A stretch of DNA of 64,000 nucleotides from Chitinophagaceae bacterium (GTDB lineage: Bacteria; Bacteroidota; Bacteroidia; Chitinophagales; Chitinophagaceae). Both the position numbers and the translations under genes were made by a program. The stretch covers positions 1 to 64,000 of the forward strand of contig CANHCY010000009.1 in assembly GCA_947459295.1 (NCBI GenBank), given 5' to 3'. Positions 1 to 64,000 of the stretch are shown here, in pieces. The notes under the pieces were generated by a model. It made no database searches. It was given only the letters and a program-made list of their open reading frames with translations, and was not told where the DNA came from. How positions within the stretch are numbered: the stretch's first letter is position 1; the number at the start of each line of letters is the position of its first letter.

Positions 1-2
1 AA

Positions 3-773
3 GCGGCGAGCAAACAACCCTTTTATTTACAGTATTCGAATATTGAAACACATACACCTTATTTTATTCCTAAAGGTTTTGAAGGACGTTCTAACTATGG
101 TGCATTTGGTGACGCAGTTGCCTACATCGATTATACCGTGGGTGTTTTAATGGGTTATTTAAAACAAGTAGGTCTCGAAAAAAATACACTGATCGTTATT
201 CATGCTGATAACGGACCCTTAGTAGAAAAATATCCTGAACTAGAAGATAGCTATGGAAAGTTTGGACTGGTAGACACCAGTTTACAGCATGTATTACGCG
301 ATGGAAAATACCAACAGCGTTTTGAAGGCGGTGTAAGATCGGCGTGTTTTGTAAAATGGCCTGGCATGATTAAGGCAGGTGCTGTTAATCAGAACATTTA
401 CAGTGGGGTTGATTTATTTACCAGCTTTTTACAAGTAGCAGGCGCTGAAATGCCCACTGGTAGAGTAATTGACGGCAAACCCATGATTGAAAGCATCATA
501 ATAAATAAACCGGTGCGCAACACTTTTTATGCATTTGCGCCACAAAAAGAACTGCAAGGCCTGCGTTATAACAATTGGAAATTAGTGCTTGATAAACGTG
601 CCGGGAAAACCAACTTATTACTTTTTGATTTGGCTACCGATGCTAAAGAAAATAATAATATTGCAGCCGCTAATCAGGCCATTGTAGATGCTTTATATGC
701 ATTAGCTTTACAAGCACAAAAAGCAGTAGAAGAAAATAAGCCACTATCAGAAACCAATTCATTTAATTTTTAG
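3..773 (+). CDS. Sulfatase (arylsulfatase family), C-terminal part, 5' end outside window
   Basis: This is the C-terminal portion of a type I (formylglycine-dependent) sulfatase that would remove sulfate esters from a glycan. The ORF track begins at an internal GTG at 138, but the same frame is open back to base 3 and encodes recognisable sulfatase sequence (NYGAFGDAVAYIDYTVG), so the gene continues beyond the left edge. The motif HADNGP carries the Asp-Asn pair that binds the catalytic calcium in this family. The active-site CxPxR region, the signal peptide and the first metal ligands are outside the window. A formylglycine-generating enzyme starts two bases after the stop codon and two fucosidases follow, so a sulfated fucose-containing substrate is likely. 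The exact sulfatase subfamily cannot be assigned from this part. Confidence 0.93.
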   Translation, partial: AASKQPFYLQYSNIETHTPYFIPKGFEGRSNYGAFGDAVAYIDYTVGVLMGYLKQVGLEKNTLIVIHADNGPLVEKYPELEDSYGKFGLVDTSLQHVLRDGKYQQRFEGGVRSACFVKWPGMIKAGAVNQNIYSGVDLFTSFLQVAGAEMPTGRVIDGKPMIESIIINKPVRNTFYAFAPQKELQGLRYNNWKLVLDKRAGKTNLLLFDLATDAKENNNIAAANQAIVDALYALALQAQKAVEENKPLSETNSFNF

Positions 774-775
774 CA

Positions 776-1924
776 TTGAAAAAACAAGCTCAATTATATT
801 TCATTATTTGTTGCGGCCTTTTTTGGACTTGTACATCTGGCGATACGACTGCAAAAGCTATTCAAGATTCTATTCAGGCAAAAAAAGATTCGGCACTACA
901 CTGCACGAGTAATATTCCAAATCGTTTTGGTGTTAGCTCCGCAACTGATACAAGCTCTATTGTAAAAGGTGTTGCAGATAAAGCAGGCATGGTGCTTATT
1001 AGCGGTGGCGAATTTATAATGGGTTGTTCTGACAAAACCGGCCGTGCCGATGAGTATCCGCAGCACAGCGTAACTGTTTCAAGTTATTGGATGGATACCA
1101 CCGAAGTTACCAATGCGCAGTTTGCAAAATTTGTTGCAGCTACGGGCTATATTACCACCGCCGAAAAAGCCCCTGACTGGAATGAAATAAAAAAACAACT
1201 ACCTGAGGGTACCCCTAAGCCAGCTCCTGAATTACTGGTGGCGTCATCACTTGTATTTGTAATGTCATCTACACCGGTAGACATGAACAATCCTGCCTCC
1301 TGGTGGGCATGGACAAAAGGGGCCAATTGGAAGCATCCGCGCGGACCCGGTTCTAGCATTAAAGGAAAGGATAACGAACCCGTAACACAAGTGTCTTATG
1401 ATGATGCAAATGCCTATGCCCGTTGGGCTGGCAAGCGTTTACCTACAGAAGCAGAGTGGGAATACGCAGCAAGAGGTGGATTTAAAAATCAAACATTTCC
1501 CTGGGGAAATGAACCGCTTGAACAGGGCGCTAAAAAAGCAAATACTTGGCAAGGAAAATTTCCAAATACCAATACAGGTGCAGACGGATATATGCGCATT
1601 GCACCCGTTGCTAAATATGCGCCCAATGCATACGGCTTATATGATATGAGTGGAAATGTTTGGGAATGGTGTTCCGATTGGTACGATGCCAATTACTATG
1701 CATCCGTTGCACAAAAAAAATTAGTAAACCCAACTGGTAGCAATAAAAGTTTTGATCCTGACGAACCTACCATTCCAAAAAAAGTTGTGCGTGGCGGATC
1801 CTTTTTATGTCACGATTCTTACTGTGCTAGTTACCGTGTATCTGCGCGCATGAAAACGGCTACCGACACTGGACTTGAACACACTGGATTTAGATGCGTA
1901 ACAGACGTGTCATCTAAAAAATAA
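776..1924 (+). CDS. Formylglycine-generating enzyme, SUMF1 family, predicted lipoprotein
   Basis: This enzyme would oxidise the active-site Cys or Ser of sulfatases to formylglycine, and here it would serve the sulfatase ending two bases upstream. The start is a TTG, because no ATG lies near the N-terminus. Residues 1-20 form a hydrophobic signal ending at a Cys (FWTC), a non-canonical lipobox. The FGE-sulfatase domain spans about residues 70-378, opening with MVLISGGEFIMGC and including RLPTEAEWEYAARGG and DMSGNVWEWCSDW. Near the C-terminus GGSFLCHDSYC carries Cys345 and Cys350, spaced exactly like the copper-binding catalytic pair (Cys336/Cys341) of human FGE, followed by GFRCVTD. Many SUMF1-domain proteins lack these cysteines, so this looks like a genuine converting enzyme and not only a structural relative. 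Envelope location is inferred from the signal. Confidence 0.92.
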   Translation: MKKQAQLYFIICCGLFWTCTSGDTTAKAIQDSIQAKKDSALHCTSNIPNRFGVSSATDTSSIVKGVADKAGMVLISGGEFIMGCSDKTGRADEYPQHSVTVSSYWMDTTEVTNAQFAKFVAATGYITTAEKAPDWNEIKKQLPEGTPKPAPELLVASSLVFVMSSTPVDMNNPASWWAWTKGANWKHPRGPGSSIKGKDNEPVTQVSYDDANAYARWAGKRLPTEAEWEYAARGGFKNQTFPWGNEPLEQGAKKANTWQGKFPNTNTGADGYMRIAPVAKYAPNAYGLYDMSGNVWEWCSDWYDANYYASVAQKKLVNPTGSNKSFDPDEPTIPKKVVRGGSFLCHDSYCASYRVSARMKTATDTGLEHTGFRCVTDVSSKK

Positions 1925-2031
1925 TAATAGCATCTTCACCAGTTAGTGTATTATTTTATCAATAACACAAACCTAGATTGGTTCTATTTTTTTCTACTCT
2001 TTTTATTGGTTATATTGAATCAAAATTGCGT

Positions 2032-4113
2032 ATGAAAAAATGGATCGCTTGCTGCTTATTAATAAGCATGCTGCAGTTACAACTTACTGCACAAACCTAT
2101 CAACCCAATTGGGAATCCCTTGATTCTAGGCCTGTTCCATCATGGTTTATGAATGAAAAGTTTGGCATTTTTATTCATTGGGGTGCGTATAGTGTACCAT
2201 CATGGGGACCACAACACAGTTATTCGGAGTGGTACCAAAATGGTTTGCAAGCCGATAAAGACAATGTGCGCAAAAAATTTCACAAACTACATTATGGTGA
2301 TATGTCTTATTATGGTTTTGGTCCTATGTTTAAGGCAGATCGTTTTGATCCGGATGCCTGGGCTAAAGTGTTTGAGCAGTCGGGCGCAAAATATATTGTA
2401 CTCACGAGTAAGCACCATGATGGCTTTGCCATGTGGCCAAGTAAAGAAGCAGATAAAACCTGGGGCTTTCCTTGGAACAGTCTAACAAGCGGTCCTAAAA
2501 GAGATTTGTTAGGTGATTTGTTTAAAGCCGTAAGAAAAACCAGCGTGCGCGCGGGAATGTATTACTCTTTATACGAATGGTACAATCCACTCTATAAATC
2601 GGACATCAATAAATATGTAAGCGACCATATGTGGCCACAAATGAAAGACCTCATTAACACCTATCAACCCGATGTTTTTTGGACAGATGGTGATTGGGAT
2701 GTGTCGGATGCAAAATGGAAATCGCCGGAGTTTTTAGCATGGCTCTATAACGAAAGTCCAGTAAAAGAAAAGATTGTTACCTATGATAGATGGGGCAGTG
2801 GGATTCGTTTTCATCATGGGGGAGTGTATACGCCAGAGTATCAGCCTGATTTAGATTTTGAAGATCATCCATGGGAAGAAAGTAGAGGCATGGGCTACTC
2901 TTACGGATACAATAAAGAAGAAGATATTTGGGATTATAATTCGGCGCAATCTTTGGTGTTAGCACTGGTAGATAAAGTAAGTAGAGGTGGTAATTTTTTA
3001 TTAGACATTGGACCTGATGATCATGGAAAAATTCCGCCAATTATGCAGGAGCGTTTATTGCAAATTGGCGCATGGTTAACTGAAAATGGCGAAGCGATTT
3101 ACAACACCAGACGCTGGATACGTACGTCACAAGCGTCTGCAAATGACAGTAAAGAAAAAGAATTGTATTTTACGTATAACCCTACTAGCAATGCATTATA
3201 CGCTATTGCACCCACTTTTAATAATAGTGGCGAATACATTATTAAAGACCTTGACTTACCAGCCGGCACCAATATTTCTTTTGTTGCTACTAAAGAAAAA
3301 TGCACATGGAAAAAACAAGGAAATGATATTGTTGTTACCATGCCAGCGTACAAACCTGCCATGATTAAAGCGCCTTATGCGTATGCACTTAAAATAGAAA
3401 ACTTTGGTGCATTTGCTCCAAAACCAAAAATAGAAATCACGTATGCAAATGGTGCGCAAACACCAACCGTTTCGGTTACGGCACCTACAGGCGCAGTCGT
3501 ACATTACACAACGGATGGAACAAACCCAACACCAACTTCACCAACGTATACAGCTGCATTTACATTACCCAAAACAAGTGTTGTAAAAGCGCAAATTTTT
3601 GACAATAAAAAATTACCCGGTAAAGTAGCGGAAGTAACTGCAAAAGCTTACACCTGGATGCCTGCTGTTAAAACAAGTGGCGCTTTACAACCAGGTATTG
3701 CTTACCAATATTTTGAAACAAAAGGCAAACAAAATTTAGCCGCGCTACCTAGCTTAACACCAGCATTAACAGGGGTTACACAAGATATTAGTGTAGCGGT
3801 AAAAAAGCGTGAATCAGAATTTAGTTTACTTTTTGATGGCTACTTAAAAATAGAAAAAGACGGTATTTATCATTTTACAACACGCTCTGATGATGGTAGT
3901 ATTTTGTACATCGATGACGTTGAAGTAGTGAACAATGATGGAGATCATGGATCTGTGGAAGCGGCTGGAAAAGCAGCGTTAAAAAAAGGATACCACAAAA
4001 TTAGAGTCGCGTATTACGATGGCAGTGGCGGTAACGAATTAACAGCTACTATGCAATTAGAAAACACACCAAAAAATACATTAAACAGTAAACTCATCTG
4101 GACAAAAAAATAA
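2032..4113 (+). CDS. Alpha-L-fucosidase GH29 with CHB_HEX_C-like and PA14 domains
   Basis: This is a secreted exo-alpha-L-fucosidase of 693 residues. The ORF track starts at a TTG at 1978; I chose the ATG at 2032 because it begins a proper signal peptide (MKKWIACCLL...LTAQ). The GH29 catalytic barrel covers about residues 30-350, with SKHHDGFAMW (His128, His129) and FWTDGDWD, where Asp219 is the likely nucleophile. After a beta-sandwich, residues about 470-530 resemble the chitobiase C-terminal/Fn3-like domain (HYTTDGTNPT). A PA14-like domain follows from about 545 to 690 (TTRSDDGSILYIDD) and probably binds carbohydrate. The extra domains make it longer than a minimal GH29 enzyme. It lies 3 bases before a second GH29 gene. 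Confidence 0.94.
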   Translation: MKKWIACCLLISMLQLQLTAQTYQPNWESLDSRPVPSWFMNEKFGIFIHWGAYSVPSWGPQHSYSEWYQNGLQADKDNVRKKFHKLHYGDMSYYGFGPMFKADRFDPDAWAKVFEQSGAKYIVLTSKHHDGFAMWPSKEADKTWGFPWNSLTSGPKRDLLGDLFKAVRKTSVRAGMYYSLYEWYNPLYKSDINKYVSDHMWPQMKDLINTYQPDVFWTDGDWDVSDAKWKSPEFLAWLYNESPVKEKIVTYDRWGSGIRFHHGGVYTPEYQPDLDFEDHPWEESRGMGYSYGYNKEEDIWDYNSAQSLVLALVDKVSRGGNFLLDIGPDDHGKIPPIMQERLLQIGAWLTENGEAIYNTRRWIRTSQASANDSKEKELYFTYNPTSNALYAIAPTFNNSGEYIIKDLDLPAGTNISFVATKEKCTWKKQGNDIVVTMPAYKPAMIKAPYAYALKIENFGAFAPKPKIEITYANGAQTPTVSVTAPTGAVVHYTTDGTNPTPTSPTYTAAFTLPKTSVVKAQIFDNKKLPGKVAEVTAKAYTWMPAVKTSGALQPGIAYQYFETKGKQNLAALPSLTPALTGVTQDISVAVKKRESEFSLLFDGYLKIEKDGIYHFTTRSDDGSILYIDDVEVVNNDGDHGSVEAAGKAALKKGYHKIRVAYYDGSGGNELTATMQLENTPKNTLNSKLIWTKK

Positions 4114-4116
4114 AAC

Positions 4117-5553
4117 ATGAAAAAAATATTTTTAATTGTTACCGCTTTTGTTTTTGCGCAAACATTCAATGGTTTTTCGCAGGAGCATACGGCTAGTTTA
4201 AATTACACCGTTCCTACCGATGCTAAAGTGCGCGAAAAATTAGCGGACTGGAAAAAAATAAAATTTGGACTTCTCATGCACTGGGGTACATATAGCCAGT
4301 GGGGCGTGGTAGAAAGTTGGAGCATTTGTCCAGAGGATGAAGGCTGGACGCAGCGCAGGGGGCCATATTCAGCGGATTGGTATACTTATTTAAAAGCCTA
4401 CGAAAATTTGCAAACCACTTTTAATCCAGTAAAATTTAATCCAGAACGTTGGGCCGCTGCAGCAAAAGATGCGGGCATGAAATATGTTGTTTTTACCACT
4501 AAACATCATGATGGCTTTTGCATGTTTGATTCTAAAGAAACAGATTATAAAATAACGGGTTCAAAATCGCCATTTGCAAATAATCCAAAAGCAAATGTTG
4601 CGAAAGAAGTGTTTAGCGCTTTCAGAAATCAAGGCTTTATGACGGGTGCTTATTTTTCTAAACCCGATTGGAATACCAAAGACTATTGGTGGCGTTATTT
4701 TCCACCAAAAGATAGAAACGTTTCTTACGATCCAAAAAAATATCCGACGCGTTGGGAAGATTTTAAAACATTTACTTATAATCAAATTCAGGAGCTCATG
4801 ACAGGTTATGGTTCTATGGATATTTTATGGCTTGATGGTGGATGGGTAAGACCAAAAAGTAGCATTGATACCACTATAGAATGGCAGAGAACCATCACGC
4901 ACAATCAGGACATTGATATGCCTAAAATTGCGGCGATGGCCAGAACCCACCAGCCGGGCTTACTTGTGGTGGACAGAACGGTTCATGGGGAGTATGAAAA
5001 TTATGTTACGCCAGAGCAACAAGTGCCCGCTACCTATTTGCCATATCCATGGGAAAGTTGCATTACCCTTGGTAATTCCTGGTCATATGTACCCGGCGAT
5101 CAGTACAAGTCTTCTCGAAAAGTAATTCATATGCTTACCGATATCATTTCTAAAAATGGTAACCTTCTTTTAAACGTGGGTCCTGGTCCAGATGGTGAGT
5201 GGGATTCGCTAGCTTATAACCGTTTAGAGGCTATTGGAAAATGGATGAAAGCCAATGGTGAAGCGGTTTATGAAACAGAAGCTGATCCTAACCTACCACG
5301 TCAGGGCAAATGGGCTTTTACCAGAAAAGGCACTAGTATTTATGCCATTTACCAAGTAGCAGAAAATGAAATTGTTGAAAATTCACTTTCGGTAAACCTA
5401 CCAACAGGAACCCAAGTGAAAGCAGTTTCGGTGATTGGGGGACCACAAAAGGTGAAATTTACCCAAACAGGGGGCCAAGTTGTTTTGTTTACAGCTGATA
5501 AATCGATTGTTAAACAAACCGAAGCCCTTGTTTTTAAGATAGTTACAAATTAA
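4117..5553 (+). CDS. Alpha-L-fucosidase GH29
   Basis: This is a second secreted alpha-L-fucosidase of 478 residues, near the usual size of a single-module GH29 enzyme. It has a signal peptide (residues 1-21, ending in FSQ), the substrate-pocket motif TKHHDGFCMF (His130, His131) and the nucleophile segment DILWLDGGW with Asp240. PWESCITLGNSWSY matches the region near the acid/base residue in many GH29 enzymes. It starts 3 bases after the previous fucosidase and is clearly co-transcribed with it. The two proteins are divergent and not a recent duplicate, so they probably differ in linkage preference. A simple C-terminal beta-sandwich replaces the extra modules of its neighbour. Confidence 0.94.
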   Translation: MKKIFLIVTAFVFAQTFNGFSQEHTASLNYTVPTDAKVREKLADWKKIKFGLLMHWGTYSQWGVVESWSICPEDEGWTQRRGPYSADWYTYLKAYENLQTTFNPVKFNPERWAAAAKDAGMKYVVFTTKHHDGFCMFDSKETDYKITGSKSPFANNPKANVAKEVFSAFRNQGFMTGAYFSKPDWNTKDYWWRYFPPKDRNVSYDPKKYPTRWEDFKTFTYNQIQELMTGYGSMDILWLDGGWVRPKSSIDTTIEWQRTITHNQDIDMPKIAAMARTHQPGLLVVDRTVHGEYENYVTPEQQVPATYLPYPWESCITLGNSWSYVPGDQYKSSRKVIHMLTDIISKNGNLLLNVGPGPDGEWDSLAYNRLEAIGKWMKANGEAVYETEADPNLPRQGKWAFTRKGTSIYAIYQVAENEIVENSLSVNLPTGTQVKAVSVIGGPQKVKFTQTGGQVVLFTADKSIVKQTEALVFKIVTN

Positions 5554-5740
5554 AATAGCAGATTTTACTATGTATATTTTACACTAAGTCGATTTTAACC
5601 CCCAAATGCAAAGAATATGTTAATGGAGTGCTATAAATTGATAATTTCACCGAATATTTTAATCTAAATATGACTCAACTTTAATATGCTAAAATTTAGC
5701 TCTAGTCCATTGTAATGGTGGGCTGGTCAAAGATTTTTAT

Positions 5741-5759
5741 TTAACCAAAATTCTAAACA
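5741..5759 (+). promoter_or_regulatory. Conserved 5' leader motif before first SusC gene
   Basis: The 19 bases directly before the SusC start codon read TTAACCAAAATTCTAAACA. The leader of the second, unrelated-in-context SusC gene at 35970-35988 matches at 17 of 19 positions. The surrounding intergenic DNA is not similar by eye. The position suggests a translation-initiation or mRNA-leader element used in place of a Shine-Dalgarno sequence. The function is inferred. Confidence 0.5.
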
Positions 5760-8700
5760 ATGAGGACAAAAATTCGTTTACTGACACTCCTTGTATTGAT
5801 GTTTGCGGGCACTACATTATTTGCCCAAGACAAAGCAATATCGGGTGTTGTAAAAGACAACACTGGCGCAGAACTTTCTGGCGCTACAGTGTCTGTTAAA
5901 GGCACATCTAACAGTGTCATGACAGATGCAAAAGGTAAGTTCACAATCAAGGCAAATGCAAAGGCAACACTTGTTGTTTCTTTTGTGGGTTTCGAAAGCA
6001 AAGAAACTTTAGTTGGCGGTCAAACAACCGTAAACTTCTCTTTAGCTCCAGGAACTAGTGCATTAAATGATGTAGTTGTAACTTCTCTTGGTATTTCTAA
6101 AAAGCAAAAAGCGTTAGGTTATGCTACAAGTACTATTAGTGCTGAGCAAATTACTGATGCTGGTACACCAAACTTTGCGACTGCCCTTTATGGTAAGGCG
6201 CCAGGTGTTCGTATCGCTGCTACACCAGGTGGTGCAACTTCTGCAGTAAACATCAATATCCGTGGTATTAACTCTATCACTGGTAAAAATGATCCACTTA
6301 TTGTATTAGATGGTATTCCAATCCGTAACGGTGAAGTTAGAAATGACAACTACTGGGGTGACCAACGTTTAAGAGGTAATGGTTTATTGGATCTTCAAAC
6401 AGAAGATATCGAAAACATTTCTATCTTAAAAGGTGCATCTGCTGCTGCTCTTTATGGTTCTGAAGCAGTAAACGGTGTAGTACTTGTTACTACAAAACAA
6501 GCAAGCAAAAATAGAAAAGGCTTAGGTGTAGACGTGTCTACGAACTATAGCATTGACAAAATTGCTTTCTTACCAAGATATCAAAACGTTCGTGGTTATG
6601 GTATTTCAAATGTGATCAACAATGGCGGACAAGATGATGCTGGTTTCTTATATCATGACTTAAATGGTGATGGTATCAGAGAAACTAGAAGTTTACCAAA
6701 CTACAGTATCAACTATGGTCCTAGATTTGATGGTCAACCAATCCTTAACTGGGACAACCGTATCATCCCTTACTCTGCTCAACCTGATAACTATGCTGGT
6801 TTATTCCAAACAGCTCAAAACTCAAGCATCAACGTAGCAGTTTCTAAAGCTTCTGAAAGTGCAAGCGTTCGTTTCTCTTTAACTAGACAAGCAAACGAAG
6901 GTATCAGTATGGGTTCTAGAAGTGAGAAAAATACCATGAACTTGAATACAAGTTTCAGACTTTCTCCTAAATTCTCTACCGATGTAATGGTTAACTATAT
7001 CAACCAAACTATCAACAACCGTCCTTACTCTATTGATCGTATGATCAACAACTTTACGGGTATGATTGGTCGTTTTGATAATGGTGAGTGGTATATGAAT
7101 AAAGCAGTAACTTCTAAAGGTTACAGATACCGTGTAGGTACTGAACAAAGTGCTACACCTGCAGAAAATATCAGATCTGGTATTGGCTTTAAAGGTGATA
7201 TCGCTGATTATGCATGGCGCGTACAAAAGCATCAATTGCTTGAAGTAAGCAATCGTGTAATTGCGAGCATGACTAACAACTATTCTATCTTACCTGATTT
7301 AAAGTTACGTACGCGTATCGCTACAGACTTTACTTCTGCTAAAGATGAAAACAGACAAGCGACTGAAGTTCCTTTAGCGTTTGGTAACTCTGGTTTCTTT
7401 GGTTTAGGTCAAACACAAAACACCATTGTTTATGGTGATGCGTTATTAACCTACACTAAAAAAGTAAACAATGATTTAGAAATCAGTGCACTTGGTGGTT
7501 ATACTGCAACAGACGAAAGTATGTTACGTATTACCCGTGGTACTTCTGGTGGTTTAAGTACAGAAAATCTATTTGATATCGCTGCGTCTATGAACGTACC
7601 TGGTCAAGGATCTAACCGTATGTCAATCACTAAAGATGCCTTCATTGGTACTTTCAATGCGAACTATAAAGATTATTGGTTCTTAGAAGCGACTGTTCGT
7701 AGAGACCGTACTTCTACTATGAATCCTAATAACAACAGTTTTGCATACCCTTCTGTTAACACGAGTTACATCTTCTCTGATGCGCTTAAAATGCCATCAT
7801 GGTTATCATATGGTAAAATCCGTGGTTCATGGGGTATCGTGGGTAACTTCCCTGATCCATACTTAGCAAACGTTGCTTACAACCAAAATACATTAGGTAG
7901 CCAAGGTGGTAACCCAGTATTATTTACAAACATTCCTTCTAACTTTGGTAATGATGCAATCAGACCAGAGCAAAAGAAAGAATTTGAATTTGGTTTAGAA
8001 ACAAGATTGTTCAACAATCGTGTAACTTTCGAAGCAAGTTATTATAATGCACAAGTTGTAGATCAAATTTTACCACTTTCATTACCAGCAACTTCTGGAG
8101 CTACATCAATTTTAGCTAACGTAGGTACCCTTAGAAATACAGGTATTGAGGTTACTATTAGTGGTTTCCCTATCAAAAAAGCAAACTTTAGCTGGGAAAC
8201 TGGTGTTAACCTAGCACAAAACCAAAATAAAGTAGAACAATTAGCTCCAGGTTTAACGGAGTTATTGCACGCTGATTATGATGGTAACGCTGCTCAATTA
8301 AAGTCTGTTGTTGGTCAACCAATGGGAGATTTTTATGCGCACCCGGTATTAACAAATGCTAAAGGTGAGCAAATTGTTAGACCTGACGGTATCTATGCTG
8401 TTGATCCTGACAAAATGTACAAAGTGGGTAACGCAATGCCTAAATTAATTGGTGGTTGGTTTAACACTGTTAAGTACAAGAACTTTACTTTAGACGCGAT
8501 GGTTGACTTCCGTTATGGTGGTTATGTTATGCCAACTGGTATTAACTGGATGATTAGCCGTGGTTTATTAGAAGAGAGCTTACAGTTCATGGATAAAGAA
8601 AGCGGTGGTTTATCTTACTACAAAGACAGAACGTCTGGTAGATATGTACAAACCAATGCAGCTGCTGGTCCTCAAGGCGAAAGAGTATTCCACGATGGTA

Positions 8701-9083
8701 TGTTATTACCTGGTGTGAAAGCTGATGGTACTAAAAATGATAACATTGTTCCTCAATCTTATTATTTCTGGAATACTTACAACTGGGGTGGTCCTCAGTA
8801 CAGTGCTTCTCGTTATGAGTTGTACATCCAAGAGAATTCATATGTTAAGATGAGAGAAATTACAATTGGATATAACATGCCAAGCAAAGTTGCTAGCATG
8901 ATTGGTGCGAAAAAATTACAGTTCTCTGTATTTGGACGTAACTTATTTTATATCTATCGTACACTTAAACACTTAGATGCGGAGCAAACTACTGCAGGTT
9001 CACGTTGGGCGCAAAACCTAACCAATGCCGGTGGTAACCCTTCTACTAGAAGCTTTGGTGTTATGTTAAGAGCTTCATTCTAA
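5760..9083 (+). CDS. SusC/RagA-family TonB-linked outer membrane transporter
   Basis: This is an outer-membrane channel that imports oligosaccharides, energised by TonB and capped by its SusD partner. At 1107 residues it has the usual SusC size. A signal peptide (1-22, ending in LFAQ) is followed by a carboxypeptidase-regulatory-like beta-sandwich (about 25-105, GATVSVKGT, VSFVGFESKE), the plug (about 115-240, VNINIRGINS, DPLIVLDGIPI, LKGASAAALYGSEAVNGVV) and a long beta-barrel ending in an aromatic residue (RASF). The downstream SusD gene and the upstream fucosidases and sulfatase indicate a sulfated fucose-containing glycan as cargo. Codon use looks more selective than in neighbours (many AAC, ATC, TTC, GGT, CGT), as expected for a highly expressed gene. 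Confidence 0.96.
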   Translation: MRTKIRLLTLLVLMFAGTTLFAQDKAISGVVKDNTGAELSGATVSVKGTSNSVMTDAKGKFTIKANAKATLVVSFVGFESKETLVGGQTTVNFSLAPGTSALNDVVVTSLGISKKQKALGYATSTISAEQITDAGTPNFATALYGKAPGVRIAATPGGATSAVNINIRGINSITGKNDPLIVLDGIPIRNGEVRNDNYWGDQRLRGNGLLDLQTEDIENISILKGASAAALYGSEAVNGVVLVTTKQASKNRKGLGVDVSTNYSIDKIAFLPRYQNVRGYGISNVINNGGQDDAGFLYHDLNGDGIRETRSLPNYSINYGPRFDGQPILNWDNRIIPYSAQPDNYAGLFQTAQNSSINVAVSKASESASVRFSLTRQANEGISMGSRSEKNTMNLNTSFRLSPKFSTDVMVNYINQTINNRPYSIDRMINNFTGMIGRFDNGEWYMNKAVTSKGYRYRVGTEQSATPAENIRSGIGFKGDIADYAWRVQKHQLLEVSNRVIASMTNNYSILPDLKLRTRIATDFTSAKDENRQATEVPLAFGNSGFFGLGQTQNTIVYGDALLTYTKKVNNDLEISALGGYTATDESMLRITRGTSGGLSTENLFDIAASMNVPGQGSNRMSITKDAFIGTFNANYKDYWFLEATVRRDRTSTMNPNNNSFAYPSVNTSYIFSDALKMPSWLSYGKIRGSWGIVGNFPDPYLANVAYNQNTLGSQGGNPVLFTNIPSNFGNDAIRPEQKKEFEFGLETRLFNNRVTFEASYYNAQVVDQILPLSLPATSGATSILANVGTLRNTGIEVTISGFPIKKANFSWETGVNLAQNQNKVEQLAPGLTELLHADYDGNAAQLKSVVGQPMGDFYAHPVLTNAKGEQIVRPDGIYAVDPDKMYKVGNAMPKLIGGWFNTVKYKNFTLDAMVDFRYGGYVMPTGINWMISRGLLEESLQFMDKESGGLSYYKDRTSGRYVQTNAAAGPQGERVFHDGMLLPGVKADGTKNDNIVPQSYYFWNTYNWGGPQYSASRYELYIQENSYVKMREITIGYNMPSKVASMIGAKKLQFSVFGRNLFYIYRTLKHLDAEQTTAGSRWAQNLTNAGGNPSTRSFGVMLRASF

Positions 9084-9118
9084 GGTTTACATTTCTCTGA
9101 AAATTTTAAATAAATTAT

Positions 9119-10702
9119 ATGAAAAAAATATTATTCATTTCAAGTTTAGCAGTAACGCTGGTTGTTTCTTCTTGTAAGAAAGCAGACTTCGCTGATAGCT
9201 ATACCGATCCTTCTAAAATTGCGGTATCTTCTGTTGAGAAGCAATTTGCTGGATTCGTGAACTCAAACCTTGGCTTTATTATGCCAGGTTACTGGAACTA
9301 CTTTGTGGTTCAAAGAATTACCAACAACCGCTACACACAGTCTGTGGGTTGGGCTAATGCAACAGGTCAGTACATACCAGGTGGTGGTGCTGTTTCTGAT
9401 CATTGGAATGCTTATTACAGCTTTTTGGCTCAGTACAAAGAGTTAGTAAAAATCAACAAAGCTTTATCTCCTGCCGATCAAGCAGAGAGAAGAATTTTTA
9501 TGATCGCTGCTACTATCTATTTCTATGATTACACACAGAAAATGGTAGACGTTCATGGAGATCTTCCTTGGTCTGCTGCTGGTATGTTAAGTGCCAACGG
9601 TGGAGATTATTTAGCTTCTTTACCTAAGTATGACAAAGCACAGGATATCTACACTAAAATGTTAGATGATTTAAGAGGTTTCTCTACCGAGTTAAACAGC
9701 TTAACAGTACCTGCTGCTATCCAAACAGCGTTTAATACCCAAGATTTTATCTTAAAGGGTAGTAAAGTAGCTTGGACTAGATACTGTAATTCACTTCGTT
9801 TAAGAATGCTTACGCGCGTTTCTGGTTCTACAGAATTTGCTTCTAGAGCATCTACTGAAATCGCTGCAATGGCTACTGCTCCTGCAACATTCCCATTAGT
9901 AAGTTCAAATGCAGAGAATATCCAAATCAATGTATTTAGCTTAAACACACCAGTTGCTGGTAGCAACTTTCAAGGTGGTTTAGAAGATTGGAATGGTAAC
10001 CTAGCTAGTGCTGCAATGATTAACCATATGGTAACAAATGGTGATCCACGTTTACCAGTTTTATTTGAGCCAGGACCAGCTGCGGGTGGTGTTTATAGAG
10101 GTATCGACCAAATGGCTGCACCTTCTGTAACAGAAGCCTTGATTTTAACAAATACCGTAGCGATGTATAACCGTTCTACTACAAGTAGAAACTTTTTCTT
10201 CCCAGGTGTTTTAATTAATGCTGCAGAAGTATCATTCCATTTAGCGGAAGCACATTTAAAAGCTGGTAACTTATCAGCTGCTAAAGATGCTTACAACAAA
10301 GGTATCGAGCAATCTACAGAGCATTATTTCAATATCCGTAGAGTAACAACGAACACAACCAGTCCTGCTGTAGTGCCTTATACTGCTGCTCAAATTACAG
10401 CGTATCAAACTGCTGCTGGTATCAACTGGGATCTTGCAACAACTGCTGCTGCAAGACAAGCACTTATTTCAAATCAACGTTGGTTACATTACAATGTAAT
10501 TCAACCGTTTGAAAACTGGGCTGAAGTTAGAAGAACAGATTTACCTGCATTAAGATTCTGGGCTGATGATGCAACTCCAACAAACGTAGCTCCGCCTACA
10601 CGTTGGATGTATCCTTCTTCAGAAAACGTATATAACAAAGCGAACTACGCTGCTGTTAGTGCAAACGATAAAGCAACTGTTAAAATTTTCTGGGATAGAT
10701 AA
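9119..10702 (+). CDS. SusD/RagB-family lipoprotein (SusD-like_2 type)
   Basis: This is the surface glycan-binding lipoprotein that pairs with the SusC transporter 35 bases upstream. The signal peptide ends at a lipobox with Cys19 (VVSSCKK). The 527 residues are mostly helical with TPR-like segments, as in this family, and the N-terminal part (YWNYFVVQRITNNRY, VHGDLPWS) resembles the SusD-like_2 branch more than classical SusD. The C-terminal part includes the common region RWLHYNVIQPFENWAEVRR. It shares the selective codon use of its SusC partner and ends just before a strong terminator, so it closes the operon. Confidence 0.92.
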   Translation: MKKILFISSLAVTLVVSSCKKADFADSYTDPSKIAVSSVEKQFAGFVNSNLGFIMPGYWNYFVVQRITNNRYTQSVGWANATGQYIPGGGAVSDHWNAYYSFLAQYKELVKINKALSPADQAERRIFMIAATIYFYDYTQKMVDVHGDLPWSAAGMLSANGGDYLASLPKYDKAQDIYTKMLDDLRGFSTELNSLTVPAAIQTAFNTQDFILKGSKVAWTRYCNSLRLRMLTRVSGSTEFASRASTEIAAMATAPATFPLVSSNAENIQINVFSLNTPVAGSNFQGGLEDWNGNLASAAMINHMVTNGDPRLPVLFEPGPAAGGVYRGIDQMAAPSVTEALILTNTVAMYNRSTTSRNFFFPGVLINAAEVSFHLAEAHLKAGNLSAAKDAYNKGIEQSTEHYFNIRRVTTNTTSPAVVPYTAAQITAYQTAAGINWDLATTAAARQALISNQRWLHYNVIQPFENWAEVRRTDLPALRFWADDATPTNVAPPTRWMYPSSENVYNKANYAAVSANDKATVKIFWDR

Positions 10703-10726
10703 TTGATCTACGAAAATTTTTCGCAT

Positions 10727-10761
10727 AAAAATAGCCGCTCGTAAGAGCGGCTATTTTTTTT
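10727..10761 (+). terminator. Rho-independent terminator after SusC/SusD operon
   Basis: A perfect 10-bp stem ATAGCCGCTC / GAGCGGCTAT with the tetraloop GTAA is flanked by an A-run on the left and a T-run on the right. It lies 25 bases after the SusD stop codon. Confidence 0.92.
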
Positions 10762-10833
10762 ATAGCACTAAGCTAAGCGTGTTACGAAAACAATTGTTGC
10801 GAAAGATTTTTGTACGAAAACTAGGTGGTTTTT

Positions 10834-11700
10834 TTATTTATCAAACTGAACCCTAAATGCTTTAGGGCAACAATTTTTTGTTTCTTTAAATAATTTATTA
10901 AAATTAGAAACCGACTTATAACCGCATGCATAGGCTACTTCAGAGATGCTCCAATCTGTTTCAATTAAATATTTGCAAGCTTGTGCAATGCGCATGTCAT
11001 TTAGATATTCAACAAATTTTTTCTTGTTACGTTTTTTAAATAACCTGCAAAAAGATTGTGGCGTTAAATTAGCAAGCTCTGCTACTTGATTTAAGGAAAT
11101 AGGTTGTTTAAAATTTTCATGTACATATTTATATACGCTAGCGAGCCTATCGGCGCCATCTTTACTTACTGGCTTTGTGTAGCCTTCGGTAGTGATGAGT
11201 TCATTGTCTTTTGCAGTAGAAATTAAATGTAGCACTTCAAAAAGTCCAATGACGCGCTCAAAATCTTTTTGCGCTACCATCTTTTCTAATTTAGCACCAA
11301 TTTTTTTTCTGGTATCATCGCCTATTTTAATACCTCTTTTTGCTTTTTCAAATAAGGTTTTGATATTACTGGCTTCGTCTAATTCGTAAAAATCAGGTCC
11401 AAATAGATTTTTATTGAAGTATACCACTATGGCTTTGGCTTTGTGGTTTTGCTGCCCATTGTAGTAGGTTTCATCATTTAACCATACATGTGGAAGGTTT
11501 TCACCAATAAAAACCATGTCATCCTCCTTAAATGCCTCTATTTTATCACCAATAATGCGCTTTCCATGACTCTCTTTTACCCATACAAGTTCTAATTCGG
11601 GGTGGGCATGAAAAGGAGCCATAAAATGTGGCTCATCTCTCTCTAAAACAGAAATGTAACTACTAGGGCTCTGTGTTATTTGTGTTTGAAGCAGTTTCAT
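10834..11700 (-). CDS. AraC-family transcriptional regulator
   Basis: This is a 288-residue one-component regulator. The N-terminal half (about 1-150) is a cupin-like sensor (FMAPFHAHPELELVWV, GENLPHVW). The C-terminal part (about 185-285) is an AraC/XylS DNA-binding domain with two helix-turn-helix units (LNQVAELANLTPQSFCRLFKKR and ISEVAYACGYKSVSNFNKLFKE). It is convergent with the fucosidase/SusCD operon and divergent from the secreted metalloprotease gene. Its architecture is that of sugar-responsive regulators of the RhaS/MelR type, so control of the neighbouring glycan locus is plausible but not shown. The ATG at 11700 gives a start without extra N-terminal sequence. Confidence 0.93.
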   Translation of the reverse strand: MKLLQTQITQSPSSYISVLERDEPHFMAPFHAHPELELVWVKESHGKRIIGDKIEAFKEDDMVFIGENLPHVWLNDETYYNGQQNHKAKAIVVYFNKNLFGPDFYELDEASNIKTLFEKAKRGIKIGDDTRKKIGAKLEKMVAQKDFERVIGLFEVLHLISTAKDNELITTEGYTKPVSKDGADRLASVYKYVHENFKQPISLNQVAELANLTPQSFCRLFKKRNKKKFVEYLNDMRIAQACKYLIETDWSISEVAYACGYKSVSNFNKLFKETKNCCPKAFRVQFDK

Positions 11701-11826
11701 ATAAATGGCTTTCAGTGTAAATCAATGAAAATTATCCTTCTTAGCAAATCGTAGTTAAATCTAGCTCTATTTTAACAAACAAATTAAATTAATTTTAACT
11801 ATAAATTCCTTAAAATTAACATATCA

Positions 11827-11842
11827 GTTAAATTAATTTAAC
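11827..11842. promoter_or_regulatory. 16-bp perfect palindrome in divergent intergenic region
   Basis: GTTAAATTAATTTAAC is its own reverse complement and lies between the AraC regulator and the T9SS protease gene. A near copy (TTAAATTAATTTTAAC) begins about 43 bases to the left, near 11784. It may be an operator for the AraC regulator or for the protease operon. AT-rich intergenic DNA produces such palindromes by chance more easily than balanced DNA, so the call is tentative. Confidence 0.35.
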
Positions 11843-11930
11843 GATATTTATCAGTTATTTTTATGAATTTGCAATGAGTGGCAAACGCTTTATCAATGAG
11901 AGTGCCCAAATATTAAACTGTATTTAATTT

Positions 11931-14900
11931 ATGATGCGAAAATTTTTGTTGGTATGTAGCTTTATTTTATCTGCACTCGCCTCTTTTGGTCAGCCTATTT
12001 TTGAAGCACCTAGGTGCGGGGCTGATGTATACCAACAATTGCTTCGACAAGACCCCCTCTATGTTTCCAAAGAAAATGTGATGAATGAAAAAATTAGAGC
12101 GTGGGTACTTCAAGCATCTGGACAAAGAAGCATTCGCATCTCAGTCAATAATGATGGTAATAATAATGTAGTGGTTGCGCCAATGTCTGTCCCGGTAGTA
12201 ACCATACCTGTAGTTTTTCATATCGTAAATCAAAACGCTGCCGCCATAACGGATCAAATGGTTATTGATGCTGTTGCAGAGCTAAACAAAGCATTTGCGC
12301 ATGCTGGTATATATGGTACAGATCCTAAAGGTGTTGATACACGCATTCAATTTTGTTTGGCTACGCGCACGCCGGATGGCGGAAAAACAAATGGTATCGA
12401 CCGCATTAATAGTTATTATCAAAATATAGATGTAGACTTAGAAGGTGGCAAACTTGATGCACTTTCAACTTGGGATCCGTCCAAATATGCAAATATTTGG
12501 TTGGTGAATTCGATACAAGGTGAAATTCCCCCTAGTATTTTTGAATGCGGAAAATGGGAACGTATGGGCTATGGTGGTTATGCTAGTGCAGGGGGTGGAC
12601 TTGTAGTGAGTAGTTTAAGTACGCCGCTTGTTGCACATGAAATGGGGCACTATCTTTCTTTGCTGCATACATTTGCTGGAACCAATTGCTTAAATAATGA
12701 TTGTACTACCGATGGTGACAAAGTGTGTGATACGCCGCCTGATAGAAGTATAAAGGGTTCGTCATGTACTTCGCCAGAAAATTCATGTAATACCGATACT
12801 GTTTCTGGTCCATTTACAACTGATGTGCCAGATAATATTTCAAATTTTATGGACTACGGAAGTCCTTGTCCATCTGTGTTTACACAAGGACAAGCAGATC
12901 GTATGATGGCATTTTTAAACGTATTTAATGGTGGTAGTTTATTAGCGAGTGATGGTTGTTCTGCACCATGTCCAGATAATGTAGTTGCCAGTTTTAATTT
13001 TGATGGAAATCCACATCCTATAGTTGGAAGTACTGTAAATTTTATCAATACAAGTATTGGAGCACTCACTTACGAATGGTATTTAAATGGTGTACTTGTT
13101 AGTACTACTAATAATTATTCAAACACATTTACAGCAACTGGAACTTACAAAGTTGTATTAAAAGGGGCCACAGCGGCAGCAGGTTGTTACAGTACGTATA
13201 CGGCTAATGTATTTGTAAACTGTGGCGTTGATGCTAGATTTTCTCCAGATAAAAGAATTATAGCATCTGCAGCTGGAGTATACAAAGATCCTGTAGCTTT
13301 TTTAAATAAATCTTATGGCGCTACAGCCTATAACTGGTATGTATCTGATGAGTTAGGTGCCAACGAACAAATGGTATCTACTAGTACAGATTTATTATAT
13401 GATTTTTTAAAACCAGGAAGTTATAAGATAAGGCTAGTAGCGAGTGCAGGCGCTTGTATTAGTAATTCTCCAATCTATACTTTACAAGTAGACAATCCTG
13501 CTGCTGATGGACAAATTAATATTTACAGTGTAAGTTGTTATAAAAATGATAGTGTTCGGGTTGTATTTGGTGTACGTAATAACGGCTATGATACCATACC
13601 AGCAGGCGTTTCGATTAATTTTTATGATCGATATCCAACTGTTCCAGGTTCAATAAAAATGCTCAATAGTTTTGCTACCGATCAAATCATTTTAGGTAAG
13701 TGCGAAAAAGTATATACCCATATTGTAAAAGCACCACGTTTAAATTTAGACTCTATTTCACTTGTATTTGATGAAGAAAACAGTGTTACAGAATTAAATG
13801 AGGCTAATAATAGAACAAATAGAAAAGACTTTAAATTTAAGTTGCTTCTTTTTCCAAAAGACACAACCGTACTAGTGAATACAACGCTTACTATCAAAGA
13901 TAGTACTGCGCCAGATAAATTAGCGTCAATTAAATGGTCGTCTAGTAAAGGCTTATTGAGTTGTACTACTTGTTCAAATCCAGTACTATCTGTTATTGAT
14001 ACGACCCTTGTTAAAGCAAGTGCTATCAGTGTATTTGGTTGCGAAGATTCTACATTTGCAAATATTAAAGTATTTCCGGTTGATTTATCAATCAATAATT
14101 TAAATGTTCGCTGTTATAAAAGCGATAGTTTACAAATAACAAGTACGGTATGTTTAGATAACCAGTACACGAGTTTATACAAGCCTACTCACATTCGTTA
14201 TTTTGATAGAGACAGTACACTCCCCAATAGTAAATTTTTAGGTTCCGGATGGATTTTGGAGAGTACGTCATTTGCAGGAAACTGCGCAACAATTACACAT
14301 ATTGTTCGCAATCAAAATGTAACAAATGTAGTAGCGTATTTGAATAGTGGACTTATACCATTTGAAACGAGTACCGCAAATAATAAAGTAAGTATTGCGT
14401 ATGTTCCGTTTTCAATTCGTTTTAACCCTACACAAATTGATGTGTACAGGGGTGAGCCTACAACGTTACAACCCATCAATAGCGGCGATAAAGCAACTAC
14501 TATTGTTTGGACGCCTGCGCAGGGGCTTAGTTGTACGGGTTGTTTAACGCCTGTTTTAACTACAAATACCAATACTTTATTAAAAATTGTTGGGACTACA
14601 GCGCTTTTTTGTAAAGACTCTGCAACGCTGCAAGTAAATGCATATTACAGATCACATATTGCACTTCCGAATGCATTTTCACCTAATGCAGATGGATTAA
14701 ATGATGTGTTTTACGTGATTGCAGGCAAAGATGTAAAGCAAGTAAAACAGTTTCAGGTATTTAATAGATGGGGTCAAAAAATGTTTGAAAAAACAAATGG
14801 TAAAACCAACGATATCAGTTTTGGATGGAATGGTTATTACAATGGACAGCTAGTAGCACAAGGCACTTATGTGTATCAAATTGTTATTGAACTTTTAACT

Positions 14901-14945
14901 GGGGAATTAGAAATTCATAAAGGCAATATTAGCGTTATAAGATAA
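11931..14945 (+). CDS. Secreted M43-type zinc metalloprotease with T9SS type-B sorting domain
   Basis: This is a 1004-residue exported protease. It has a signal peptide (1-20, ending in SFGQ), a pappalysin/M43-like catalytic domain (about 85-345) with the metzincin zinc site HEMGHYLSLLH (His236, Glu237, His240, His246) and a downstream Met-turn (NFMDYGSPC). PKD-like domains follow, then two CARDB-like segments that both begin with a related pattern (SVSCYKNDSVRV and NVRCYKSDSLQI). The last roughly 90 residues are the gliding-motility-associated type-B domain (LPNAFSPNADGLNDVF ... FNRWGQKMF ... YVYQI). This domain directs export by the type IX system and, in known cases, surface attachment. 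A PorP/SprF gene follows after 5 bases, the usual partner for type-B cargo. Confidence 0.93.
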   Translation: MMRKFLLVCSFILSALASFGQPIFEAPRCGADVYQQLLRQDPLYVSKENVMNEKIRAWVLQASGQRSIRISVNNDGNNNVVVAPMSVPVVTIPVVFHIVNQNAAAITDQMVIDAVAELNKAFAHAGIYGTDPKGVDTRIQFCLATRTPDGGKTNGIDRINSYYQNIDVDLEGGKLDALSTWDPSKYANIWLVNSIQGEIPPSIFECGKWERMGYGGYASAGGGLVVSSLSTPLVAHEMGHYLSLLHTFAGTNCLNNDCTTDGDKVCDTPPDRSIKGSSCTSPENSCNTDTVSGPFTTDVPDNISNFMDYGSPCPSVFTQGQADRMMAFLNVFNGGSLLASDGCSAPCPDNVVASFNFDGNPHPIVGSTVNFINTSIGALTYEWYLNGVLVSTTNNYSNTFTATGTYKVVLKGATAAAGCYSTYTANVFVNCGVDARFSPDKRIIASAAGVYKDPVAFLNKSYGATAYNWYVSDELGANEQMVSTSTDLLYDFLKPGSYKIRLVASAGACISNSPIYTLQVDNPAADGQINIYSVSCYKNDSVRVVFGVRNNGYDTIPAGVSINFYDRYPTVPGSIKMLNSFATDQIILGKCEKVYTHIVKAPRLNLDSISLVFDEENSVTELNEANNRTNRKDFKFKLLLFPKDTTVLVNTTLTIKDSTAPDKLASIKWSSSKGLLSCTTCSNPVLSVIDTTLVKASAISVFGCEDSTFANIKVFPVDLSINNLNVRCYKSDSLQITSTVCLDNQYTSLYKPTHIRYFDRDSTLPNSKFLGSGWILESTSFAGNCATITHIVRNQNVTNVVAYLNSGLIPFETSTANNKVSIAYVPFSIRFNPTQIDVYRGEPTTLQPINSGDKATTIVWTPAQGLSCTGCLTPVLTTNTNTLLKIVGTTALFCKDSATLQVNAYYRSHIALPNAFSPNADGLNDVFYVIAGKDVKQVKQFQVFNRWGQKMFEKTNGKTNDISFGWNGYYNGQLVAQGTYVYQIVIELLTGELEIHKGNISVIR

Positions 14946-14950
14946 GTAAC

Positions 14951-15952
14951 ATGAGAAAAATATTTTTATTTATAGCTGTGTTACTTGTTTTTGCACATTC
15001 GTATGCTCAAGACCCACACTTTTCGCAATTTTTTGCATCGCCATTAACGATCAATCCTGCTAATACCGGAAACTTTAGTGGGTTACTTCGCGCAGCTTTA
15101 AATAGTAGAACCCAGTTACCTGAATTTAATAATGCTTACTCCACAAAAACATTATCATTAGATGCGCCTATTTTAAAAAAGTACATAAGAGAAGATGATA
15201 AATTAAGTGTAGGCTTATTAATTTTATCGGATCAGAGTGGAAATAAATTACTCAATGATAATAATATAGCAGCATCAGTTAGTTATAGTAAAGCGCTTGA
15301 TGAAAATGCCAATCATTCTATTGCTGTTGGCTTTCAGGTCAATTATAGTATGTACCGTTTTGATCCATTAAAAGCAAATTTTGAAGATCAATTAAGGGCT
15401 GGTGGATTTACGGGTAGTTCGGCAGAGATGATTCTTGGAAATAATTTTACAAAAAATACCATGGATATTAATGCTGGAATTTTATATACTGGTTCTACTT
15501 CCGACAATAATATTTTTTATGTAGGCGCTTCTTATTATCATTTTGCAAAACCAACGGTAGGCTTTATTACACCTACTTATTTTACAAATAGTAGGGTTAA
15601 TGTGCATGGCGGCGCCTATTTTTCTTTGTCGAGTGCCGCATCACTGCATACCAGTTTTCAATACCAACAGCAAGGTAATACCAACGAACTTTTAGTAGGC
15701 GGGGCTTTCAGTTATTATTTGGGAACAGATAATGGCCTTGAATTATATGCTGGACTTTGGAGCCGAGTAAAAGAAAGCATTATTCCCTATGTTGGACTAG
15801 AATGGAATCATATAAGGGCCGGGTTTACCTATGATATAGGTGCCGCTAATACACTAGCTTCTTCTAGATTTTATCAATCCTCCGAGTTTTCGCTCATTTA
15901 CATATTGGATAATAAAAGCAAAGCTTTTAAAATGAAATGTCCAAAATTTTAG
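14951..15952 (+). CDS. PorP/SprF-family type IX secretion outer membrane protein
   Basis: This is a 333-residue outer-membrane beta-barrel protein of the PorP/SprF family. A signal peptide (1-19, ending in SYAQ) is followed by the family hallmark DPHFSQFFASPLTINPANTG. It starts 5 bases after the T9SS type-B cargo gene and is very likely co-transcribed with it. Family members paired with type-B cargo are thought to help its secretion or attachment at the cell surface. The core T9SS machinery is not in this window. Its stop codon lies 1 base from the stop of the convergent phosphate transporter. Confidence 0.93.
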   Translation: MRKIFLFIAVLLVFAHSYAQDPHFSQFFASPLTINPANTGNFSGLLRAALNSRTQLPEFNNAYSTKTLSLDAPILKKYIREDDKLSVGLLILSDQSGNKLLNDNNIAASVSYSKALDENANHSIAVGFQVNYSMYRFDPLKANFEDQLRAGGFTGSSAEMILGNNFTKNTMDINAGILYTGSTSDNNIFYVGASYYHFAKPTVGFITPTYFTNSRVNVHGGAYFSLSSAASLHTSFQYQQQGNTNELLVGGAFSYYLGTDNGLELYAGLWSRVKESIIPYVGLEWNHIRAGFTYDIGAANTLASSRFYQSSEFSLIYILDNKSKAFKMKCPKF

Positions 15953-15953
15953 A

Positions 15954-17666
15954 TTATTTCACAAAAAGCGTAACAATAAAGTAAGTAATAGCCGCAAGTG
16001 TTGCGCTCACAGGTATAGTTAGTACCCAAGCCCATAATAGGTTGGTTGTTACACCCCATCTAACTGCACTCAAACGCTTTGTTGCACCTACCCCAATGAT
16101 AGAACCTGTAATGGTATGCGTGGTAGACACTGGAATACCCATTTGCCCTGTAAAAAACAAGGTAAATGCACCAGCAGTTTCTGCAGCAACGCCTTCTAGT
16201 GGTGTTACTTTGGTGATTTTTGACCCCATTGTTTTTACAATTTTCCAACCACCACTCATTGTTCCAAGGCCAATAGCTAAATAACAAGCAACAGGCACCC
16301 AGCTTGGTAGCTGACCAAAATCTTGAATATTTCCACTCGCAATTAACGCAGCTCCAATAATACCCATTACTTTTTGAGCATCATTACCTCCATGACCAAC
16401 ACTAAATGCGGCCGAGCTAAATAGCTGTAATTTCTTGAACATATTGGCTACCGTGTAGGCAGTAGGTGTTTTTACTTTTTCTACATATATATAGATGAGT
16501 ATAAAAAATAAAGAAGAAAGTAAAATACCATAAACAATCATTGAGTTATCGGCCTTGTCAATTTCACCAGCAAATGATTTTTCGATATTAAATTTCTCAA
16601 TCTTTTTCTTGACTTTATCAATATTTTGTGGCTTAATTGGATAAATTGCATTTACTGCTTTAATAGCAGAGTCAACAGAAATCTCACCAGCTAGATATAA
16701 TTTTAAAGGTTCTTTATAATCTTCTGTTTTTTCTTTTGCAATATCATATTCAGCTTTTGCTACTTTGTCTGATGGCGCTTTAGATTCCAATACCAAATAG
16801 TCATTTGCATTTCTAACAGCGTCTTTAATTTTGCTGGCAGCAGCACTTTTAAGCCATCCGCTATCATTTGCGATTTTAGCAATAGCAATTGCACTTGAAT
16901 TGTCAAAGTCGTTAACAAGCGGTTTAATATGATTATAATAAACGGTTGCTTTATCTAATTTTTCTTGATTGAGCGCTAGCTTTGCAAGTAAGGCGCTATC
17001 ACCTTGTTTCGACTTAAGCTCGTCATTAATGCTTACCACCTCTTTTTTGTATTTATCAATTCCATAAAACTTCTGAACGTTTTCGTTCATTTTATTGTTT
17101 TCGAAATTGTCAAATAATACTGCTGTACCAAGTGTTACCAAAATAATGATCGCGATCCGAAGCCAAATATTTCGCATGATTGTCACCACTGTAATAAATA
17201 CCGATATGATGATCCCGATAATGGGCGCTAAAAAAATGAAAAGTACCGTCATTAAAATGGTATGACTGTCTACAATTTTTGCCCAAGGGTAATTGATCCC
17301 TTTAACAGTAAGTGCATGTGCAATAGCAGCTCCAGCAAATCCACCAATTAAGGTATGTGACGATGAAGACGGAATACCATACCACCAGGTAAGTAAATTC
17401 CAAAAAATCGCAGCTAATAATCCAGAAAAAATTACTGGCAGCGTAATAAAATCTTTATAAACTGTTTTGCTAATGGAGTTAGCCACCGCATGGTCTTTAA
17501 ATATAAAGTAAGCAACACAGTTGAATAGCGCGGCCCATAACACTGCCTGAAATGGTGTTAATACTTTTGTTGAAACAACCGTAGCGATTGAGTTTGCTGC
17601 ATCATGAAAACCATTGATGTAGTCAAATATTAGCGCAAGCGCAATGATTACAATTAATAAACTCAT
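15954..17666 (-). CDS. PiT-family inorganic phosphate transporter with large central insert
   Basis: This is an inner-membrane phosphate permease of 570 residues. The two PiT signature regions are clear: FDYINGFHDAANSIATVVSTKVL and YGIPSSSSHTLIGG in the N-terminal half, and FSVGHGGNDAQKVMG and GIPVSTTHTITGSI in the C-terminal half. Between the halves, residues about 190-375 form a charged, helical, non-membrane insert (for example KYKKEVVSINDELKSKQ), much longer than in compact PiT proteins and probably a folded soluble domain. It lies 10 bases downstream of the PhoU-like DUF47 gene, the usual pit partner. The GTAACA repeat array lies upstream of the operon. Confidence 0.95.
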   Translation of the reverse strand: MSLLIVIIALALIFDYINGFHDAANSIATVVSTKVLTPFQAVLWAALFNCVAYFIFKDHAVANSISKTVYKDFITLPVIFSGLLAAIFWNLLTWWYGIPSSSSHTLIGGFAGAAIAHALTVKGINYPWAKIVDSHTILMTVLFIFLAPIIGIIISVFITVVTIMRNIWLRIAIIILVTLGTAVLFDNFENNKMNENVQKFYGIDKYKKEVVSINDELKSKQGDSALLAKLALNQEKLDKATVYYNHIKPLVNDFDNSSAIAIAKIANDSGWLKSAAASKIKDAVRNANDYLVLESKAPSDKVAKAEYDIAKEKTEDYKEPLKLYLAGEISVDSAIKAVNAIYPIKPQNIDKVKKKIEKFNIEKSFAGEIDKADNSMIVYGILLSSLFFILIYIYVEKVKTPTAYTVANMFKKLQLFSSAAFSVGHGGNDAQKVMGIIGAALIASGNIQDFGQLPSWVPVACYLAIGLGTMSGGWKIVKTMGSKITKVTPLEGVAAETAGAFTLFFTGQMGIPVSTTHTITGSIIGVGATKRLSAVRWGVTTNLLWAWVLTIPVSATLAAITYFIVTLFVK

Positions 17667-17676
17667 TAAACTTTAA

Positions 17677-18324
17677 TTAAGCGTACTTGATAATAATAGA
17701 TTCAATTACATTCGAAACATCTTCGATTTTGTCGGTTGCAATTTCAAGTACTTGATATATCTCTCTTTTTTTGATAATGATTTTAAAATCATTTTCTTGT
17801 TCAAATAATTTTTCGATACTCATATCAAATACATCATCTGCTTGGTTTTCGATACTATTAACTTTAATCATTGCATCTGTCATCCCTTTGATATTTTTCA
17901 TATCACGAAGGCCAAGTACTGCTTTTTTGGTTTCGATGGTACCTTGTAAAATAAGTTCTGTTAATTTATGAATACCTAAATCGTTAGGATTTATTTTGTA
18001 AAAATTAATTTTTTTAGCAGAAGCGTAAATATAATCTGCGATATCATCTAGCGATGTAGCTAGGTAGTGAATATCTTCTCTATCAAATGGTGTGATAAAG
18101 TTTCTTCCAAGCTCCGTAAAAATGTTATGTGTTAAATCGTCGTTGGTGTGCTCTAATGTTTCAATTTGTGCTAAAATACTTGCTCTTTTATCAGGGTCTG
18201 CCTCGTTCACCATTTCTTTGAGTTTGATACCCATTTGGTGTACGTGTTCTGCCACATCTTCAAATAACTGATAAAAAACGCGGTCTTTTGGTAAGAATAC
18301 TTTGAAAATTGAATTAAAGTCCAT
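17677..18324 (-). CDS. DUF47 family PhoU-like regulator of the PiT transporter
   Basis: This is a 215-residue all-helical cytoplasmic protein of the DUF47/PhoU-like family (formerly Pit accessory protein). Features include LEHTNDDLTHNIFTELGRNFITPFDREDI, a typical DUF47 segment, and IENQADDVFD. Such proteins bind metal clusters and modulate the adjacent phosphate permease. The gene precedes the PiT gene by 10 bases in one operon and is divergent from a phosphate-selective porin, so the whole group is a phosphate-uptake module. Confidence 0.94.
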   Translation of the reverse strand: MDFNSIFKVFLPKDRVFYQLFEDVAEHVHQMGIKLKEMVNEADPDKRASILAQIETLEHTNDDLTHNIFTELGRNFITPFDREDIHYLATSLDDIADYIYASAKKINFYKINPNDLGIHKLTELILQGTIETKKAVLGLRDMKNIKGMTDAMIKVNSIENQADDVFDMSIEKLFEQENDFKIIIKKREIYQVLEIATDKIEDVSNVIESIIIKYA

Positions 18325-18460
18325 GGTTTAAATTTTATTTACAAATAACATACCAAAGGTGGCAAAATCTAGTATCCTCACTCAATTAGGTATATTATCA
18401 AATTGTTAATTCACATAAGTAATTGATAATCAATAGAAAAATAACTATTTAGGCTTCCTT

Positions 18461-18510
18461 GTACCACTTGGTAACAATTCCGTAACATTCGCGTAACAAT
18501 TTGTTAATAT
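18461..18510 (+). promoter_or_regulatory. 11-bp direct-repeat array, candidate Pho box with promoter
   Basis: GTAACA occurs at 18471, 18482 and 18493, exactly 11 bp apart. A weaker copy (GTACCA) lies at 18461 and a degenerate one (GTTAAT) at 18503. Direct repeats with 11-bp period are the known layout of PhoB/PhoP-type response-regulator sites. The array lies between the DUF47-PiT operon and the phosphate-selective porin gene, where such control is expected. A loose Bacteroidota-type promoter, TTTG at 18500 and CAATTTTG at 18519, overlaps its right end. The regulator itself is not in the window. Confidence 0.55.
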
Positions 18511-18553
18511 AGGATTTACAATTTTGTGTCTGTTATTAACAAAAAGATAATAC

Positions 18554-19765
18554 ATGATATCTAACAAATCCATTGTGAAAGTTAGTCTCCTTGTTGCTTT
18601 AGCACTCATTTTTGCCACTAACAATTCAGATGCGCAAGTAAAGCCTGCAACCAAGCAATGGTTTGAGTCGATTCAGTTAAGGGGTTATTTACAGGTAAGG
18701 TATAACCGTTTATTAGAGACAAATCCACTTTTGAAATGTGATCAATGTGATAGAAGTTGGGGTGAAAATGGTGGTTTTTTCATTCGTCGAGCTCGTTTGA
18801 TTTTTAGTGGTCAAGTTAATGAGCGTGTTTATTTTTATATTCAACCAGATTTAGCAAGCAGCCCATCTTCAACAGCCGGCAATTTTGCTCAAATTAGAGA
18901 TGCTTATGCAGACATCGGGTTGAGTGCTAATAATGAATATAGAATAAGAGTGGGGCAAAGTAAAATTCCATTTGGGTTCGAGAATATGCAGTCTAGTCAG
19001 AACAGATTACCATTAGATAGAAATGACGCATTAAACAGTGCTGTTACCAATGAAAGAGACTTAGGTGCCTTTTTTTATTGGGCCCCCGCCAAAACAAGAA
19101 AGTTGTTCTCTAGTTTAGTAAGTGATGGTTTAAAAGGGTCGGGCGACTATGGTGTTTTTGCGTTTGGTTTGTACAATGGCCAAACAGCAAACAAACCAGA
19201 AGCTAACAATACACCACATGCTGTAGTTCGTTTATCCTATCCGTTTGAAATTAAAAATCAAATTATTGAAGCAGGTATTCAGGCATATAAAGGTGAATAC
19301 GTTTTAACTGCAGACCAATTAAGTACCAATGTTAAAATAAATAAAAGCAAAGCCTATAATGATGAAAGGGTAGCTGCTTCATTTATTCTGTATCCAAAAC
19401 CTTTTGGAATTCAGGCAGAATACAATATTGGTAGAGGGCCTCAATTTAATAAATTGACAGATTCTATTGAATTAACAAACTTAAGAGGTGGTTATGTAAC
19501 GGCTTCTTTCAAGAAAAATGTAGGCAAACAAGTAATCATTCCTTTTAGCAGGTATCAGTATTATAACGGTGGAAAAAAGCATGAGTTAGACGCTAGATCG
19601 TATGAAGTAAGGGAATTTGAAGTGGGTATAGAGTGGCAACCAAATAAAAACTTCGAACTTGTTACAATGTATACTATTTCAAATAGAAGATTTGAAGATT
19701 TTAGGTTGCAAAATAATTTGCAAAAAGGAAGTCTTTTAAGGATTCAAGCACAAATAAACTTTTAA
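18554..19765 (+). CDS. Phosphate-selective porin, OprO/OprP family
   Basis: This is a 403-residue outer-membrane porin for phosphate or polyphosphate. A signal peptide (1-27) is followed by a barrel with family features near the N-terminus: LRGYLQVRYNR, GGFFIRRARLIFSGQVNERVYFYIQPD and RVGQSKIPFGFENMQSS. The barrel ends in an aromatic residue (QINF). The divergent DUF47-PiT operon supports phosphate as substrate, and the intergenic 11-bp repeats suggest phosphate-starvation control. A CDQCDRSWGENGG segment near residue 60 is a local feature whose role is unclear. Confidence 0.92.
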   Translation: MISNKSIVKVSLLVALALIFATNNSDAQVKPATKQWFESIQLRGYLQVRYNRLLETNPLLKCDQCDRSWGENGGFFIRRARLIFSGQVNERVYFYIQPDLASSPSSTAGNFAQIRDAYADIGLSANNEYRIRVGQSKIPFGFENMQSSQNRLPLDRNDALNSAVTNERDLGAFFYWAPAKTRKLFSSLVSDGLKGSGDYGVFAFGLYNGQTANKPEANNTPHAVVRLSYPFEIKNQIIEAGIQAYKGEYVLTADQLSTNVKINKSKAYNDERVAASFILYPKPFGIQAEYNIGRGPQFNKLTDSIELTNLRGGYVTASFKKNVGKQVIIPFSRYQYYNGGKKHELDARSYEVREFEVGIEWQPNKNFELVTMYTISNRRFEDFRLQNNLQKGSLLRIQAQINF

Positions 19766-19798
19766 TAAAAAAGCCTCCTAATTGTGAGGCATTTTTAT
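19766..19798. terminator. Terminator between convergent porin and GH16 fusion genes
   Basis: AAAAAAGCCTC, an 8-base loop and GAGGCATTTTT form a short stem with A- and T-runs on opposite sides. It directly follows the porin stop codon and overlaps the 3' end of the opposing gene, so it probably acts in both directions. Confidence 0.7.
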
Positions 19799-22700
19799 TG
19801 GTATAACCTCACCCAATCAACAGTCATGTTTATGGGTAGCTCTTTTAAATTAGTGACTTTGCCTGGCCAGCTGCCTTCAAGTTGCTGATCAATAATTAAG
19901 TAAAAGGGCTGATCAAAGGGCCATTGATACGTACTACCACCTGCAACTTTTGGATAGGTGATGGTTTCAATACCATTAATAGCATACACTAATTTATCGG
20001 GGTACCAACTTACACTGTAAGTGTTATATCCGCTTGGGTCAATTTTTCCGGTGTTAAATTTTTTAGGCACTTCCTGTTTTAATGTTATGGTAGCATGATT
20101 GTGTGTTGTTTGATAAGCAAAATCATCATGATTGAGCCTTTCCATAATATCCATTTCACCATTATTTTGATTTGGATACATATCTTTTTCGGAAAGCATC
20201 CAAATAGCTGGCCATGCGCCATGAGCAGCATCTAATTTAGCGCGTACTTCTATGCGTCCATATTGAAATGCAAATTTGTTGTAACTATAAATGCCCCCCG
20301 TTAATAGAGGCCGTGTATCACCGTTAATGGTATCATTATTTACAATCCCTCTTAAAAAAATATTGTCTTCATCAAATTGAACAACCCTATCATCGGTATC
20401 AGTGATGTATCTAAAACAACCCGTATTGTCTCTCCATTTTTCTTTAGGCATTTTCCATTTTGGTGTAGAAAATAATCCAATTTTACTCCAATAAGTAGTG
20501 TCTAAATAACCCTTATTAAAATTCTCTTCCCATACTAGTTCCCATTTTGTTTGATCATTTCTTCTTTCTGATTTTTGGATAAAAATATATGCATCATTGT
20601 TATTGAGTTGTAATGCTTCTATGCTCTCATTAATAACGCGCATCCAAGGATCTTCAGCTGCTAGGCTACTATCATTGCTATTATTTGCTTTATTTATTAC
20701 CCAATTAAAGGTTTGTTTAAATTGCGGGTATTTATTGATTTGAGTTTGCATCCATGCATTCCAATCAAAGCTTTCATGTAGCTCATTGTAAGCCCACTTG
20801 GTAATTAAATTATTGGCTGCTTGAAAATTTCTAATGGTGTTATAAATACCTGGTTTAAATGCAGTAATTTTTTTAAGTAAAGCTTGCGCACTATCTAGTT
20901 TGTTAAGTTGTTTCAAACAAACATATTGTAAGTAATGTTCTAACCTGCTGTCTATGTCAGACTCATAAGGTTTACCTGCGCCTAAATTCTCCGGCCATTC
21001 TTGTGCCTCTTGTATAAATTGAATTGCACTTGTGTAGTTTTTATTTTTTAATGCAGCAACAGCTTGCATCATTTTTGCCTCCCAATACAAAGCTCTTCCA
21101 TCGGTAGAACCTTCAAAGGGGATAACATCCATAGTTGAAAGTAGTTTATCACATTCTTTGTATTTTTTATTCAGGAGTAGCGTTTTAGCTAAAAGCATAT
21201 CCATGATAAAATTTTCATTGGAGCTTTGTTTTTTAAAACTTTCTGCTACCACAAGTGCTTTATCATAATTATTTATTTGGAGGTAATGCTGTACGAGTAG
21301 TTTTTGGTATCTCCAAGCAGTTGGATCTAATTGTATTGCTTTTTGTAAGTCTAATTCTTTGACATTAGCCTGATTTTTATTCCAAACAGCTCGAAGTCCA
21401 TAAAAGTGAGCATCGGTAGGTGTTGTACCTAATGAACTTACCATTTGAAAAGCTTCTTCTTTTTTATTTTTATCATGTAATAAAAGCGCTAAGTAGTAAC
21501 GGGGTTTCCAGCTTGTACTGTTTTTTGCAGCCCACTCTAAAATAGGCATCAAAGAAGTTCTAAAAGGAAATATGAGTAATGTTGATGCGCTATTGGCTTT
21601 AGCTAATAATTCATTTGATTTACTCGTATTGGATTTATGTAAATAGGCTTTCCAATAAATAGCCAATGGATGATGAGGAAGTGCTTCTAATATTTTTAAT
21701 AATTCTGATTCAAGTTTTATGTCGCTATAAAATGAGGCTAGTTCTAAAATAGATTCTTCAGGTAGTTCATTTTTAAATGCAAGTTTGTTTGTAAACCATT
21801 TTACATAAAAATTTAAAGGCTGCTCTTTTTCTAGATTTGTAATCAATTGTTTTGCCCTGGAAAAATTGCCTAATTGCTGATTGGCTATTATTTGAATTGC
21901 GATGGCATCAGTATTATATTTATTATAATCCGTAGCTTGTGATGCGTAGGACAGGGCTTTGTCCCATCTTTTGTGTTGAGCGTGTATTTTTGCAAGCTCT
22001 GTTAATGCTGCTGCTTTATATTCAACACCCATTGTTGCAATACTAAAGCCATCAATAGCATCTGCCTCTTTATTTAAACGAGCAGCACTTAATCCATAGT
22101 AATAATTTGCGGCACCATGGTGTGCATCAATAGATATAGCAGTTTTAGCAATATCAAATGCTTTTTGATCCTCACCGTTTCTAATGTATAATTCAGCTAG
22201 TTTAATGAGCCCTTGTAAATGATAAGGGTCTTTTGTTAAAGCTTCCTTTAATTTAATTTCAGCATCTGCAAACATTTTTTGGTCCATGAGTTCTTTACCC
22301 TGAATAACGAGCCCTTCTGCAGTGTTCCATTCAAATTTTGCAGGCGTTTCTAGTGGTCTAGAAAGCGCATTATATGTAGGATCACTTTTCCATGTGAGTT
22401 GTTGTTTGGTTAGTGAAATTGAAAGATTCGTTTTTCCGAGTCCAATTTTAATTGAATCGCTTATTGTTTGAAGTGGTTTTGCATTAATTACTTTTTTTAC
22501 TATTTGCTTGCCATCTACAACGATCTCTAATGTGTCATTAAAAAATGCAACTGGTGAGCAGTACCATTTTAAAAATCCATCTTCTATTTTAATATTAAGT
22601 GCAGCAGATTCGCCAGCTACAACAATGCCTTTTGTTTTATTAACGGGATACCAATATTCTTTCCAGGTATCCGTAGCATGCGGTGCAAATTCTATATGCT

Positions 22701-23706
22701 TAAATGGTGTGAAGCTACTATTAGAGGCATTTTGGTTAAATAACCGTCCAGACTGTATTTCAGCGTACTGACCATCGTTGTCGGTTAATATTTTTTCCCA
22801 AATCATACCTTGGCGTGATAGTCCCCAAATCCAAATCTTTTTTCCTGCTTTATTGTCATATGGAGCATACCTGACCATACCGTAATTATCATCATGCCAG
22901 TAGGCACCAAAAAAATCGGTTTGTTTACCAATGACATGGTATGATTTGTACGTTCCAAAATTATTTTCTTCGTAAAAATTAATTCGTTTACCGTTGTCTT
23001 CATTAATAGGCCATGATGCATATTCTCCACCATGACCAATATAATTTGTTCCGGGATAAATAAATTCAAGATTTCCTTTGGTTTTGATACCAGCGTTCAT
23101 CCAGTGATAGTAGGGTTGACCAATACTTGTATTATTATTCCATATAGAATTTGTGGTAAAGTATGCTTTGTCTTTTGGTAAATTAATTTCTATTTGCCAA
23201 TTGGTTCTGGTTAATAAATCTAGTACGCCTATAAAACAACTTACGCTGCCATCCATATTATTTTTGGTGCTGTAATCTACGGGTGTAGCACAGTTGGGCG
23301 TATGACCTATAATTCCATAGTTGGCTTCGAGTCCGCCACTTGTCCAAGGACCGCGCATGGCAATATCCCTAAACTTGACAACTTTGTTATTGTATAAAAA
23401 TTCTTTACCAGTAGTTTTATCAATGGCAGTCCAAATTTTTCCGCCTATTTCCGGAAGGATTACAACTTTGATGTAATCGTTTTCAAGTTCAACAACCGTC
23501 CATTTTTTGTTAACGGGTTTATTGGTAAAACCATCAAATCTATAATACGGATAAATGGCTGTTTGTGAAGCAATTGGATCCGGATCCGAAAATGGATACG
23601 TAACAAAAGGCTGTTGAGATACTTTAATGCTTGAAGGCGCCTGTGCTATGGATTTGAAACTCGCAGTAGCAATAAATGATAGCAATAAAAAAAGCAATTT
23701 TTTCAT
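19795..23706 (-). CDS. DUF5107-TPR-GH16 fusion protein, secreted
   Basis: This is a 1303-residue exported protein joining three modules. After a signal peptide (1-22, ending in SIAQ), residues about 60-350 resemble DUF5107 (VVILPEIGGKIWTAIDK, MRGPWTSGGLEANYG), a beta-sandwich related to galactose-mutarotase-like sugar-binding folds. Residues about 460-1010 are a long array of TPR-like helices (QGLIKLAELYIRNGEDQKAFD and similar). Residues about 1060-1303 are a GH16 glucanase domain with the catalytic motif EMDIME: Glu1184 is the likely nucleophile, Asp1186 the helper and Glu1189 the acid/base. AHGAWPAIWML and FYLIIDQQL support GH16. The substrate is probably a beta-glucan such as laminarin. 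Single DUF5107-TPR and single GH16 proteins are common; the fusion looks unusual. The frame is intact throughout. Confidence 0.9.
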   Translation of the reverse strand: MKKLLFLLLSFIATASFKSIAQAPSSIKVSQQPFVTYPFSDPDPIASQTAIYPYYRFDGFTNKPVNKKWTVVELENDYIKVVILPEIGGKIWTAIDKTTGKEFLYNNKVVKFRDIAMRGPWTSGGLEANYGIIGHTPNCATPVDYSTKNNMDGSVSCFIGVLDLLTRTNWQIEINLPKDKAYFTTNSIWNNNTSIGQPYYHWMNAGIKTKGNLEFIYPGTNYIGHGGEYASWPINEDNGKRINFYEENNFGTYKSYHVIGKQTDFFGAYWHDDNYGMVRYAPYDNKAGKKIWIWGLSRQGMIWEKILTDNDGQYAEIQSGRLFNQNASNSSFTPFKHIEFAPHATDTWKEYWYPVNKTKGIVVAGESAALNIKIEDGFLKWYCSPVAFFNDTLEIVVDGKQIVKKVINAKPLQTISDSIKIGLGKTNLSISLTKQQLTWKSDPTYNALSRPLETPAKFEWNTAEGLVIQGKELMDQKMFADAEIKLKEALTKDPYHLQGLIKLAELYIRNGEDQKAFDIAKTAISIDAHHGAANYYYGLSAARLNKEADAIDGFSIATMGVEYKAAALTELAKIHAQHKRWDKALSYASQATDYNKYNTDAIAIQIIANQQLGNFSRAKQLITNLEKEQPLNFYVKWFTNKLAFKNELPEESILELASFYSDIKLESELLKILEALPHHPLAIYWKAYLHKSNTSKSNELLAKANSASTLLIFPFRTSLMPILEWAAKNSTSWKPRYYLALLLHDKNKKEEAFQMVSSLGTTPTDAHFYGLRAVWNKNQANVKELDLQKAIQLDPTAWRYQKLLVQHYLQINNYDKALVVAESFKKQSSNENFIMDMLLAKTLLLNKKYKECDKLLSTMDVIPFEGSTDGRALYWEAKMMQAVAALKNKNYTSAIQFIQEAQEWPENLGAGKPYESDIDSRLEHYLQYVCLKQLNKLDSAQALLKKITAFKPGIYNTIRNFQAANNLITKWAYNELHESFDWNAWMQTQINKYPQFKQTFNWVINKANNSNDSSLAAEDPWMRVINESIEALQLNNNDAYIFIQKSERRNDQTKWELVWEENFNKGYLDTTYWSKIGLFSTPKWKMPKEKWRDNTGCFRYITDTDDRVVQFDEDNIFLRGIVNNDTINGDTRPLLTGGIYSYNKFAFQYGRIEVRAKLDAAHGAWPAIWMLSEKDMYPNQNNGEMDIMERLNHDDFAYQTTHNHATITLKQEVPKKFNTGKIDPSGYNTYSVSWYPDKLVYAINGIETITYPKVAGGSTYQWPFDQPFYLIIDQQLEGSWPGKVTNLKELPINMTVDWVRLYQ

Positions 23707-23786
23707 GGCTTATAATTAAATATTAATGAATACTTAAATATAAGCTAATCCTAGTTAATTGCGCTACTATTGATTGCGAAGTTTAA

Positions 23787-24572
23787 CTAGTGTTCTAGCT
23801 GTGCTTTTAATTGCTGAATTAATTTATTATTATTTGCTTTTACTGTTGAAAGTATGCGTTGATAGCCAAAATACCTAGATATGTATACATTGGTAGCAGA
23901 CACAAAATCGTCTGACGTGAGGATAGATTTTGTAGATTTTAGACTCATTAAAAACTTTCGATATTCTTTTGGATCTGCAAATCCATTTTCAGGACTAATA
24001 TCTTTATACATTTCAGAAAAAAATTTTCTTGGTCCTGCCCCTTGATTGAAAATTAAGTATTTATCTAAATAATTATTTCCTACATCATCAAAAAGTTTAT
24101 TGTTATCATTTAATTTCTTAAATAATACTTCGTAATAATATGATAATCCCGTTTTTAAATCTTTATCGGTAACGTAACTAAGTAGTCCACTAGACTGCAT
24201 GTTTTTAAATGTCGTATTGTTGACAAAAAGCGTTGTATAGGAAGGAATGGCTTTTATATTGTAGATACTGTCCAAGAGTTCATTTTCAGTAAATTCTCCG
24301 GTTTTGTACTTATACAATACATGCGATAAAGTAATTAAATTAATACCGTTTTTTGCCTCCGTAAAAATGCTATCGATTTTTAAGTTGTCTTGTTCCAAAT
24401 CTACAATGACCGCAGCATAATTTTCTTGCATACGGTGTTCGATAATGCTATGCTCTCGGTAGTTTTCAGCAAAAAATCCTAGCGTTACTGCAAAAAACAG
24501 CATAAAAAATTCTAAAAAATACTCACTAATCTTTTTCTTATGATTGGGATGATGCGCGTGATGTACTTCCAT
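23787..24572 (-). CDS. MEVHH-type membrane-anchored protein, paralogue 3 of 3
   Basis: This is a 261-residue protein of unknown function, the last of three tandem paralogues. It begins MEVHHAHHPNHKKK, a His-rich cytoplasmic tail, followed by one hydrophobic segment (about 18-38, FFMLFFAVTLGFFAE) and then ENYREHSIIEHRMQENYAAVIVDLEQD. The rest is a helical, probably periplasmic domain. FKNMQSSGLLSYV and LSYYYEVLFKKL are nearly shared with the first paralogue. The helix plus NSG/SSG-L motif recalls the DUF6090-like membrane proteins of Bacteroidota, but I do not claim membership. Only 2 bases separate it from the preceding gene, so the three are probably translated together. Confidence 0.8.
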   Translation of the reverse strand: MEVHHAHHPNHKKKISEYFLEFFMLFFAVTLGFFAENYREHSIIEHRMQENYAAVIVDLEQDNLKIDSIFTEAKNGINLITLSHVLYKYKTGEFTENELLDSIYNIKAIPSYTTLFVNNTTFKNMQSSGLLSYVTDKDLKTGLSYYYEVLFKKLNDNNKLFDDVGNNYLDKYLIFNQGAGPRKFFSEMYKDISPENGFADPKEYRKFLMSLKSTKSILTSDDFVSATNVYISRYFGYQRILSTVKANNNKLIQQLKAQLEH

Positions 24573-24574
24573 AA

Positions 24575-25369
24575 TTAATGATTGTTATTTTCTAAAGCAC
24601 CATGCTTTATAAGGTAGTTGCGTAATAAGGTTAAAAGTTCGTGACACTGCGCCTGGGTTTTAAGAATATAACTTTTATTGGTCGAATCACGAATTGTTTG
24701 AAGCATACCTAAAATAGCTATATAATTATCCCAGTCGAGCTGATCTTTTTTTATCATTTTTTGATTTGCAGGAATTGGTATTGTAATCACTATTTTATTG
24801 CTGTCAATTTTAAAGTTGTCTCCAGCAAGACGTAAAAAATTAAACTTAAAATTGTTTATAGAAATGGGATCTAACATTCTATCTATATAACTAAATTCTC
24901 GCTGTTCTCTTAATTTAAGACCACTTCCAAAGCTAGCGTACCGCTGAATGGCAGCTTTTAATTCGTCGGATTCTAAAAATTTTAAAGTCCCAGAATTTTT
25001 AACTTCATCCAAAGCCAGCGTATTCATTTGGTACAAGTTTCTTCGTGTCATATAGCTATGAGCAGCATAAACTGATGGTATTTCTTTGTCCAGCTCGTTG
25101 TTGTTATAATAAGCATTAATAATTTCAAAACAGGAATCTTGTTTATCTCTACTTTTAATTGTATTTGCATATCCGATAGAGTCGTTGATTACATCCACGT
25201 ATAAGTTTTTGGCACTGATAAGTGCTTTTTTAGTTTCTACATAATGTTCTCTAACATTTTCGGCACCATAACCAAGTGTTACCGCAACAAAAATCATTAA
25301 ACCTTCTAATAAATATTCTTTCCATGGTTTTGCATGGTTTGGAACATGGGGGTGGTGATGTACTTCCAT
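24575..25369 (-). CDS. MEVHH-type membrane-anchored protein, paralogue 2 of 3
   Basis: This 264-residue protein is the middle and most divergent member of the triplet. The layout is the same: a His-rich N-terminus (MEVHHHPHVPNHAKPW), one membrane segment (LLEGLMIFVAVTLGYGAE) and NVREHYVETKKALISAKNLYVDVINDS, then a helical domain with VKNSGTLKFLESDELKAAIQRY in place of the SSGLLSY motif. It lacks the YYYEV stretch of its neighbours. It is 1 base from the upstream and 2 bases from the downstream paralogue. Function is unknown; equal layout but divergent C-terminal domains suggest a hetero-oligomer or related but distinct ligands. Confidence 0.8.
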   Translation of the reverse strand: MEVHHHPHVPNHAKPWKEYLLEGLMIFVAVTLGYGAENVREHYVETKKALISAKNLYVDVINDSIGYANTIKSRDKQDSCFEIINAYYNNNELDKEIPSVYAAHSYMTRRNLYQMNTLALDEVKNSGTLKFLESDELKAAIQRYASFGSGLKLREQREFSYIDRMLDPISINNFKFNFLRLAGDNFKIDSNKIVITIPIPANQKMIKKDQLDWDNYIAILGMLQTIRDSTNKSYILKTQAQCHELLTLLRNYLIKHGALENNNH

Positions 25370-25370
25370 T

Positions 25371-26135
25371 TTATGAATGTTCTGATTTTAATAATTTCAA
25401 TAATTTACCATTTTCTTCTTTTGCCATTTTCAGCGCCATCTGGTATACAAAAATTTGATTGTAATATTTTTGTATATCGAAAATAAATTTTTCTGACAGT
25501 AAGACATTCTTTGTTTCTTGTAAGCTTAGCATAAAGTTTACATAATTGCTTGGCTTATTTAAATCATAATTAGATGAATCAGTCCTCATTTTTCTAAAAT
25601 AAGATCCAATGCCCAGTGGCAATGCGGAGCCAAACTCTTTACCTGCCTGATCAAAAAATACATTATTACTTTCTATTCTTTTAAAAACAACCTCATAATA
25701 ATAAGATAAGCTATTTTTTAGGTCCTCTTCTTCCACATAACTTAGTAAACCACTAGATTGCATATTTTTAAATGAACTATTATTTACATAAAGTGTAAAT
25801 GTTGCAGCAATCATTTCCGGAAATGCTTTAATGGAATCAATTAATTGAGATTCATTAATAACTTTATTTTTTTGTAAGTATAAAAGATTGATTACCCGAT
25901 CAAATCTATTGATGATAAGTTGTTCATTTGCTAAAAGACTATCGATTGTAACTGCATCATTTTCTAAATCTTTCAAAATGGCAACCTTATTTTGCTCAAT
26001 ACGGTGCGAAATAATGCTGTGTTCTCTTAAATTTTCTGCAAAAAAGCCTAAAGTAACAGCGGCAAAGAGCATAATAAATTCTGTAATGTACTCTTTCCAG
26101 TTTTTTGGCTTATGTGAGTGATGATGTACTTCCAT
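25371..26135 (-). CDS. MEVHH-type membrane-anchored protein, paralogue 1 of 3
   Basis: This 254-residue protein is the promoter-proximal member of the triplet. It begins MEVHHHSHKPKNW, has one membrane segment (about 17-34, FIMLFAAVTLGFFAE) followed by NLREHSIISHRIEQNKVAILKDLEND, and then a helical domain with FKNMQSSGLLSYV and LSYYYEVVFKRI, very close to paralogue 3. The first 14 bases (ATGGAAGTACATCA) are identical in all three genes. No catalytic motif is visible. Function is unknown. The divergent neighbour is a PepSY membrane protein, but no functional link is evident. Confidence 0.8.
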   Translation of the reverse strand: MEVHHHSHKPKNWKEYITEFIMLFAAVTLGFFAENLREHSIISHRIEQNKVAILKDLENDAVTIDSLLANEQLIINRFDRVINLLYLQKNKVINESQLIDSIKAFPEMIAATFTLYVNNSSFKNMQSSGLLSYVEEEDLKNSLSYYYEVVFKRIESNNVFFDQAGKEFGSALPLGIGSYFRKMRTDSSNYDLNKPSNYVNFMLSLQETKNVLLSEKFIFDIQKYYNQIFVYQMALKMAKEENGKLLKLLKSEHS

Positions 26136-26309
26136 GGATATTAAATTCCGTTGAAAATAAACTTTATTTTTGAATTATCTTAATTTATAGCCAATGAATA
26201 ATGCTCTAGTAAACGATAGCATAAAAAAAGAATTTCTGGCTCTTTTTTAGGGGTTGTAATCTTCATTAATTGTGATAATCTTCTTGCATATTTAATTTAA
26301 CTTTGAAGG

Positions 26310-26861
26310 ATGCAAGTAGCTGTTTTAAGAATTTTTAGAAAAGTACACCGGTTAATGGGAGCTGTTTTATTTATTTTCTTCTTTGTTGTTGCAATCACTG
26401 GTGTTTTACTAGGATGGAAAAAAAATACAAATGGATGGCTTTTACCTGCAACTTCTAAGGGTACTTCTACCAACCTTGCAGTTTGGAAACCCATTTCAAC
26501 TTTACATACAATTGCGGATAGTGTTTTATTACACCGAGTTGATAATAAACTCTCCACTAACTTAGATCGTATCGATATTCGAAAAGATAAGGGTATTGTT
26601 AAGTTTGTGTATGCTAAACATTATTGGGAGGTTCAACTTGATGGAGCCACTGGTAGTGTATTACAGGTTAACCTGCGCAAATCTGATTTTATAGAAGACA
26701 TTCACGACGCTTCCTATTTAGATACTTATTTTAATACCAAAGGTGAGCCCATAAAACTTGCATATACTTTAATTATGGGTACTGCTTTATTTTTATTTTG
26801 TACGACAGGCTTTTGGCTTTGGTATGGCCCCAAACTTCTTCGCAATAAAAAAAGAGGCTAA
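26310..26861 (+). CDS. PepSY-domain transmembrane protein
   Basis: This is a 183-residue inner-membrane protein of the PepSY-associated TM group. The first transmembrane helix (about 16-36) lies in the typical context RKVHRLMGAVLFIFFFVVAITGVLLGWKK. A PepSY-like periplasmic segment (about 85-130, WEVQLDGATGSVL) follows, then a second helix (about 148-168) and FWLWYGPKLLRNKKRG. It is a short two-helix version, lacking the additional helices of the larger iron-reductase-like members. Small PepSY proteins are often near TonB receptors, but here it stands alone upstream of the hut genes with a 74-base gap. Confidence 0.85.
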   Translation: MQVAVLRIFRKVHRLMGAVLFIFFFVVAITGVLLGWKKNTNGWLLPATSKGTSTNLAVWKPISTLHTIADSVLLHRVDNKLSTNLDRIDIRKDKGIVKFVYAKHYWEVQLDGATGSVLQVNLRKSDFIEDIHDASYLDTYFNTKGEPIKLAYTLIMGTALFLFCTTGFWLWYGPKLLRNKKRG

Positions 26862-26935
26862 TTATAACGACTCTTTACCACCGATACCTACCGGCTTTTT
26901 CGAATAATTCTTACATTGTGTTATAATACTACAAT

Positions 26936-28165
26936 ATGGAATTAATTGGACCCATTAGTCAATTAGTGAGTTTACGGGATTTGTCACTTAAAGGCCCCAT
27001 CAATGATAGTGCTCTCCATACAATTTCAAATGCAGGCATTGCTATTGAAAATGGTACCATTGAGGCAGTTGATACTTGGGATGCATTATTAGCGGCGTAT
27101 CCAAATGCAAATATTACCAAACTTAATGAAGCTTATGTTGCGGTTCCTGGTTATATCGATTGTCATACCCACCTGTGTTTTGGTGGCAATAGAGCCCGTG
27201 ATTTTGCACTCCGTAATGCTGGCGTTTCTTATTTAGAAATTGCACAGTCGGGTGGAGGTATTTGGGATACGGTAACCCAAACAAGAAAATGCACAGAAAA
27301 GGAGTTAACGCAAATTGTAATTCAAAACGCGAACAAACAATTACAATTAGGAATAACAACTATTGAGGTTAAAAGCGGATATGGACTTTCGGTAGAAGAA
27401 GAAATAAAAATGCTACGCGCTATACGTAATGGTAACAAGGAAACAGCCGCAGACCTTGTGGCTACTTGTTTGGCTGCACATCTTAAACCCAAAGATTTTA
27501 GTGGCACAAACGAGGCTTACCTTGACTATTTGGTTACAAATTTATTTCCTGTTTTACAATCTGAAAATCTTACAAACCGTATTGATGCATTTATAGAAAC
27601 GTCTGCTTTTTCTGCATCAGAAATCGCACCTTTTTTGCAAGCTGCAAAGGACCTTGGTTTTGATATTACCATTCACGCCGATCAATTTACCACAAGTGGT
27701 TCTGAAGTTGCTGTACAATATGGAGCCCTTTCTGCAGATCATTTAGAAGCATCTGGCGAAAGAGAAATTGAATTACTTGCACAATCACATACCATAGCAG
27801 TTGCGCTACCTGGTGCGAGTGTAGGACTTGGTTGTGCTTTTGCACCAGCAAGAAAAATATTAGATAAAGGAGGTGCACTAGCGATTGCATCTGATTGGAA
27901 TCCTGGATCGGCACCAATGGGAGATTTGGTATGTCAAGCTTCTATACTTGCTACATTTGAAAAACTTACAACTGCCGAAGTATTTGCTGGGATTACGTTT
28001 CGAGCAGCAGCAGCACTTAATTTATTTGATCGAGGAAGACTCATTGCAGGTAATAAAGCAGATTTTGTTTTGTATTCCTCCACCGATTATAGAGACATAC
28101 TTTATTATCAAGGTTCATTACGTCCATCTCAAGTTTGGAAATCAGGAAAATTAGTTACCGCTTAA
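26936..28165 (+). CDS. hutI: Imidazolonepropionase
   Basis: HutI hydrolyses 4-imidazolone-5-propionate to N-formimidoyl-L-glutamate, the third step of histidine degradation. At 409 residues it has the normal length. It is an amidohydrolase-superfamily barrel with the metal motif DCHTHLCFGG and the family segments NRARDFALRNAG, EIAQSGGGIW, KSGYGL, ITIHADQF and ASDWNPGSAP. It begins a cluster with urocanate hydratase and formimidoylglutamase, which supply its substrate and use its product. Upstream, TTACAT and TATAAT-like elements are visible but do not fit the Bacteroidota promoter consensus. Confidence 0.97.
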   Translation: MELIGPISQLVSLRDLSLKGPINDSALHTISNAGIAIENGTIEAVDTWDALLAAYPNANITKLNEAYVAVPGYIDCHTHLCFGGNRARDFALRNAGVSYLEIAQSGGGIWDTVTQTRKCTEKELTQIVIQNANKQLQLGITTIEVKSGYGLSVEEEIKMLRAIRNGNKETAADLVATCLAAHLKPKDFSGTNEAYLDYLVTNLFPVLQSENLTNRIDAFIETSAFSASEIAPFLQAAKDLGFDITIHADQFTTSGSEVAVQYGALSADHLEASGEREIELLAQSHTIAVALPGASVGLGCAFAPARKILDKGGALAIASDWNPGSAPMGDLVCQASILATFEKLTTAEVFAGITFRAAAALNLFDRGRLIAGNKADFVLYSSTDYRDILYYQGSLRPSQVWKSGKLVTA

Positions 28166-28182
28166 TATATTTCATTTTTAAA

Positions 28183-30195
28183 ATGATACAAACCATGACT
28201 TTTAAAGAAATGATTTTGCAGGGCATACCAGATCAACTGCCCAATAAAAAATCAAGAGACGATAAATATTCTCATGCGCCTAAGCGAAAAGATATTCTTA
28301 CGCCCACCGAAAAAAAATTAGCAATCGCAAATGCACTGCGTTATTTTCCAGCATCTTGGCATGCTGAATTGATACTTGAATTTGTAGAAGAATTAAAACT
28401 GTATGGCAGAATTTACATGTACCGTTTTATGCCAGATTATGAAATGTACGCAAGGCCTATACATGAATATCCTGCACAGTCTAAGCAGGCTGCAGCTATC
28501 ATGCTTATGATTCAAAATAATTTAGATCCAGCAGTAGCGCAACATCCGCAGGAATTAATTACCTATGGTGGTAATGGTGCTGTTTTTCAAAACTGGGCTC
28601 AATATCTCATCACCATGAAATACCTGGCCCAAATAACAGACACGCAAACTTTACACATGTACTCTGGGCATCCCATGGGAATTTTTCCGTCCTCTAGTGA
28701 TGCTCCGCGTGTAGTTGTGACCAATGGCATGATGATTCCTAATTATTCTAAACCTGAAGATTGGGAACGTTATAATGCAATGGGTGTTACACAATACGGG
28801 CAAATGACTGCTGGTTCATATATGTATATTGGACCGCAAGGAATTGTGCACGGTACTACCATTACGGTGATGAATGCCTTTAGAAAAAAATTAGGCGCTG
28901 GCATAAGCCCTAATGGAAAAATATTTTTAACAGCTGGCTTAGGCGGTATGAGTGGCGCGCAACCCAAGGCTGGAAATATTGCAGGTTGCATTACAGTATG
29001 TGCAGAAGTTAATGCGAGTGCTGCAATAAAAAGATTTGAACAAGGATGGGTTGATAAGCTTACCCATAACCTCGATGAATTAATTGACATTGTAAAAGAA
29101 GCCGTGTCAAATAAAGAAGTGGTATCTATTGCTTATGTTGGAAACGTTATTGATGTATGGGAGCGTTTTGACACTGAAAATATTAGCGTTGATTTAGGAT
29201 CTGATCAAACCTCACTTCATAATCCATGGGCTGGTGGTTATTATCCTGTAGGACTTTCTTTTGAAGCGGCCAATGATATGATGGCCAATCATCCAGAACA
29301 ATTTAAAGAGGTTGTTCAAGCCTCACTGCGTCGTCATGCAGATGCAATTAATAAACATACCGCAAAAGGGACTTACTTTTTTGATTATGGAAATGCATTT
29401 TTATTAGAAGCGTCAAGAGCTAATGCAGATGTAATGCACGACAATCATATCGATTTTAAATATCCAAGTTATGTGCAAGATATTTTAGGACCTATGTGTT
29501 TTGATTATGGCTTTGGACCATTTAGATGGGTTTGTACATCTGGCACCGACGCCGATTTAAAGTTAACAGATCAAATTGCTGCAACTGTGTTAGAGTCAAT
29601 GCTAGCTGATGCTCCAGCGTCTATTGCACAGCAGTTGCAAGATAATATTACATGGATTAAAGAAGCCGAAAAAAATAAATTGGTGGTAGGTTCTAAAGCA
29701 AGAATTTTATACGCCGATGCAGAAGGCAGAGCAAAAATTGCGGCTGCATTTAATGAAGCGATTGGCAATGGAACCATTACGGCGCCTATTGTTATTGGCA
29801 GAGACCATCATGATGTAAGTGGAACCGATTCGCCGTACCGAGAAACAAGTAATATTTATGATGGCAGTAAGTTTACCGCAGACATGTCTATTCATAATGT
29901 AATTGGAGATAGTTTTAGAGGGGCCACATGGGTGTCTATTCATAATGGTGGTGGGGTAGGTTGGGGCGAAGTAAGCAATGGAGGATTTGGACTTGTATTA
30001 GATGGAACGGATGCATCAAAAACGAAATTAGAAAATATGTTGTTTTATGATGTCAACAATGGTATTGCACGCAGGGCATGGGCTAGAAATAGTGGTTCAC
30101 TGGAAGCTATTGAACGTGAAATGAAAAGAAGTCCCAACTTAACCGTAACCATGCCTAATTTGGTCGATGAAAAATTGTTACAGCAAATTCAATAA
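28183..30195 (+). CDS. hutU: Urocanate hydratase
   Basis: HutU converts urocanate to imidazolonepropionate using tightly bound NAD. The ORF track starts inside hutI at 28135; I prefer the ATG at 28183, and the ATG at 28195 (MTFKEMILQGIP) is almost equally likely. The protein of about 670 residues is longer than the roughly 560-residue proteobacterial type and belongs to the long form. Conserved regions are YGGNGAVFQNWAQYLITMKYL, SGHPMGIFPS, LGGMSGAQPKAG (NAD site) and MCFDYGFGPFRW, whose Cys aligns with the active-site cysteine of the short form. It lies between hutI and hutG. Confidence 0.96.
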   Translation: MIQTMTFKEMILQGIPDQLPNKKSRDDKYSHAPKRKDILTPTEKKLAIANALRYFPASWHAELILEFVEELKLYGRIYMYRFMPDYEMYARPIHEYPAQSKQAAAIMLMIQNNLDPAVAQHPQELITYGGNGAVFQNWAQYLITMKYLAQITDTQTLHMYSGHPMGIFPSSSDAPRVVVTNGMMIPNYSKPEDWERYNAMGVTQYGQMTAGSYMYIGPQGIVHGTTITVMNAFRKKLGAGISPNGKIFLTAGLGGMSGAQPKAGNIAGCITVCAEVNASAAIKRFEQGWVDKLTHNLDELIDIVKEAVSNKEVVSIAYVGNVIDVWERFDTENISVDLGSDQTSLHNPWAGGYYPVGLSFEAANDMMANHPEQFKEVVQASLRRHADAINKHTAKGTYFFDYGNAFLLEASRANADVMHDNHIDFKYPSYVQDILGPMCFDYGFGPFRWVCTSGTDADLKLTDQIAATVLESMLADAPASIAQQLQDNITWIKEAEKNKLVVGSKARILYADAEGRAKIAAAFNEAIGNGTITAPIVIGRDHHDVSGTDSPYRETSNIYDGSKFTADMSIHNVIGDSFRGATWVSIHNGGGVGWGEVSNGGFGLVLDGTDASKTKLENMLFYDVNNGIARRAWARNSGSLEAIEREMKRSPNLTVTMPNLVDEKLLQQIQ

Positions 30196-30200
30196 TTTTT

Positions 30201-31157
30201 ATGAAGCATCATGTAAATCCTTCTTCTACGAATTGGTTGGGCCGACATTCAGATATTCAATTGTACTGGCATGAACTTGTGCAATTAGTTGCTGATATGC
30301 AAATTAAAGAAGGACAGGATCCTAAAGTTGCATTGTTGGGATACGCTGTTGAAGCGGGTGTTCTACGAAATGGTGGCAGAAGCGGCGCAAAAGATGGGCC
30401 TGATAGCATTCGAAAAATGTTAGGGCCGCTGGCCAATCATTTAAATGATGCAGTATCAGTTTATGATTATGGAAATATAGTTGTCGAAGATGACGATATA
30501 GATGCTGCTCAATTATTGATGCGCGATACCATTTATGCTTGTTTACAAGAAAATCATTTGCCTATTATTTTAGGCGGTGGTCACGACGCAGCTTATCCGC
30601 ATTATTTAGGCATTCAAAAATACCTAGAAACTACTGGCCAAACTGTTGGTATTATTAACTTTGATGCTCACTTTGATCTTCGTCCATTAATAGACGGAAA
30701 AGGCCATTCAGGGTCTCCATTTTTTCAAATCGCCAATCAATTTTCAGACTCATTTAATTATTTGATTCTAGGTATTCAAAAAGCATCTAATCCAAAAACT
30801 TTATTTGAAACTGCTTCTTCTCTTCATTGTAATTTTTTGGAAATAGAGCAGTTTAATATAGCACACTGGGATCTTGTAAAAAATAGCATTACTGAATTTA
30901 TTGGATCCGTTGATAAAGTCTATGTAAGTATCGATTTAGATGGATTTTCATCGGCGTATGCGCCTGGTGTTTCTGCCCCTTCGCCACTTGGATTTACGCC
31001 GGAAATAGTATGGAAGACACTAGATGTAATTATACAATCAAACAAATTAGTAAGTGTTGATATGGTAGAATTAAATCCAACATTTGATCCCGACAATGCC
31101 ACGGCTAGATTAGGCGCAAGATGTTTAGAATATATTGTTAGAACAATAAGTCGCTAG
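30201..31157 (+). CDS. hutG: Formimidoylglutamase (ureohydrolase family)
   Basis: This arginase-superfamily enzyme hydrolyses N-formimidoyl-L-glutamate to glutamate and formamide, completing the pathway after HutI. The 318 residues carry the manganese-binding motifs GGGHDAAYPHY, INFDAHFDLRP and SIDLDGFSSAYAPG, and the C-terminal VDMVELNPTFDPDNATARLGA. It begins 5 bases after hutU. The neighbouring hutI and hutU distinguish it from agmatinase or arginase, which share the fold. No histidine ammonia-lyase (hutH) is adjacent on either side. Confidence 0.93.
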   Translation: MKHHVNPSSTNWLGRHSDIQLYWHELVQLVADMQIKEGQDPKVALLGYAVEAGVLRNGGRSGAKDGPDSIRKMLGPLANHLNDAVSVYDYGNIVVEDDDIDAAQLLMRDTIYACLQENHLPIILGGGHDAAYPHYLGIQKYLETTGQTVGIINFDAHFDLRPLIDGKGHSGSPFFQIANQFSDSFNYLILGIQKASNPKTLFETASSLHCNFLEIEQFNIAHWDLVKNSITEFIGSVDKVYVSIDLDGFSSAYAPGVSAPSPLGFTPEIVWKTLDVIIQSNKLVSVDMVELNPTFDPDNATARLGARCLEYIVRTISR

Positions 31158-31164
31158 TATACTT

Positions 31165-32670
31165 TTAGTGACCAAAGCTTCCTTTAAATGCAGGAACATT
31201 TACAAGTTCTAGTGTTATATTTTTTTCGGAAGCTGTATTTTTAAAATTGTAGATAATTTCTAAAATATCTAGATCTATATAATGCGCATTTGTACCATCA
31301 ATAACAACATGCGTTCCGTTTTCAATTTCAAATAGTTTAACAGCCAAGCTACCTTTATTTAAGAATGTCACATGCTCTGTTAACTGAATGGTGATAGCGC
31401 CGCCTTCTTTTTGCTTGTCGTGGTGAATTAAATAATCTCTTCTAAAATTGGCGCGTAAAATATAGAAGATAGCCACAATCATTCCTAGTGCAATCCCTTT
31501 TAGTAAATCGGAAAATTGTATAGCTACTACAGTAATAATAAACGGAATGAACTGCTCCCAACCAAGCTTATACATTTGTTTGAATAGTGAAACTTTAGCT
31601 AGTTTATACCCTACCACAAGTAATACGGCAGCTAAACAGGCCAATGGGATTTTATTTAAAATGGAGGCTAGTAAAATAACGCTTAATAACAAAAACACCC
31701 CATGAATAACAGCCGATAATTTTGTTTTAGCACCTGCATGTACGTTAGCAGAGGTTCTTACAATAACAGCTGTAACGGGTAATCCTCCAATAAGTCCTGA
31801 AATAACATTACCCAAACCTTGTGCTTTTAGTTCACGATTAGTGGGTGTAATTCTTTTTTGCGGGTCTAATTTATCTCCGGCTTCGGTACTTAATAAACTT
31901 TCGAGACTAGCAATAATTGCTATGGTAACAGCTAGTATATAAACTTTGGGTTGTAAAAATCCAGCTATGTCAGGAAACGTAAATTGCTGTGCAAACGCTC
32001 CAATTGAATTAGCTACAGGGAGTTTTACTAGTTGTGTATCTACTAATTGCAAGGCTGGATTGTACACGCCCATCAATTCGTTGATAGCCGTTCCAACAAC
32101 AACAGCAATTAATGCACCAGGTACCCATTTACTGATAACAAACTTTTTAATAAATGGTAGGTCCCAAATTAATATGATCGCAATAGAAATACTTGAGATT
32201 ACAATTGACATAATATGATAAGGCGTTGCTAAACCTTTTACATACCCTACGGCAATGGGAGCTTGTTTTAAAATTAAAATGATGCCAATTGCGGCAAGCA
32301 TTCCTTTAATCACACTTGATGGAAAATAGTAACCGATAACACCAGCTTTTAAATACCCGAGTGCTATTTGAAGAATCCCAGCAAGTACAACTGCTAATAA
32401 GAAAAAGTTATAATGACCAAGGTCATTAATTCCGTTTAATACAATTACAGTTAAGCCCGCTGCAGGCCCTGTTACGCTTACGTTTGAGCCACTAGCGATT
32501 GCAACAACGATGCCGCCAACAATTCCTGCAATGATACCTGAAAATAAGGGTGCTCCCGATGCTAATGCAATACCTAAACAAAGCGGTAAGGCAACTAAAA
32601 AAACAACGAGACCTGCTGGTAAGTCTTCTTTTAAATATTTGAACGTTAATTCTGGTGCTTTGTTTTTCAT
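31165..32670 (-). CDS. SulP-family inorganic anion transporter with STAS domain
   Basis: This is a 501-residue inner-membrane anion transporter of the SulP/SLC26 family. About twelve membrane segments occupy residues 1-400, opening with LPAGLVVFLVALPLCLGIALASGAPLFSG, the typical first helices, and SVTGPAAGLTVIV. A short STAS domain (about 410-500, HVVIDGTNAHYIDLDILEII) is at the C-terminus. Substrate could be sulfate, bicarbonate or another oxyanion; nothing nearby (no carbonic anhydrase, no sulfate-assimilation gene) decides this. It ends 7 bases from the convergent hutG and starts 8 bases after the DUF1569 gene, suggesting co-transcription. Confidence 0.95.
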   Translation of the reverse strand: MKNKAPELTFKYLKEDLPAGLVVFLVALPLCLGIALASGAPLFSGIIAGIVGGIVVAIASGSNVSVTGPAAGLTVIVLNGINDLGHYNFFLLAVVLAGILQIALGYLKAGVIGYYFPSSVIKGMLAAIGIILILKQAPIAVGYVKGLATPYHIMSIVISSISIAIILIWDLPFIKKFVISKWVPGALIAVVVGTAINELMGVYNPALQLVDTQLVKLPVANSIGAFAQQFTFPDIAGFLQPKVYILAVTIAIIASLESLLSTEAGDKLDPQKRITPTNRELKAQGLGNVISGLIGGLPVTAVIVRTSANVHAGAKTKLSAVIHGVFLLLSVILLASILNKIPLACLAAVLLVVGYKLAKVSLFKQMYKLGWEQFIPFIITVVAIQFSDLLKGIALGMIVAIFYILRANFRRDYLIHHDKQKEGGAITIQLTEHVTFLNKGSLAVKLFEIENGTHVVIDGTNAHYIDLDILEIIYNFKNTASEKNITLELVNVPAFKGSFGH

Positions 32671-32678
32671 TATTTAAA

Positions 32679-33143
32679 TTAGATATCTCTAATAATATTT
32701 AAGTGATGGTTGGTATGTACTTTAAAAAACCGAAGTGTTTTAGACACATTCAAATCGCCAAAAACAGGGTGTGTGAAATATTTATTTTTATGCGTAGAGG
32801 CTAGTGTTTGCAAATTGGCCTTTGCAAGCTCAATTGCTTCAACAATTTCTGCTTTAGAAATAGACTTTTTTGGAATTACAATACTTGGTGCTTTTGCTTT
32901 GCCCCTTGGAATGTTATTGGTTAGCAATAACAAGTAATAAGCACCGCTAAATTTGGGGTTTGCTTTTGATGCATCTGAATGGACAATAGCATTTGTTATC
33001 GTGTTGATTACCATGCAACTATGCGCAATATGCCAACCAATATTTTCAGCGGAAACGGACTCATTTAGCTTTTGATACCCTTCAACATAATCTTCTAATT
33101 TATTTAATAAGGCTACATTTTTATTTGAACTGCTAAATATCAT
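32679..33143 (-). CDS. DinB-superfamily protein, DUF1569 type
   Basis: This is a 154-residue four-helix protein of the DinB/YfiT metalloenzyme superfamily. Candidate metal-binding histidines occur at the conserved places: IGWHIAHSCMVIN, near residue 40, and KVHTNHHLNIIRDI at the C-terminus. The segment TLRFFKVHTNHHLNII matches DUF1569 best. The biochemical role of this subfamily is not established; relatives are thiol-dependent transferases. It precedes the SulP gene by 8 bases. Confidence 0.75.
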   Translation of the reverse strand: MIFSSSNKNVALLNKLEDYVEGYQKLNESVSAENIGWHIAHSCMVINTITNAIVHSDASKANPKFSGAYYLLLLTNNIPRGKAKAPSIVIPKKSISKAEIVEAIELAKANLQTLASTHKNKYFTHPVFGDLNVSKTLRFFKVHTNHHLNIIRDI

Positions 33144-33196
33144 GCAATAAATATAGCCATTCTCCCTCTTTTTCCCAATTACATAAACTCTTTATC

Positions 33197-33216
33197 TCAT
33201 TCCGTAAATGGAATGA
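33197..33216. promoter_or_regulatory. Inverted repeat upstream of FecA-like receptor
   Basis: TCATTCC, a 6-base spacer and GGAATGA form a perfect 7-bp inverted repeat 37 bases before the receptor start. Its size and place suit a dimeric regulator site. It does not match a classical Fur box, so the regulator is unknown. Confidence 0.4.
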
Positions 33217-33252
33217 ATTGGTTCGGGGCAACTTTGCAAAAAATTGAACGGT

Positions 33253-35448
33253 ATGTGGGCAAAGCGCAACATTTTTTGGTTGGTTATGGGGTTTGTTTTT
33301 CCAGTTTTGGCGTCAGCGCAAGAAGCCAACGATTCTGCACATATTAAATATTTACCTGATGTAACAATTGTTGGAAAAAATAGTAAGAGTGACTATGCAC
33401 AAATGCCAGAAATTGTTGGAACCAATATATATGCGGGCAAGAAAAACTCGCTTATCATTTTAAATAATGTACAAGGGAATGTATCAACCAATAATATGCG
33501 TCAAGTGCTTTCTAAAGTGCCTGGTATTCATATTTGGGAAAGCGATCCAAGTGGAATTCAAATCGGTATTGCAACCCGTGGCCTCAGTCCAAATAGAAGC
33601 TGGGAATTTAATGTAAGACAAAATGGATATGATATTGCCGCAGATCCATTTGGTTATCCAGAAGCGTATTACAATCCTCAACTACAAGCAGTGCAACGCA
33701 TCGAAATTGTTAGAGGTCAGGGCGCTTTACAGTATGGTCCACAATTTGGTGGATTGGTTAATTATATTTTGCGTAATGGTAACGAATTTAATAAGCCACT
33801 TGTATTTGAAACGCAGCAAACCCTTGGTAGCTATGGACTTTTTAATAGCTATAATGCAATAGGTGGCAAAAAAGGTAAGACGCATTATTATACATTTTTT
33901 GATCACAGAAGCGCAAGTGGGTGGCGCGCTAATAGCAATTATTTTACAAACGCAGGGTATGCAACCATCACCCATCAGTTTAAAGATAATCTTGCTGTCA
34001 CATTTGAACTCATGCATTCGCATATGCGAAGTAAACAGCCTGGTGGATTAACGGATGCTGCGCTTGCAATAAATGCGCAGCAGAGTGATAGAGGTAGAAA
34101 TTGGTTTGATATTACCTGGACTACACCAGCAATCATTGTAAATTATGAATTGAACAAACAAACCAGGTGGAATACAAAACTATTTGGTACCATTGGCAAC
34201 CGAAATAGTGTTGGATTTTTGCAATCAATTCTAGTTAAAGATGAAATAAATACTTCTACAAATACCTATGCAAATAGGGTGGTTAATCTAGATCGGTACC
34301 GAAATTTTGGATTGGAAAGTAGATTTATTACAGCCTATACCCTCGGCAAACAAGATCATAATATTTCTTTTGGAATTAGAGCGTACACCGGGAATACCCA
34401 CAGAGATGCCGAAGGCAAAGGAACTAGAGGAACAGACTATGATGTTTCGGTGGAAGCCGCATTTCCTAATTCAATTTTATTTCGATCTAAAAACGCTGCT
34501 GCATTTGCAGAAAATATTTTTCGTATCAACAATAAATTCATTCTTATTCCGGGTGTTAGAATAGAGTATTTAGAAGGCGCAGCAGGTGGCCGTACTGGTT
34601 TTGATACGAATGGATCTCCCATAGAACTGCAAAATATAAGAAGAAGTAGAACTTTTGTGATGGCAGGTATTGGTGCCGAATATCATGTAGGTGCGTCTAC
34701 AGAATTTTATGCTAACATTACCCAAGCTTATCGCCCTATTCAATTTGCAAATTTACAAGCACCACCAACCACAGATATAATTGACCCCAATTTAAAAGAT
34801 GCTCGTGGCTTTAATTTTGATATTGGATATAGGGGTAAGTTCAAAGACATTTTAAAATTTGATGTTAGTGTTTTTCATTTGCAATACAATAACCGGGTTG
34901 GTATTATTTCAACAAATGGAGGCATGAACCGCTTGGTAACGAATGTTGGTAACAGCTCTAGTAAAGGCTTTGAGAGTTATATTGAGTGCACGCCTATTAA
35001 AATATTTGTAAAAGATTCAAAGTATGATTTGATTGTATTTACTTCTTATGCATATACGGATGCGCGGTATAGCTCGGATCATAAGTTAGCTTCAATAAAA
35101 GGGAAGCAAGTTGAAAATGCGCCCAAAAATATTATTAGGAGTGGTATTACAATGGGCGCTAAAGGATTTTTGTGCACTGCACAAGTAAGTTATGTAGGTG
35201 ATTCATTTAGTGATGCAAACAATACAATCATACCATCATTAAATGGTACTGCAGGTTTGATTCCTTCATACACAGTCACAGATCTTACTTTTTCTTATAA
35301 ATTCAAAAAAGGAATTGAGTGCAAGTCTGGTATCAATAATTTATTTGACGTAACTTATTTTACAAGACGGGCTGGTGGTTATCCTGGCCCTGGCGCATTA
35401 CCAGCCGATGCAAGATCTTTTTTTATTACAATGAGTGCTAAATTTTAA
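33253..35448 (+). CDS. TonB-dependent receptor, FecA-like
   Basis: This is an outer-membrane receptor of about 731 residues, lacking the carboxypeptidase-like N-terminal domain of SusC. The ORF track begins at TTG 33244; the ATG three codons on (MWAKRNIFW) is more likely and still gives a full signal peptide ending in ASAQ. The plug has VLSKVPGIHIWESDPSGIQIGIATRGLSPNRSWEFNVRQNG and VQRIEIVRGQGALQYGPQFGGLVNYILRNG, a pattern typical of the FecA (ferric citrate) group. The barrel ends with MSAKF. No sigma/anti-sigma (fecIR) pair is adjacent, so regulation differs from the classical fec system. The ligand is probably a ferric chelate, by family only. Confidence 0.9.
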   Translation: MWAKRNIFWLVMGFVFPVLASAQEANDSAHIKYLPDVTIVGKNSKSDYAQMPEIVGTNIYAGKKNSLIILNNVQGNVSTNNMRQVLSKVPGIHIWESDPSGIQIGIATRGLSPNRSWEFNVRQNGYDIAADPFGYPEAYYNPQLQAVQRIEIVRGQGALQYGPQFGGLVNYILRNGNEFNKPLVFETQQTLGSYGLFNSYNAIGGKKGKTHYYTFFDHRSASGWRANSNYFTNAGYATITHQFKDNLAVTFELMHSHMRSKQPGGLTDAALAINAQQSDRGRNWFDITWTTPAIIVNYELNKQTRWNTKLFGTIGNRNSVGFLQSILVKDEINTSTNTYANRVVNLDRYRNFGLESRFITAYTLGKQDHNISFGIRAYTGNTHRDAEGKGTRGTDYDVSVEAAFPNSILFRSKNAAAFAENIFRINNKFILIPGVRIEYLEGAAGGRTGFDTNGSPIELQNIRRSRTFVMAGIGAEYHVGASTEFYANITQAYRPIQFANLQAPPTTDIIDPNLKDARGFNFDIGYRGKFKDILKFDVSVFHLQYNNRVGIISTNGGMNRLVTNVGNSSSKGFESYIECTPIKIFVKDSKYDLIVFTSYAYTDARYSSDHKLASIKGKQVENAPKNIIRSGITMGAKGFLCTAQVSYVGDSFSDANNTIIPSLNGTAGLIPSYTVTDLTFSYKFKKGIECKSGINNLFDVTYFTRRAGGYPGPGALPADARSFFITMSAKF

Positions 35449-35459
35449 TAGCACAAAAG

Positions 35460-35786
35460 TTATTGATCTTTTTTACCAGTCGATTGTAAAAGCGTGTCAA
35501 TTTTATCGATGAGTAGGTGAATGGTATTGTTTGTTACTTCTTCTACTTCAATCCCTGATTTAATACCGCCCACATGGTTGGGCGTTGTCATGAGTTCATA
35601 AAAACTTAAATGCATTGATGCTGCTATTTGTTCTATACGGTCTACCGAAATATCTGTTTTCCCGGTTTCTATTTGACTTAGGGCACTTGGCGTAATCTTT
35701 AATTGTACCGCTAAGGCACCCTGTCTGATACCTAAAGACTCTCTGTGTCTGCGTATATTTCTACCGATTATCTCTTTTACTTTCAT
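35460..35786 (-). CDS. XRE-family helix-turn-helix regulator
   Basis: This 108-residue cytoplasmic protein has an N-terminal Cro/C1-type DNA-binding domain (about 5-62, IRRHRESLGIRQGALAVQLKITPSALSQIETGKTD). A short helical C-terminus (about 75-105, VEEVTNNTIHLLIDKIDTLLQ) may serve dimerisation. It is divergent from the second SusC gene and separated from it by 202 AT-rich bases, so it may control that operon or itself. Xre regulators beside SusC/SusD genes are less usual than ECF sigma/anti-sigma, AraC or hybrid two-component regulators. Confidence 0.9.
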   Translation of the reverse strand: MKVKEIIGRNIRRHRESLGIRQGALAVQLKITPSALSQIETGKTDISVDRIEQIAASMHLSFYELMTTPNHVGGIKSGIEVEEVTNNTIHLLIDKIDTLLQSTGKKDQ

Positions 35787-35969
35787 AATTCAAATTTAAT
35801 TTAATTTGGCTTAATGCTGTTTTTTATCAACAAATATTTTCTTTTAATATAGACTATATTTTAATCTACTGAAAAACAATGATTTGTAATAAAAGTTCAA
35901 TAGATTTCTAATTTTTATTTAAAAAAATGATATTTATTTAAAAATAATTTAATTAAATTTAACTTCTAA

Positions 35970-35988
35970 TTAACCAAAATTATAAACG
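35970..35988 (+). promoter_or_regulatory. Conserved 5' leader motif before second SusC gene
   Basis: TTAACCAAAATTATAAACG directly precedes the start codon and matches the leader of the first SusC gene at 17 of 19 positions. A 14-bp palindrome AATTTAATTAAATT lies just upstream at 35946-35959. Confidence 0.5.
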
Positions 35989-38900
35989 ATGAAAAAACTA
36001 ACTGTTTTTTTGACGTTTGCTTTGCTACTAATAGCCGAAGCATACGCTCAATCCCCTCGAACAGTTACCGGAAAGGTAACCGATGACAAAGGAACACCAC
36101 TTAGCGGTGTTACAATTAGTGCTGTTGGAATGAACAAAAATGCACTATCAGAGAACAATGGATCATTTTCAATCCAAGTTTCTGAAAAAGTAAAAACATT
36201 AAAACTTACTTATGTAGGATTTGATTCTAAAGACGTAAGTATCACAGGTGTTTCAACTGTTACGGTTTCATTGTCTCCCGAAGACAAAGCCTTAAACGAA
36301 GTTGTAGTAGTTGGGTATGGTACTCAAAAGAAAAGAGATATAACTGGAAGTATCGCTAGCGTAAAAGGCGAGGCATTAGCAAATAAGCCTACACAAAGTT
36401 TCGAACAAGCTTTAGGTGGTAGAGCTGCTGGTGTGCAAGTGGTAATTCCGAGTGGTGTATTAAATGCACCACCTGTTTTAAGAATTAGAGGTGCAAACTC
36501 TATTTCATTATCATCTTACCCACTTATTGTAGTAGATGGTGTGCCAGTCTTTACTGGTGATGGAAGTTCTACCAATGCTGCTGGTAACGTATTATCATCG
36601 ATCAATCCAAATGATATTGAAAGTGTAGACGTTGCTAAAGACGCTGCTGCAACTGCTATTTACGGTAGCCGCGCCGCAAATGGTGTATTATTTATTACTA
36701 CTAAAAAAGGTAAGCCAGGTCGTTCAAAAGTAACTTTAGATAGTTGGATTGGATTTAGTAATCCGCAGCGTTTACAACAAGTTTTGGATGCACAACAATA
36801 TACTGATTATAAAAACGAAGCATTAAGAAATGCGGGAACATTTAATCCAGCAACAAATGCATTTGCAACAACAGTAGGTCCCGATGGTAAAATCATTAAT
36901 ACCAATTGGGCAGATATCGTTTATCGTCAAGGTTTACAACATAGCAACACCATTAGTTTATCTGGTGCGAATGAATCTACAAACTATTATTTTTCTGCTG
37001 GTTACACTGAGCAAGAAGGTATCATTAACAGAAACGATTTTAAGCGTTTAACATTATTAATGAATGTAGATCATAAAGCAGGTAAGTTTTTTAGCATGGG
37101 TGGTAAAATCCAATACACCAGCGATCAAAATACAGCTGCTACAAGTTCTGGATCATTAGGTGATGCTTTTGCTAGTGCAGGTTTAGGTCGTGTGGCTTTA
37201 ATTACTGCTCCTAACGTAGGTCCTTTTTTAGCCGATGGTTCATATAACCAATCAGGTGGTTTAATTGGTGTAATGGGCAATAAATTAGGTCAAGTAGGAT
37301 TTTTTAATCCACAAATTGCCATGGATTTAAATAGATCTAATAGTTATGGTGAACATTTAATTAGTAATTTATATGCACAGTTCAAACCTGTAAATTGGTT
37401 AGCTGTAAGAACGCAATACGGTCTTGATTATTTAATGGTTGACAATGATATTTTTTCTCATCCATTATCTGGAGAAGGCTTTTCAACTACAGGTTCTGTT
37501 TCTGCTATTTTTAATAAAAACAAACGCTGGGTTTGGACAACCACTGCTCAATTTGATAAAGTGTTTGCGCAAGACCATACCGTTAGTTTGTTAGCTGGTA
37601 TTGAGCATCAAAAATCTGATCAAAATAGTTATGGTTTAAACCGTGTAACTGTTGCAGATCCTGCCTTTACAAATATTCAGGGTGGATGGGTTACACCTAA
37701 CACTTCTGGACTTGGTATTGGAGAAAATTATCTGTATTCTGAATTTGCTCGTGCACAGTATAATTATAAAAGAAAATATTTTTTAACTGCTAACGTACGT
37801 AGAGATGGAGCATCTCAACTAGGTGTAAATAGCAAGTATGGTATTTTCTGGGGTGTATCTGCAAGCTGGGATGTATTATCTGAAAAATTTATTCAGAACA
37901 TCAAGTTAGACAAAGTGTTTAGTAGCTTACGTTTAAGAAGTAGCTATGGTAAAGTTGGTAATATTGGTGGCTTAGGAAACTTTGCATCTCTATCAACATT
38001 TGGCTCTGGTTTATATGGAAGTGGTGGTACTGTTGCTTATAGCCAAGCAGGTAACCCTAATCTTACCTGGGAAACTAGCAAGAAAACAGATGTTGGTTTA
38101 AACTTTGGTTTATTTAATGATCGTTTAACTGCGGAGATTGGATACTACAATAGTAACAACGACGGTTTATTATTATTTGTTCCACAGCCACCTTCTGCTG
38201 GTTTGCCATCAAATATCCCAACCAATATTGGTTCAATGTACAATAGAGGTTTTGAATTTGATATTAAATACAACGTAGTTCAAAACAAAGATTTCTCTTG
38301 GTCTACTTCATTTAATTTATCAACCAACGATAATAGAGTATTGTCTTTAGCACCTGGTATCACGAATATCATTGGTTCTACTGGTGGTTTAGAAAACCCA
38401 AGCATTACCATGCCGGGCAATCCAATTGGTATGTTGTTTGTAACAAGAACAGCAGGTGTTGATCCAGCTTCTGGCCGTAGAATTTTTGTTAACGGACAAG
38501 GTAGACAAGTATTATTCCAACACGTTGCACCAGCAGGACAATCTCGTTTTATGTATGCTGATGGTACTGTTGCGCCAACTGTAAGTAGTGCAGATGCGAT
38601 TGTTTACAAAAACACACACGCTAAAATATTTGGTGGTTTTGAAAACAACCTTCGATTCAAAAATTTTGAATTGAATGCATTATTCACGTATCAAATGGGT
38701 AACTGGCTATATTATGGTACACAAGCTGGTTTGAGAGACCAACGTTTCTGGAACAATGAAGTGGGTGTATTAAATAGATGGCAAAAAGCTGGAGATGTTA
38801 CTGAATTTCCAAGACCTGTATTTGGAGATAATGTGTCTAACGGATCTTCTTTCCCACTAGATATCAATGTATTTAAAGGTGATTTTATTAAGTTAAGAAC

Positions 38901-39123
38901 CTTAACATTTGGTTATAACTTTCCAAAGAATATGTTGGACAAAATCAAAATTTCAAATGCGCGTTTTTATGTTTCAGGAAACAACTTGCTGATTTTAACA
39001 GCGTATCCAGGACCAGATCCTGAGGTTTCTTCAAACGGGAACGGTACTACCAATTTTGGTATTGACAGAAACACCGTAGCTAACCAACGTACTATTACTG
39101 TTGGTATCAACGTTGGATTCTAA
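35989..39123 (+). CDS. SusC/RagA-family TonB-linked outer membrane transporter
   Basis: This second SusC-type transporter has 1044 residues. Signal peptide 1-21 (ends YAQ); carboxypeptidase-regulatory-like domain about 22-105 (VTGKVTDDKGTPLSGVTISA, LTYVGFDSKD); the classical motif NEVVVVGYGTQKKRDITGS, the TonB-box region; plug about 115-235 (PVLRIRGANSI, PLIVVDGVPV, VDVAKDAAATAIYGSRAANGV); then the barrel ending in GVNVGF. Unlike the first SusC it keeps the full VVVVGYGTQ signature. The paired SusD gene lies 24 bases downstream. No glycoside hydrolase is adjacent, so the substrate cannot be guessed and could be a peptide or another oligomer. Confidence 0.96.
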   Translation: MKKLTVFLTFALLLIAEAYAQSPRTVTGKVTDDKGTPLSGVTISAVGMNKNALSENNGSFSIQVSEKVKTLKLTYVGFDSKDVSITGVSTVTVSLSPEDKALNEVVVVGYGTQKKRDITGSIASVKGEALANKPTQSFEQALGGRAAGVQVVIPSGVLNAPPVLRIRGANSISLSSYPLIVVDGVPVFTGDGSSTNAAGNVLSSINPNDIESVDVAKDAAATAIYGSRAANGVLFITTKKGKPGRSKVTLDSWIGFSNPQRLQQVLDAQQYTDYKNEALRNAGTFNPATNAFATTVGPDGKIINTNWADIVYRQGLQHSNTISLSGANESTNYYFSAGYTEQEGIINRNDFKRLTLLMNVDHKAGKFFSMGGKIQYTSDQNTAATSSGSLGDAFASAGLGRVALITAPNVGPFLADGSYNQSGGLIGVMGNKLGQVGFFNPQIAMDLNRSNSYGEHLISNLYAQFKPVNWLAVRTQYGLDYLMVDNDIFSHPLSGEGFSTTGSVSAIFNKNKRWVWTTTAQFDKVFAQDHTVSLLAGIEHQKSDQNSYGLNRVTVADPAFTNIQGGWVTPNTSGLGIGENYLYSEFARAQYNYKRKYFLTANVRRDGASQLGVNSKYGIFWGVSASWDVLSEKFIQNIKLDKVFSSLRLRSSYGKVGNIGGLGNFASLSTFGSGLYGSGGTVAYSQAGNPNLTWETSKKTDVGLNFGLFNDRLTAEIGYYNSNNDGLLLFVPQPPSAGLPSNIPTNIGSMYNRGFEFDIKYNVVQNKDFSWSTSFNLSTNDNRVLSLAPGITNIIGSTGGLENPSITMPGNPIGMLFVTRTAGVDPASGRRIFVNGQGRQVLFQHVAPAGQSRFMYADGTVAPTVSSADAIVYKNTHAKIFGGFENNLRFKNFELNALFTYQMGNWLYYGTQAGLRDQRFWNNEVGVLNRWQKAGDVTEFPRPVFGDNVSNGSSFPLDINVFKGDFIKLRTLTFGYNFPKNMLDKIKISNARFYVSGNNLLILTAYPGPDPEVSSNGNGTTNFGIDRNTVANQRTITVGINVGF

Positions 39124-39147
39124 TTGTTAAACTATTAATTAAGAAAA

Positions 39148-40608
39148 ATGAAAAAGAATCTATTATACATTTTGATGGCGGCAGGTCTAGTTCAAATGAC
39201 CTCTTGCGCCAAAGAAAATTTTGTAAATCCGGTTCCTACTAACGTAATTTCTGATCTTACTGCATTTGATAGCAGAGACAGAGTTGAAGGTCAGGTAAGA
39301 GCTATTTATGCCTCTATTAAAAATGCAGGTATGTACGGTGGTCGTTACCAAATATTTAACGACATCCGTGGTGAAGACTTCATGAATGAAAGAACCAACG
39401 TTGTTACGGGTTTTGATGTTTGGAACTATACCCCATCAAACAGTTCTACCAACTCGGTTCAAAACCATTGGTCAAGAGCCTACTATGTAATTAACTTAAC
39501 AAACGTTTTTTTAGAAGGCATGGCCGCTAAAGGAACAGCAGTAGTTGGTACACCACTTTCAAATAATTTTCAAGCAGAAGCACGTTTGCTTAGAGCTTTA
39601 AGTTATTACTCTTTGCTACAACTATATGCGCGTCCTTTCTGGGATGGCAATGGATCTAAGCCTGGTGTGCCGATGCGTTTAAAAGGTAATACTGGTTCTG
39701 ATGATTATGCGAAAGCAAGAGCAACTGTTGCAGAAGTGTATACGCAAATTATAGCAGATTTAGATTTTGCGGAAACAAACTTGCCAGCAAGTTATAGCAG
39801 TGCTTTTAACAACACCATTCGCGCGCACAGAAATACAGCTATTGCGCTTAAAACAAGGGTTTATTTAAGCATGGGCCGTTTTGCAAATGTGATTACTGAG
39901 GCAAATAAAATTGTAAGTGCAACAGCGCCATATACAGCAGCATCTGGTGTAGCACATGCCTTACAATCAGATATTACCAATGTATTTAAAACACCTTATA
40001 CAACTACCGAATCTATTTTGTCAATGCCATTTGCTTCGAATGAAACGCCAGGTACACAAAATCAATTGGGTTTTTATTATGGTCCTGCAGCGTTTAATGG
40101 TGGTAATGGAGAGTACTCTTTGTTACCAACTGGTATCATTGCAAATACAGGATGGAAAACAACTGATAGAAGAAGAACAATGATTGGTGTTTTTGGAGGC
40201 AAAAGCTATTTAACAAAATATAGCGTAGCTTCTATTTTTACCGACTTTGCACCTGTTATCAGATATGCTGAAGTGCTACTCAGTTTAGCAGAAGCGAGAG
40301 TGCGTTCTACAAATACCGTAGATGCACAAGCCATTGCTTTATTGAATGCAGTACGTGGTCGTTCAGATGCATCCACTGTGTTTACAGCTGCAGACTTTGC
40401 TAACTCAGCAGCGCTAGCTGATGCAATTGTAACAGAAAGACGCATTGAATTATTAGGTGAAGGTATCAGAGGTACTGATATTACCCGTTTAGGTCTTCCT
40501 TTACCGGCTAAACCTGGTGTAGGTGAAATTAAAGCAGATGCACAACAATACATCTGGCCTATATCTTCTACCGAGTTATTATTAAACCCACTATGTAAAG
40601 ACAATTAG
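39148..40608 (+). CDS. SusD/RagB-family nutrient-binding lipoprotein
   Basis: This 486-residue surface lipoprotein is the partner of the SusC gene 24 bases upstream. The lipobox gives Cys20 (QMTSCAK). Classical SusD features include the helical N-terminal half (EARLLRALSYYSLLQLYARPFWDGNG, a hallmark) and the C-terminal RYAEVLLSLAEARVRS ... LLNAVRGRSDAS ... IVTERRIELLGEGIRGTDITRLG. The signature RALSYYSLLQLYARPF is clearer than in the first SusD, so the two pairs belong to different branches. A strong terminator follows. Confidence 0.96.
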   Translation: MKKNLLYILMAAGLVQMTSCAKENFVNPVPTNVISDLTAFDSRDRVEGQVRAIYASIKNAGMYGGRYQIFNDIRGEDFMNERTNVVTGFDVWNYTPSNSSTNSVQNHWSRAYYVINLTNVFLEGMAAKGTAVVGTPLSNNFQAEARLLRALSYYSLLQLYARPFWDGNGSKPGVPMRLKGNTGSDDYAKARATVAEVYTQIIADLDFAETNLPASYSSAFNNTIRAHRNTAIALKTRVYLSMGRFANVITEANKIVSATAPYTAASGVAHALQSDITNVFKTPYTTTESILSMPFASNETPGTQNQLGFYYGPAAFNGGNGEYSLLPTGIIANTGWKTTDRRRTMIGVFGGKSYLTKYSVASIFTDFAPVIRYAEVLLSLAEARVRSTNTVDAQAIALLNAVRGRSDASTVFTAADFANSAALADAIVTERRIELLGEGIRGTDITRLGLPLPAKPGVGEIKADAQQYIWPISSTELLLNPLCKDN

Positions 40609-40626
40609 AATTTTCTCTTGCATATT

Positions 40627-40666
40627 AAAAGGGTTCAGTTATTTTATAACTGGACCCTTTTTTATT
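40627..40666 (+). terminator. Rho-independent terminator after second SusC/SusD operon
   Basis: AAAAGGGTTCAGTTAT pairs with ATAACTGGACCCTTTT with one G-T wobble across a very short loop, followed by T-rich sequence. It lies 18 bases after the SusD stop codon. Confidence 0.88.
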
Positions 40667-40755
40667 TCCCTGAATAGCCCAGAAGGGGGCATATAAGCAT
40701 AACAAACCAACATATTTATTAAATATGGTTATATTGCAAGTGCCAATTAATATCT

Positions 40756-42177
40756 ATGAAAAAAGCAATCATCTTTTGTCTGTTCTTGCTCCTATCTTTT
40801 ACGAATAGTTTTGGGCAGGGCGCAAAAATCGATTTTTCTCAAAAGCCACCTAATCTCGATTCATTACTGCCAAAAATAGCAGCGGAAAAAAATGATAGCG
40901 CCAGATATTATTTAGCCATGTCGGCTTTAACGATTTCCGAAACCAATCCGGTAGAGGATATGCATAACTCTGAAATTATTTTATTGCATGGCCAAAAAAA
41001 CAATGATTTAGTTTGCCAGTTGTTAGGTTATGCTTGTTTGTGTTACGATTATATTGCTTTTGGAAATAAAGTAAAAAGTTTAGAGTTTGGAATTAAAGCA
41101 AATCAAGTTGCCGAAAAATCCAACGATGACAGATTAAAAACTTTTGGCAAAGCCATGCTAGCACTCACTTATTTAACAATGGGTGATTTTGAAAAGTCTA
41201 TTTCATATAATAAAGCAGCTATTGAAGCCGGTTCTAAATATGAACCTGATATTATTTCTATTTGCGCGGTAAATGATATGGGTACTATTTATTTAGCTAT
41301 GGGCAAAATTGATTCGGCACTTATTTACACACAAAAAGCGTATGAACTTGCTATCAAATCAGGCATTAAATATTGGTTAACTTCTACTTATTTACAATTT
41401 GGCAGTATACATGCTGCCATGAAAAATGCTGGGTTGGCATTAAATTATTGGAACTTAGCATTAGAGGAAGCAAATAGAATTGGCTCTCCAAAATTTGCAA
41501 GCACTGCGTATAATGCCATTGCGCAATACTACTATGCTTCCAATCAAACAGATTCGGCTAAACTCTATGCCACCAGGGCCATTTCAAGCGTAAAAAACAC
41601 GGCTTTTTATACCTTAAATATAGACCCAGCAAAGCTTTTACTAAACATTTATCATGACACAAATATTGATAGTGCTTTTAAATATTCTGAAATATATCGA
41701 ATTGCAAATGACAGCGTTTCTAATATCAGAGCTTTGCAACAAGCACAGTTAATGGCTGTCGAAGAAGAAGCCCGTCTTGCTGAATTAAAATTCGAAACAG
41801 AACAATCAAATGAAGCGCGCAAACAAAATTTAGAATATACTTTTTTAGGACTTGGTATTATTAGTTTTTTGATGCTATTTATTTTATTTAGTAGAAAACA
41901 TATTACCAATACAAAAGTGATTCAGTTTTTAAGTGTTGTTTCTTTATTAATGGTATTTGAATTCATTAATTTATTAATTCATCCAGTTTTAGAAAAAGTA
42001 ACGCATCATTCACCTTTTTTAATGTTATTAAGCCTTGTGGCATTGGCAGCACTATTAATTCCTATTCATCATAAACTGGAACATTGGGCTGTTAATAAAT
42101 TAATTGAAAAAAATAAACAGGCCAGATTAGAAGCTGCTAAAAAAACAATTGAACAATTAGAAAAAACGGCGCATTAA
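40756..42177 (+). CDS. TPR-repeat membrane protein without a kinase domain
   Basis: This 473-residue protein has a signal peptide (1-20, ending in SFGQ), a periplasmic array of TPR-like helices (about 35-335, for example MGDFEKSISYNKAAIEAG and MGKIDSALIYTQKAYELA), a short coiled-coil-like linker (EEEARLAELKFETEQSNEARKQNLE), and three membrane segments (about 362-382, 394-414, 422-442). It ends in a short basic tail (INKLIEKNKQARLEAAKKTIEQLEK). The plan matches the sensor half of Bacteroidota TPR-type histidine kinases or LuxR-like regulators, but no kinase, GGDEF or DNA-binding domain follows. It may act by partnering another protein. The next gene begins 1 base after the stop. Confidence 0.8.
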   Translation: MKKAIIFCLFLLLSFTNSFGQGAKIDFSQKPPNLDSLLPKIAAEKNDSARYYLAMSALTISETNPVEDMHNSEIILLHGQKNNDLVCQLLGYACLCYDYIAFGNKVKSLEFGIKANQVAEKSNDDRLKTFGKAMLALTYLTMGDFEKSISYNKAAIEAGSKYEPDIISICAVNDMGTIYLAMGKIDSALIYTQKAYELAIKSGIKYWLTSTYLQFGSIHAAMKNAGLALNYWNLALEEANRIGSPKFASTAYNAIAQYYYASNQTDSAKLYATRAISSVKNTAFYTLNIDPAKLLLNIYHDTNIDSAFKYSEIYRIANDSVSNIRALQQAQLMAVEEEARLAELKFETEQSNEARKQNLEYTFLGLGIISFLMLFILFSRKHITNTKVIQFLSVVSLLMVFEFINLLIHPVLEKVTHHSPFLMLLSLVALAALLIPIHHKLEHWAVNKLIEKNKQARLEAAKKTIEQLEKTAH

Positions 42178-42178
42178 T

Positions 42179-42709
42179 ATGTCTAGATTTTATAAGTTTT
42201 TGCTGTTCATGCTATCATTGTACCTATGCATCACTGCCAGTGCACAAAAAACAACGGTATGGATTGTTAGACACGCAGAAAAAGACACTGCATTTGTAAA
42301 CCGTCAGGATCCAGATTTAACAGCTACGGGGCAGCAAAGAGCGCTTGATTTGGCTGCTTATTTACAAAACGAAGCGATTGTAAAAGTTTATTCTACCGAT
42401 ACCAAAAGAACCATACTAACCGCAAAGCATGTTAAGGCGCCATTAGAGATTTATAATCCTAAAAATTTACTGGGATTACTTGATCTCATCCTGCAAAATG
42501 CAAATGGTAAATCGGTTTTAATTGTAGGTCATTCCAATACCGTATTAGAAACGATTGAAGCGCTTGGCGGCAAAAGGCCCGTAACGCTACTAACAGATGA
42601 TGACTACGATTATATATTTAAAATAGAATTGGAAGCTAGTAAACCTGCTGTGGTGAGCTTCTTTCACTTTGGACAGTACCATAGAGGTGGAACAGCTACT
42701 ATGAAATAG
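42179..42709 (+). CDS. Histidine phosphatase family protein
   Basis: This 176-residue protein belongs to the histidine phosphatase (phosphoglycerate-mutase-like) superfamily. It carries the RHG-type motif VWIVRHAEKD near residue 30 (His is the phospho-acceptor), DLTATGQQRALDLAAYL, STDTKRTILTAKHV and the second catalytic His in LIVGHSNTVLETIEALGG. An N-terminal signal peptide (ending in ASAQ) suggests an exported enzyme. The small size resembles the SixA/broad-specificity group. It starts 1 base after the TPR membrane protein and is co-transcribed with it. The substrate is unknown. Confidence 0.9.
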   Translation: MSRFYKFLLFMLSLYLCITASAQKTTVWIVRHAEKDTAFVNRQDPDLTATGQQRALDLAAYLQNEAIVKVYSTDTKRTILTAKHVKAPLEIYNPKNLLGLLDLILQNANGKSVLIVGHSNTVLETIEALGGKRPVTLLTDDDYDYIFKIELEASKPAVVSFFHFGQYHRGGTATMK

Positions 42710-42796
42710 CATTAACCTATTTCTTTTTAAAAAGGTCCAACAAAAGTATAGTTTTTAAAGTAGTTCGGTTAATTTACAAACTCTAAACTACTTTAT

Positions 42797-45505
42797 ATGT
42801 TTCAAAAAGCGGTTCTATTTGTAACCCTATTTGTTGTTACAATTGTTGGTCAAGCACAGGAAATTCCTTCACCTAAATCTCATTTTGGATTTAATATTGG
42901 CGATAACTATCAGTTAGCCAACTATACCCAAACAGAGTCTTATTTACAAAAGTTAGCAGCCGTTTCTAAAAAAATTAAGCTCCAAAGTATTGGCACTACC
43001 GAAGAAGGTCGTACACAGTACATGGTGATTGTTTCTGATCCTGCAAACTTGTCAAAACTTGCTAAGTATAAATCGATTTCGCAACAAATGGCAAGAGCTG
43101 AGGGATTAACGGATGAGGCTGCAAAACAACTTGCCAACGAGGGTAAAGCAGTTGTATGGATTGATGGCGGCCTGCACGCCAATGAAGTGCTTGGCATTCA
43201 CCAGTGGATTGAAAGCTTGTACCAACTTTTATCTCGTAATGATGAGGAAACAAAAAGAATTTTAAAATCTACTATCATATTATTTGTACATGCCAATCCG
43301 GATGGTCAAGAACTTCAATCTAATTGGTACATGCGTAATGCGGATACTTTAAAACGTAACACGGCTAATTTACCTAGACTCTATCAAAAATATATTGGTC
43401 ATGATAACAATCGTGATTTTTATATGACCAATATGAGTGAGTCGCGCAACATGAGTTTGCAACAGTATGTAGAGTGGATGCCACAAATTTTATACAATCA
43501 CCACCAAACAGGTCCGGCTGGAACCGTTGTGGCTGGCCCTCCTTACCGTGATCCATTCAATTATGTGTATGATCCTTTACTGATTACAGGTATTGATCAA
43601 CTAGGCGCTGTGATGAGTACAAGACTGAATGCCGAAAATAAACCTGGCTATACTATGAAAAGTGGTTCGGTATATTCTACTTGGTGGAATGGTGGATTAA
43701 GAACAACAGCTTATTACCATAATATTGTTGGTCTCCTAACAGAAATGATTGGCAATCCTACACCGATGAAAATACCATTCGTGCCTTCAAGACTCATACC
43801 TAATAGTGGCACGCCATTTCCAATTGCACCACAAAAATGGTATTTCAGAAATTCAATAGATTATTCTGTTTCATTAAACTACGCGGTATTAAATTATGCA
43901 TCTCGTCATAAAGATGAATTACTCATGAATATTTATACCATGGGTAAAAATTCAATTAATGCAGGAAGCAAAGATTATTGGACACTATCTCCAAGTAAAG
44001 TTGAAATGGTAAACGATTTAATGAAAGCAGATCAAAAAGAGCAGCGTGCCGATACGATTGCACTTCAATACTATGATAGAGTCTATAAAAATCCAAAGCT
44101 CCGTGATGCGCGTGGTTATATCATACCAATAACGCAAACAACTACTGCTACCAATTTTGTAAATATTTTAATCAAAAGTGGTATTCGTGTAGAAAGGGCG
44201 ACCAAAGGCTTTGAAGTAAATGGTAAAAGTTATGAAGCGGGTTCTTATGTTGTAAAAACCAATCAAGCGTTTAGACCACACGTGATTGATATGTTTGAGC
44301 CGCAGGATCATCCCAACGATTTTCAATATCCTGGTGGTCCACCGGTAAGACCTTACGATGCAGCGGGTTGGACACCGGCTTACACTATGGGCCTAGAGTT
44401 TGACCGTATACTAGAAGCGTTTGATGGTCCATTTGAAACCATCCCATATGGTCAGGAGCAAAAGCATGCCGGTTCATTTACAAAACAAGCAGGAGTAGCT
44501 GGCTACACATTTGCTACTAACGAAAACGCAAGTTTTGTGCTTGTAAATGATTTATTAAAAGCAGGCATTGAAGTAGAAAAAACAAGCGAACATTTTTATG
44601 TGGCTACTTCAGATAAAGCAGTTACTATTTTAGAAAATGCAGCTGCAAACAATGGTGTAAAAATAATGGGTGTTGCGCAAAAGCTTACTTCAAATAGTAT
44701 TGCTGTTAAGCCAAGTAGAATAGCATTATGGGATGTATATGGTGGCTCTATGCCATCAGGCTGGACAAGATGGATTTTTGAGCAATATCATTTTCCATTT
44801 ACACTTGTGTATGCAAAAGAACTTAATGCCGGTAATTTAAAAAGCAAGTATGACGTTATCTTATTTGTTGGTGGCGCGGTTCCTGCGTACCGTTCAGAAT
44901 TATCAGCAAATAGCGGCATGAGTGAATTTGAAGGTAGGGAGCCAAATGAAAAAGATATCCCTGAAATGTACCATGCACAACTTGGCAGAATTACTGCAGC
45001 AAAATCTATTCCAGCTTTAAAACAGTTTGCAGAAGAAGGTGGCACAATTATTACTGTTGGAAGCAGCGCTAATTTAGCCTACCATTTTAAATTACCTGTA
45101 CGCAATGCACTTGTGGAAATGGTGAATGGAAAAGAACGTCCACTCCCTGGCGAAAAGTTTTATATTCCGGGATCTGTTATGCAGGTAGCCGTTAACAATA
45201 CACTTACTGCCAATTGGGGCATGAAGCCAACAGCAGATGTTTATTTTAGTGCAAGCCCTGTATTTAATTTACTCCCTAATGCTACATCTAGTGGTGAAAT
45301 AACACCACTAGCATGGTATGCATCGGAAAAAACGCTTCGCAGTGGTTGGGCTTATGGACAATCTTATCTAAATCAAACAGTTGCTGCGTTTTCTGCCAAT
45401 GTGGGTAAAGGTAAACTGGTAGTATATGGCCCGGAAATAACATTTAGAGGACAAACACACAGCACCTACAAAATGTTATTTAACCACTTGTATTTGGATA
45501 AATAA
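42797..45505 (+). CDS. Secreted M14-family zinc carboxypeptidase
   Basis: This 902-residue secreted protein has a signal peptide (1-20) and an M14 peptidase domain (about 40-400). The zinc ligands are in GGLHANEVLG (His127 and Glu130), and the third is in YNHHQTGP (His235 or His236). DNNRDFYM and RNADTLKRN fit the substrate-binding region. The remaining half, about 400-900, is mixed alpha/beta with a glutamine-amidotransferase-like segment (YDVILFVGGAVP ... EGGTIITVGSSANLAY), a layout known for large Bacteroidota M14 proteins. It probably degrades proteins outside the cytoplasm. A bidirectional terminator follows. Confidence 0.9.
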   Translation: MFQKAVLFVTLFVVTIVGQAQEIPSPKSHFGFNIGDNYQLANYTQTESYLQKLAAVSKKIKLQSIGTTEEGRTQYMVIVSDPANLSKLAKYKSISQQMARAEGLTDEAAKQLANEGKAVVWIDGGLHANEVLGIHQWIESLYQLLSRNDEETKRILKSTIILFVHANPDGQELQSNWYMRNADTLKRNTANLPRLYQKYIGHDNNRDFYMTNMSESRNMSLQQYVEWMPQILYNHHQTGPAGTVVAGPPYRDPFNYVYDPLLITGIDQLGAVMSTRLNAENKPGYTMKSGSVYSTWWNGGLRTTAYYHNIVGLLTEMIGNPTPMKIPFVPSRLIPNSGTPFPIAPQKWYFRNSIDYSVSLNYAVLNYASRHKDELLMNIYTMGKNSINAGSKDYWTLSPSKVEMVNDLMKADQKEQRADTIALQYYDRVYKNPKLRDARGYIIPITQTTTATNFVNILIKSGIRVERATKGFEVNGKSYEAGSYVVKTNQAFRPHVIDMFEPQDHPNDFQYPGGPPVRPYDAAGWTPAYTMGLEFDRILEAFDGPFETIPYGQEQKHAGSFTKQAGVAGYTFATNENASFVLVNDLLKAGIEVEKTSEHFYVATSDKAVTILENAAANNGVKIMGVAQKLTSNSIAVKPSRIALWDVYGGSMPSGWTRWIFEQYHFPFTLVYAKELNAGNLKSKYDVILFVGGAVPAYRSELSANSGMSEFEGREPNEKDIPEMYHAQLGRITAAKSIPALKQFAEEGGTIITVGSSANLAYHFKLPVRNALVEMVNGKERPLPGEKFYIPGSVMQVAVNNTLTANWGMKPTADVYFSASPVFNLLPNATSSGEITPLAWYASEKTLRSGWAYGQSYLNQTVAAFSANVGKGKLVVYGPEITFRGQTHSTYKMLFNHLYLDK

Positions 45506-45520
45506 ATTATACTAATAAAT

Positions 45521-45555
45521 AAAAAACCCTAGCAATTTATATGCTAGGGTTTTTT
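45521..45555. terminator. Symmetric bidirectional terminator
   Basis: AAAAAACCCTAGCA and TGCTAGGGTTTTTT form a perfect 14-bp stem around a 7-base loop between two convergent genes. The A-run and T-run let it act on both strands. Confidence 0.93.
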
Positions 45556-45581
45556 ATGATGTTTGAAAACTATTTAATTAA

Positions 45582-46094
45582 TTATTTAGGTAACACAACT
45601 GCATCAATTACATGGATTACACCATTTGTTGCAGTTAAGTCGGCAGCTACAACAGTTGCTGAATTGCCTTTTTCATCGGTTAGCGTTACTTTACCTTGTT
45701 TGATTGAAGCCACTAGCTTATTTCCACTAACTGTTGTAAGTGATAATGAGCCACCATTTGCTTGAATCGCTTTAACTACAGCTGCAGCATCAAATGTACC
45801 TGCAATTACGTGGTAAGTTAAAATTTTAGCTAAGGTTGCTTTGTTTTCTGGCTTTAATAATGTTTCTAAAGTTCCAGCAGGAAGCTTTGCAAATGCTGCG
45901 TTTGTTGGAGCAAATACAGTAAAAGGACCAGCACTTTGTAAGGTAGTTACTAGGTCAGCAGCAGTTACACCAGCTACTAATGTAGTGTGCTCTTTTGAAC
46001 CAACTGCAATGTCAACGATTGTTTTTTGTGCTTGTGCAGCAAATGAAGTTGTTAATACAGTTGCTATAACTGCAACGAATAATTTGATTTTCAT
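45582..46094 (-). CDS. Secreted fasciclin-domain protein
   Basis: This 170-residue protein has a signal peptide (1-22, ending in QAQ) and one FAS1 domain (about 24-168). Family motifs are visible: FTVFAPTNAAFAKLP (H1-like region), LTYHVIAGTFDA and a C-terminal TNGVIHVIDAVVLPK. FAS1 domains mediate adhesion or matrix binding; bacterial single-domain forms are often abundant envelope proteins. No lipobox or sorting domain is visible, so it is probably periplasmic or released. It stands alone between a terminator and a divergent small-ORF operon. Confidence 0.94.
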   Translation of the reverse strand: MKIKLFVAVIATVLTTSFAAQAQKTIVDIAVGSKEHTTLVAGVTAADLVTTLQSAGPFTVFAPTNAAFAKLPAGTLETLLKPENKATLAKILTYHVIAGTFDAAAVVKAIQANGGSLSLTTVSGNKLVASIKQGKVTLTDEKGNSATVVAADLTATNGVIHVIDAVVLPK

Positions 46095-46123
46095 GTTGTT
46101 ATGTTTATGCTACTAAACAAATG

Positions 46124-46173
46124 ATTAGACAAATTGTTCGATGAATTAATTGTTAATTCTTATTCAGTCTAAT
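46124..46173. promoter_or_regulatory. Nested inverted repeats in divergent intergenic region
   Basis: ATTAGAC (46124-46130) pairs with GTCTAAT (46167-46173), and inside lies GAATTAA-TTG-TTAATTC (46143-46159). They sit between the fasciclin gene and the small membrane-protein operon and could be operator sites. The region is AT-rich, so chance is possible. Confidence 0.3.
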
Positions 46174-46214
46174 TACGATTTAATAGTCTTATATTTAAAG
46201 AAAACAAGTTCTTT

Positions 46215-46394
46215 ATGTTTAAAAATTTTACAGCATCTGATTTTTTAATGCTCACCGCTGCATTTCTGTCTTTGATTTTTTCTGAATTATTATGGTTTAA
46301 AGGAGAAAAAGAAGCAGCGATATTTATAGGCTTATGGGTTCCATCAATTCTTGGATTCGCAATTTTGCTAAAACTTATAAAAAATCAAAAATGA
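46215..46394 (+). CDS. Small two-helix membrane protein (59 aa), below ORF-track cutoff
   Basis: Not in the ORF track. An ATG at 46215 opens a 59-codon frame ending in TGA: MFKNFTASDFLML... with two hydrophobic segments (about 10-27 and 36-55) joined by the charged loop WFKGEKEAA, and GLWVPSILGF in the second. The organised two-helix pattern with a charged turn, and the ATGA overlap with the next small frame, support a real gene. It is the first of a same-strand series leading into the 293-residue membrane protein. Function is unknown. Confidence 0.7.
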   Translation: MFKNFTASDFLMLTAAFLSLIFSELLWFKGEKEAAIFIGLWVPSILGFAILLKLIKNQK

Positions 46395-46486
46395 CTGATA
46401 TCATACCCTATTTTGCCGGTTTTATAACCATTTTGTTTGGTATTGGATTTATACTTGCTTTAAATAAATACAAAGGATACAAATAA
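46391..46486 (+). CDS. Very small membrane protein (31 aa), below ORF-track cutoff
   Basis: Not in the ORF track. This 31-codon frame starts at an ATG that overlaps the stop of the preceding small gene (ATGA), the usual sign of translational coupling. It encodes one hydrophobic helix followed by a basic tail (ALNKYKGYK), like small single-pass accessory subunits of membrane complexes. The next gene begins 6 bases after its stop. No family is recognised. The evidence is arrangement and hydrophobicity only. Confidence 0.5.
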   Translation: MTDIIPYFAGFITILFGIGFILALNKYKGYK

Positions 46487-46492
46487 TTTTAA

Positions 46493-47374
46493 ATGAGTAA
46501 ACTATTAGACATATCTAGTAATTACTTTGATTCTTATTTTAATCCTGAAAAAATAAGAAAAGTAGAGCTGATCATTTTAAGGTTAGCGATATTCTCTTTT
46601 TTATTACATCTCTTTATTATTTTTTTAGGTAACAATGTTCTTTATTTCAAAAACTTCCAGCATAGTTATCTAAAAGCAATTTATACGCCCTTTAGTTTTA
46701 TACTATTTTATGAAGTGTTTTTGCTTGTAATTATTATACCTAAATCAATTTCTGAATTTATTGGTAAGCAGTTTGAGGTAATCACTTTAATTACGCTTAG
46801 AAGCTTCTTTCATGATATTGCAGATTTAGATCTCATTCGTGCAATTGATATCAACAATCCTTTATTTATAAGTTTGTTATATGATTTAGCAGCCTCACTT
46901 GTAATGCTTGGTTTTACGATATTGTATTACCGTATTTATCAAAAAAATAGTGTAACAGAGCAATCTTCCGAGCTTACTAATTTTATTGGCATTAAAAAAT
47001 TAGTATCCTTAGGAATGATACTAGTGCTTCTCATATTAAGTGTTATAAGCCTTTACCATTGGGGCACCCAAATGATTGATGCGCTACGTATCAATAGCAA
47101 CTATCCCAATCCTAATTCGGTTTTTTATGTCGACTTCTTCTCAATTATGATATTTGTCGATGTTTTACTATTGATTGTTTCATTTACGTATCATTTTAGT
47201 TTTTTTACGATTTTTAGAAATGCTAGTTTTATCATCACAACAATTTTAATTCGAATTTCTTTAACAATTGACAAACCCATGAACTATATTGTGGTGCTAA
47301 TTGGGTTTCTTTTTTCAATCATTGCTTTTTACTTGTATAGTATTAGAAAGCTAGTTAATAATAAAACAGTTTAG
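46493..47374 (+). CDS. Polytopic membrane protein of unknown function
   Basis: This 293-residue protein has about seven hydrophobic segments: roughly 28-46, 62-82, 124-146, 167-187, 207-228, 233-250 and 263-282. A conserved-looking cytoplasmic loop between segments 2 and 3 reads SISEFIGKQFEVITLITLRSFFHDIADLD. No signal peptide or catalytic motif is recognised, and no family name is offered. It follows the two tiny membrane ORFs by 6 bases and precedes a fatty-acid desaturase by 5 bases, so all are probably one operon. A role in membrane-lipid or envelope homeostasis is inferred from its neighbours only. Confidence 0.8.
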   Translation: MSKLLDISSNYFDSYFNPEKIRKVELIILRLAIFSFLLHLFIIFLGNNVLYFKNFQHSYLKAIYTPFSFILFYEVFLLVIIIPKSISEFIGKQFEVITLITLRSFFHDIADLDLIRAIDINNPLFISLLYDLAASLVMLGFTILYYRIYQKNSVTEQSSELTNFIGIKKLVSLGMILVLLILSVISLYHWGTQMIDALRINSNYPNPNSVFYVDFFSIMIFVDVLLLIVSFTYHFSFFTIFRNASFIITTILIRISLTIDKPMNYIVVLIGFLFSIIAFYLYSIRKLVNNKTV

Positions 47375-47379
47375 TTTTT

Positions 47380-48114
47380 ATGGTTTTCATTCTTATTCTT
47401 TTAGTGAGTCATTGGTTTTTATCTTTATTTTTCCATACATTTTTCTTGCACCGTTTTGCATCTCATAAAATGTACGAGACCAGTAAAAACTGGGAAAGAG
47501 TATTTTATGTATGTACATGGTTTTTTCAAGGATCGTCCTATTTAGTACCCCGCGCTTATGGAGTCATGCACCGTATGCATCATGCATATAGTGATACAGA
47601 TAAAGACCCGCACTCACCTCATTTCTTTAAGGATATTTATGAAATGATGAAAAGTACCATAACTATTTATCGGTCTTTTTTATTAGGTCAAAATGTGCCT
47701 GATGCTGAGTTCACCAAAGACTACTTGCCTGTTTGGGAAAAATTAGACCGCTTTGGTCATCACATGCTTACAAGATTATCGTTCGTGGTATTGTATACTG
47801 CTTTGTATTGGTATTTTGCCCCCAATTATTGGTGGTTTTTATTATTACCTATTCATTTTTTAATGGGTCCGCTACAAGGCGCCATTGTTAATTGGTGTGG
47901 TCATAAATATGGTTATCGAAACTTTGATAGTGTTGACCAGAGCAAAAATACTGGACCCTGGGGCATTATATTAATGGGTGAATTATTCCAAAATAACCAT
48001 CACCATAAAAAAGACGATGCCAACTTTGCCAAAAGATGGTTTGAATTTGATATTACGTATCAGGTGATGCGCCTATTTAACTATTTAGGAGTCATACAAT
48101 TACGCCGATCGTAA
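47380..48114 (+). CDS. Acyl-CoA/fatty-acid desaturase family protein
   Basis: This 244-residue membrane di-iron enzyme probably introduces a double bond into fatty acyl chains. Three histidine clusters are visible: FFLHRFASHKMY (about residue 25), VMHRMHHAYSDTDKDPHSP (about 66) and LFQNNHHHKKDDANFAKRW (about 206), in the order of the delta-9 type desaturases. Hydrophobic segments lie between them. It is slightly shorter than many family members but keeps all three boxes. It starts 5 bases after the unknown membrane protein and 20 bases before the deacetylase gene. Confidence 0.92.
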   Translation: MVFILILLVSHWFLSLFFHTFFLHRFASHKMYETSKNWERVFYVCTWFFQGSSYLVPRAYGVMHRMHHAYSDTDKDPHSPHFFKDIYEMMKSTITIYRSFLLGQNVPDAEFTKDYLPVWEKLDRFGHHMLTRLSFVVLYTALYWYFAPNYWWFLLLPIHFLMGPLQGAIVNWCGHKYGYRNFDSVDQSKNTGPWGIILMGELFQNNHHHKKDDANFAKRWFEFDITYQVMRLFNYLGVIQLRRS

Positions 48115-48134
48115 TTAGGTCTAAAGCTTATTAG

Positions 48135-49034
48135 ATGGTTACCATTGCTTTTGATGATATCTACGCACATCCGTTACCGGAGAATCACCGGTTTCCCATG
48201 TTAAAATATGAGCTAATACCCGCTCAATTACTACATGAAGGCACTTACACTGCTGATCAGTTTTTTAAGCCTATAGCATGTGCCTCAGAGGTTGTATTAA
48301 AAACACATGATGCGGACTATGTTCAAAAATTAATATCCTTACAATTGAGTGCGTCTGAACAAAGAGCAATTGGTTTTCCTCAGTCAAAGGCCCTTATAGA
48401 AAGAGAGTTCATTATTACGCAGGGCACTATCGATTGCAGTATTGCAGCTTTAACAAATGGGATTGCACTCAATGTTGCCGGAGGAACCCATCATGCTTTT
48501 GCTGATAGAGGAGAAGGGTTTTGTATACTCAATGATATGTGTGTTGCAGCCAATTATTTATTAGAGCATAAGTATTGTAAGAAAATTATGATTGTGGATT
48601 TAGATGTGCATCAAGGAAATGGCACTGCAAAAATCATGGAAAATAATGATCATGTTTTTACATTTAGTATGCATGGTGCAACTAATTATCCATTTCGAAA
48701 AGAAAAATCAGATCTAGATATTGGGCTCGCTGATGGAACTACGGGCGAACTGTATTTATCTATTTTAAAGGATACGCTTCCTAAGTTAATGAGTCAGGAA
48801 AAACCTGATTTAGTTTTTTATTTATCGGGAGTAGATATTTTGGAAACAGATAAGTTTGGAAAACTAAAAGTAAGTTTAGAAGAATGCAAACGTCGGGACG
48901 AATTTGTACTATCAAGTTGTAAAAAAAATAATATTCCTGTAGTAGTAGCACTCGGAGGCGGCTATTCGCCAGATGTTAAAACAATTGTAGAAGCACATTG
49001 CAACACATTTAGATTGGCTGCTGACTTATTTTAA
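48135..49034 (+). CDS. Histone deacetylase-superfamily deacetylase
   Basis: This 299-residue zinc amidohydrolase belongs to the HDAC/AcuC/acetylpolyamine-deacetylase superfamily. Active-site features are GGTHHAFADRGEGFCILND (His119-His120 pair), IVDLDVHQGNG (zinc Asp and His), LSGVDILETDKFGKL (zinc Asp) and ALGGGYSP. Bacterial members remove acetyl groups from small amines or proteins; histones are not expected. It closes the small-ORF/membrane/desaturase run. Its TAA stop shares the tetranucleotide TTAA with the stop of the opposing TonB receptor gene. Confidence 0.93.
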   Translation: MVTIAFDDIYAHPLPENHRFPMLKYELIPAQLLHEGTYTADQFFKPIACASEVVLKTHDADYVQKLISLQLSASEQRAIGFPQSKALIEREFIITQGTIDCSIAALTNGIALNVAGGTHHAFADRGEGFCILNDMCVAANYLLEHKYCKKIMIVDLDVHQGNGTAKIMENNDHVFTFSMHGATNYPFRKEKSDLDIGLADGTTGELYLSILKDTLPKLMSQEKPDLVFYLSGVDILETDKFGKLKVSLEECKRRDEFVLSSCKKNNIPVVVALGGGYSPDVKTIVEAHCNTFRLAADLF

Positions 49035-51256
49035 AAACTATATCGTAAACTCGTAACTAAATTACTTCCGGCAGCAACAATTCCAGATGAATAGGGCCTG
49101 TAGCGCTGATTGGTAATGTTTTCCCATCCTAGGTGTAATTGCAATTTACCAATATTGTAATTCGCTTTTAGATTGACTGTATACCAGCTAGGGCAGAATG
49201 GTTTTCCACTCTTATCTAGCGCATAAATAGCTGTTTTTGCCTTTTCACTAGGTGCTAAATTTTCGCTATTTATTTGACCATTAAACTGTGTATTGAGTTC
49301 AAATGCAAACTTATTTTTTTGCCACTGAGCAGCACTACTACCAAATAAAGGCGGTGCATGCCTAAGGGGTACTTGTTCATTTTTTGTATCATCCGTTTCA
49401 TGGCCTTCAATCCAATTAAGTTTTGTTTGCCATTTGATGTGCTTATTAAAAAATAGTTCCCAACCTAATTGTATGCCCCAAACTTTTGCATTTGCTACAT
49501 TTTGAATGGCGTTCACGCTGCTTTTTGTTCCATCATACATAATAGAGTCTTGCCCGTTAAAACTAAAAGGTCTATTGGTTAACGCATTGTTTAAAGTTGT
49601 TGTAAAAACAGATAGGTAGTAATTAATGTTTTCTGGTTTATTATACTGTACACCAATCTCATAGTTCCAAGCATATTCCGGTTTTAGTTGATTGTTGGGT
49701 ACTACAACATTGCCGGGAGCCGATTCAAAAACTTTTCCAATATCATCGATGTTTGGCATTCTAAATCCGGTAGAGGCAAGTGCATTTAGTTGTAAACGTT
49801 CGCTAGGTTTAAACACGAGTCCAATATTTCCTGTGAGGTTTCTATTATTGATATTAGATGATGTAAATGGAAATCTAAAAAACGTAGTATCAAAACTAGC
49901 TTTTGTTTGCCCAGTGTTGTAGCGTAATCCACTAGAAAAATTTAGTTTTTCAGTGATTTCTTTTTTGTAGCTAGCATACACTGCAAAAGAATTCCAAGTA
50001 GCGCCATCTGGATAGCGAGTGGCAACTTTAGTTTGTAGATTATTTGCAATATTTATATTAGTCGCTTTTGATCCTACTATATTTCCCACCCATTCTGCGC
50101 CGTAAAAAATTTCTTCACCTTCATTTATGGCCTTGGTAAAATCTACATTGATAGATGTAGCATCTATATTTTCAGTTTGTGTTCTTTGATTATTATTGTT
50201 ACGTCTACGATCTATTCTACTTTCTTCATATTGTTGATACGCGACAATAAGTTTAGCTTCATTGTATAATGTAGTGGCTTTTTTATTTACTATTTGAAGG
50301 TTTTGCATGGTCCAAAATTGAGGTCCATAGTTCCACTCGGCAAAACGTAAATTACCAGCAGCGTATTCAATTAACCTATCGTAGCGAGGTATATTTCCAG
50401 TTTTTGAATAATGGAATCCGTATTGAATATCCCAGTGCTCGCTTGGTTTATACCTTAATTTAGTGAGGAGATTATTTTGATGATACCCCGATTGTTTTTG
50501 AATGTACGGATTTGTATTTTTTATAACTACATCTTGGTTGCCAATACGCTCGACGTATTCTTTTCGTAAATAACTATCTTGACCTCCATTTTTGCCCATT
50601 TGTAAATCACCAAAATCACTGGAGGTTAAGCTGGTTAAAAAAGAAAATTTATTTGTAGCAATATTTATATTGGCGTGCGCAGTTTTTTCTTGATTGGCAG
50701 AGGCATATCTAACAAATGCATCACCTTTTACGAGCGTTTTATTTTCTGTAGCAAATTTTGGTTGTAGGGTATGAAAATCCATCACTCCACCAATAGCGTC
50801 ACTGCCATACATTAATGAACCTGGTCCAAAAATCACTTCTGCATCTTCGAGTGCGAGAGGATCAAAGGAAATAATATTTTGCAAATTCCCACTTCTGTAA
50901 ATGGCATTGTTCATTCTCACCCCGTCCACAACAATTAATACCCGGTTGGTTGCAAATCCCCTAATCATTGGGCTACCGCCACCCATTTGACTTTTTTGTA
51001 TAAATACTTCACCCGTTACACCAATAGCATCAGCCATGGTTTGTGGATTTTGTAAGCGTTGTTGTTTAAAATTAAATTTAGTAATGCGGTTAGGAACTTC
51101 ATTAATTTTTCTTTCCCAACGGTTGTAATAAACGCTAACGGGGCTTAGGCTTTTTGTTGTGTCTTTGTTGACTTGGGCATATAAATAGGGTAGCGGTAAT
51201 AAAAATAAAATAACAGCTAGGATGGTATTTCTATTATTGAAGCAGTAAATTTTCAA
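49031..51256 (-). CDS. TonB-dependent receptor, heme/hemoglobin-receptor-like
   Basis: This 741-residue outer-membrane receptor lacks an N-terminal carboxypeptidase-like domain. After a signal peptide (1-27) the plug contains DAIGVTGEVFIQKSQMGGGSPMIRGFATNRVLIVVDGVRMNNAIYR and EDAEVIFGPGSLMYGSDAIGGVM, a pattern characteristic of the hemoglobin/heme/lactoferrin receptor group. The barrel carries LQLNALASTGFRMPNIDDIGKVFES and ends with LVTSLRYSF. Heme or another iron source is the likely ligand by family. No heme-handling genes (hmuY, hmuTUV) are adjacent, so this stays uncertain. It overlaps the deacetylase stop by 4 bases. Confidence 0.9.
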   Translation of the reverse strand: MKIYCFNNRNTILAVILFLLPLPYLYAQVNKDTTKSLSPVSVYYNRWERKINEVPNRITKFNFKQQRLQNPQTMADAIGVTGEVFIQKSQMGGGSPMIRGFATNRVLIVVDGVRMNNAIYRSGNLQNIISFDPLALEDAEVIFGPGSLMYGSDAIGGVMDFHTLQPKFATENKTLVKGDAFVRYASANQEKTAHANINIATNKFSFLTSLTSSDFGDLQMGKNGGQDSYLRKEYVERIGNQDVVIKNTNPYIQKQSGYHQNNLLTKLRYKPSEHWDIQYGFHYSKTGNIPRYDRLIEYAAGNLRFAEWNYGPQFWTMQNLQIVNKKATTLYNEAKLIVAYQQYEESRIDRRRNNNNQRTQTENIDATSINVDFTKAINEGEEIFYGAEWVGNIVGSKATNINIANNLQTKVATRYPDGATWNSFAVYASYKKEITEKLNFSSGLRYNTGQTKASFDTTFFRFPFTSSNINNRNLTGNIGLVFKPSERLQLNALASTGFRMPNIDDIGKVFESAPGNVVVPNNQLKPEYAWNYEIGVQYNKPENINYYLSVFTTTLNNALTNRPFSFNGQDSIMYDGTKSSVNAIQNVANAKVWGIQLGWELFFNKHIKWQTKLNWIEGHETDDTKNEQVPLRHAPPLFGSSAAQWQKNKFAFELNTQFNGQINSENLAPSEKAKTAIYALDKSGKPFCPSWYTVNLKANYNIGKLQLHLGWENITNQRYRPYSSGIVAAGSNLVTSLRYSF

Positions 51257-51405
51257 GCCTAGTTATTGATAGATTTAGTATTTAGAGTATGAACTAGCCA
51301 ATAACTGTTCATCTCTTTGTTCTATATGGGGTGTTTTTACAAAATTAGCGTAAACTTCTCTTCAATTTTAAGTAATATCGTAATCGAATCATTTAATTTT
51401 GTGAG

Positions 51406-52476
51406 ATGTTAAAGCGTTTGACGACTTTTACCGTTTTGATTCTCATATCAGATTATTGTTTTTCACAAAGTGATAGCACGGCTAAATTTAACGTGAGTGG
51501 ATATTTGGAAACTTATTATAGTTACGATTTTTTAAAACCCACAACAACCCCTAAGCCAGATTATAATTACAATTATAAAAACCACAATCAACTAAGTGTG
51601 AACTTAGCTTTTGTAAAAGCGAACTATACTTCTAATTCGTTTAGATCCAATTTGGCTTTGATGGTTGGAGATTATGCAAAATACAATTTAAGTACTGAGC
51701 CTGGTTGGGCCAAACCCTTGTTTGAAGCGAATGTTGGATTTAAACCCTTTAAGCAGCATAATATTTGGATTGATGCTGGTTTAATGCCTTCTCACCTTGG
51801 TTTTGAAAGCGCTATCGGTGGTGATTGTTACAATGTTACCAGGAGTATTTTAGCCGAAAATTCACCCTATTATGAGTCGGGTATAAAGGTAAGTTATACC
51901 GACCAAAAACAAAATTTATATATCGCTTTTTTAGTACTTAACGGGTGGCAAAAAATTGAAATGCCAGTTTCAAATTTTACACCAAGTGTAGGTGTTCAAA
52001 TAAATTACAAAGCCGTTAAAAACCTCACTCTTAACTATAGCAATTTTATTGGGAACGTAAACCTTGATCCTATTAAGGCACTCAGAACTTTTCATAATTT
52101 TTACGCTATATATGAAGCTACGGAGCGCAGCTCTTTTATATTTGGCTTTGATATAGGCACTCAAAAATCGAAACAAACAAATACTGCCATTTGGTATACC
52201 CCTGTAGTTATTTCAAAAATTAAGCTTAATAGTAAGCATACCATTGCTGGCCGGCTAGAGTATTATCATGATAAAAATGAAATCATCATTCCTACGGCTA
52301 CACTTAATGGTTATCAAACCTTTGGGGTATCTATAAATTATGATTATCAGATTTCGCCCAAAATGCTTTGGCGTGCAGAGCTGAAGCGCTATGCTTCAAA
52401 AGATCCGATATTCAAGTACACTCAACAGTACGGAAATCATACCGCTGCCACCATGGCGTTTATTGTAAGATTGTAA
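51406..52476 (+). CDS. Outer-membrane beta-barrel porin, BBP2/OmpL-like
   Basis: This 356-residue protein has a signal peptide (1-20, ending in CFSQ) and a beta-barrel throughout, ending in an aliphatic-aromatic pattern (MAFIVRL). The segments FNVSGYLETYYSYDF, HNQLSVNLAFVKANY and LFEANVGFKPFKQHNIWIDAGLMPSHLGFESA match the putative beta-barrel porin-2 family. Substrate and role are unknown. It stands alone, divergent from the heme-type receptor. TAATTTTG at 51394 resembles a Bacteroidota -7 element but lies only 4 bases before the start, so I do not call a promoter. Confidence 0.82.
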   Translation: MLKRLTTFTVLILISDYCFSQSDSTAKFNVSGYLETYYSYDFLKPTTTPKPDYNYNYKNHNQLSVNLAFVKANYTSNSFRSNLALMVGDYAKYNLSTEPGWAKPLFEANVGFKPFKQHNIWIDAGLMPSHLGFESAIGGDCYNVTRSILAENSPYYESGIKVSYTDQKQNLYIAFLVLNGWQKIEMPVSNFTPSVGVQINYKAVKNLTLNYSNFIGNVNLDPIKALRTFHNFYAIYEATERSSFIFGFDIGTQKSKQTNTAIWYTPVVISKIKLNSKHTIAGRLEYYHDKNEIIIPTATLNGYQTFGVSINYDYQISPKMLWRAELKRYASKDPIFKYTQQYGNHTAATMAFIVRL

Positions 52477-52562
52477 ACGTCTAAAATTCAATTTTTTCTC
52501 TACAAAATTTGCGTTTAAAAGGGAATGGGCTTAATTTCACAAATAATAACAAACATTAGTTA

Positions 52563-53525
52563 ATGGGAAAGATATTGGTTATTGGCGCTGGCGGGCAATT
52601 AGGTACAGAACTTACAAAAGCCTTGGCAGAAAAGTACGGTAATGATGCTATTGTTGCTACAGATTTTCAAGATGCGGTAAAAACAAAATTTAGTTATTGC
52701 GGGTTTGAGACATTAAACGTAATGGATAAAGCAGCGCTCGCTTCAATTGTTGAAACACATAGCGTTACTCAAATCTATCACTTGGCTGCGATACTTTCTG
52801 CGGCTGGCGAAAAAAATCCTTTGCAAGCATGGGATTTAAATATGGTTGGGCTTCTCAATGTATTAGAAGTTGCTAAATCACATAAAATAGATAAAGTATT
52901 TTGGCCTAGTTCGATTGCTGTTTTTGGACCTAACACCATTCATGAACAAACGCCTCAACAAACATTTAAAGACCCAAACACGGTGTATGGTATTTCTAAA
53001 TTAGCGGGTGAACACTGGTGCGAATACTATTACAATACCTATGGTGTAGACGTTCGAAGCATCAGGTACCCTGGTTTAATTGGCTATAAATCTTTACCAG
53101 GTGGAGGTACAACAGATTATGCGGTTGATATTTATCATAAAGCTGCGCTATCTGAAAAGTTTACTTGTTTTTTAAATAAGGACACCTATTTGCCCATGAT
53201 GTATATGGATGATGCCATTAACGCTACATTACAATTAATGGATGCAGATAAAGAAAGGTTAAGCATTAGAACGAGCTATAATATTTCGGGGATGAGTTTT
53301 TCTCCCAAAGAAATTTATGAAAGCATATTGGCTTTTTATCCGAATTTTGAAATTGAATACCAGCCTGATTTTAGACAACAAATTGCCGATAGTTGGCCAA
53401 ACAGTATCGATGATAGTGTTGCTACAAAAGACTGGAACTGGAAGCCTGCCTACGATTTATCAATTATGACAGCTACCATAGTAAAAAATTTGCCAGAATA
53501 TTTCAATTACAATACAACAAAGTAA
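52563..53525 (+). CDS. tdh: L-threonine 3-dehydrogenase, short-chain (epimerase-like) type
   Basis: This NAD-dependent enzyme oxidises L-threonine to 2-amino-3-ketobutyrate. The 320 residues form an extended short-chain dehydrogenase with GAGGQLGTELTKAL as the NAD-binding motif, WPSSIAVFGPNT for the active-site Ser/Thr and TVYGISKLAGEHWCEYY for the catalytic Tyr-xxx-Lys. RYPGLIGYKSLPGGGTTDYAVDIYHKA is typical of bacterial epimerase-type threonine dehydrogenases. The kbl gene, whose enzyme uses the unstable product, begins 3 bases after the stop codon, which strongly supports the assignment over a generic sugar epimerase. Confidence 0.93.
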   Translation: MGKILVIGAGGQLGTELTKALAEKYGNDAIVATDFQDAVKTKFSYCGFETLNVMDKAALASIVETHSVTQIYHLAAILSAAGEKNPLQAWDLNMVGLLNVLEVAKSHKIDKVFWPSSIAVFGPNTIHEQTPQQTFKDPNTVYGISKLAGEHWCEYYYNTYGVDVRSIRYPGLIGYKSLPGGGTTDYAVDIYHKAALSEKFTCFLNKDTYLPMMYMDDAINATLQLMDADKERLSIRTSYNISGMSFSPKEIYESILAFYPNFEIEYQPDFRQQIADSWPNSIDDSVATKDWNWKPAYDLSIMTATIVKNLPEYFNYNTTK

Positions 53526-53528
53526 TTT

Positions 53529-54725
53529 ATGTACGATCAATTTAAACCGGTGTTGGTTAAAGAGTTAGAAGCGATTAAAGAAGCTGGACTATTTAAGAAC
53601 GAAAGAATTATTACATCACCGCAAGCGGCTGAAATTACCATTGCAGGTGGAAAAGAGGTTTTAAATTTTTGTGCCAACAACTACCTTGGTTTATCGTCTC
53701 ATCCAAAAGTTATTGAAGCAGCCAAGGCGGCTATTGATTCACATGGATTTGGTTTATCATCTGTACGTTTTATTTGCGGTACACAAGACATTCATAAAAT
53801 ACTAGAACAAAAAATATCGGAATTTTTAGGAACAGAAGATACCATTTTATATGCCGCAGCATTTGATGCGAATGGGGGTGTATTTGAACCGCTATTTGGT
53901 GAAAAAGATGCCATTATTTCTGATGCACTAAATCATGCTTCAATTATTGACGGCGTAAGGCTTACAAAGTCTATGCGCTACCGTTATGAGCACAATTCGA
54001 TGGAGGATTTAGAAGTAAAATTAAAAGAAGCCATTGCTGCTGGCGCGCAACAAAAAATTATTGTAACAGATGGTGCTTTTTCTATGGATGGCACCATTGC
54101 TCAATTGGATAAAATTGTTGAATTGGCTGAAAAGTATGAGGCGCTGGTAATGACAGACGAATGTCACTCATCTGGATTTTTAGGAAAAACGGGAAGAGGC
54201 GTTCACGAATTAAAAGGCGTGATGGGTAGGGTAGATATTATTACAGGTACACTTGGTAAAGCCTTAGGTGGTGCATCGGGTGGATTTACATCAGGACGCA
54301 AAGAGATCATAGAACTTTTAAGACAACGCTCTAGACCTTATTTATTTTCAAATACATTAGCCCCTTCTATAGCTGGAGCTTCTATTGCTGTTTTTGATTT
54401 ACTATCTCAAACCACAACACTTAGAGATACATTAGAAGACAATACCCAGTATTTTAGAGAAAAAATTACGGCTGCGGGCTTTGATATAAAACCTGGCACA
54501 CACCCAATTGTTCCTATTATGTTATACGATGCGGTGGTGTCTCAAAAAATGGCAGAAAAATTATTAGATAAAGGTATTTATGTAATTGGCTTTTACTATC
54601 CGGTTGTTCCTAAAGGTCAAGCAAGAATCAGGGTACAAATATCTGCAGCGCATACGCGCGCGCATTTAGATCATGCGATCGAGGCATTTATAGAAGTTGG
54701 AAAAGAATTAGGGGTTATCAGCTAA
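53529..54725 (+). CDS. kbl: Glycine C-acetyltransferase (2-amino-3-ketobutyrate CoA ligase)
   Basis: This PLP enzyme cleaves 2-amino-3-ketobutyrate with CoA to glycine and acetyl-CoA, completing threonine degradation begun by the upstream dehydrogenase. The 398 residues match the usual length. FCANNYLGLSSHPKV is the N-terminal hallmark, DECHSSGFLGKTGRG contains the PLP-interacting Asp and His, and GTLGKALGGASGGF carries the Schiff-base lysine at position 244, the same number as in the E. coli enzyme. Related 8-amino-7-oxononanoate and serine palmitoyl transferases are made unlikely by the operon partner. Confidence 0.96.
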   Translation: MYDQFKPVLVKELEAIKEAGLFKNERIITSPQAAEITIAGGKEVLNFCANNYLGLSSHPKVIEAAKAAIDSHGFGLSSVRFICGTQDIHKILEQKISEFLGTEDTILYAAAFDANGGVFEPLFGEKDAIISDALNHASIIDGVRLTKSMRYRYEHNSMEDLEVKLKEAIAAGAQQKIIVTDGAFSMDGTIAQLDKIVELAEKYEALVMTDECHSSGFLGKTGRGVHELKGVMGRVDIITGTLGKALGGASGGFTSGRKEIIELLRQRSRPYLFSNTLAPSIAGASIAVFDLLSQTTTLRDTLEDNTQYFREKITAAGFDIKPGTHPIVPIMLYDAVVSQKMAEKLLDKGIYVIGFYYPVVPKGQARIRVQISAAHTRAHLDHAIEAFIEVGKELGVIS

Positions 54726-54767
54726 ACTTTAATACAGCCATCATTTCCGCTGCCCGTTTACAATAGT

Positions 54768-56663
54768 CTAATTTTTTATAAATGGTAATTTAATCACAGA
54801 AGGATATTGTTTTGAATGGTGAATTTTATTTTCCACTGCAATACCTTTTGATTCATCATAATTATTACCACCTGTGTTAAGGTTACGATCAAATCTAGGG
54901 AAATTACTACTAGATACTTCGATGCGAATTTTATGCCCTGCTGCAAAATAATTGCTTGTCACCATCGGCGTTATATCTACCTTATATACTTTGCCTTTTT
55001 CCATAAATACTTCTTTATCGTAACCCTCTCTATAACGAAGTCGCTGAATGGTTTCATCTAAATTATAGGCCTTACCATCAGGGTATACATCAATTAATTT
55101 AATGGTTACATCGGTATCTGGTCCTGTCGAAGAAACAAAAAGCGTAGACTCAATGAAGCCTGTAATTTCAACACCCTCTTTTAATTCATCAGAAGTGTAT
55201 ACCAAAATATCATTTCTTAATTCCATTTGTGATTGATCAAAGCTCCCACCTTGCACCGCATTGCCTGTGCAGCAAACATTGCCACCATATGAACTTACCG
55301 GATTCATTGGATCATAGGTAAAAGCGTCAGGCATGTCTTTATTAGGCACTGTTAATGTTAAAGCACCATCACCATTTCGGGTATTGGCTTTACCTGCACT
55401 TGATAAATAAAAACTTTTTATGTCCGTGTTAGGTAATGGAAAACTTTCTGCTTGTTGCCATTTGTTTGCACCCATTGTGTAGTAACGAACGCGTGGCTGC
55501 GTGCTTTTAAAATTGTTTTGCGCACCTTTTAATAGCATATCAAACCAACCCCATGTTAATTCATCGTAGTTTAACCTGGCATCGCCTACACTTCTTTCAC
55601 CAACAATTGTATTTTCTGTTGCACGCTTGTACGAACAATGTAATACAGGCGCAATGACTAGGTATTGATTATCAGCTACCGATTTTGATTTTGCCGAATT
55701 TCTTACATGATTGAAGAGTGCAATATTGGGTGCCGATGAAACATCGTACCAACTTACAAACCAGTAGGCAGGAACTTCTAAAGGCATATTGTCGTGATAA
55801 AGTCCACCATTAAACCAAGCTGGATCGTTGGGTTTTCTTACGGCCATTTTTTCGTAAATGCCATTTGCTCCTTGTGCATTTTTGATGATATCTACAACAG
55901 GTAAATGTTTTAATCCTTGTGCCCAATCTACTTTTGGCATTTCAGGCGCCATGTCATAAAACTTTTGAATCCGTTGCAAATCTTTTTGTTGAATACCTGC
56001 TGGAAGCCTTGGTGCCATTAGATCGTGCTGGGTACCATATAGCCAAGGGGTAAATAACATTTGTTGTGCACCACCTCTATACCAGTTACCCTGCTCCATA
56101 AATTTACCTACTTTACCCACGCCTGCTCCAAAACCTTGTGCTACCATCCCTGCTAGTGCAGGATGATTTTGAGAAGCTACCGCCATCTGCCATTCTGCAG
56201 TAGAAGAACAACCAATTAATCCAACTTTACCGTTGCTCCATGTTTGTTTACTCATCCATTCAAGCGCGTCATATCCATCGGTGATGGGTGTGCCTAAAAT
56301 ATCCCATTCGCCTTCAGAAAAAAATCGACCACGCTCGTTTTGAACTACATAAATGTAACCTCTACTCACTGCTTGGTAAGCGTCTTCTAAAGTGCGGGTT
56401 GTCATTTTTCCATCTACCCATGTATTAAAATTATAGGGCGTTCTAGAAAAAACAATCGGGTATTTACCATCACCTTTTGGACGGTAAATATCAGTAGCCA
56501 ACCTAATACCATCACGCATGGGCATCATTACTTTTTGATCAATCACTGCAATCGAATCTAGTTTTCTATAAATGCTAGCAGTGTCCTGCGCAGAACTAGT
56601 TATTGTAATTGCAATGAAGGCAAAGAGGCCAATAGCGAGTAGTAATGTTTTATTGAAGCGCAT
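54768..56663 (-). CDS. CocE/NonD-family secreted hydrolase
   Basis: This is a secreted alpha/beta hydrolase of about 631 residues. The ORF track starts at 56783, but the signal peptide begins at the ATG at 56663 ([16 protein letters not shown]...SAQ), so I use that start. The catalytic domain has [29 protein letters not shown] and the nucleophile region [13 protein letters not shown], where a Ser replaces the more usual GxSYxG context. The C-terminal part (about 430-625) is the X-Pro dipeptidyl-peptidase-like beta domain ([38 protein letters not shown]). Family members cleave ester or amide bonds of varied substrates, including acylases. The natural substrate here is unknown. Confidence 0.9.
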
Positions 56664-56809
56664 GATATTTGTTTTTATCCTTAAATATACGATTCTAGTA
56701 TTATAAAAATGCATCGTTAGTAACCCAATTAAAGATTCCAAAAAAAATATGGGATACCTATATTGCCGGTGCCAAATGAACAATTGATACCTGCAGTTGT
56801 TTTAAGTAT

Positions 56810-57187
56810 ATGATGAAAGAAAACGCCCTCAATGTTTTTAACGAGCCTTTAATTGTTTGTGGGACAAGCCCCATGACAGGTGCATACAGAGATGGATGTT
56901 GTAACACAGGCGTAAATGACAGGGGAACACATACCGTTTGTGCAGTGGTCACCAACGCGTTTTTACAATATTCAAAAAGTAAAGGAAACGATCTTACTGC
57001 TGATTATCCACCAAGTGGCTTTAAAGGACTTATAGAAGGCGACAAATGGTGCTTATGTGTATCGAGATGGATAGAGGCTTATGAAGCAAATGTGGCGCCA
57101 CCAATTATTTTAAAAGCAACCCATCTTAAAACCTTGGCATACATTTCTTTAGAAGAATTAATGAAGTTTGAATACAAGGCTGAGTAA
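56810..57187 (+). CDS. DUF2237 family protein
   Basis: This 125-residue cytoplasmic protein matches DUF2237. The features are NVFNEPLIVCGTSPMTGAYRDGCCNTG, DRGTHTVCAVVTNAFL, KSKGNDLT and GLIEGDKWCLCVSRWIEA. Several conserved cysteines suggest a metal- or thiol-related role, but the family has no established function. Two ATG codons in tandem at 56810 and 56813 are equivalent start choices. It opens a same-strand run of five small genes. Confidence 0.88.
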   Translation: MMKENALNVFNEPLIVCGTSPMTGAYRDGCCNTGVNDRGTHTVCAVVTNAFLQYSKSKGNDLTADYPPSGFKGLIEGDKWCLCVSRWIEAYEANVAPPIILKATHLKTLAYISLEELMKFEYKAE

Positions 57188-57218
57188 AGCAGGCACAACC
57201 ATTTTCTCAATACAGGAT

Positions 57219-57833
57219 ATGAACGAAGAAGTAATTATCAACAACATTAGCTACAGTTTAGAAGACTTAGAAAAGGATTGTTGGCTGCGTCTGGTAAATG
57301 GTGCTATCAAAAGTAGAGACCCGTTTCATACACCATGCGTTGCCACAATTGATAGTGGAGAGGTGAACATGCGAACCGTTGTATTGCGTAAAGCCTTACC
57401 AACATTTAGAGAGCTTTGCTTTCACACTGATACGAGAAGTAAAAAATGGAAAGAGTTAACCATTAATAATTCTATTAGCGCCCTTTTTTACGACGCATCT
57501 TCGCGCATACAGTTAAGGATAAAAGGTAAAGCACTTCTGCATTTCAATAATGATATTACAGCAGAAGCCTGGACAAAAACGGCGCTATCTAGCAGAAGAT
57601 GTTATTTAACAAATGAAAGCCCTTCCAGTTTTTCGTCAATTCCTACCAGTGGGTTAACTGAAAAAATTGAGCAAGAAAATTTTACGCTGGAAGAAAGTGA
57701 AGTTGGGAAGGAGCATTTTGGTATTGTTGCTATACAGGTACAATCTATCGAATGGCTTTGGTTACACCATGCTGGCCACCGCCGGGCTTTCTTTGATTAC
57801 GCGCTAGATAATTATAGTTGGATGATACCATAG
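57219..57833 (+). CDS. Pyridoxamine 5'-phosphate oxidase-like FMN-binding protein
   Basis: This cytoplasmic split-barrel protein of 204 residues resembles pyridoxamine-phosphate oxidases. The ORF-track start is a TTG at 57168 inside the preceding gene; the ATG at 57219 is preferred because it lies outside the overlap. Family features are [41 protein letters not shown] and [14 protein letters not shown]. The C-terminal signature of true PdxH is not obvious, and the typical RxxK region is altered, so it is probably one of the many PNPOx-like flavin or heme proteins and not vitamin B6 synthesis itself. Confidence 0.85.
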
Positions 57834-57870
57834 TAGTTATATTTACTTAACAAGAAAAAAATCATCAACC

Positions 57871-58107
57871 ATGTGGCAAGAAACAAACAATCAACTCAAA
57901 TGCAGTTTTAAGTTTAAGAATTTTATAGATGCTTTTGCGTTTATGACAAAAGTGGCTTTTGCGGCTGAAAAACTCAACCATCACCCCAATTGGAGTAATG
58001 TGTACAATCAAGTGGACATTGTTCTCACTACGCATGATGCAGGTAATACGGTTACCGAAAAAGATTGGCAACTTGCCAAAAAAATTGATGAAATTTATGG
58101 TAACTAA
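57871..58107 (+). CDS. Pterin-4a-carbinolamine dehydratase (PCD/DCoH family)
   Basis: This 78-residue protein is a short form of 4a-hydroxytetrahydrobiopterin dehydratase, which regenerates the pterin cofactor used by aromatic amino-acid hydroxylases. The diagnostic stretch EKLNHHPNW...VDIVLTTHD contains the His-His-Pro and the distal histidine. The sequence begins close to the motif and lacks part of the longer N-terminus found in typical PCD proteins of about 95-110 residues. No phenylalanine hydroxylase is in the window, so it may serve another pterin- or molybdopterin-related role. Confidence 0.9.
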
Positions 58108-58117
58108 AATACCTTTT

Positions 58118-58525
58118 ATGCCATTCTCTAAATTACTCCTAAGTTATATACTTACGTTTGTTGTTTTTTTTATAATTGATATGACCTGGCTCGGATTTAT
58201 AGCTAAAGATCTTTACCGAAAATATCTTGGTGGATTTTTATCAGATCAAGTAAACTGGACAGCAGCATTTATTTTTTACTTCTTATTTATAGTAGGTGTT
58301 TTTATATTCACCATTATGCCAGCTGTAGAAAAAAATTCATTGACATCCGCAATTACGCTGGGTGCACTATTTGGCTTTTTTACCTATGCTACCTATGATT
58401 TAACCAATTTGGCAACTTTAAAGGGATGGCCTTTAAATATTGTATTTATTGATATTATTTGGGGAACTGTTTTAACTGCAATTGTGAGTACAGCTGGTTT
58501 TTATATTGTAAAATATTTCCAATAA
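58118..58525 (+). CDS. DUF2177 family membrane protein
   Basis: This 135-residue integral membrane protein matches DUF2177. The track ORF at 57959 extends into an overlapping frame of the dehydratase gene; the ATG at 58118 ([12 protein letters not shown]) starts the conserved part, and the ATG at 58097 is an alternative. Four hydrophobic segments occur, with the family features [18 protein letters not shown] and [21 protein letters not shown]. The family is uncharacterised. The next gene encodes DUF1295, a family often seen near DUF2177 in oxidative-stress and membrane-lipid gene clusters. Confidence 0.88.
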
Positions 58526-58526
58526 A

Positions 58527-59294
58527 ATGCTGGTTACTATTTTTCAAATAGGGTTATTTATTTTTTGCTATGTGAGTGTTTGGTTTGTTATTTCTTTACT
58601 CATAAAAAGAAATGATATTGCTGATATAGCTTGGGGGCTGGGGTTTATAAGTGTTGTAATATTTTTATTTATAACACAAGCTCAAACATTACAATCAAGC
58701 ATTGTTTACTTACTTACTATTATTTGGGGCATTCGTTTAGCTATTCATATTGGTGTAAGAACCAAGGGTAAGCCCGAAGATTTTAGGTATAAAAAATGGA
58801 GAGACGAGTGGGGCAAGTATTTTGTGCTTCGGTCTTATTTGCAAGTATATTTATTGCAAGGTTTTTTTATGTGGATTATTAGCGTGCCTATAATAGTGGT
58901 ATCGATGGCCAAAAATCAACCAATCAGTCCATTTATGTTTGTTGGATTAATTATTTGGCTAATTGGATTTGCATTTGAATCGATTGGCGATTATCAGTTA
59001 ATGCAATTTATAAAGCATAAGCAAAACAAATCTGATATCATGCAAACAGGTTTGTGGAAATATACCCGTCATCCAAATTATTTTGGTGAGGTTTTAGTGT
59101 GGTGGGGAATTTTTATAATGGTATTACCACTGCAGTATGGAATCTGGGCCATTATTAGTCCAATTACTATTAGCTTTTTACTACTTTATGTATCTGGCAT
59201 ACCTATGCTTGAAGCAAAGTACAAGGACCATCAAGCATTTCAAGACTACAAAAAAAGAACGAGTGCTTTTTTCCCGATGGTTCCTAAAGTCTAA
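58527..59294 (+). CDS. DUF1295 / steroid 5-alpha-reductase-like membrane protein
   Basis: This 255-residue membrane protein has about six or seven hydrophobic segments and the C-terminal family hallmark [23 protein letters not shown], shared with isoprenylcysteine methyltransferases and steroid reductases of the same superfamily. Other features are [21 protein letters not shown] and [25 protein letters not shown]. The enzymatic role is not established; a reductase acting on an isoprenoid or lipid is the usual suggestion. It starts 1 base after DUF2177 and its last 11 bases overlap the opposing TonB receptor gene. Confidence 0.93.
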
Positions 59295-61446
59295 TTTTTA
59301 ATCCTCCGTTTACTACAAAACCTTCTACGGGGGCATAGATATCTTTGAATACAGGATTGAAAATACTACCTGTAAAAATATTATCAAACCTTGATTGTCT
59401 GGTATTTGTGAAGTTTTCAAAATTGATAAAGAGTGACCATTTCTCCCAAAGTTTTTCTGCCATAAATCCAGTGATCCAGTAGGACTTTCCGAAGCTGCCA
59501 TCACTTAACCCTTGTTTTCCTATATAGTATGCTTCTAGGCCTAATTTGAGTTTGTCCTCTATTTCATACATCAAAACATTATTAAGTCGATGGCGCGCAG
59601 TGAGGGGTAGTAATTGTTTTGAATTTTTAAAATGAGTGTTAGCATCTGTATACGTATACCCAATAAATAATTTGAAATCTTGATAGGTCAATTTAAGATT
59701 CGTTTCCATGCCTTTTGTATCTAAATATCCATCTGCATTTTTAAATTCCAGTTTATTGGATGCTGTATTATTATGTACTAAGGGACGATCTAGTTTAGTA
59801 TAGAAAAAGAGTTGATTAAAGCTTATTCCTAAATCCCCAATGGAGGTTTTATAATTGATATCCCAGTTTACGCCCTTAGATCTTTCATTTCTTGAATTGA
59901 TTACATCAATGGGTAGTATATTTCTAAATTGTCTTCGCTCTGCTTCTTCTGTAAAAATGGTAGGGGTTTTGTATCCAAACCCACCTCCAATTCGAGTAGT
60001 AAAATGTGGACTAAGCTTAAACATAGTAGCAACTCGCGGTAATAGTTCAAATCCAAATTCATTCACATGATCTCCTCTTAGTCCTGTTTCTATAACTACT
60101 TTTTCATTAATTGACCATGCGTTTTGGATAAATAAACCGACTGTATTATACCGGTAATCAATTTTATCTTGGTTGATAATAAATGGCTTTTCTGCTATAT
60201 TTTCTGTAATTAAGTTTGTTCCAATCACCCAATCTGAATGAAGTCCTTTTTTATTCCATGACAGCTCCGTAAAAGAAGATTGCTGGAGCGCATCAAATAT
60301 ATAATCAGGAGTTGACAAGATTCTACTAAATCTACTGTAACTGTTTTTGAATTGTAAGGTTGCGTTTTCTGTTAACCGATTTACTATTCCAAACTGAGTG
60401 GTAATTCTATCAGTATTATTTTTTTCAAAAAATCCTTTGATACCGTTATTGATATATTGCATGCTTCCACCAATTCTATTTTCAGTCATGTATGAGATTC
60501 CAAAATCGGTGGTTGTTTTATTGCCATACAAAAAAATACGTGGATTAATCGTGTATCGCTGAAACTTAGGAATCGCCGTCAATCCAATAGAAGCGGGATC
60601 AAATGCACTATTACTATTTCTGGATGCAAAAACTGTAATGCCAACTTTATCATTTTTTTGACTATAAAAACTACTAACGTCCAATCCGCCAGCAGAAGTT
60701 GCATTTGATAGAAAATCTAAAATACGTTCGTTTGTAGGCGTTTTAGAAACAAGATTTACAATACCTGCTATTGCTCCTCCGCCAAAAAGTGTAGAGGAAG
60801 CGCCTTTAATTACTTCAACCTGTTTAAGGTCTAATGGTGCAATTTGTAAGAGCGAAAGGCTTCCTGAAAAACCGGAGTACATGGGATACCCATCTCTTAA
60901 TATTTGCGTGTATCTTCCATCTAAACCCTGAATTCGAATACCTGCATTAAACGAAGTAGCTGATGTTTGTTGAGTTTGAATGCCTGTACTTTCATTCAAC
61001 ATCATTCTGATGTCTCCGGGTTTCATATTTCCTTTTTCCGTAAGCTCTTCTCCGGAAATAACTTCGGTTCTGGTGGGTGTATTTGCAATTGTTCTGCTAA
61101 TGCGCGTTGCAGTTACAACAACCTCTTCTTGCTCTTCTTCGTTTTCTTCGAGAAACACTTCAAAAATTCTATCTGGTGTTTGTGGTGCTGTTATGGTTAT
61201 TTCCTTTTCAGCAAAACCCACATAGGAAATGACGATAGCATAACTTCCTTCTACAATTTGTTTGAATACTACAGAACCTGAACTATCAGCGATAGCTGTT
61301 TTATTGAGTGCTATCATTTTTACAGTAGCCCCTGTAAGCGGCTCTTTAGTTTCCGCATTTTTGATATTTAATTTTAAATTAGATTGGGCATGTATATAAG
61401 AAAAGGAAAAAAGAAGCGTAAAGCAAAACCAGATTAGTGATTTCAT
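59284..61446 (-). CDS. TonB-dependent receptor with carboxypeptidase-like N-terminal domain
   Basis: This 720-residue outer-membrane receptor has a signal peptide (1-20, ending in IHAQ) and a carboxypeptidase-regulatory-like domain (about 22-105, [27 protein letters not shown]). A Glu-rich linker (EENEEEQEE) precedes the plug (about 110-235, [75 protein letters not shown]). The pattern is that of colicin-I/siderophore-type receptors, not SusC. The barrel ends LKIRL. The ligand is unknown, and no iron-uptake genes are adjacent. A small membrane exporter precedes it by 11 bases in the same orientation. Confidence 0.92.
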
Positions 61447-61457
61447 TCAATCAAGTT

Positions 61458-61886
61458 TTAAATCAATTGTAAACTAAAATATCCAATCGCTGTAAATATT
61501 GCACAGCGTAATAAAACGCCTAAACTGCACCAAAATACCATTTTGTTTGTTGGTACATTAAAACCAACACCGATACCAATACTTATTGGAGCTCCAACGC
61601 TCATCGTTCCCAATAAACCTAATCCGATGACACCATATTTCTCCCAAATTTTTAAGACAAATCCCGGTTCTTTAGCAACTTTATTAGCTTTCTGCTTTCT
61701 AAACTTACTCAGCCACTTTTTTATGATGTCACCAAGGTATGCAGCTACAAATACACCCATTAAACCGCCAAGTAGACTATAAGAGAAAATTTCTAACGGA
61801 TGAAGTTTAAAAGCAAATCCAGCTGGGATTGCTGCATAAATTTCAAAAGTAGCTAGACCAATTACAGTAAGAATCTTGTATACCAT
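61458..61886 (-). CDS. Small multidrug-export family membrane protein
   Basis: This 142-residue membrane protein matches the small multi-drug export family. It has three or four hydrophobic segments, the family-like FEIYAAIPAGFAFKLHPLEIFSYSLLGGLMGVFVAAYLGD in the first half, a basic cytoplasmic loop (KWLSKFRKQKANKVAKEP) and KYGVIGLGLLGTMSVGAPISIGIGVGFN in the second. Drug export is the database name only; function is poorly known. It precedes the TonB receptor by 11 bases on the same strand, so the two may be co-transcribed. Confidence 0.85.
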   Translation of the reverse strand: MVYKILTVIGLATFEIYAAIPAGFAFKLHPLEIFSYSLLGGLMGVFVAAYLGDIIKKWLSKFRKQKANKVAKEPGFVLKIWEKYGVIGLGLLGTMSVGAPISIGIGVGFNVPTNKMVFWCSLGVLLRCAIFTAIGYFSLQLI

Positions 61887-61960
61887 TTCTTTGGCTAATT
61901 TATGCCTGGGCGCAAAGGTATCATTATGTACGATAAGTTTTATTCTTTTAATTGAGATAT

Positions 61961-62530
61961 CTAATTGATTCCAAATAATTGGTATTTCAAATTTGTATTT
62001 AGATTGCTGTAATCATTTGATGTAAAAACAATACCATATTCGCCAGAGGGAATATTGTCAATTTCGATAATAATATATTTTTCTTTATATTTTCTATATG
62101 TAAAAGGAACCTTAGGGATTTCATTATTTTTAGTTCTAAATGCAGATGAAGTACCAGTTTGAACGATCCTTTGATCCTTACGATTTTCGCTTTCAAAAGG
62201 AATAATTTTTACACTTTGTTCTGGATCTACCATTATTGCAGGTTCGTAAATGAATTTGATACTATTTGTATTAAATCTTACTGGTGATTTTGCCTCATTT
62301 ATGAAGAGACTTTGTTTTGTTCCTGCAACTAATAAACCAACATATGGAACGAATGTGCCAGCTTTTGTTTTCACTTTTGTAGATGCTTCCTTTTTTTCTA
62401 GAGCAACTAATTTATCATTAATAACTGCATAAATTGTATTCACAAAATCAGGCGCAGGTATATTTTCAATTTCTTGACTAAATGAATTGATAGATAAAAG
62501 TAATCCAACTAGACACAATGTAAATTTCAT
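61961..62530 (-). CDS. Secreted protein of unknown function
   Basis: This 189-residue protein has a signal peptide (1-19, ending in SFSQ) and no lipobox or membrane anchor. The mature part contains VINDKLVALEKKEASTKVKTKAGTFVPYVG in its N-terminal half, suggesting an exposed helix, and a predicted beta-rich C-terminal half with IIIEIDNIPSGEYGIVF. No family is recognised. It is single, with a 74-base gap to the small exporter gene downstream, and its promoter side faces the terminator and tRNA remnant at 62.6 kb, so it is the last gene on the conserved side of that boundary. Confidence 0.72.
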   Translation of the reverse strand: MKFTLCLVGLLLSINSFSQEIENIPAPDFVNTIYAVINDKLVALEKKEASTKVKTKAGTFVPYVGLLVAGTKQSLFINEAKSPVRFNTNSIKFIYEPAIMVDPEQSVKIIPFESENRKDQRIVQTGTSSAFRTKNNEIPKVPFTYRKYKEKYIIIEIDNIPSGEYGIVFTSNDYSNLNTNLKYQLFGIN

Positions 62531-62593
62531 ATTGCTGAATATTATAGCGAAAATATACTATATCAAGACTAATTTTTCATAAATAAAGCTTAA

Positions 62594-62636
62594 ATAAAAA
62601 GCCACTTACATTTATTTGTAGGTGGCTTTTTATTTT
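62594..62636. terminator. Strong hairpin terminator next to tRNA remnant
   Basis: AAAAAGCCACTTACA and TGTAGGTGGCTTTTT form a long stem (one G-T pair) around a 6-base loop, with A- and T-runs on either side. On the minus strand it sits just downstream of the tRNA 3' end, where the terminator of the original tRNA gene would be expected. Confidence 0.88.
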
Positions 62637-62642
62637 ATTAAG

Positions 62643-62684
62643 TGGGCCCACCAGGGCATGATCCTGGGACCCCCTGATTATGAG
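62643..62684 (-). other. 3' half of a CAT-anticodon tRNA; probable integration (att) remnant
   Basis: Read on the minus strand, the segment gives CTCATAA as an anticodon loop (anticodon CAT), TCAGG as the 3' anticodon-stem strand, GGGTC as the variable loop, CCAGG/CCTGG as a perfect T-stem, TGGGCCC as the 3' acceptor strand and A as the discriminator. The 5' half is absent: the bases before the loop (AAACC) cannot pair with TCAGG, and no GGGCCC acceptor strand is present to the right. The T-loop is ATCATGC in place of TTCRANY, so it is decayed. The tRNA identity (Met or Ile2) cannot be decided. A break exactly at the anticodon loop is typical of tyrosine-recombinase integration into tRNA genes. 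Confidence 0.75.
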
Positions 62685-62869
62685 GGTTTCTGGTGGTATT
62701 CTATACCTTTTCTTTTATTGATAATCAATAGGATACAAGATTGAAATAGATTTATATTTCTCATATTTCACCTCTTTTAACCTGTTTTTGATGAAAACTT
62801 TGCAGAGAACTTGGCAGGGAATACTTCCACCTTTAATTGGGTAAAATTGTAACTTGGTAAAAAAAGGAT

Positions 62870-63253
62870 ATGCAATACAAATTCATAGTTGAAATCGTAA
62901 ATAGTGACATGGACATCCTAAAGGAATCCAAAATTAAAGTTGAAGGGAAGTCTGAGTTGGACGCAAGGACGAAGTCTAAAAAATTGATTCTTAAAAAACA
63001 CCCTAAGTATGAGGAGGTGCAAATTCAATTAAGACCACCACTTACCAAGGAAGAAAAAAAGCAACTACCAATTCTACGAATTATCGATTATTTACAGAAG
63101 CAGATTTTACATACTAGGGACGCAAAAATTCATACAACTGCAACTCAAAAAAAATATGCTGAAAATAGACGTATTGCCTATAAGTTAGCGCTTCTTGAAT
63201 GTAGGAGAGGATTAAAAGAAGAAAAGAAACTCATTGGTAATAAAATAAAATAA
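62870..63253 (+). CDS. Lysine-rich hypothetical protein
   Basis: This 127-residue protein is strongly basic, with many lysines and arginines (RTKSKKLILKKHPKY, LTKEEKKQLP, LEEKK-type stretches), no signal peptide and no membrane segment. The first 55 residues look like a small beta-alpha-beta unit (QYKFIVEIVNSDMDILKES), the rest helical. No family is recognised; a nucleic-acid-binding role is possible from charge only. It is the first gene to the right of the tRNA remnant, and probably lies within the integrated element suggested there. Confidence 0.65.
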   Translation: MQYKFIVEIVNSDMDILKESKIKVEGKSELDARTKSKKLILKKHPKYEEVQIQLRPPLTKEEKKQLPILRIIDYLQKQILHTRDAKIHTTATQKKYAENRRIAYKLALLECRRGLKEEKKLIGNKIK

Positions 63254-63284
63254 GTTTTAGATTAGATTAGAAAAATAGAAAATC

Positions 63285-64000
63285 ATGAAAAAGAAAATCT
63301 TTAGCAATCTCAGATTTACAATGAAGAAAGGTTACTTTTTTCATTTATTTATTTTATTTAGTTTAAATGTTAATAGTCAATCTAATGAAACTTTTACAGA
63401 TATTGATGGCAATGTATACACTACAATAAAAGTTGGAAATCAAGTATGGGCTTTAGAAAATTTACGAGTAACAAAATTTAGAAATGGTGATCCTATTAAG
63501 ACTGTGGCACCTTCTCAATGGATTAAAGCCAATAATAGTTTATATTATAATTCAATTCCTGGCAACTTATATAATTGGTATGCCATATGTGACCCAAGAA
63601 ATATAGCACCTGTTGGCTGGCATGTTCCAACATTGAAAGAATGGGAAGAACTATTAAATACCATATCTAATGGGAATTATATTACTTCACGAGAAAACTA
63701 TAAGAAAAGTGAAAAAATAAGTTACGAGTTGGCGAAAAAATATAAAATGATTTATTATCAAACAACAAAAGAATACAGCCCAATTAAATTACCAAAGTTG
63801 GGGATTGGTATTAAAAACACAACCCCATTCAATCTATTTTTCGCAGGAAAAATAACAGAGGATGGAATTTATCAAACCGACTCTAGATACGATGTTGATT
63901 ATTGGACATCAACTGATTTAACATACATGTCTTTTAATCAACAAGCAAATTATCAATGGGAATATATTTCTGCATCCTCAAGAATTCCATACGAGGGTAA
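63285..64000 (+). CDS. FISUMP-domain protein, 3' end outside window
   Basis: Not in the ORF track because the frame runs off the right edge. An ATG at 63285 opens a frame without stops to base 64000; a second in-frame ATG at 63321 (MKKGYFFHLFILF) starts a signal peptide ending in NSQ and may be the real start. The mature part shows the Fibrobacter-succinogenes major paralogous (FISUMP) domain: FTDIDGNVYTTIKVGNQVWALENLRVTKF, YNWYAI and PVGWHVPTLKEWEEL. Such domains are common in surface proteins of Bacteroidota and Fibrobacteres, with unknown function. It follows the lysine-rich gene by 31 bases. Confidence 0.85.
   Translation, partial: MKKKIFSNLRFTMKKGYFFHLFILFSLNVNSQSNETFTDIDGNVYTTIKVGNQVWALENLRVTKFRNGDPIKTVAPSQWIKANNSLYYNSIPGNLYNWYAICDPRNIAPVGWHVPTLKEWEELLNTISNGNYITSRENYKKSEKISYELAKKYKMIYYQTTKEYSPIKLPKLGIGIKNTTPFNLFFAGKITEDGIYQTDSRYDVDYWTSTDLTYMSFNQQANYQWEYISASSRIPYEG

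Follow-up and report, generated by a model that had tools for sequence, protein, structure and literature searches.

The tRNA fragment at 62.64 kb of the window (the whole 64,000-nucleotide stretch of DNA analyzed) is very probably an attR-type junction, formed when the tyrosine recombinase of an adjacent module inserted DNA site-specifically into an elongator tRNA-Met gene. The same tRNA-Met site is a hotspot for tandem insertion in this genus of mostly uncultured Bacteroidetes. The window comprises positions 1-64000 of contig C9 (70,293 bp), which adds 6.3 kb beyond the window, and the source metagenome-assembled genome (MAG) totals 2.30 Mb in 94 contigs and is 83% complete. The features of the junction and of the DNA to its left are the following.

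61458-61886, minus strand: gene for a 142-aa protein, chromosomal anchor on the tRNA-downstream side, with homologues beside junctions in relatives
61961-62530, minus strand: gene for a 189-aa protein between anchor and junction, of patchy distribution
62594-62633, minus strand: terminator hairpin 3' of the tRNA half (MFE -18.2 kcal/mol, z -7.1, T-rich tail), either part of the chromosomal flank or a relic of an earlier unit
62642-62684, minus strand: displaced 3' half of elongator tRNA-Met(CAT), from position 32 to the 3' end (43-bp attR-type core)
62685-62729, minus strand: element end "X", 45 bp, ATTGATTATCAAT...GGTATAGAATACC...AACC, where a recombinase probably binds to arm- and core-type sites
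62717-62729, minus strand: ATTGATTATCAAT palindrome, putative arm-type site, conserved in X ends

The minus strand from 62684 to 62642 reads CTCATAATCAGGGGGTCCCAGGATCATGCCCTGGTGGGCCCAC, and all 43 of its 43 bases are identical to the 3' part of the intact tRNA-Met(CAT) genes of congeners. Across the break, an intact congeneric gene reads GGGCCTATAGCTCAGTTGGTTAGAGCACCTGA followed directly by CTCATAATC. Identity to the tRNA begins at CTCATAA, which places the break at the 5'-most base of the anticodon loop (position 32), and just 5' of this point the window has AACC whereas the intact tRNA has CTGA. In place of the tRNA 5' half, the window carries the 45-bp X sequence, ATTGATTATCAATAAAAGAAAAGGTATAGAATACCACCAGAAACC. 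The first-pass annotation had proposed a tRNA 3' half without a 5' half on the minus strand, broken in the anticodon loop and followed by a terminator, and each of these proposals is borne out. A tRNA finder run as it recommended, ARAGORN, called no tRNA anywhere in the 64-kb window. The hairpin at 62633-62594 is absent from the list of a simple terminator scan, and Rfam families over the region gave sub-threshold matches only, such as Thr_leader, that rest largely on this hairpin.

One earlier proposal has to be abandoned, namely that a decayed T-loop marks the event as old. The T-loop ATCATGC is present in 40 of 44 intact tRNA-Met copies and in 29 of 32 X junctions, and is thus a feature of the tRNA-Met of this genus rather than a product of decay. 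Since this T-loop is normal for the genus, it is no sign of age, and the inference of an old event falls; both the tRNA half and the X end are intact in the window. Other families of the order have the tRNA-Met T-loop TTCRANC. Relative to the usual T54-A58 pair, the elongator tRNA-Met of the genus has A54 and U58 swapped in the same 40 of 44 copies (L061-L110, L145-L174).

The junction recurs widely. A pattern of 60 bp covering X and core (ATTGATTATCAAT-N32-CTCATAATCAGGGGG, with no more than three mismatches) was searched in 147 congeneric genomes alongside the reversed pattern as a control. It returned 32 matches in 26 of the 147 genomes and the control returned none, and a chance origin of the junction is therefore excluded. 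In the 32 junctions, near-identical sequence precedes the core at the same spacing, whereas the cargo behind X varies. Most X junctions lie in genomes that lack an integrase of the window type. Of 28 distinct X ends, 25 contain a shorter motif, TTGANNNTCAA, which we suggest as a candidate arm-type site. So do 12 of the 36 distinct sequences 3' of intact tRNA-Met genes, where shuffling predicts 0.05, and the motif is seen behind intact tRNAs even when the genome has no X junction. Its use as a mark of elements alone was accordingly rejected, and its role as an arm-type site stays a suggestion for the same reason.

The DNA to the left of the junction is chromosomal, as judged by shared neighbors. 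Homologues of the 142-aa anchor with 94-95% identity lie tRNA-downstream of junctions in L093 and L098 (genomes G008 and G019), a further homologue is found in L148 (G119), and the window genes at 48135-49034 and 51406-52476 also have homologues in G008. The 189-aa gene was found in 4 of 101 genomes searched, its own included, and has a homologue in a tRNA-Arg/recombinase island of G020 (L088). Because of this patchy distribution and the homologue in the tRNA-Arg island, the gene may be older accessory DNA left by an earlier insertion. In the G020 island (L088:2370-7705), tRNA-Arg(TCT) is followed by tyrosine-recombinase-like and resolvase-like genes.

To the right of the junction, the element was followed past the end of the window, as the first-pass annotation had advised in the search for an integrase. 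The genes found there are listed with those of the window.

62870-63253, plus strand: lysine-rich 127-aa cargo gene, the first inside the element
63285-64364, plus strand: FISUMP cargo gene (Fib_succ_major, E = 4e-28), running past the window end at 64000
Contig 64432-65691, minus strand: 419-aa tyrosine recombinase, Phage_int_SAM_5 + Phage_integrase (PF13102 + PF00589), phrog_1 integrase, pointing at the junction
Between the integrase and HTH_17 genes, outside the window, minus strand: gene for a 125-aa protein
Contig 66077-66298, minus strand: HTH_17/Xis-like, 73-aa excisionase-like protein
Between the Xis-like and AAA-like genes, outside the window, minus strand: gene for a 109-aa HTH protein
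Contig 67011-67919, minus strand: AAA-like gene
Contig 67909-69513, minus strand: ParB-like/N6_N4 DNA methylase gene

Thus, the view that an element extends to the right of 62684 stands, with integrase, excisionase-like HTH and DNA methylase genes of which the first begins 0.4 kb beyond the window end. The assignment of the lysine-rich gene to the cargo is supported by a homologue that lies 198 bp from an X junction in L155 (G161); the 127-aa protein itself has no Pfam or PHROG match. In an alignment of six integrases from the tRNA-Met site, residues R369, H392 and Y402 are invariant. A sequence search against solved structures gave no match. The element part has a G+C content of 31.6%, and every 7.6-kb stretch sampled to the left of the junction is higher (33.1-39.4%). 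The element is cut off by the contig end at 70293.

Full-length integrases of at least 82% identity are confined to the source genome, G034 and G176, the two relatives with the module having identities of 82% and 87%. In all three of these genomes an X junction lies on the integrase contig with the integrase pointing at it, at a distance of about 1.75 kb in the window strain, 1.1 kb in G034 and 11.5 kb in G176. In other islands at the tRNA-Met site the recombinase is 0.1-0.2 kb from the junction, as opposed to the 1.1-11.5 kb of the window type. G034 holds most of the integrase module of the window. Cargo of a defence-like kind, restriction included, is found in both of these larger relatives of the window element, comprising GmrSD-N/HNH, a type IIG MmeI-like restriction-methylase, a DEAD helicase, a T5orf172 protein and HNH in G034 (L164:845-9003), and DUF2779, RmuC, AAA and WYL proteins in G176. 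G174 was considered as a fourth integrase-X pair and rejected, because its 37%-identical integrase adjoins a half with a different end.

Only one side of the island is visible, since the far-end locus is missing from the 83%-complete MAG. Intact copies of the same tRNA-Met were found in 95 of 147 congeners; in the source MAG, a motif search and the 24 tRNA matches listed yielded none. The upstream anchors, HflX and a HAD protein, are missing there or have only distant matches. Presumably the strain does have an intact tRNA-Met copy, and in loci of relatives such as L145, L148 and L152 the far end does carry an intact, directly oriented tRNA on the same replicon.

Comparison with related genomes that lack the insertion, another check that had been proposed, yielded an empty and a filled version of the site, although these belong to the locus of relatives and not to the window's own site. 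In G014, an uninterrupted tRNA-Met is followed by an asparagine-synthetase-like gene (cluster 80), and in G106, with the same neighbors, an insert of 6,299 bp separates the intact tRNA from an X junction. The flanks of the two are 93.4% identical over the 900 bp left of the core and 94.5% identical over 1.74 kb to its right. No genome examined carried the fragment and both flanking genes with no tRNA or integrase nearby, an arrangement that the first-pass annotation had named as contrary to integration.

Relatives also carry units in tandem. The array of G119 starts with an intact tRNA-Met and continues with three units (8.4, 2.5 and 0.5 kb) that each end in an X junction. At the tRNA-Met site, mapping gave 14 complete units, 0.5-8.4 kb in length, none of which contains a full-length integrase. 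A scan of 36 proteins (ORFs) from 13 complete units gave a single Phage_integrase match, a 192-aa protein of G119 consisting of the catalytic domain only. The remaining cargo includes FG-GAP proteins, alpha-amylases, a TonB receptor with phytase, a two-component system and a Fic protein. A 192/196-aa recombinase was rejected as a general helper, being present in G119 and G034 only. In G174, L062, L068 and L079 there are units that encode a recombinase of their own, 0.1-0.2 kb from a junction whose end differs from X. Several assemblies are broken at or near the repeats of the tRNA half.

Several other arrangements were noted around this site. Contig C2 of G174 (L173:3936-16500, L174) holds an array of three units, each with a different tyrosine recombinase and a different element end. 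A second end family (CACGATGAGACAATAAGAAACATTGATTTTCGGTT; L067:10114, L173:9227) occurs once with and once without a recognized integrase, the latter in G016 (L067). Two complete tRNA-Met genes with different T-loops lie about 2.2 kb apart in G138 (L151:8188-11581), with an X junction between them. Furthermore, a family of proteins of about 250 aa starting with MEVHH(P/S)HH has 48 copies at 18 loci around tRNA-Met, often several consecutively (L069, L083, L086, L091-L093, L098, L099, L152, L161, L162 and others).

In the integration mechanism that we favor, crossover would take place inside the 7-base anticodon loop CTCATAA, within which we infer the exact crossover bases, and would be catalyzed by a tyrosine recombinase, most probably the one of 419 aa encoded 1.75 kb away. 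The element would carry its own 43-bp 3' half, such that the tRNA is rebuilt at the far end and the original 3' half stays behind the X end of the element. Repeated entry by elements with the same target would then add unit upon unit in the interval from the rebuilt tRNA to the old half. That the window integrase made the window junction is probable, and its pairing with X is suggested by the three genomes in which the two occur together. Its distance from X and the location of most X junctions in genomes that lack it count against this view. An unlikely alternative to this pairing is that the junction bounds a short, integrase-less cassette mobilized in cis and composed of the lysine-rich and FISUMP genes, with the integrase module belonging to a second, adjacent element whose boundary has been lost or is unrecognized. 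The 14 units without a full-length integrase are consistent with such a cassette, as are the cargo genes that put 1.1-11.5 kb between X and integrase in three genomes and the 37%-identical integrase of G174 that pairs with a different end. However, there is no second tRNA half from X to the integrase on the window contig, nor any half between them in L103 or L162 within two to three mismatches, and X is the first junction at which the integrase points in all three species.

Two further explanations concern the nature of the fragment and of the element. Duplication can yield tRNA remnants, and only one end is visible in the assembly, so the half might be a chance or segmentally duplicated tRNA fragment unlinked to integration. 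This is highly improbable and refuted in practice by the recurring junction and by the filled and empty sites of relatives, as the same breakpoint with the 45-bp X is found in 26 genomes beside unrelated cargo, and an integrase gene is adjacent. A prophage or phage satellite in place of a genomic island is also improbable. The genes for Int, Xis-like, ParB-like/methylase and HTH proteins are reminiscent of the early regions of phages, and several proteins have PHROG matches. Against this, no virion structural gene was recognized among the proteins scanned from the window element and about 30 kb of the G034 relative, and the window integrase has no relative in viral_contigs, and its matches in phage records do not exceed 30% identity. 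Origins in a phage, a plasmid or a viral contig were set aside after searches found no close relative. No relaxase or conjugation gene was seen among the proteins scanned from an element that is incomplete on its contig.

Beyond site-specific integration at the window junction, a broader and tentative possibility, less probable than not, is that the X/tRNA-half units constitute a cassette system. Small integrase-less cassettes with one shared end would be moved in trans by rare helpers resembling the window element, and tRNA-Met would serve as a genus-wide, integron-like capture site that uses double-stranded tyrosine recombination. One end is common to units with and without an integrase, which makes trans-mobilization directly testable. 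Overall, a single tRNA gene acts as a genus-wide landing site in Bacteroidetes, and its conserved short X end eases the finding of units in fragmented MAGs even when no integrase is present. Because assemblies break at or near the repeats, the cargo is likely under-counted, and this applies to type IIG restriction, sugar enzymes, FG-GAP lipoproteins and two-component systems.

The window case is an instance of tRNA-targeted island integration with accretion, as in the ssrA islands of Dehalococcoides and in CIMEs, and no report of a tRNA-Met array in this group was found in the open-access papers searched. As in the tDNA islands cataloged by Islander (PMC4383910), where the anticodon-loop crossover class accounts for 2,083 of 3,919 islands, a 3' fragment is displaced, a tyrosine integrase is involved and the split tRNA would be rebuilt by the island. 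A 3' fragment identical to the intact tRNA, a tyrosine integrase in the island and an uninterrupted site in relatives, by which such islands are recognized, were all found here. However, Islander needs an integrase in each island, and most complete units at this tRNA-Met have none. The Dehalococcoides ssrA islands (PMC3146451) likewise lie in tandem downstream of a tRNA-like gene, about half of them without an integration module, and are bounded by 3'-end repeats with a conserved motif beside each. They rely on serine recombinases and the tmRNA T-loop, whereas tyrosine recombinases and the anticodon loop of tRNA-Met are used here. CIMEs formed by accretion (PMC5704250) also include integrase-less units that keep att sites and are stacked with autonomous elements, a description that fits the neighboring units in relatives and not the integrase-bearing window element; no conjugation gene was recognized here, and mobilization of the units is hypothetical. 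Integrons have an IntI integrase and recombine attC hairpin sites as single strands; the repeated sequences found here are halves of a tRNA, and the integrase has Phage_int_SAM_5/Phage_integrase domains. Tycheposons of Methylophilaceae (PMC10872708) and the additive flexible genomic islands of Alteromonas (PMC5217437) are likewise aquatic cargo islands at tRNA-Met or other tRNAs, with repeated tRNA 3' ends and variable cargo, although tycheposons, which have tyrosine recombinases and a replication module of their own, span 4-200 kb and most units at the tRNA-Met site described here are shorter.
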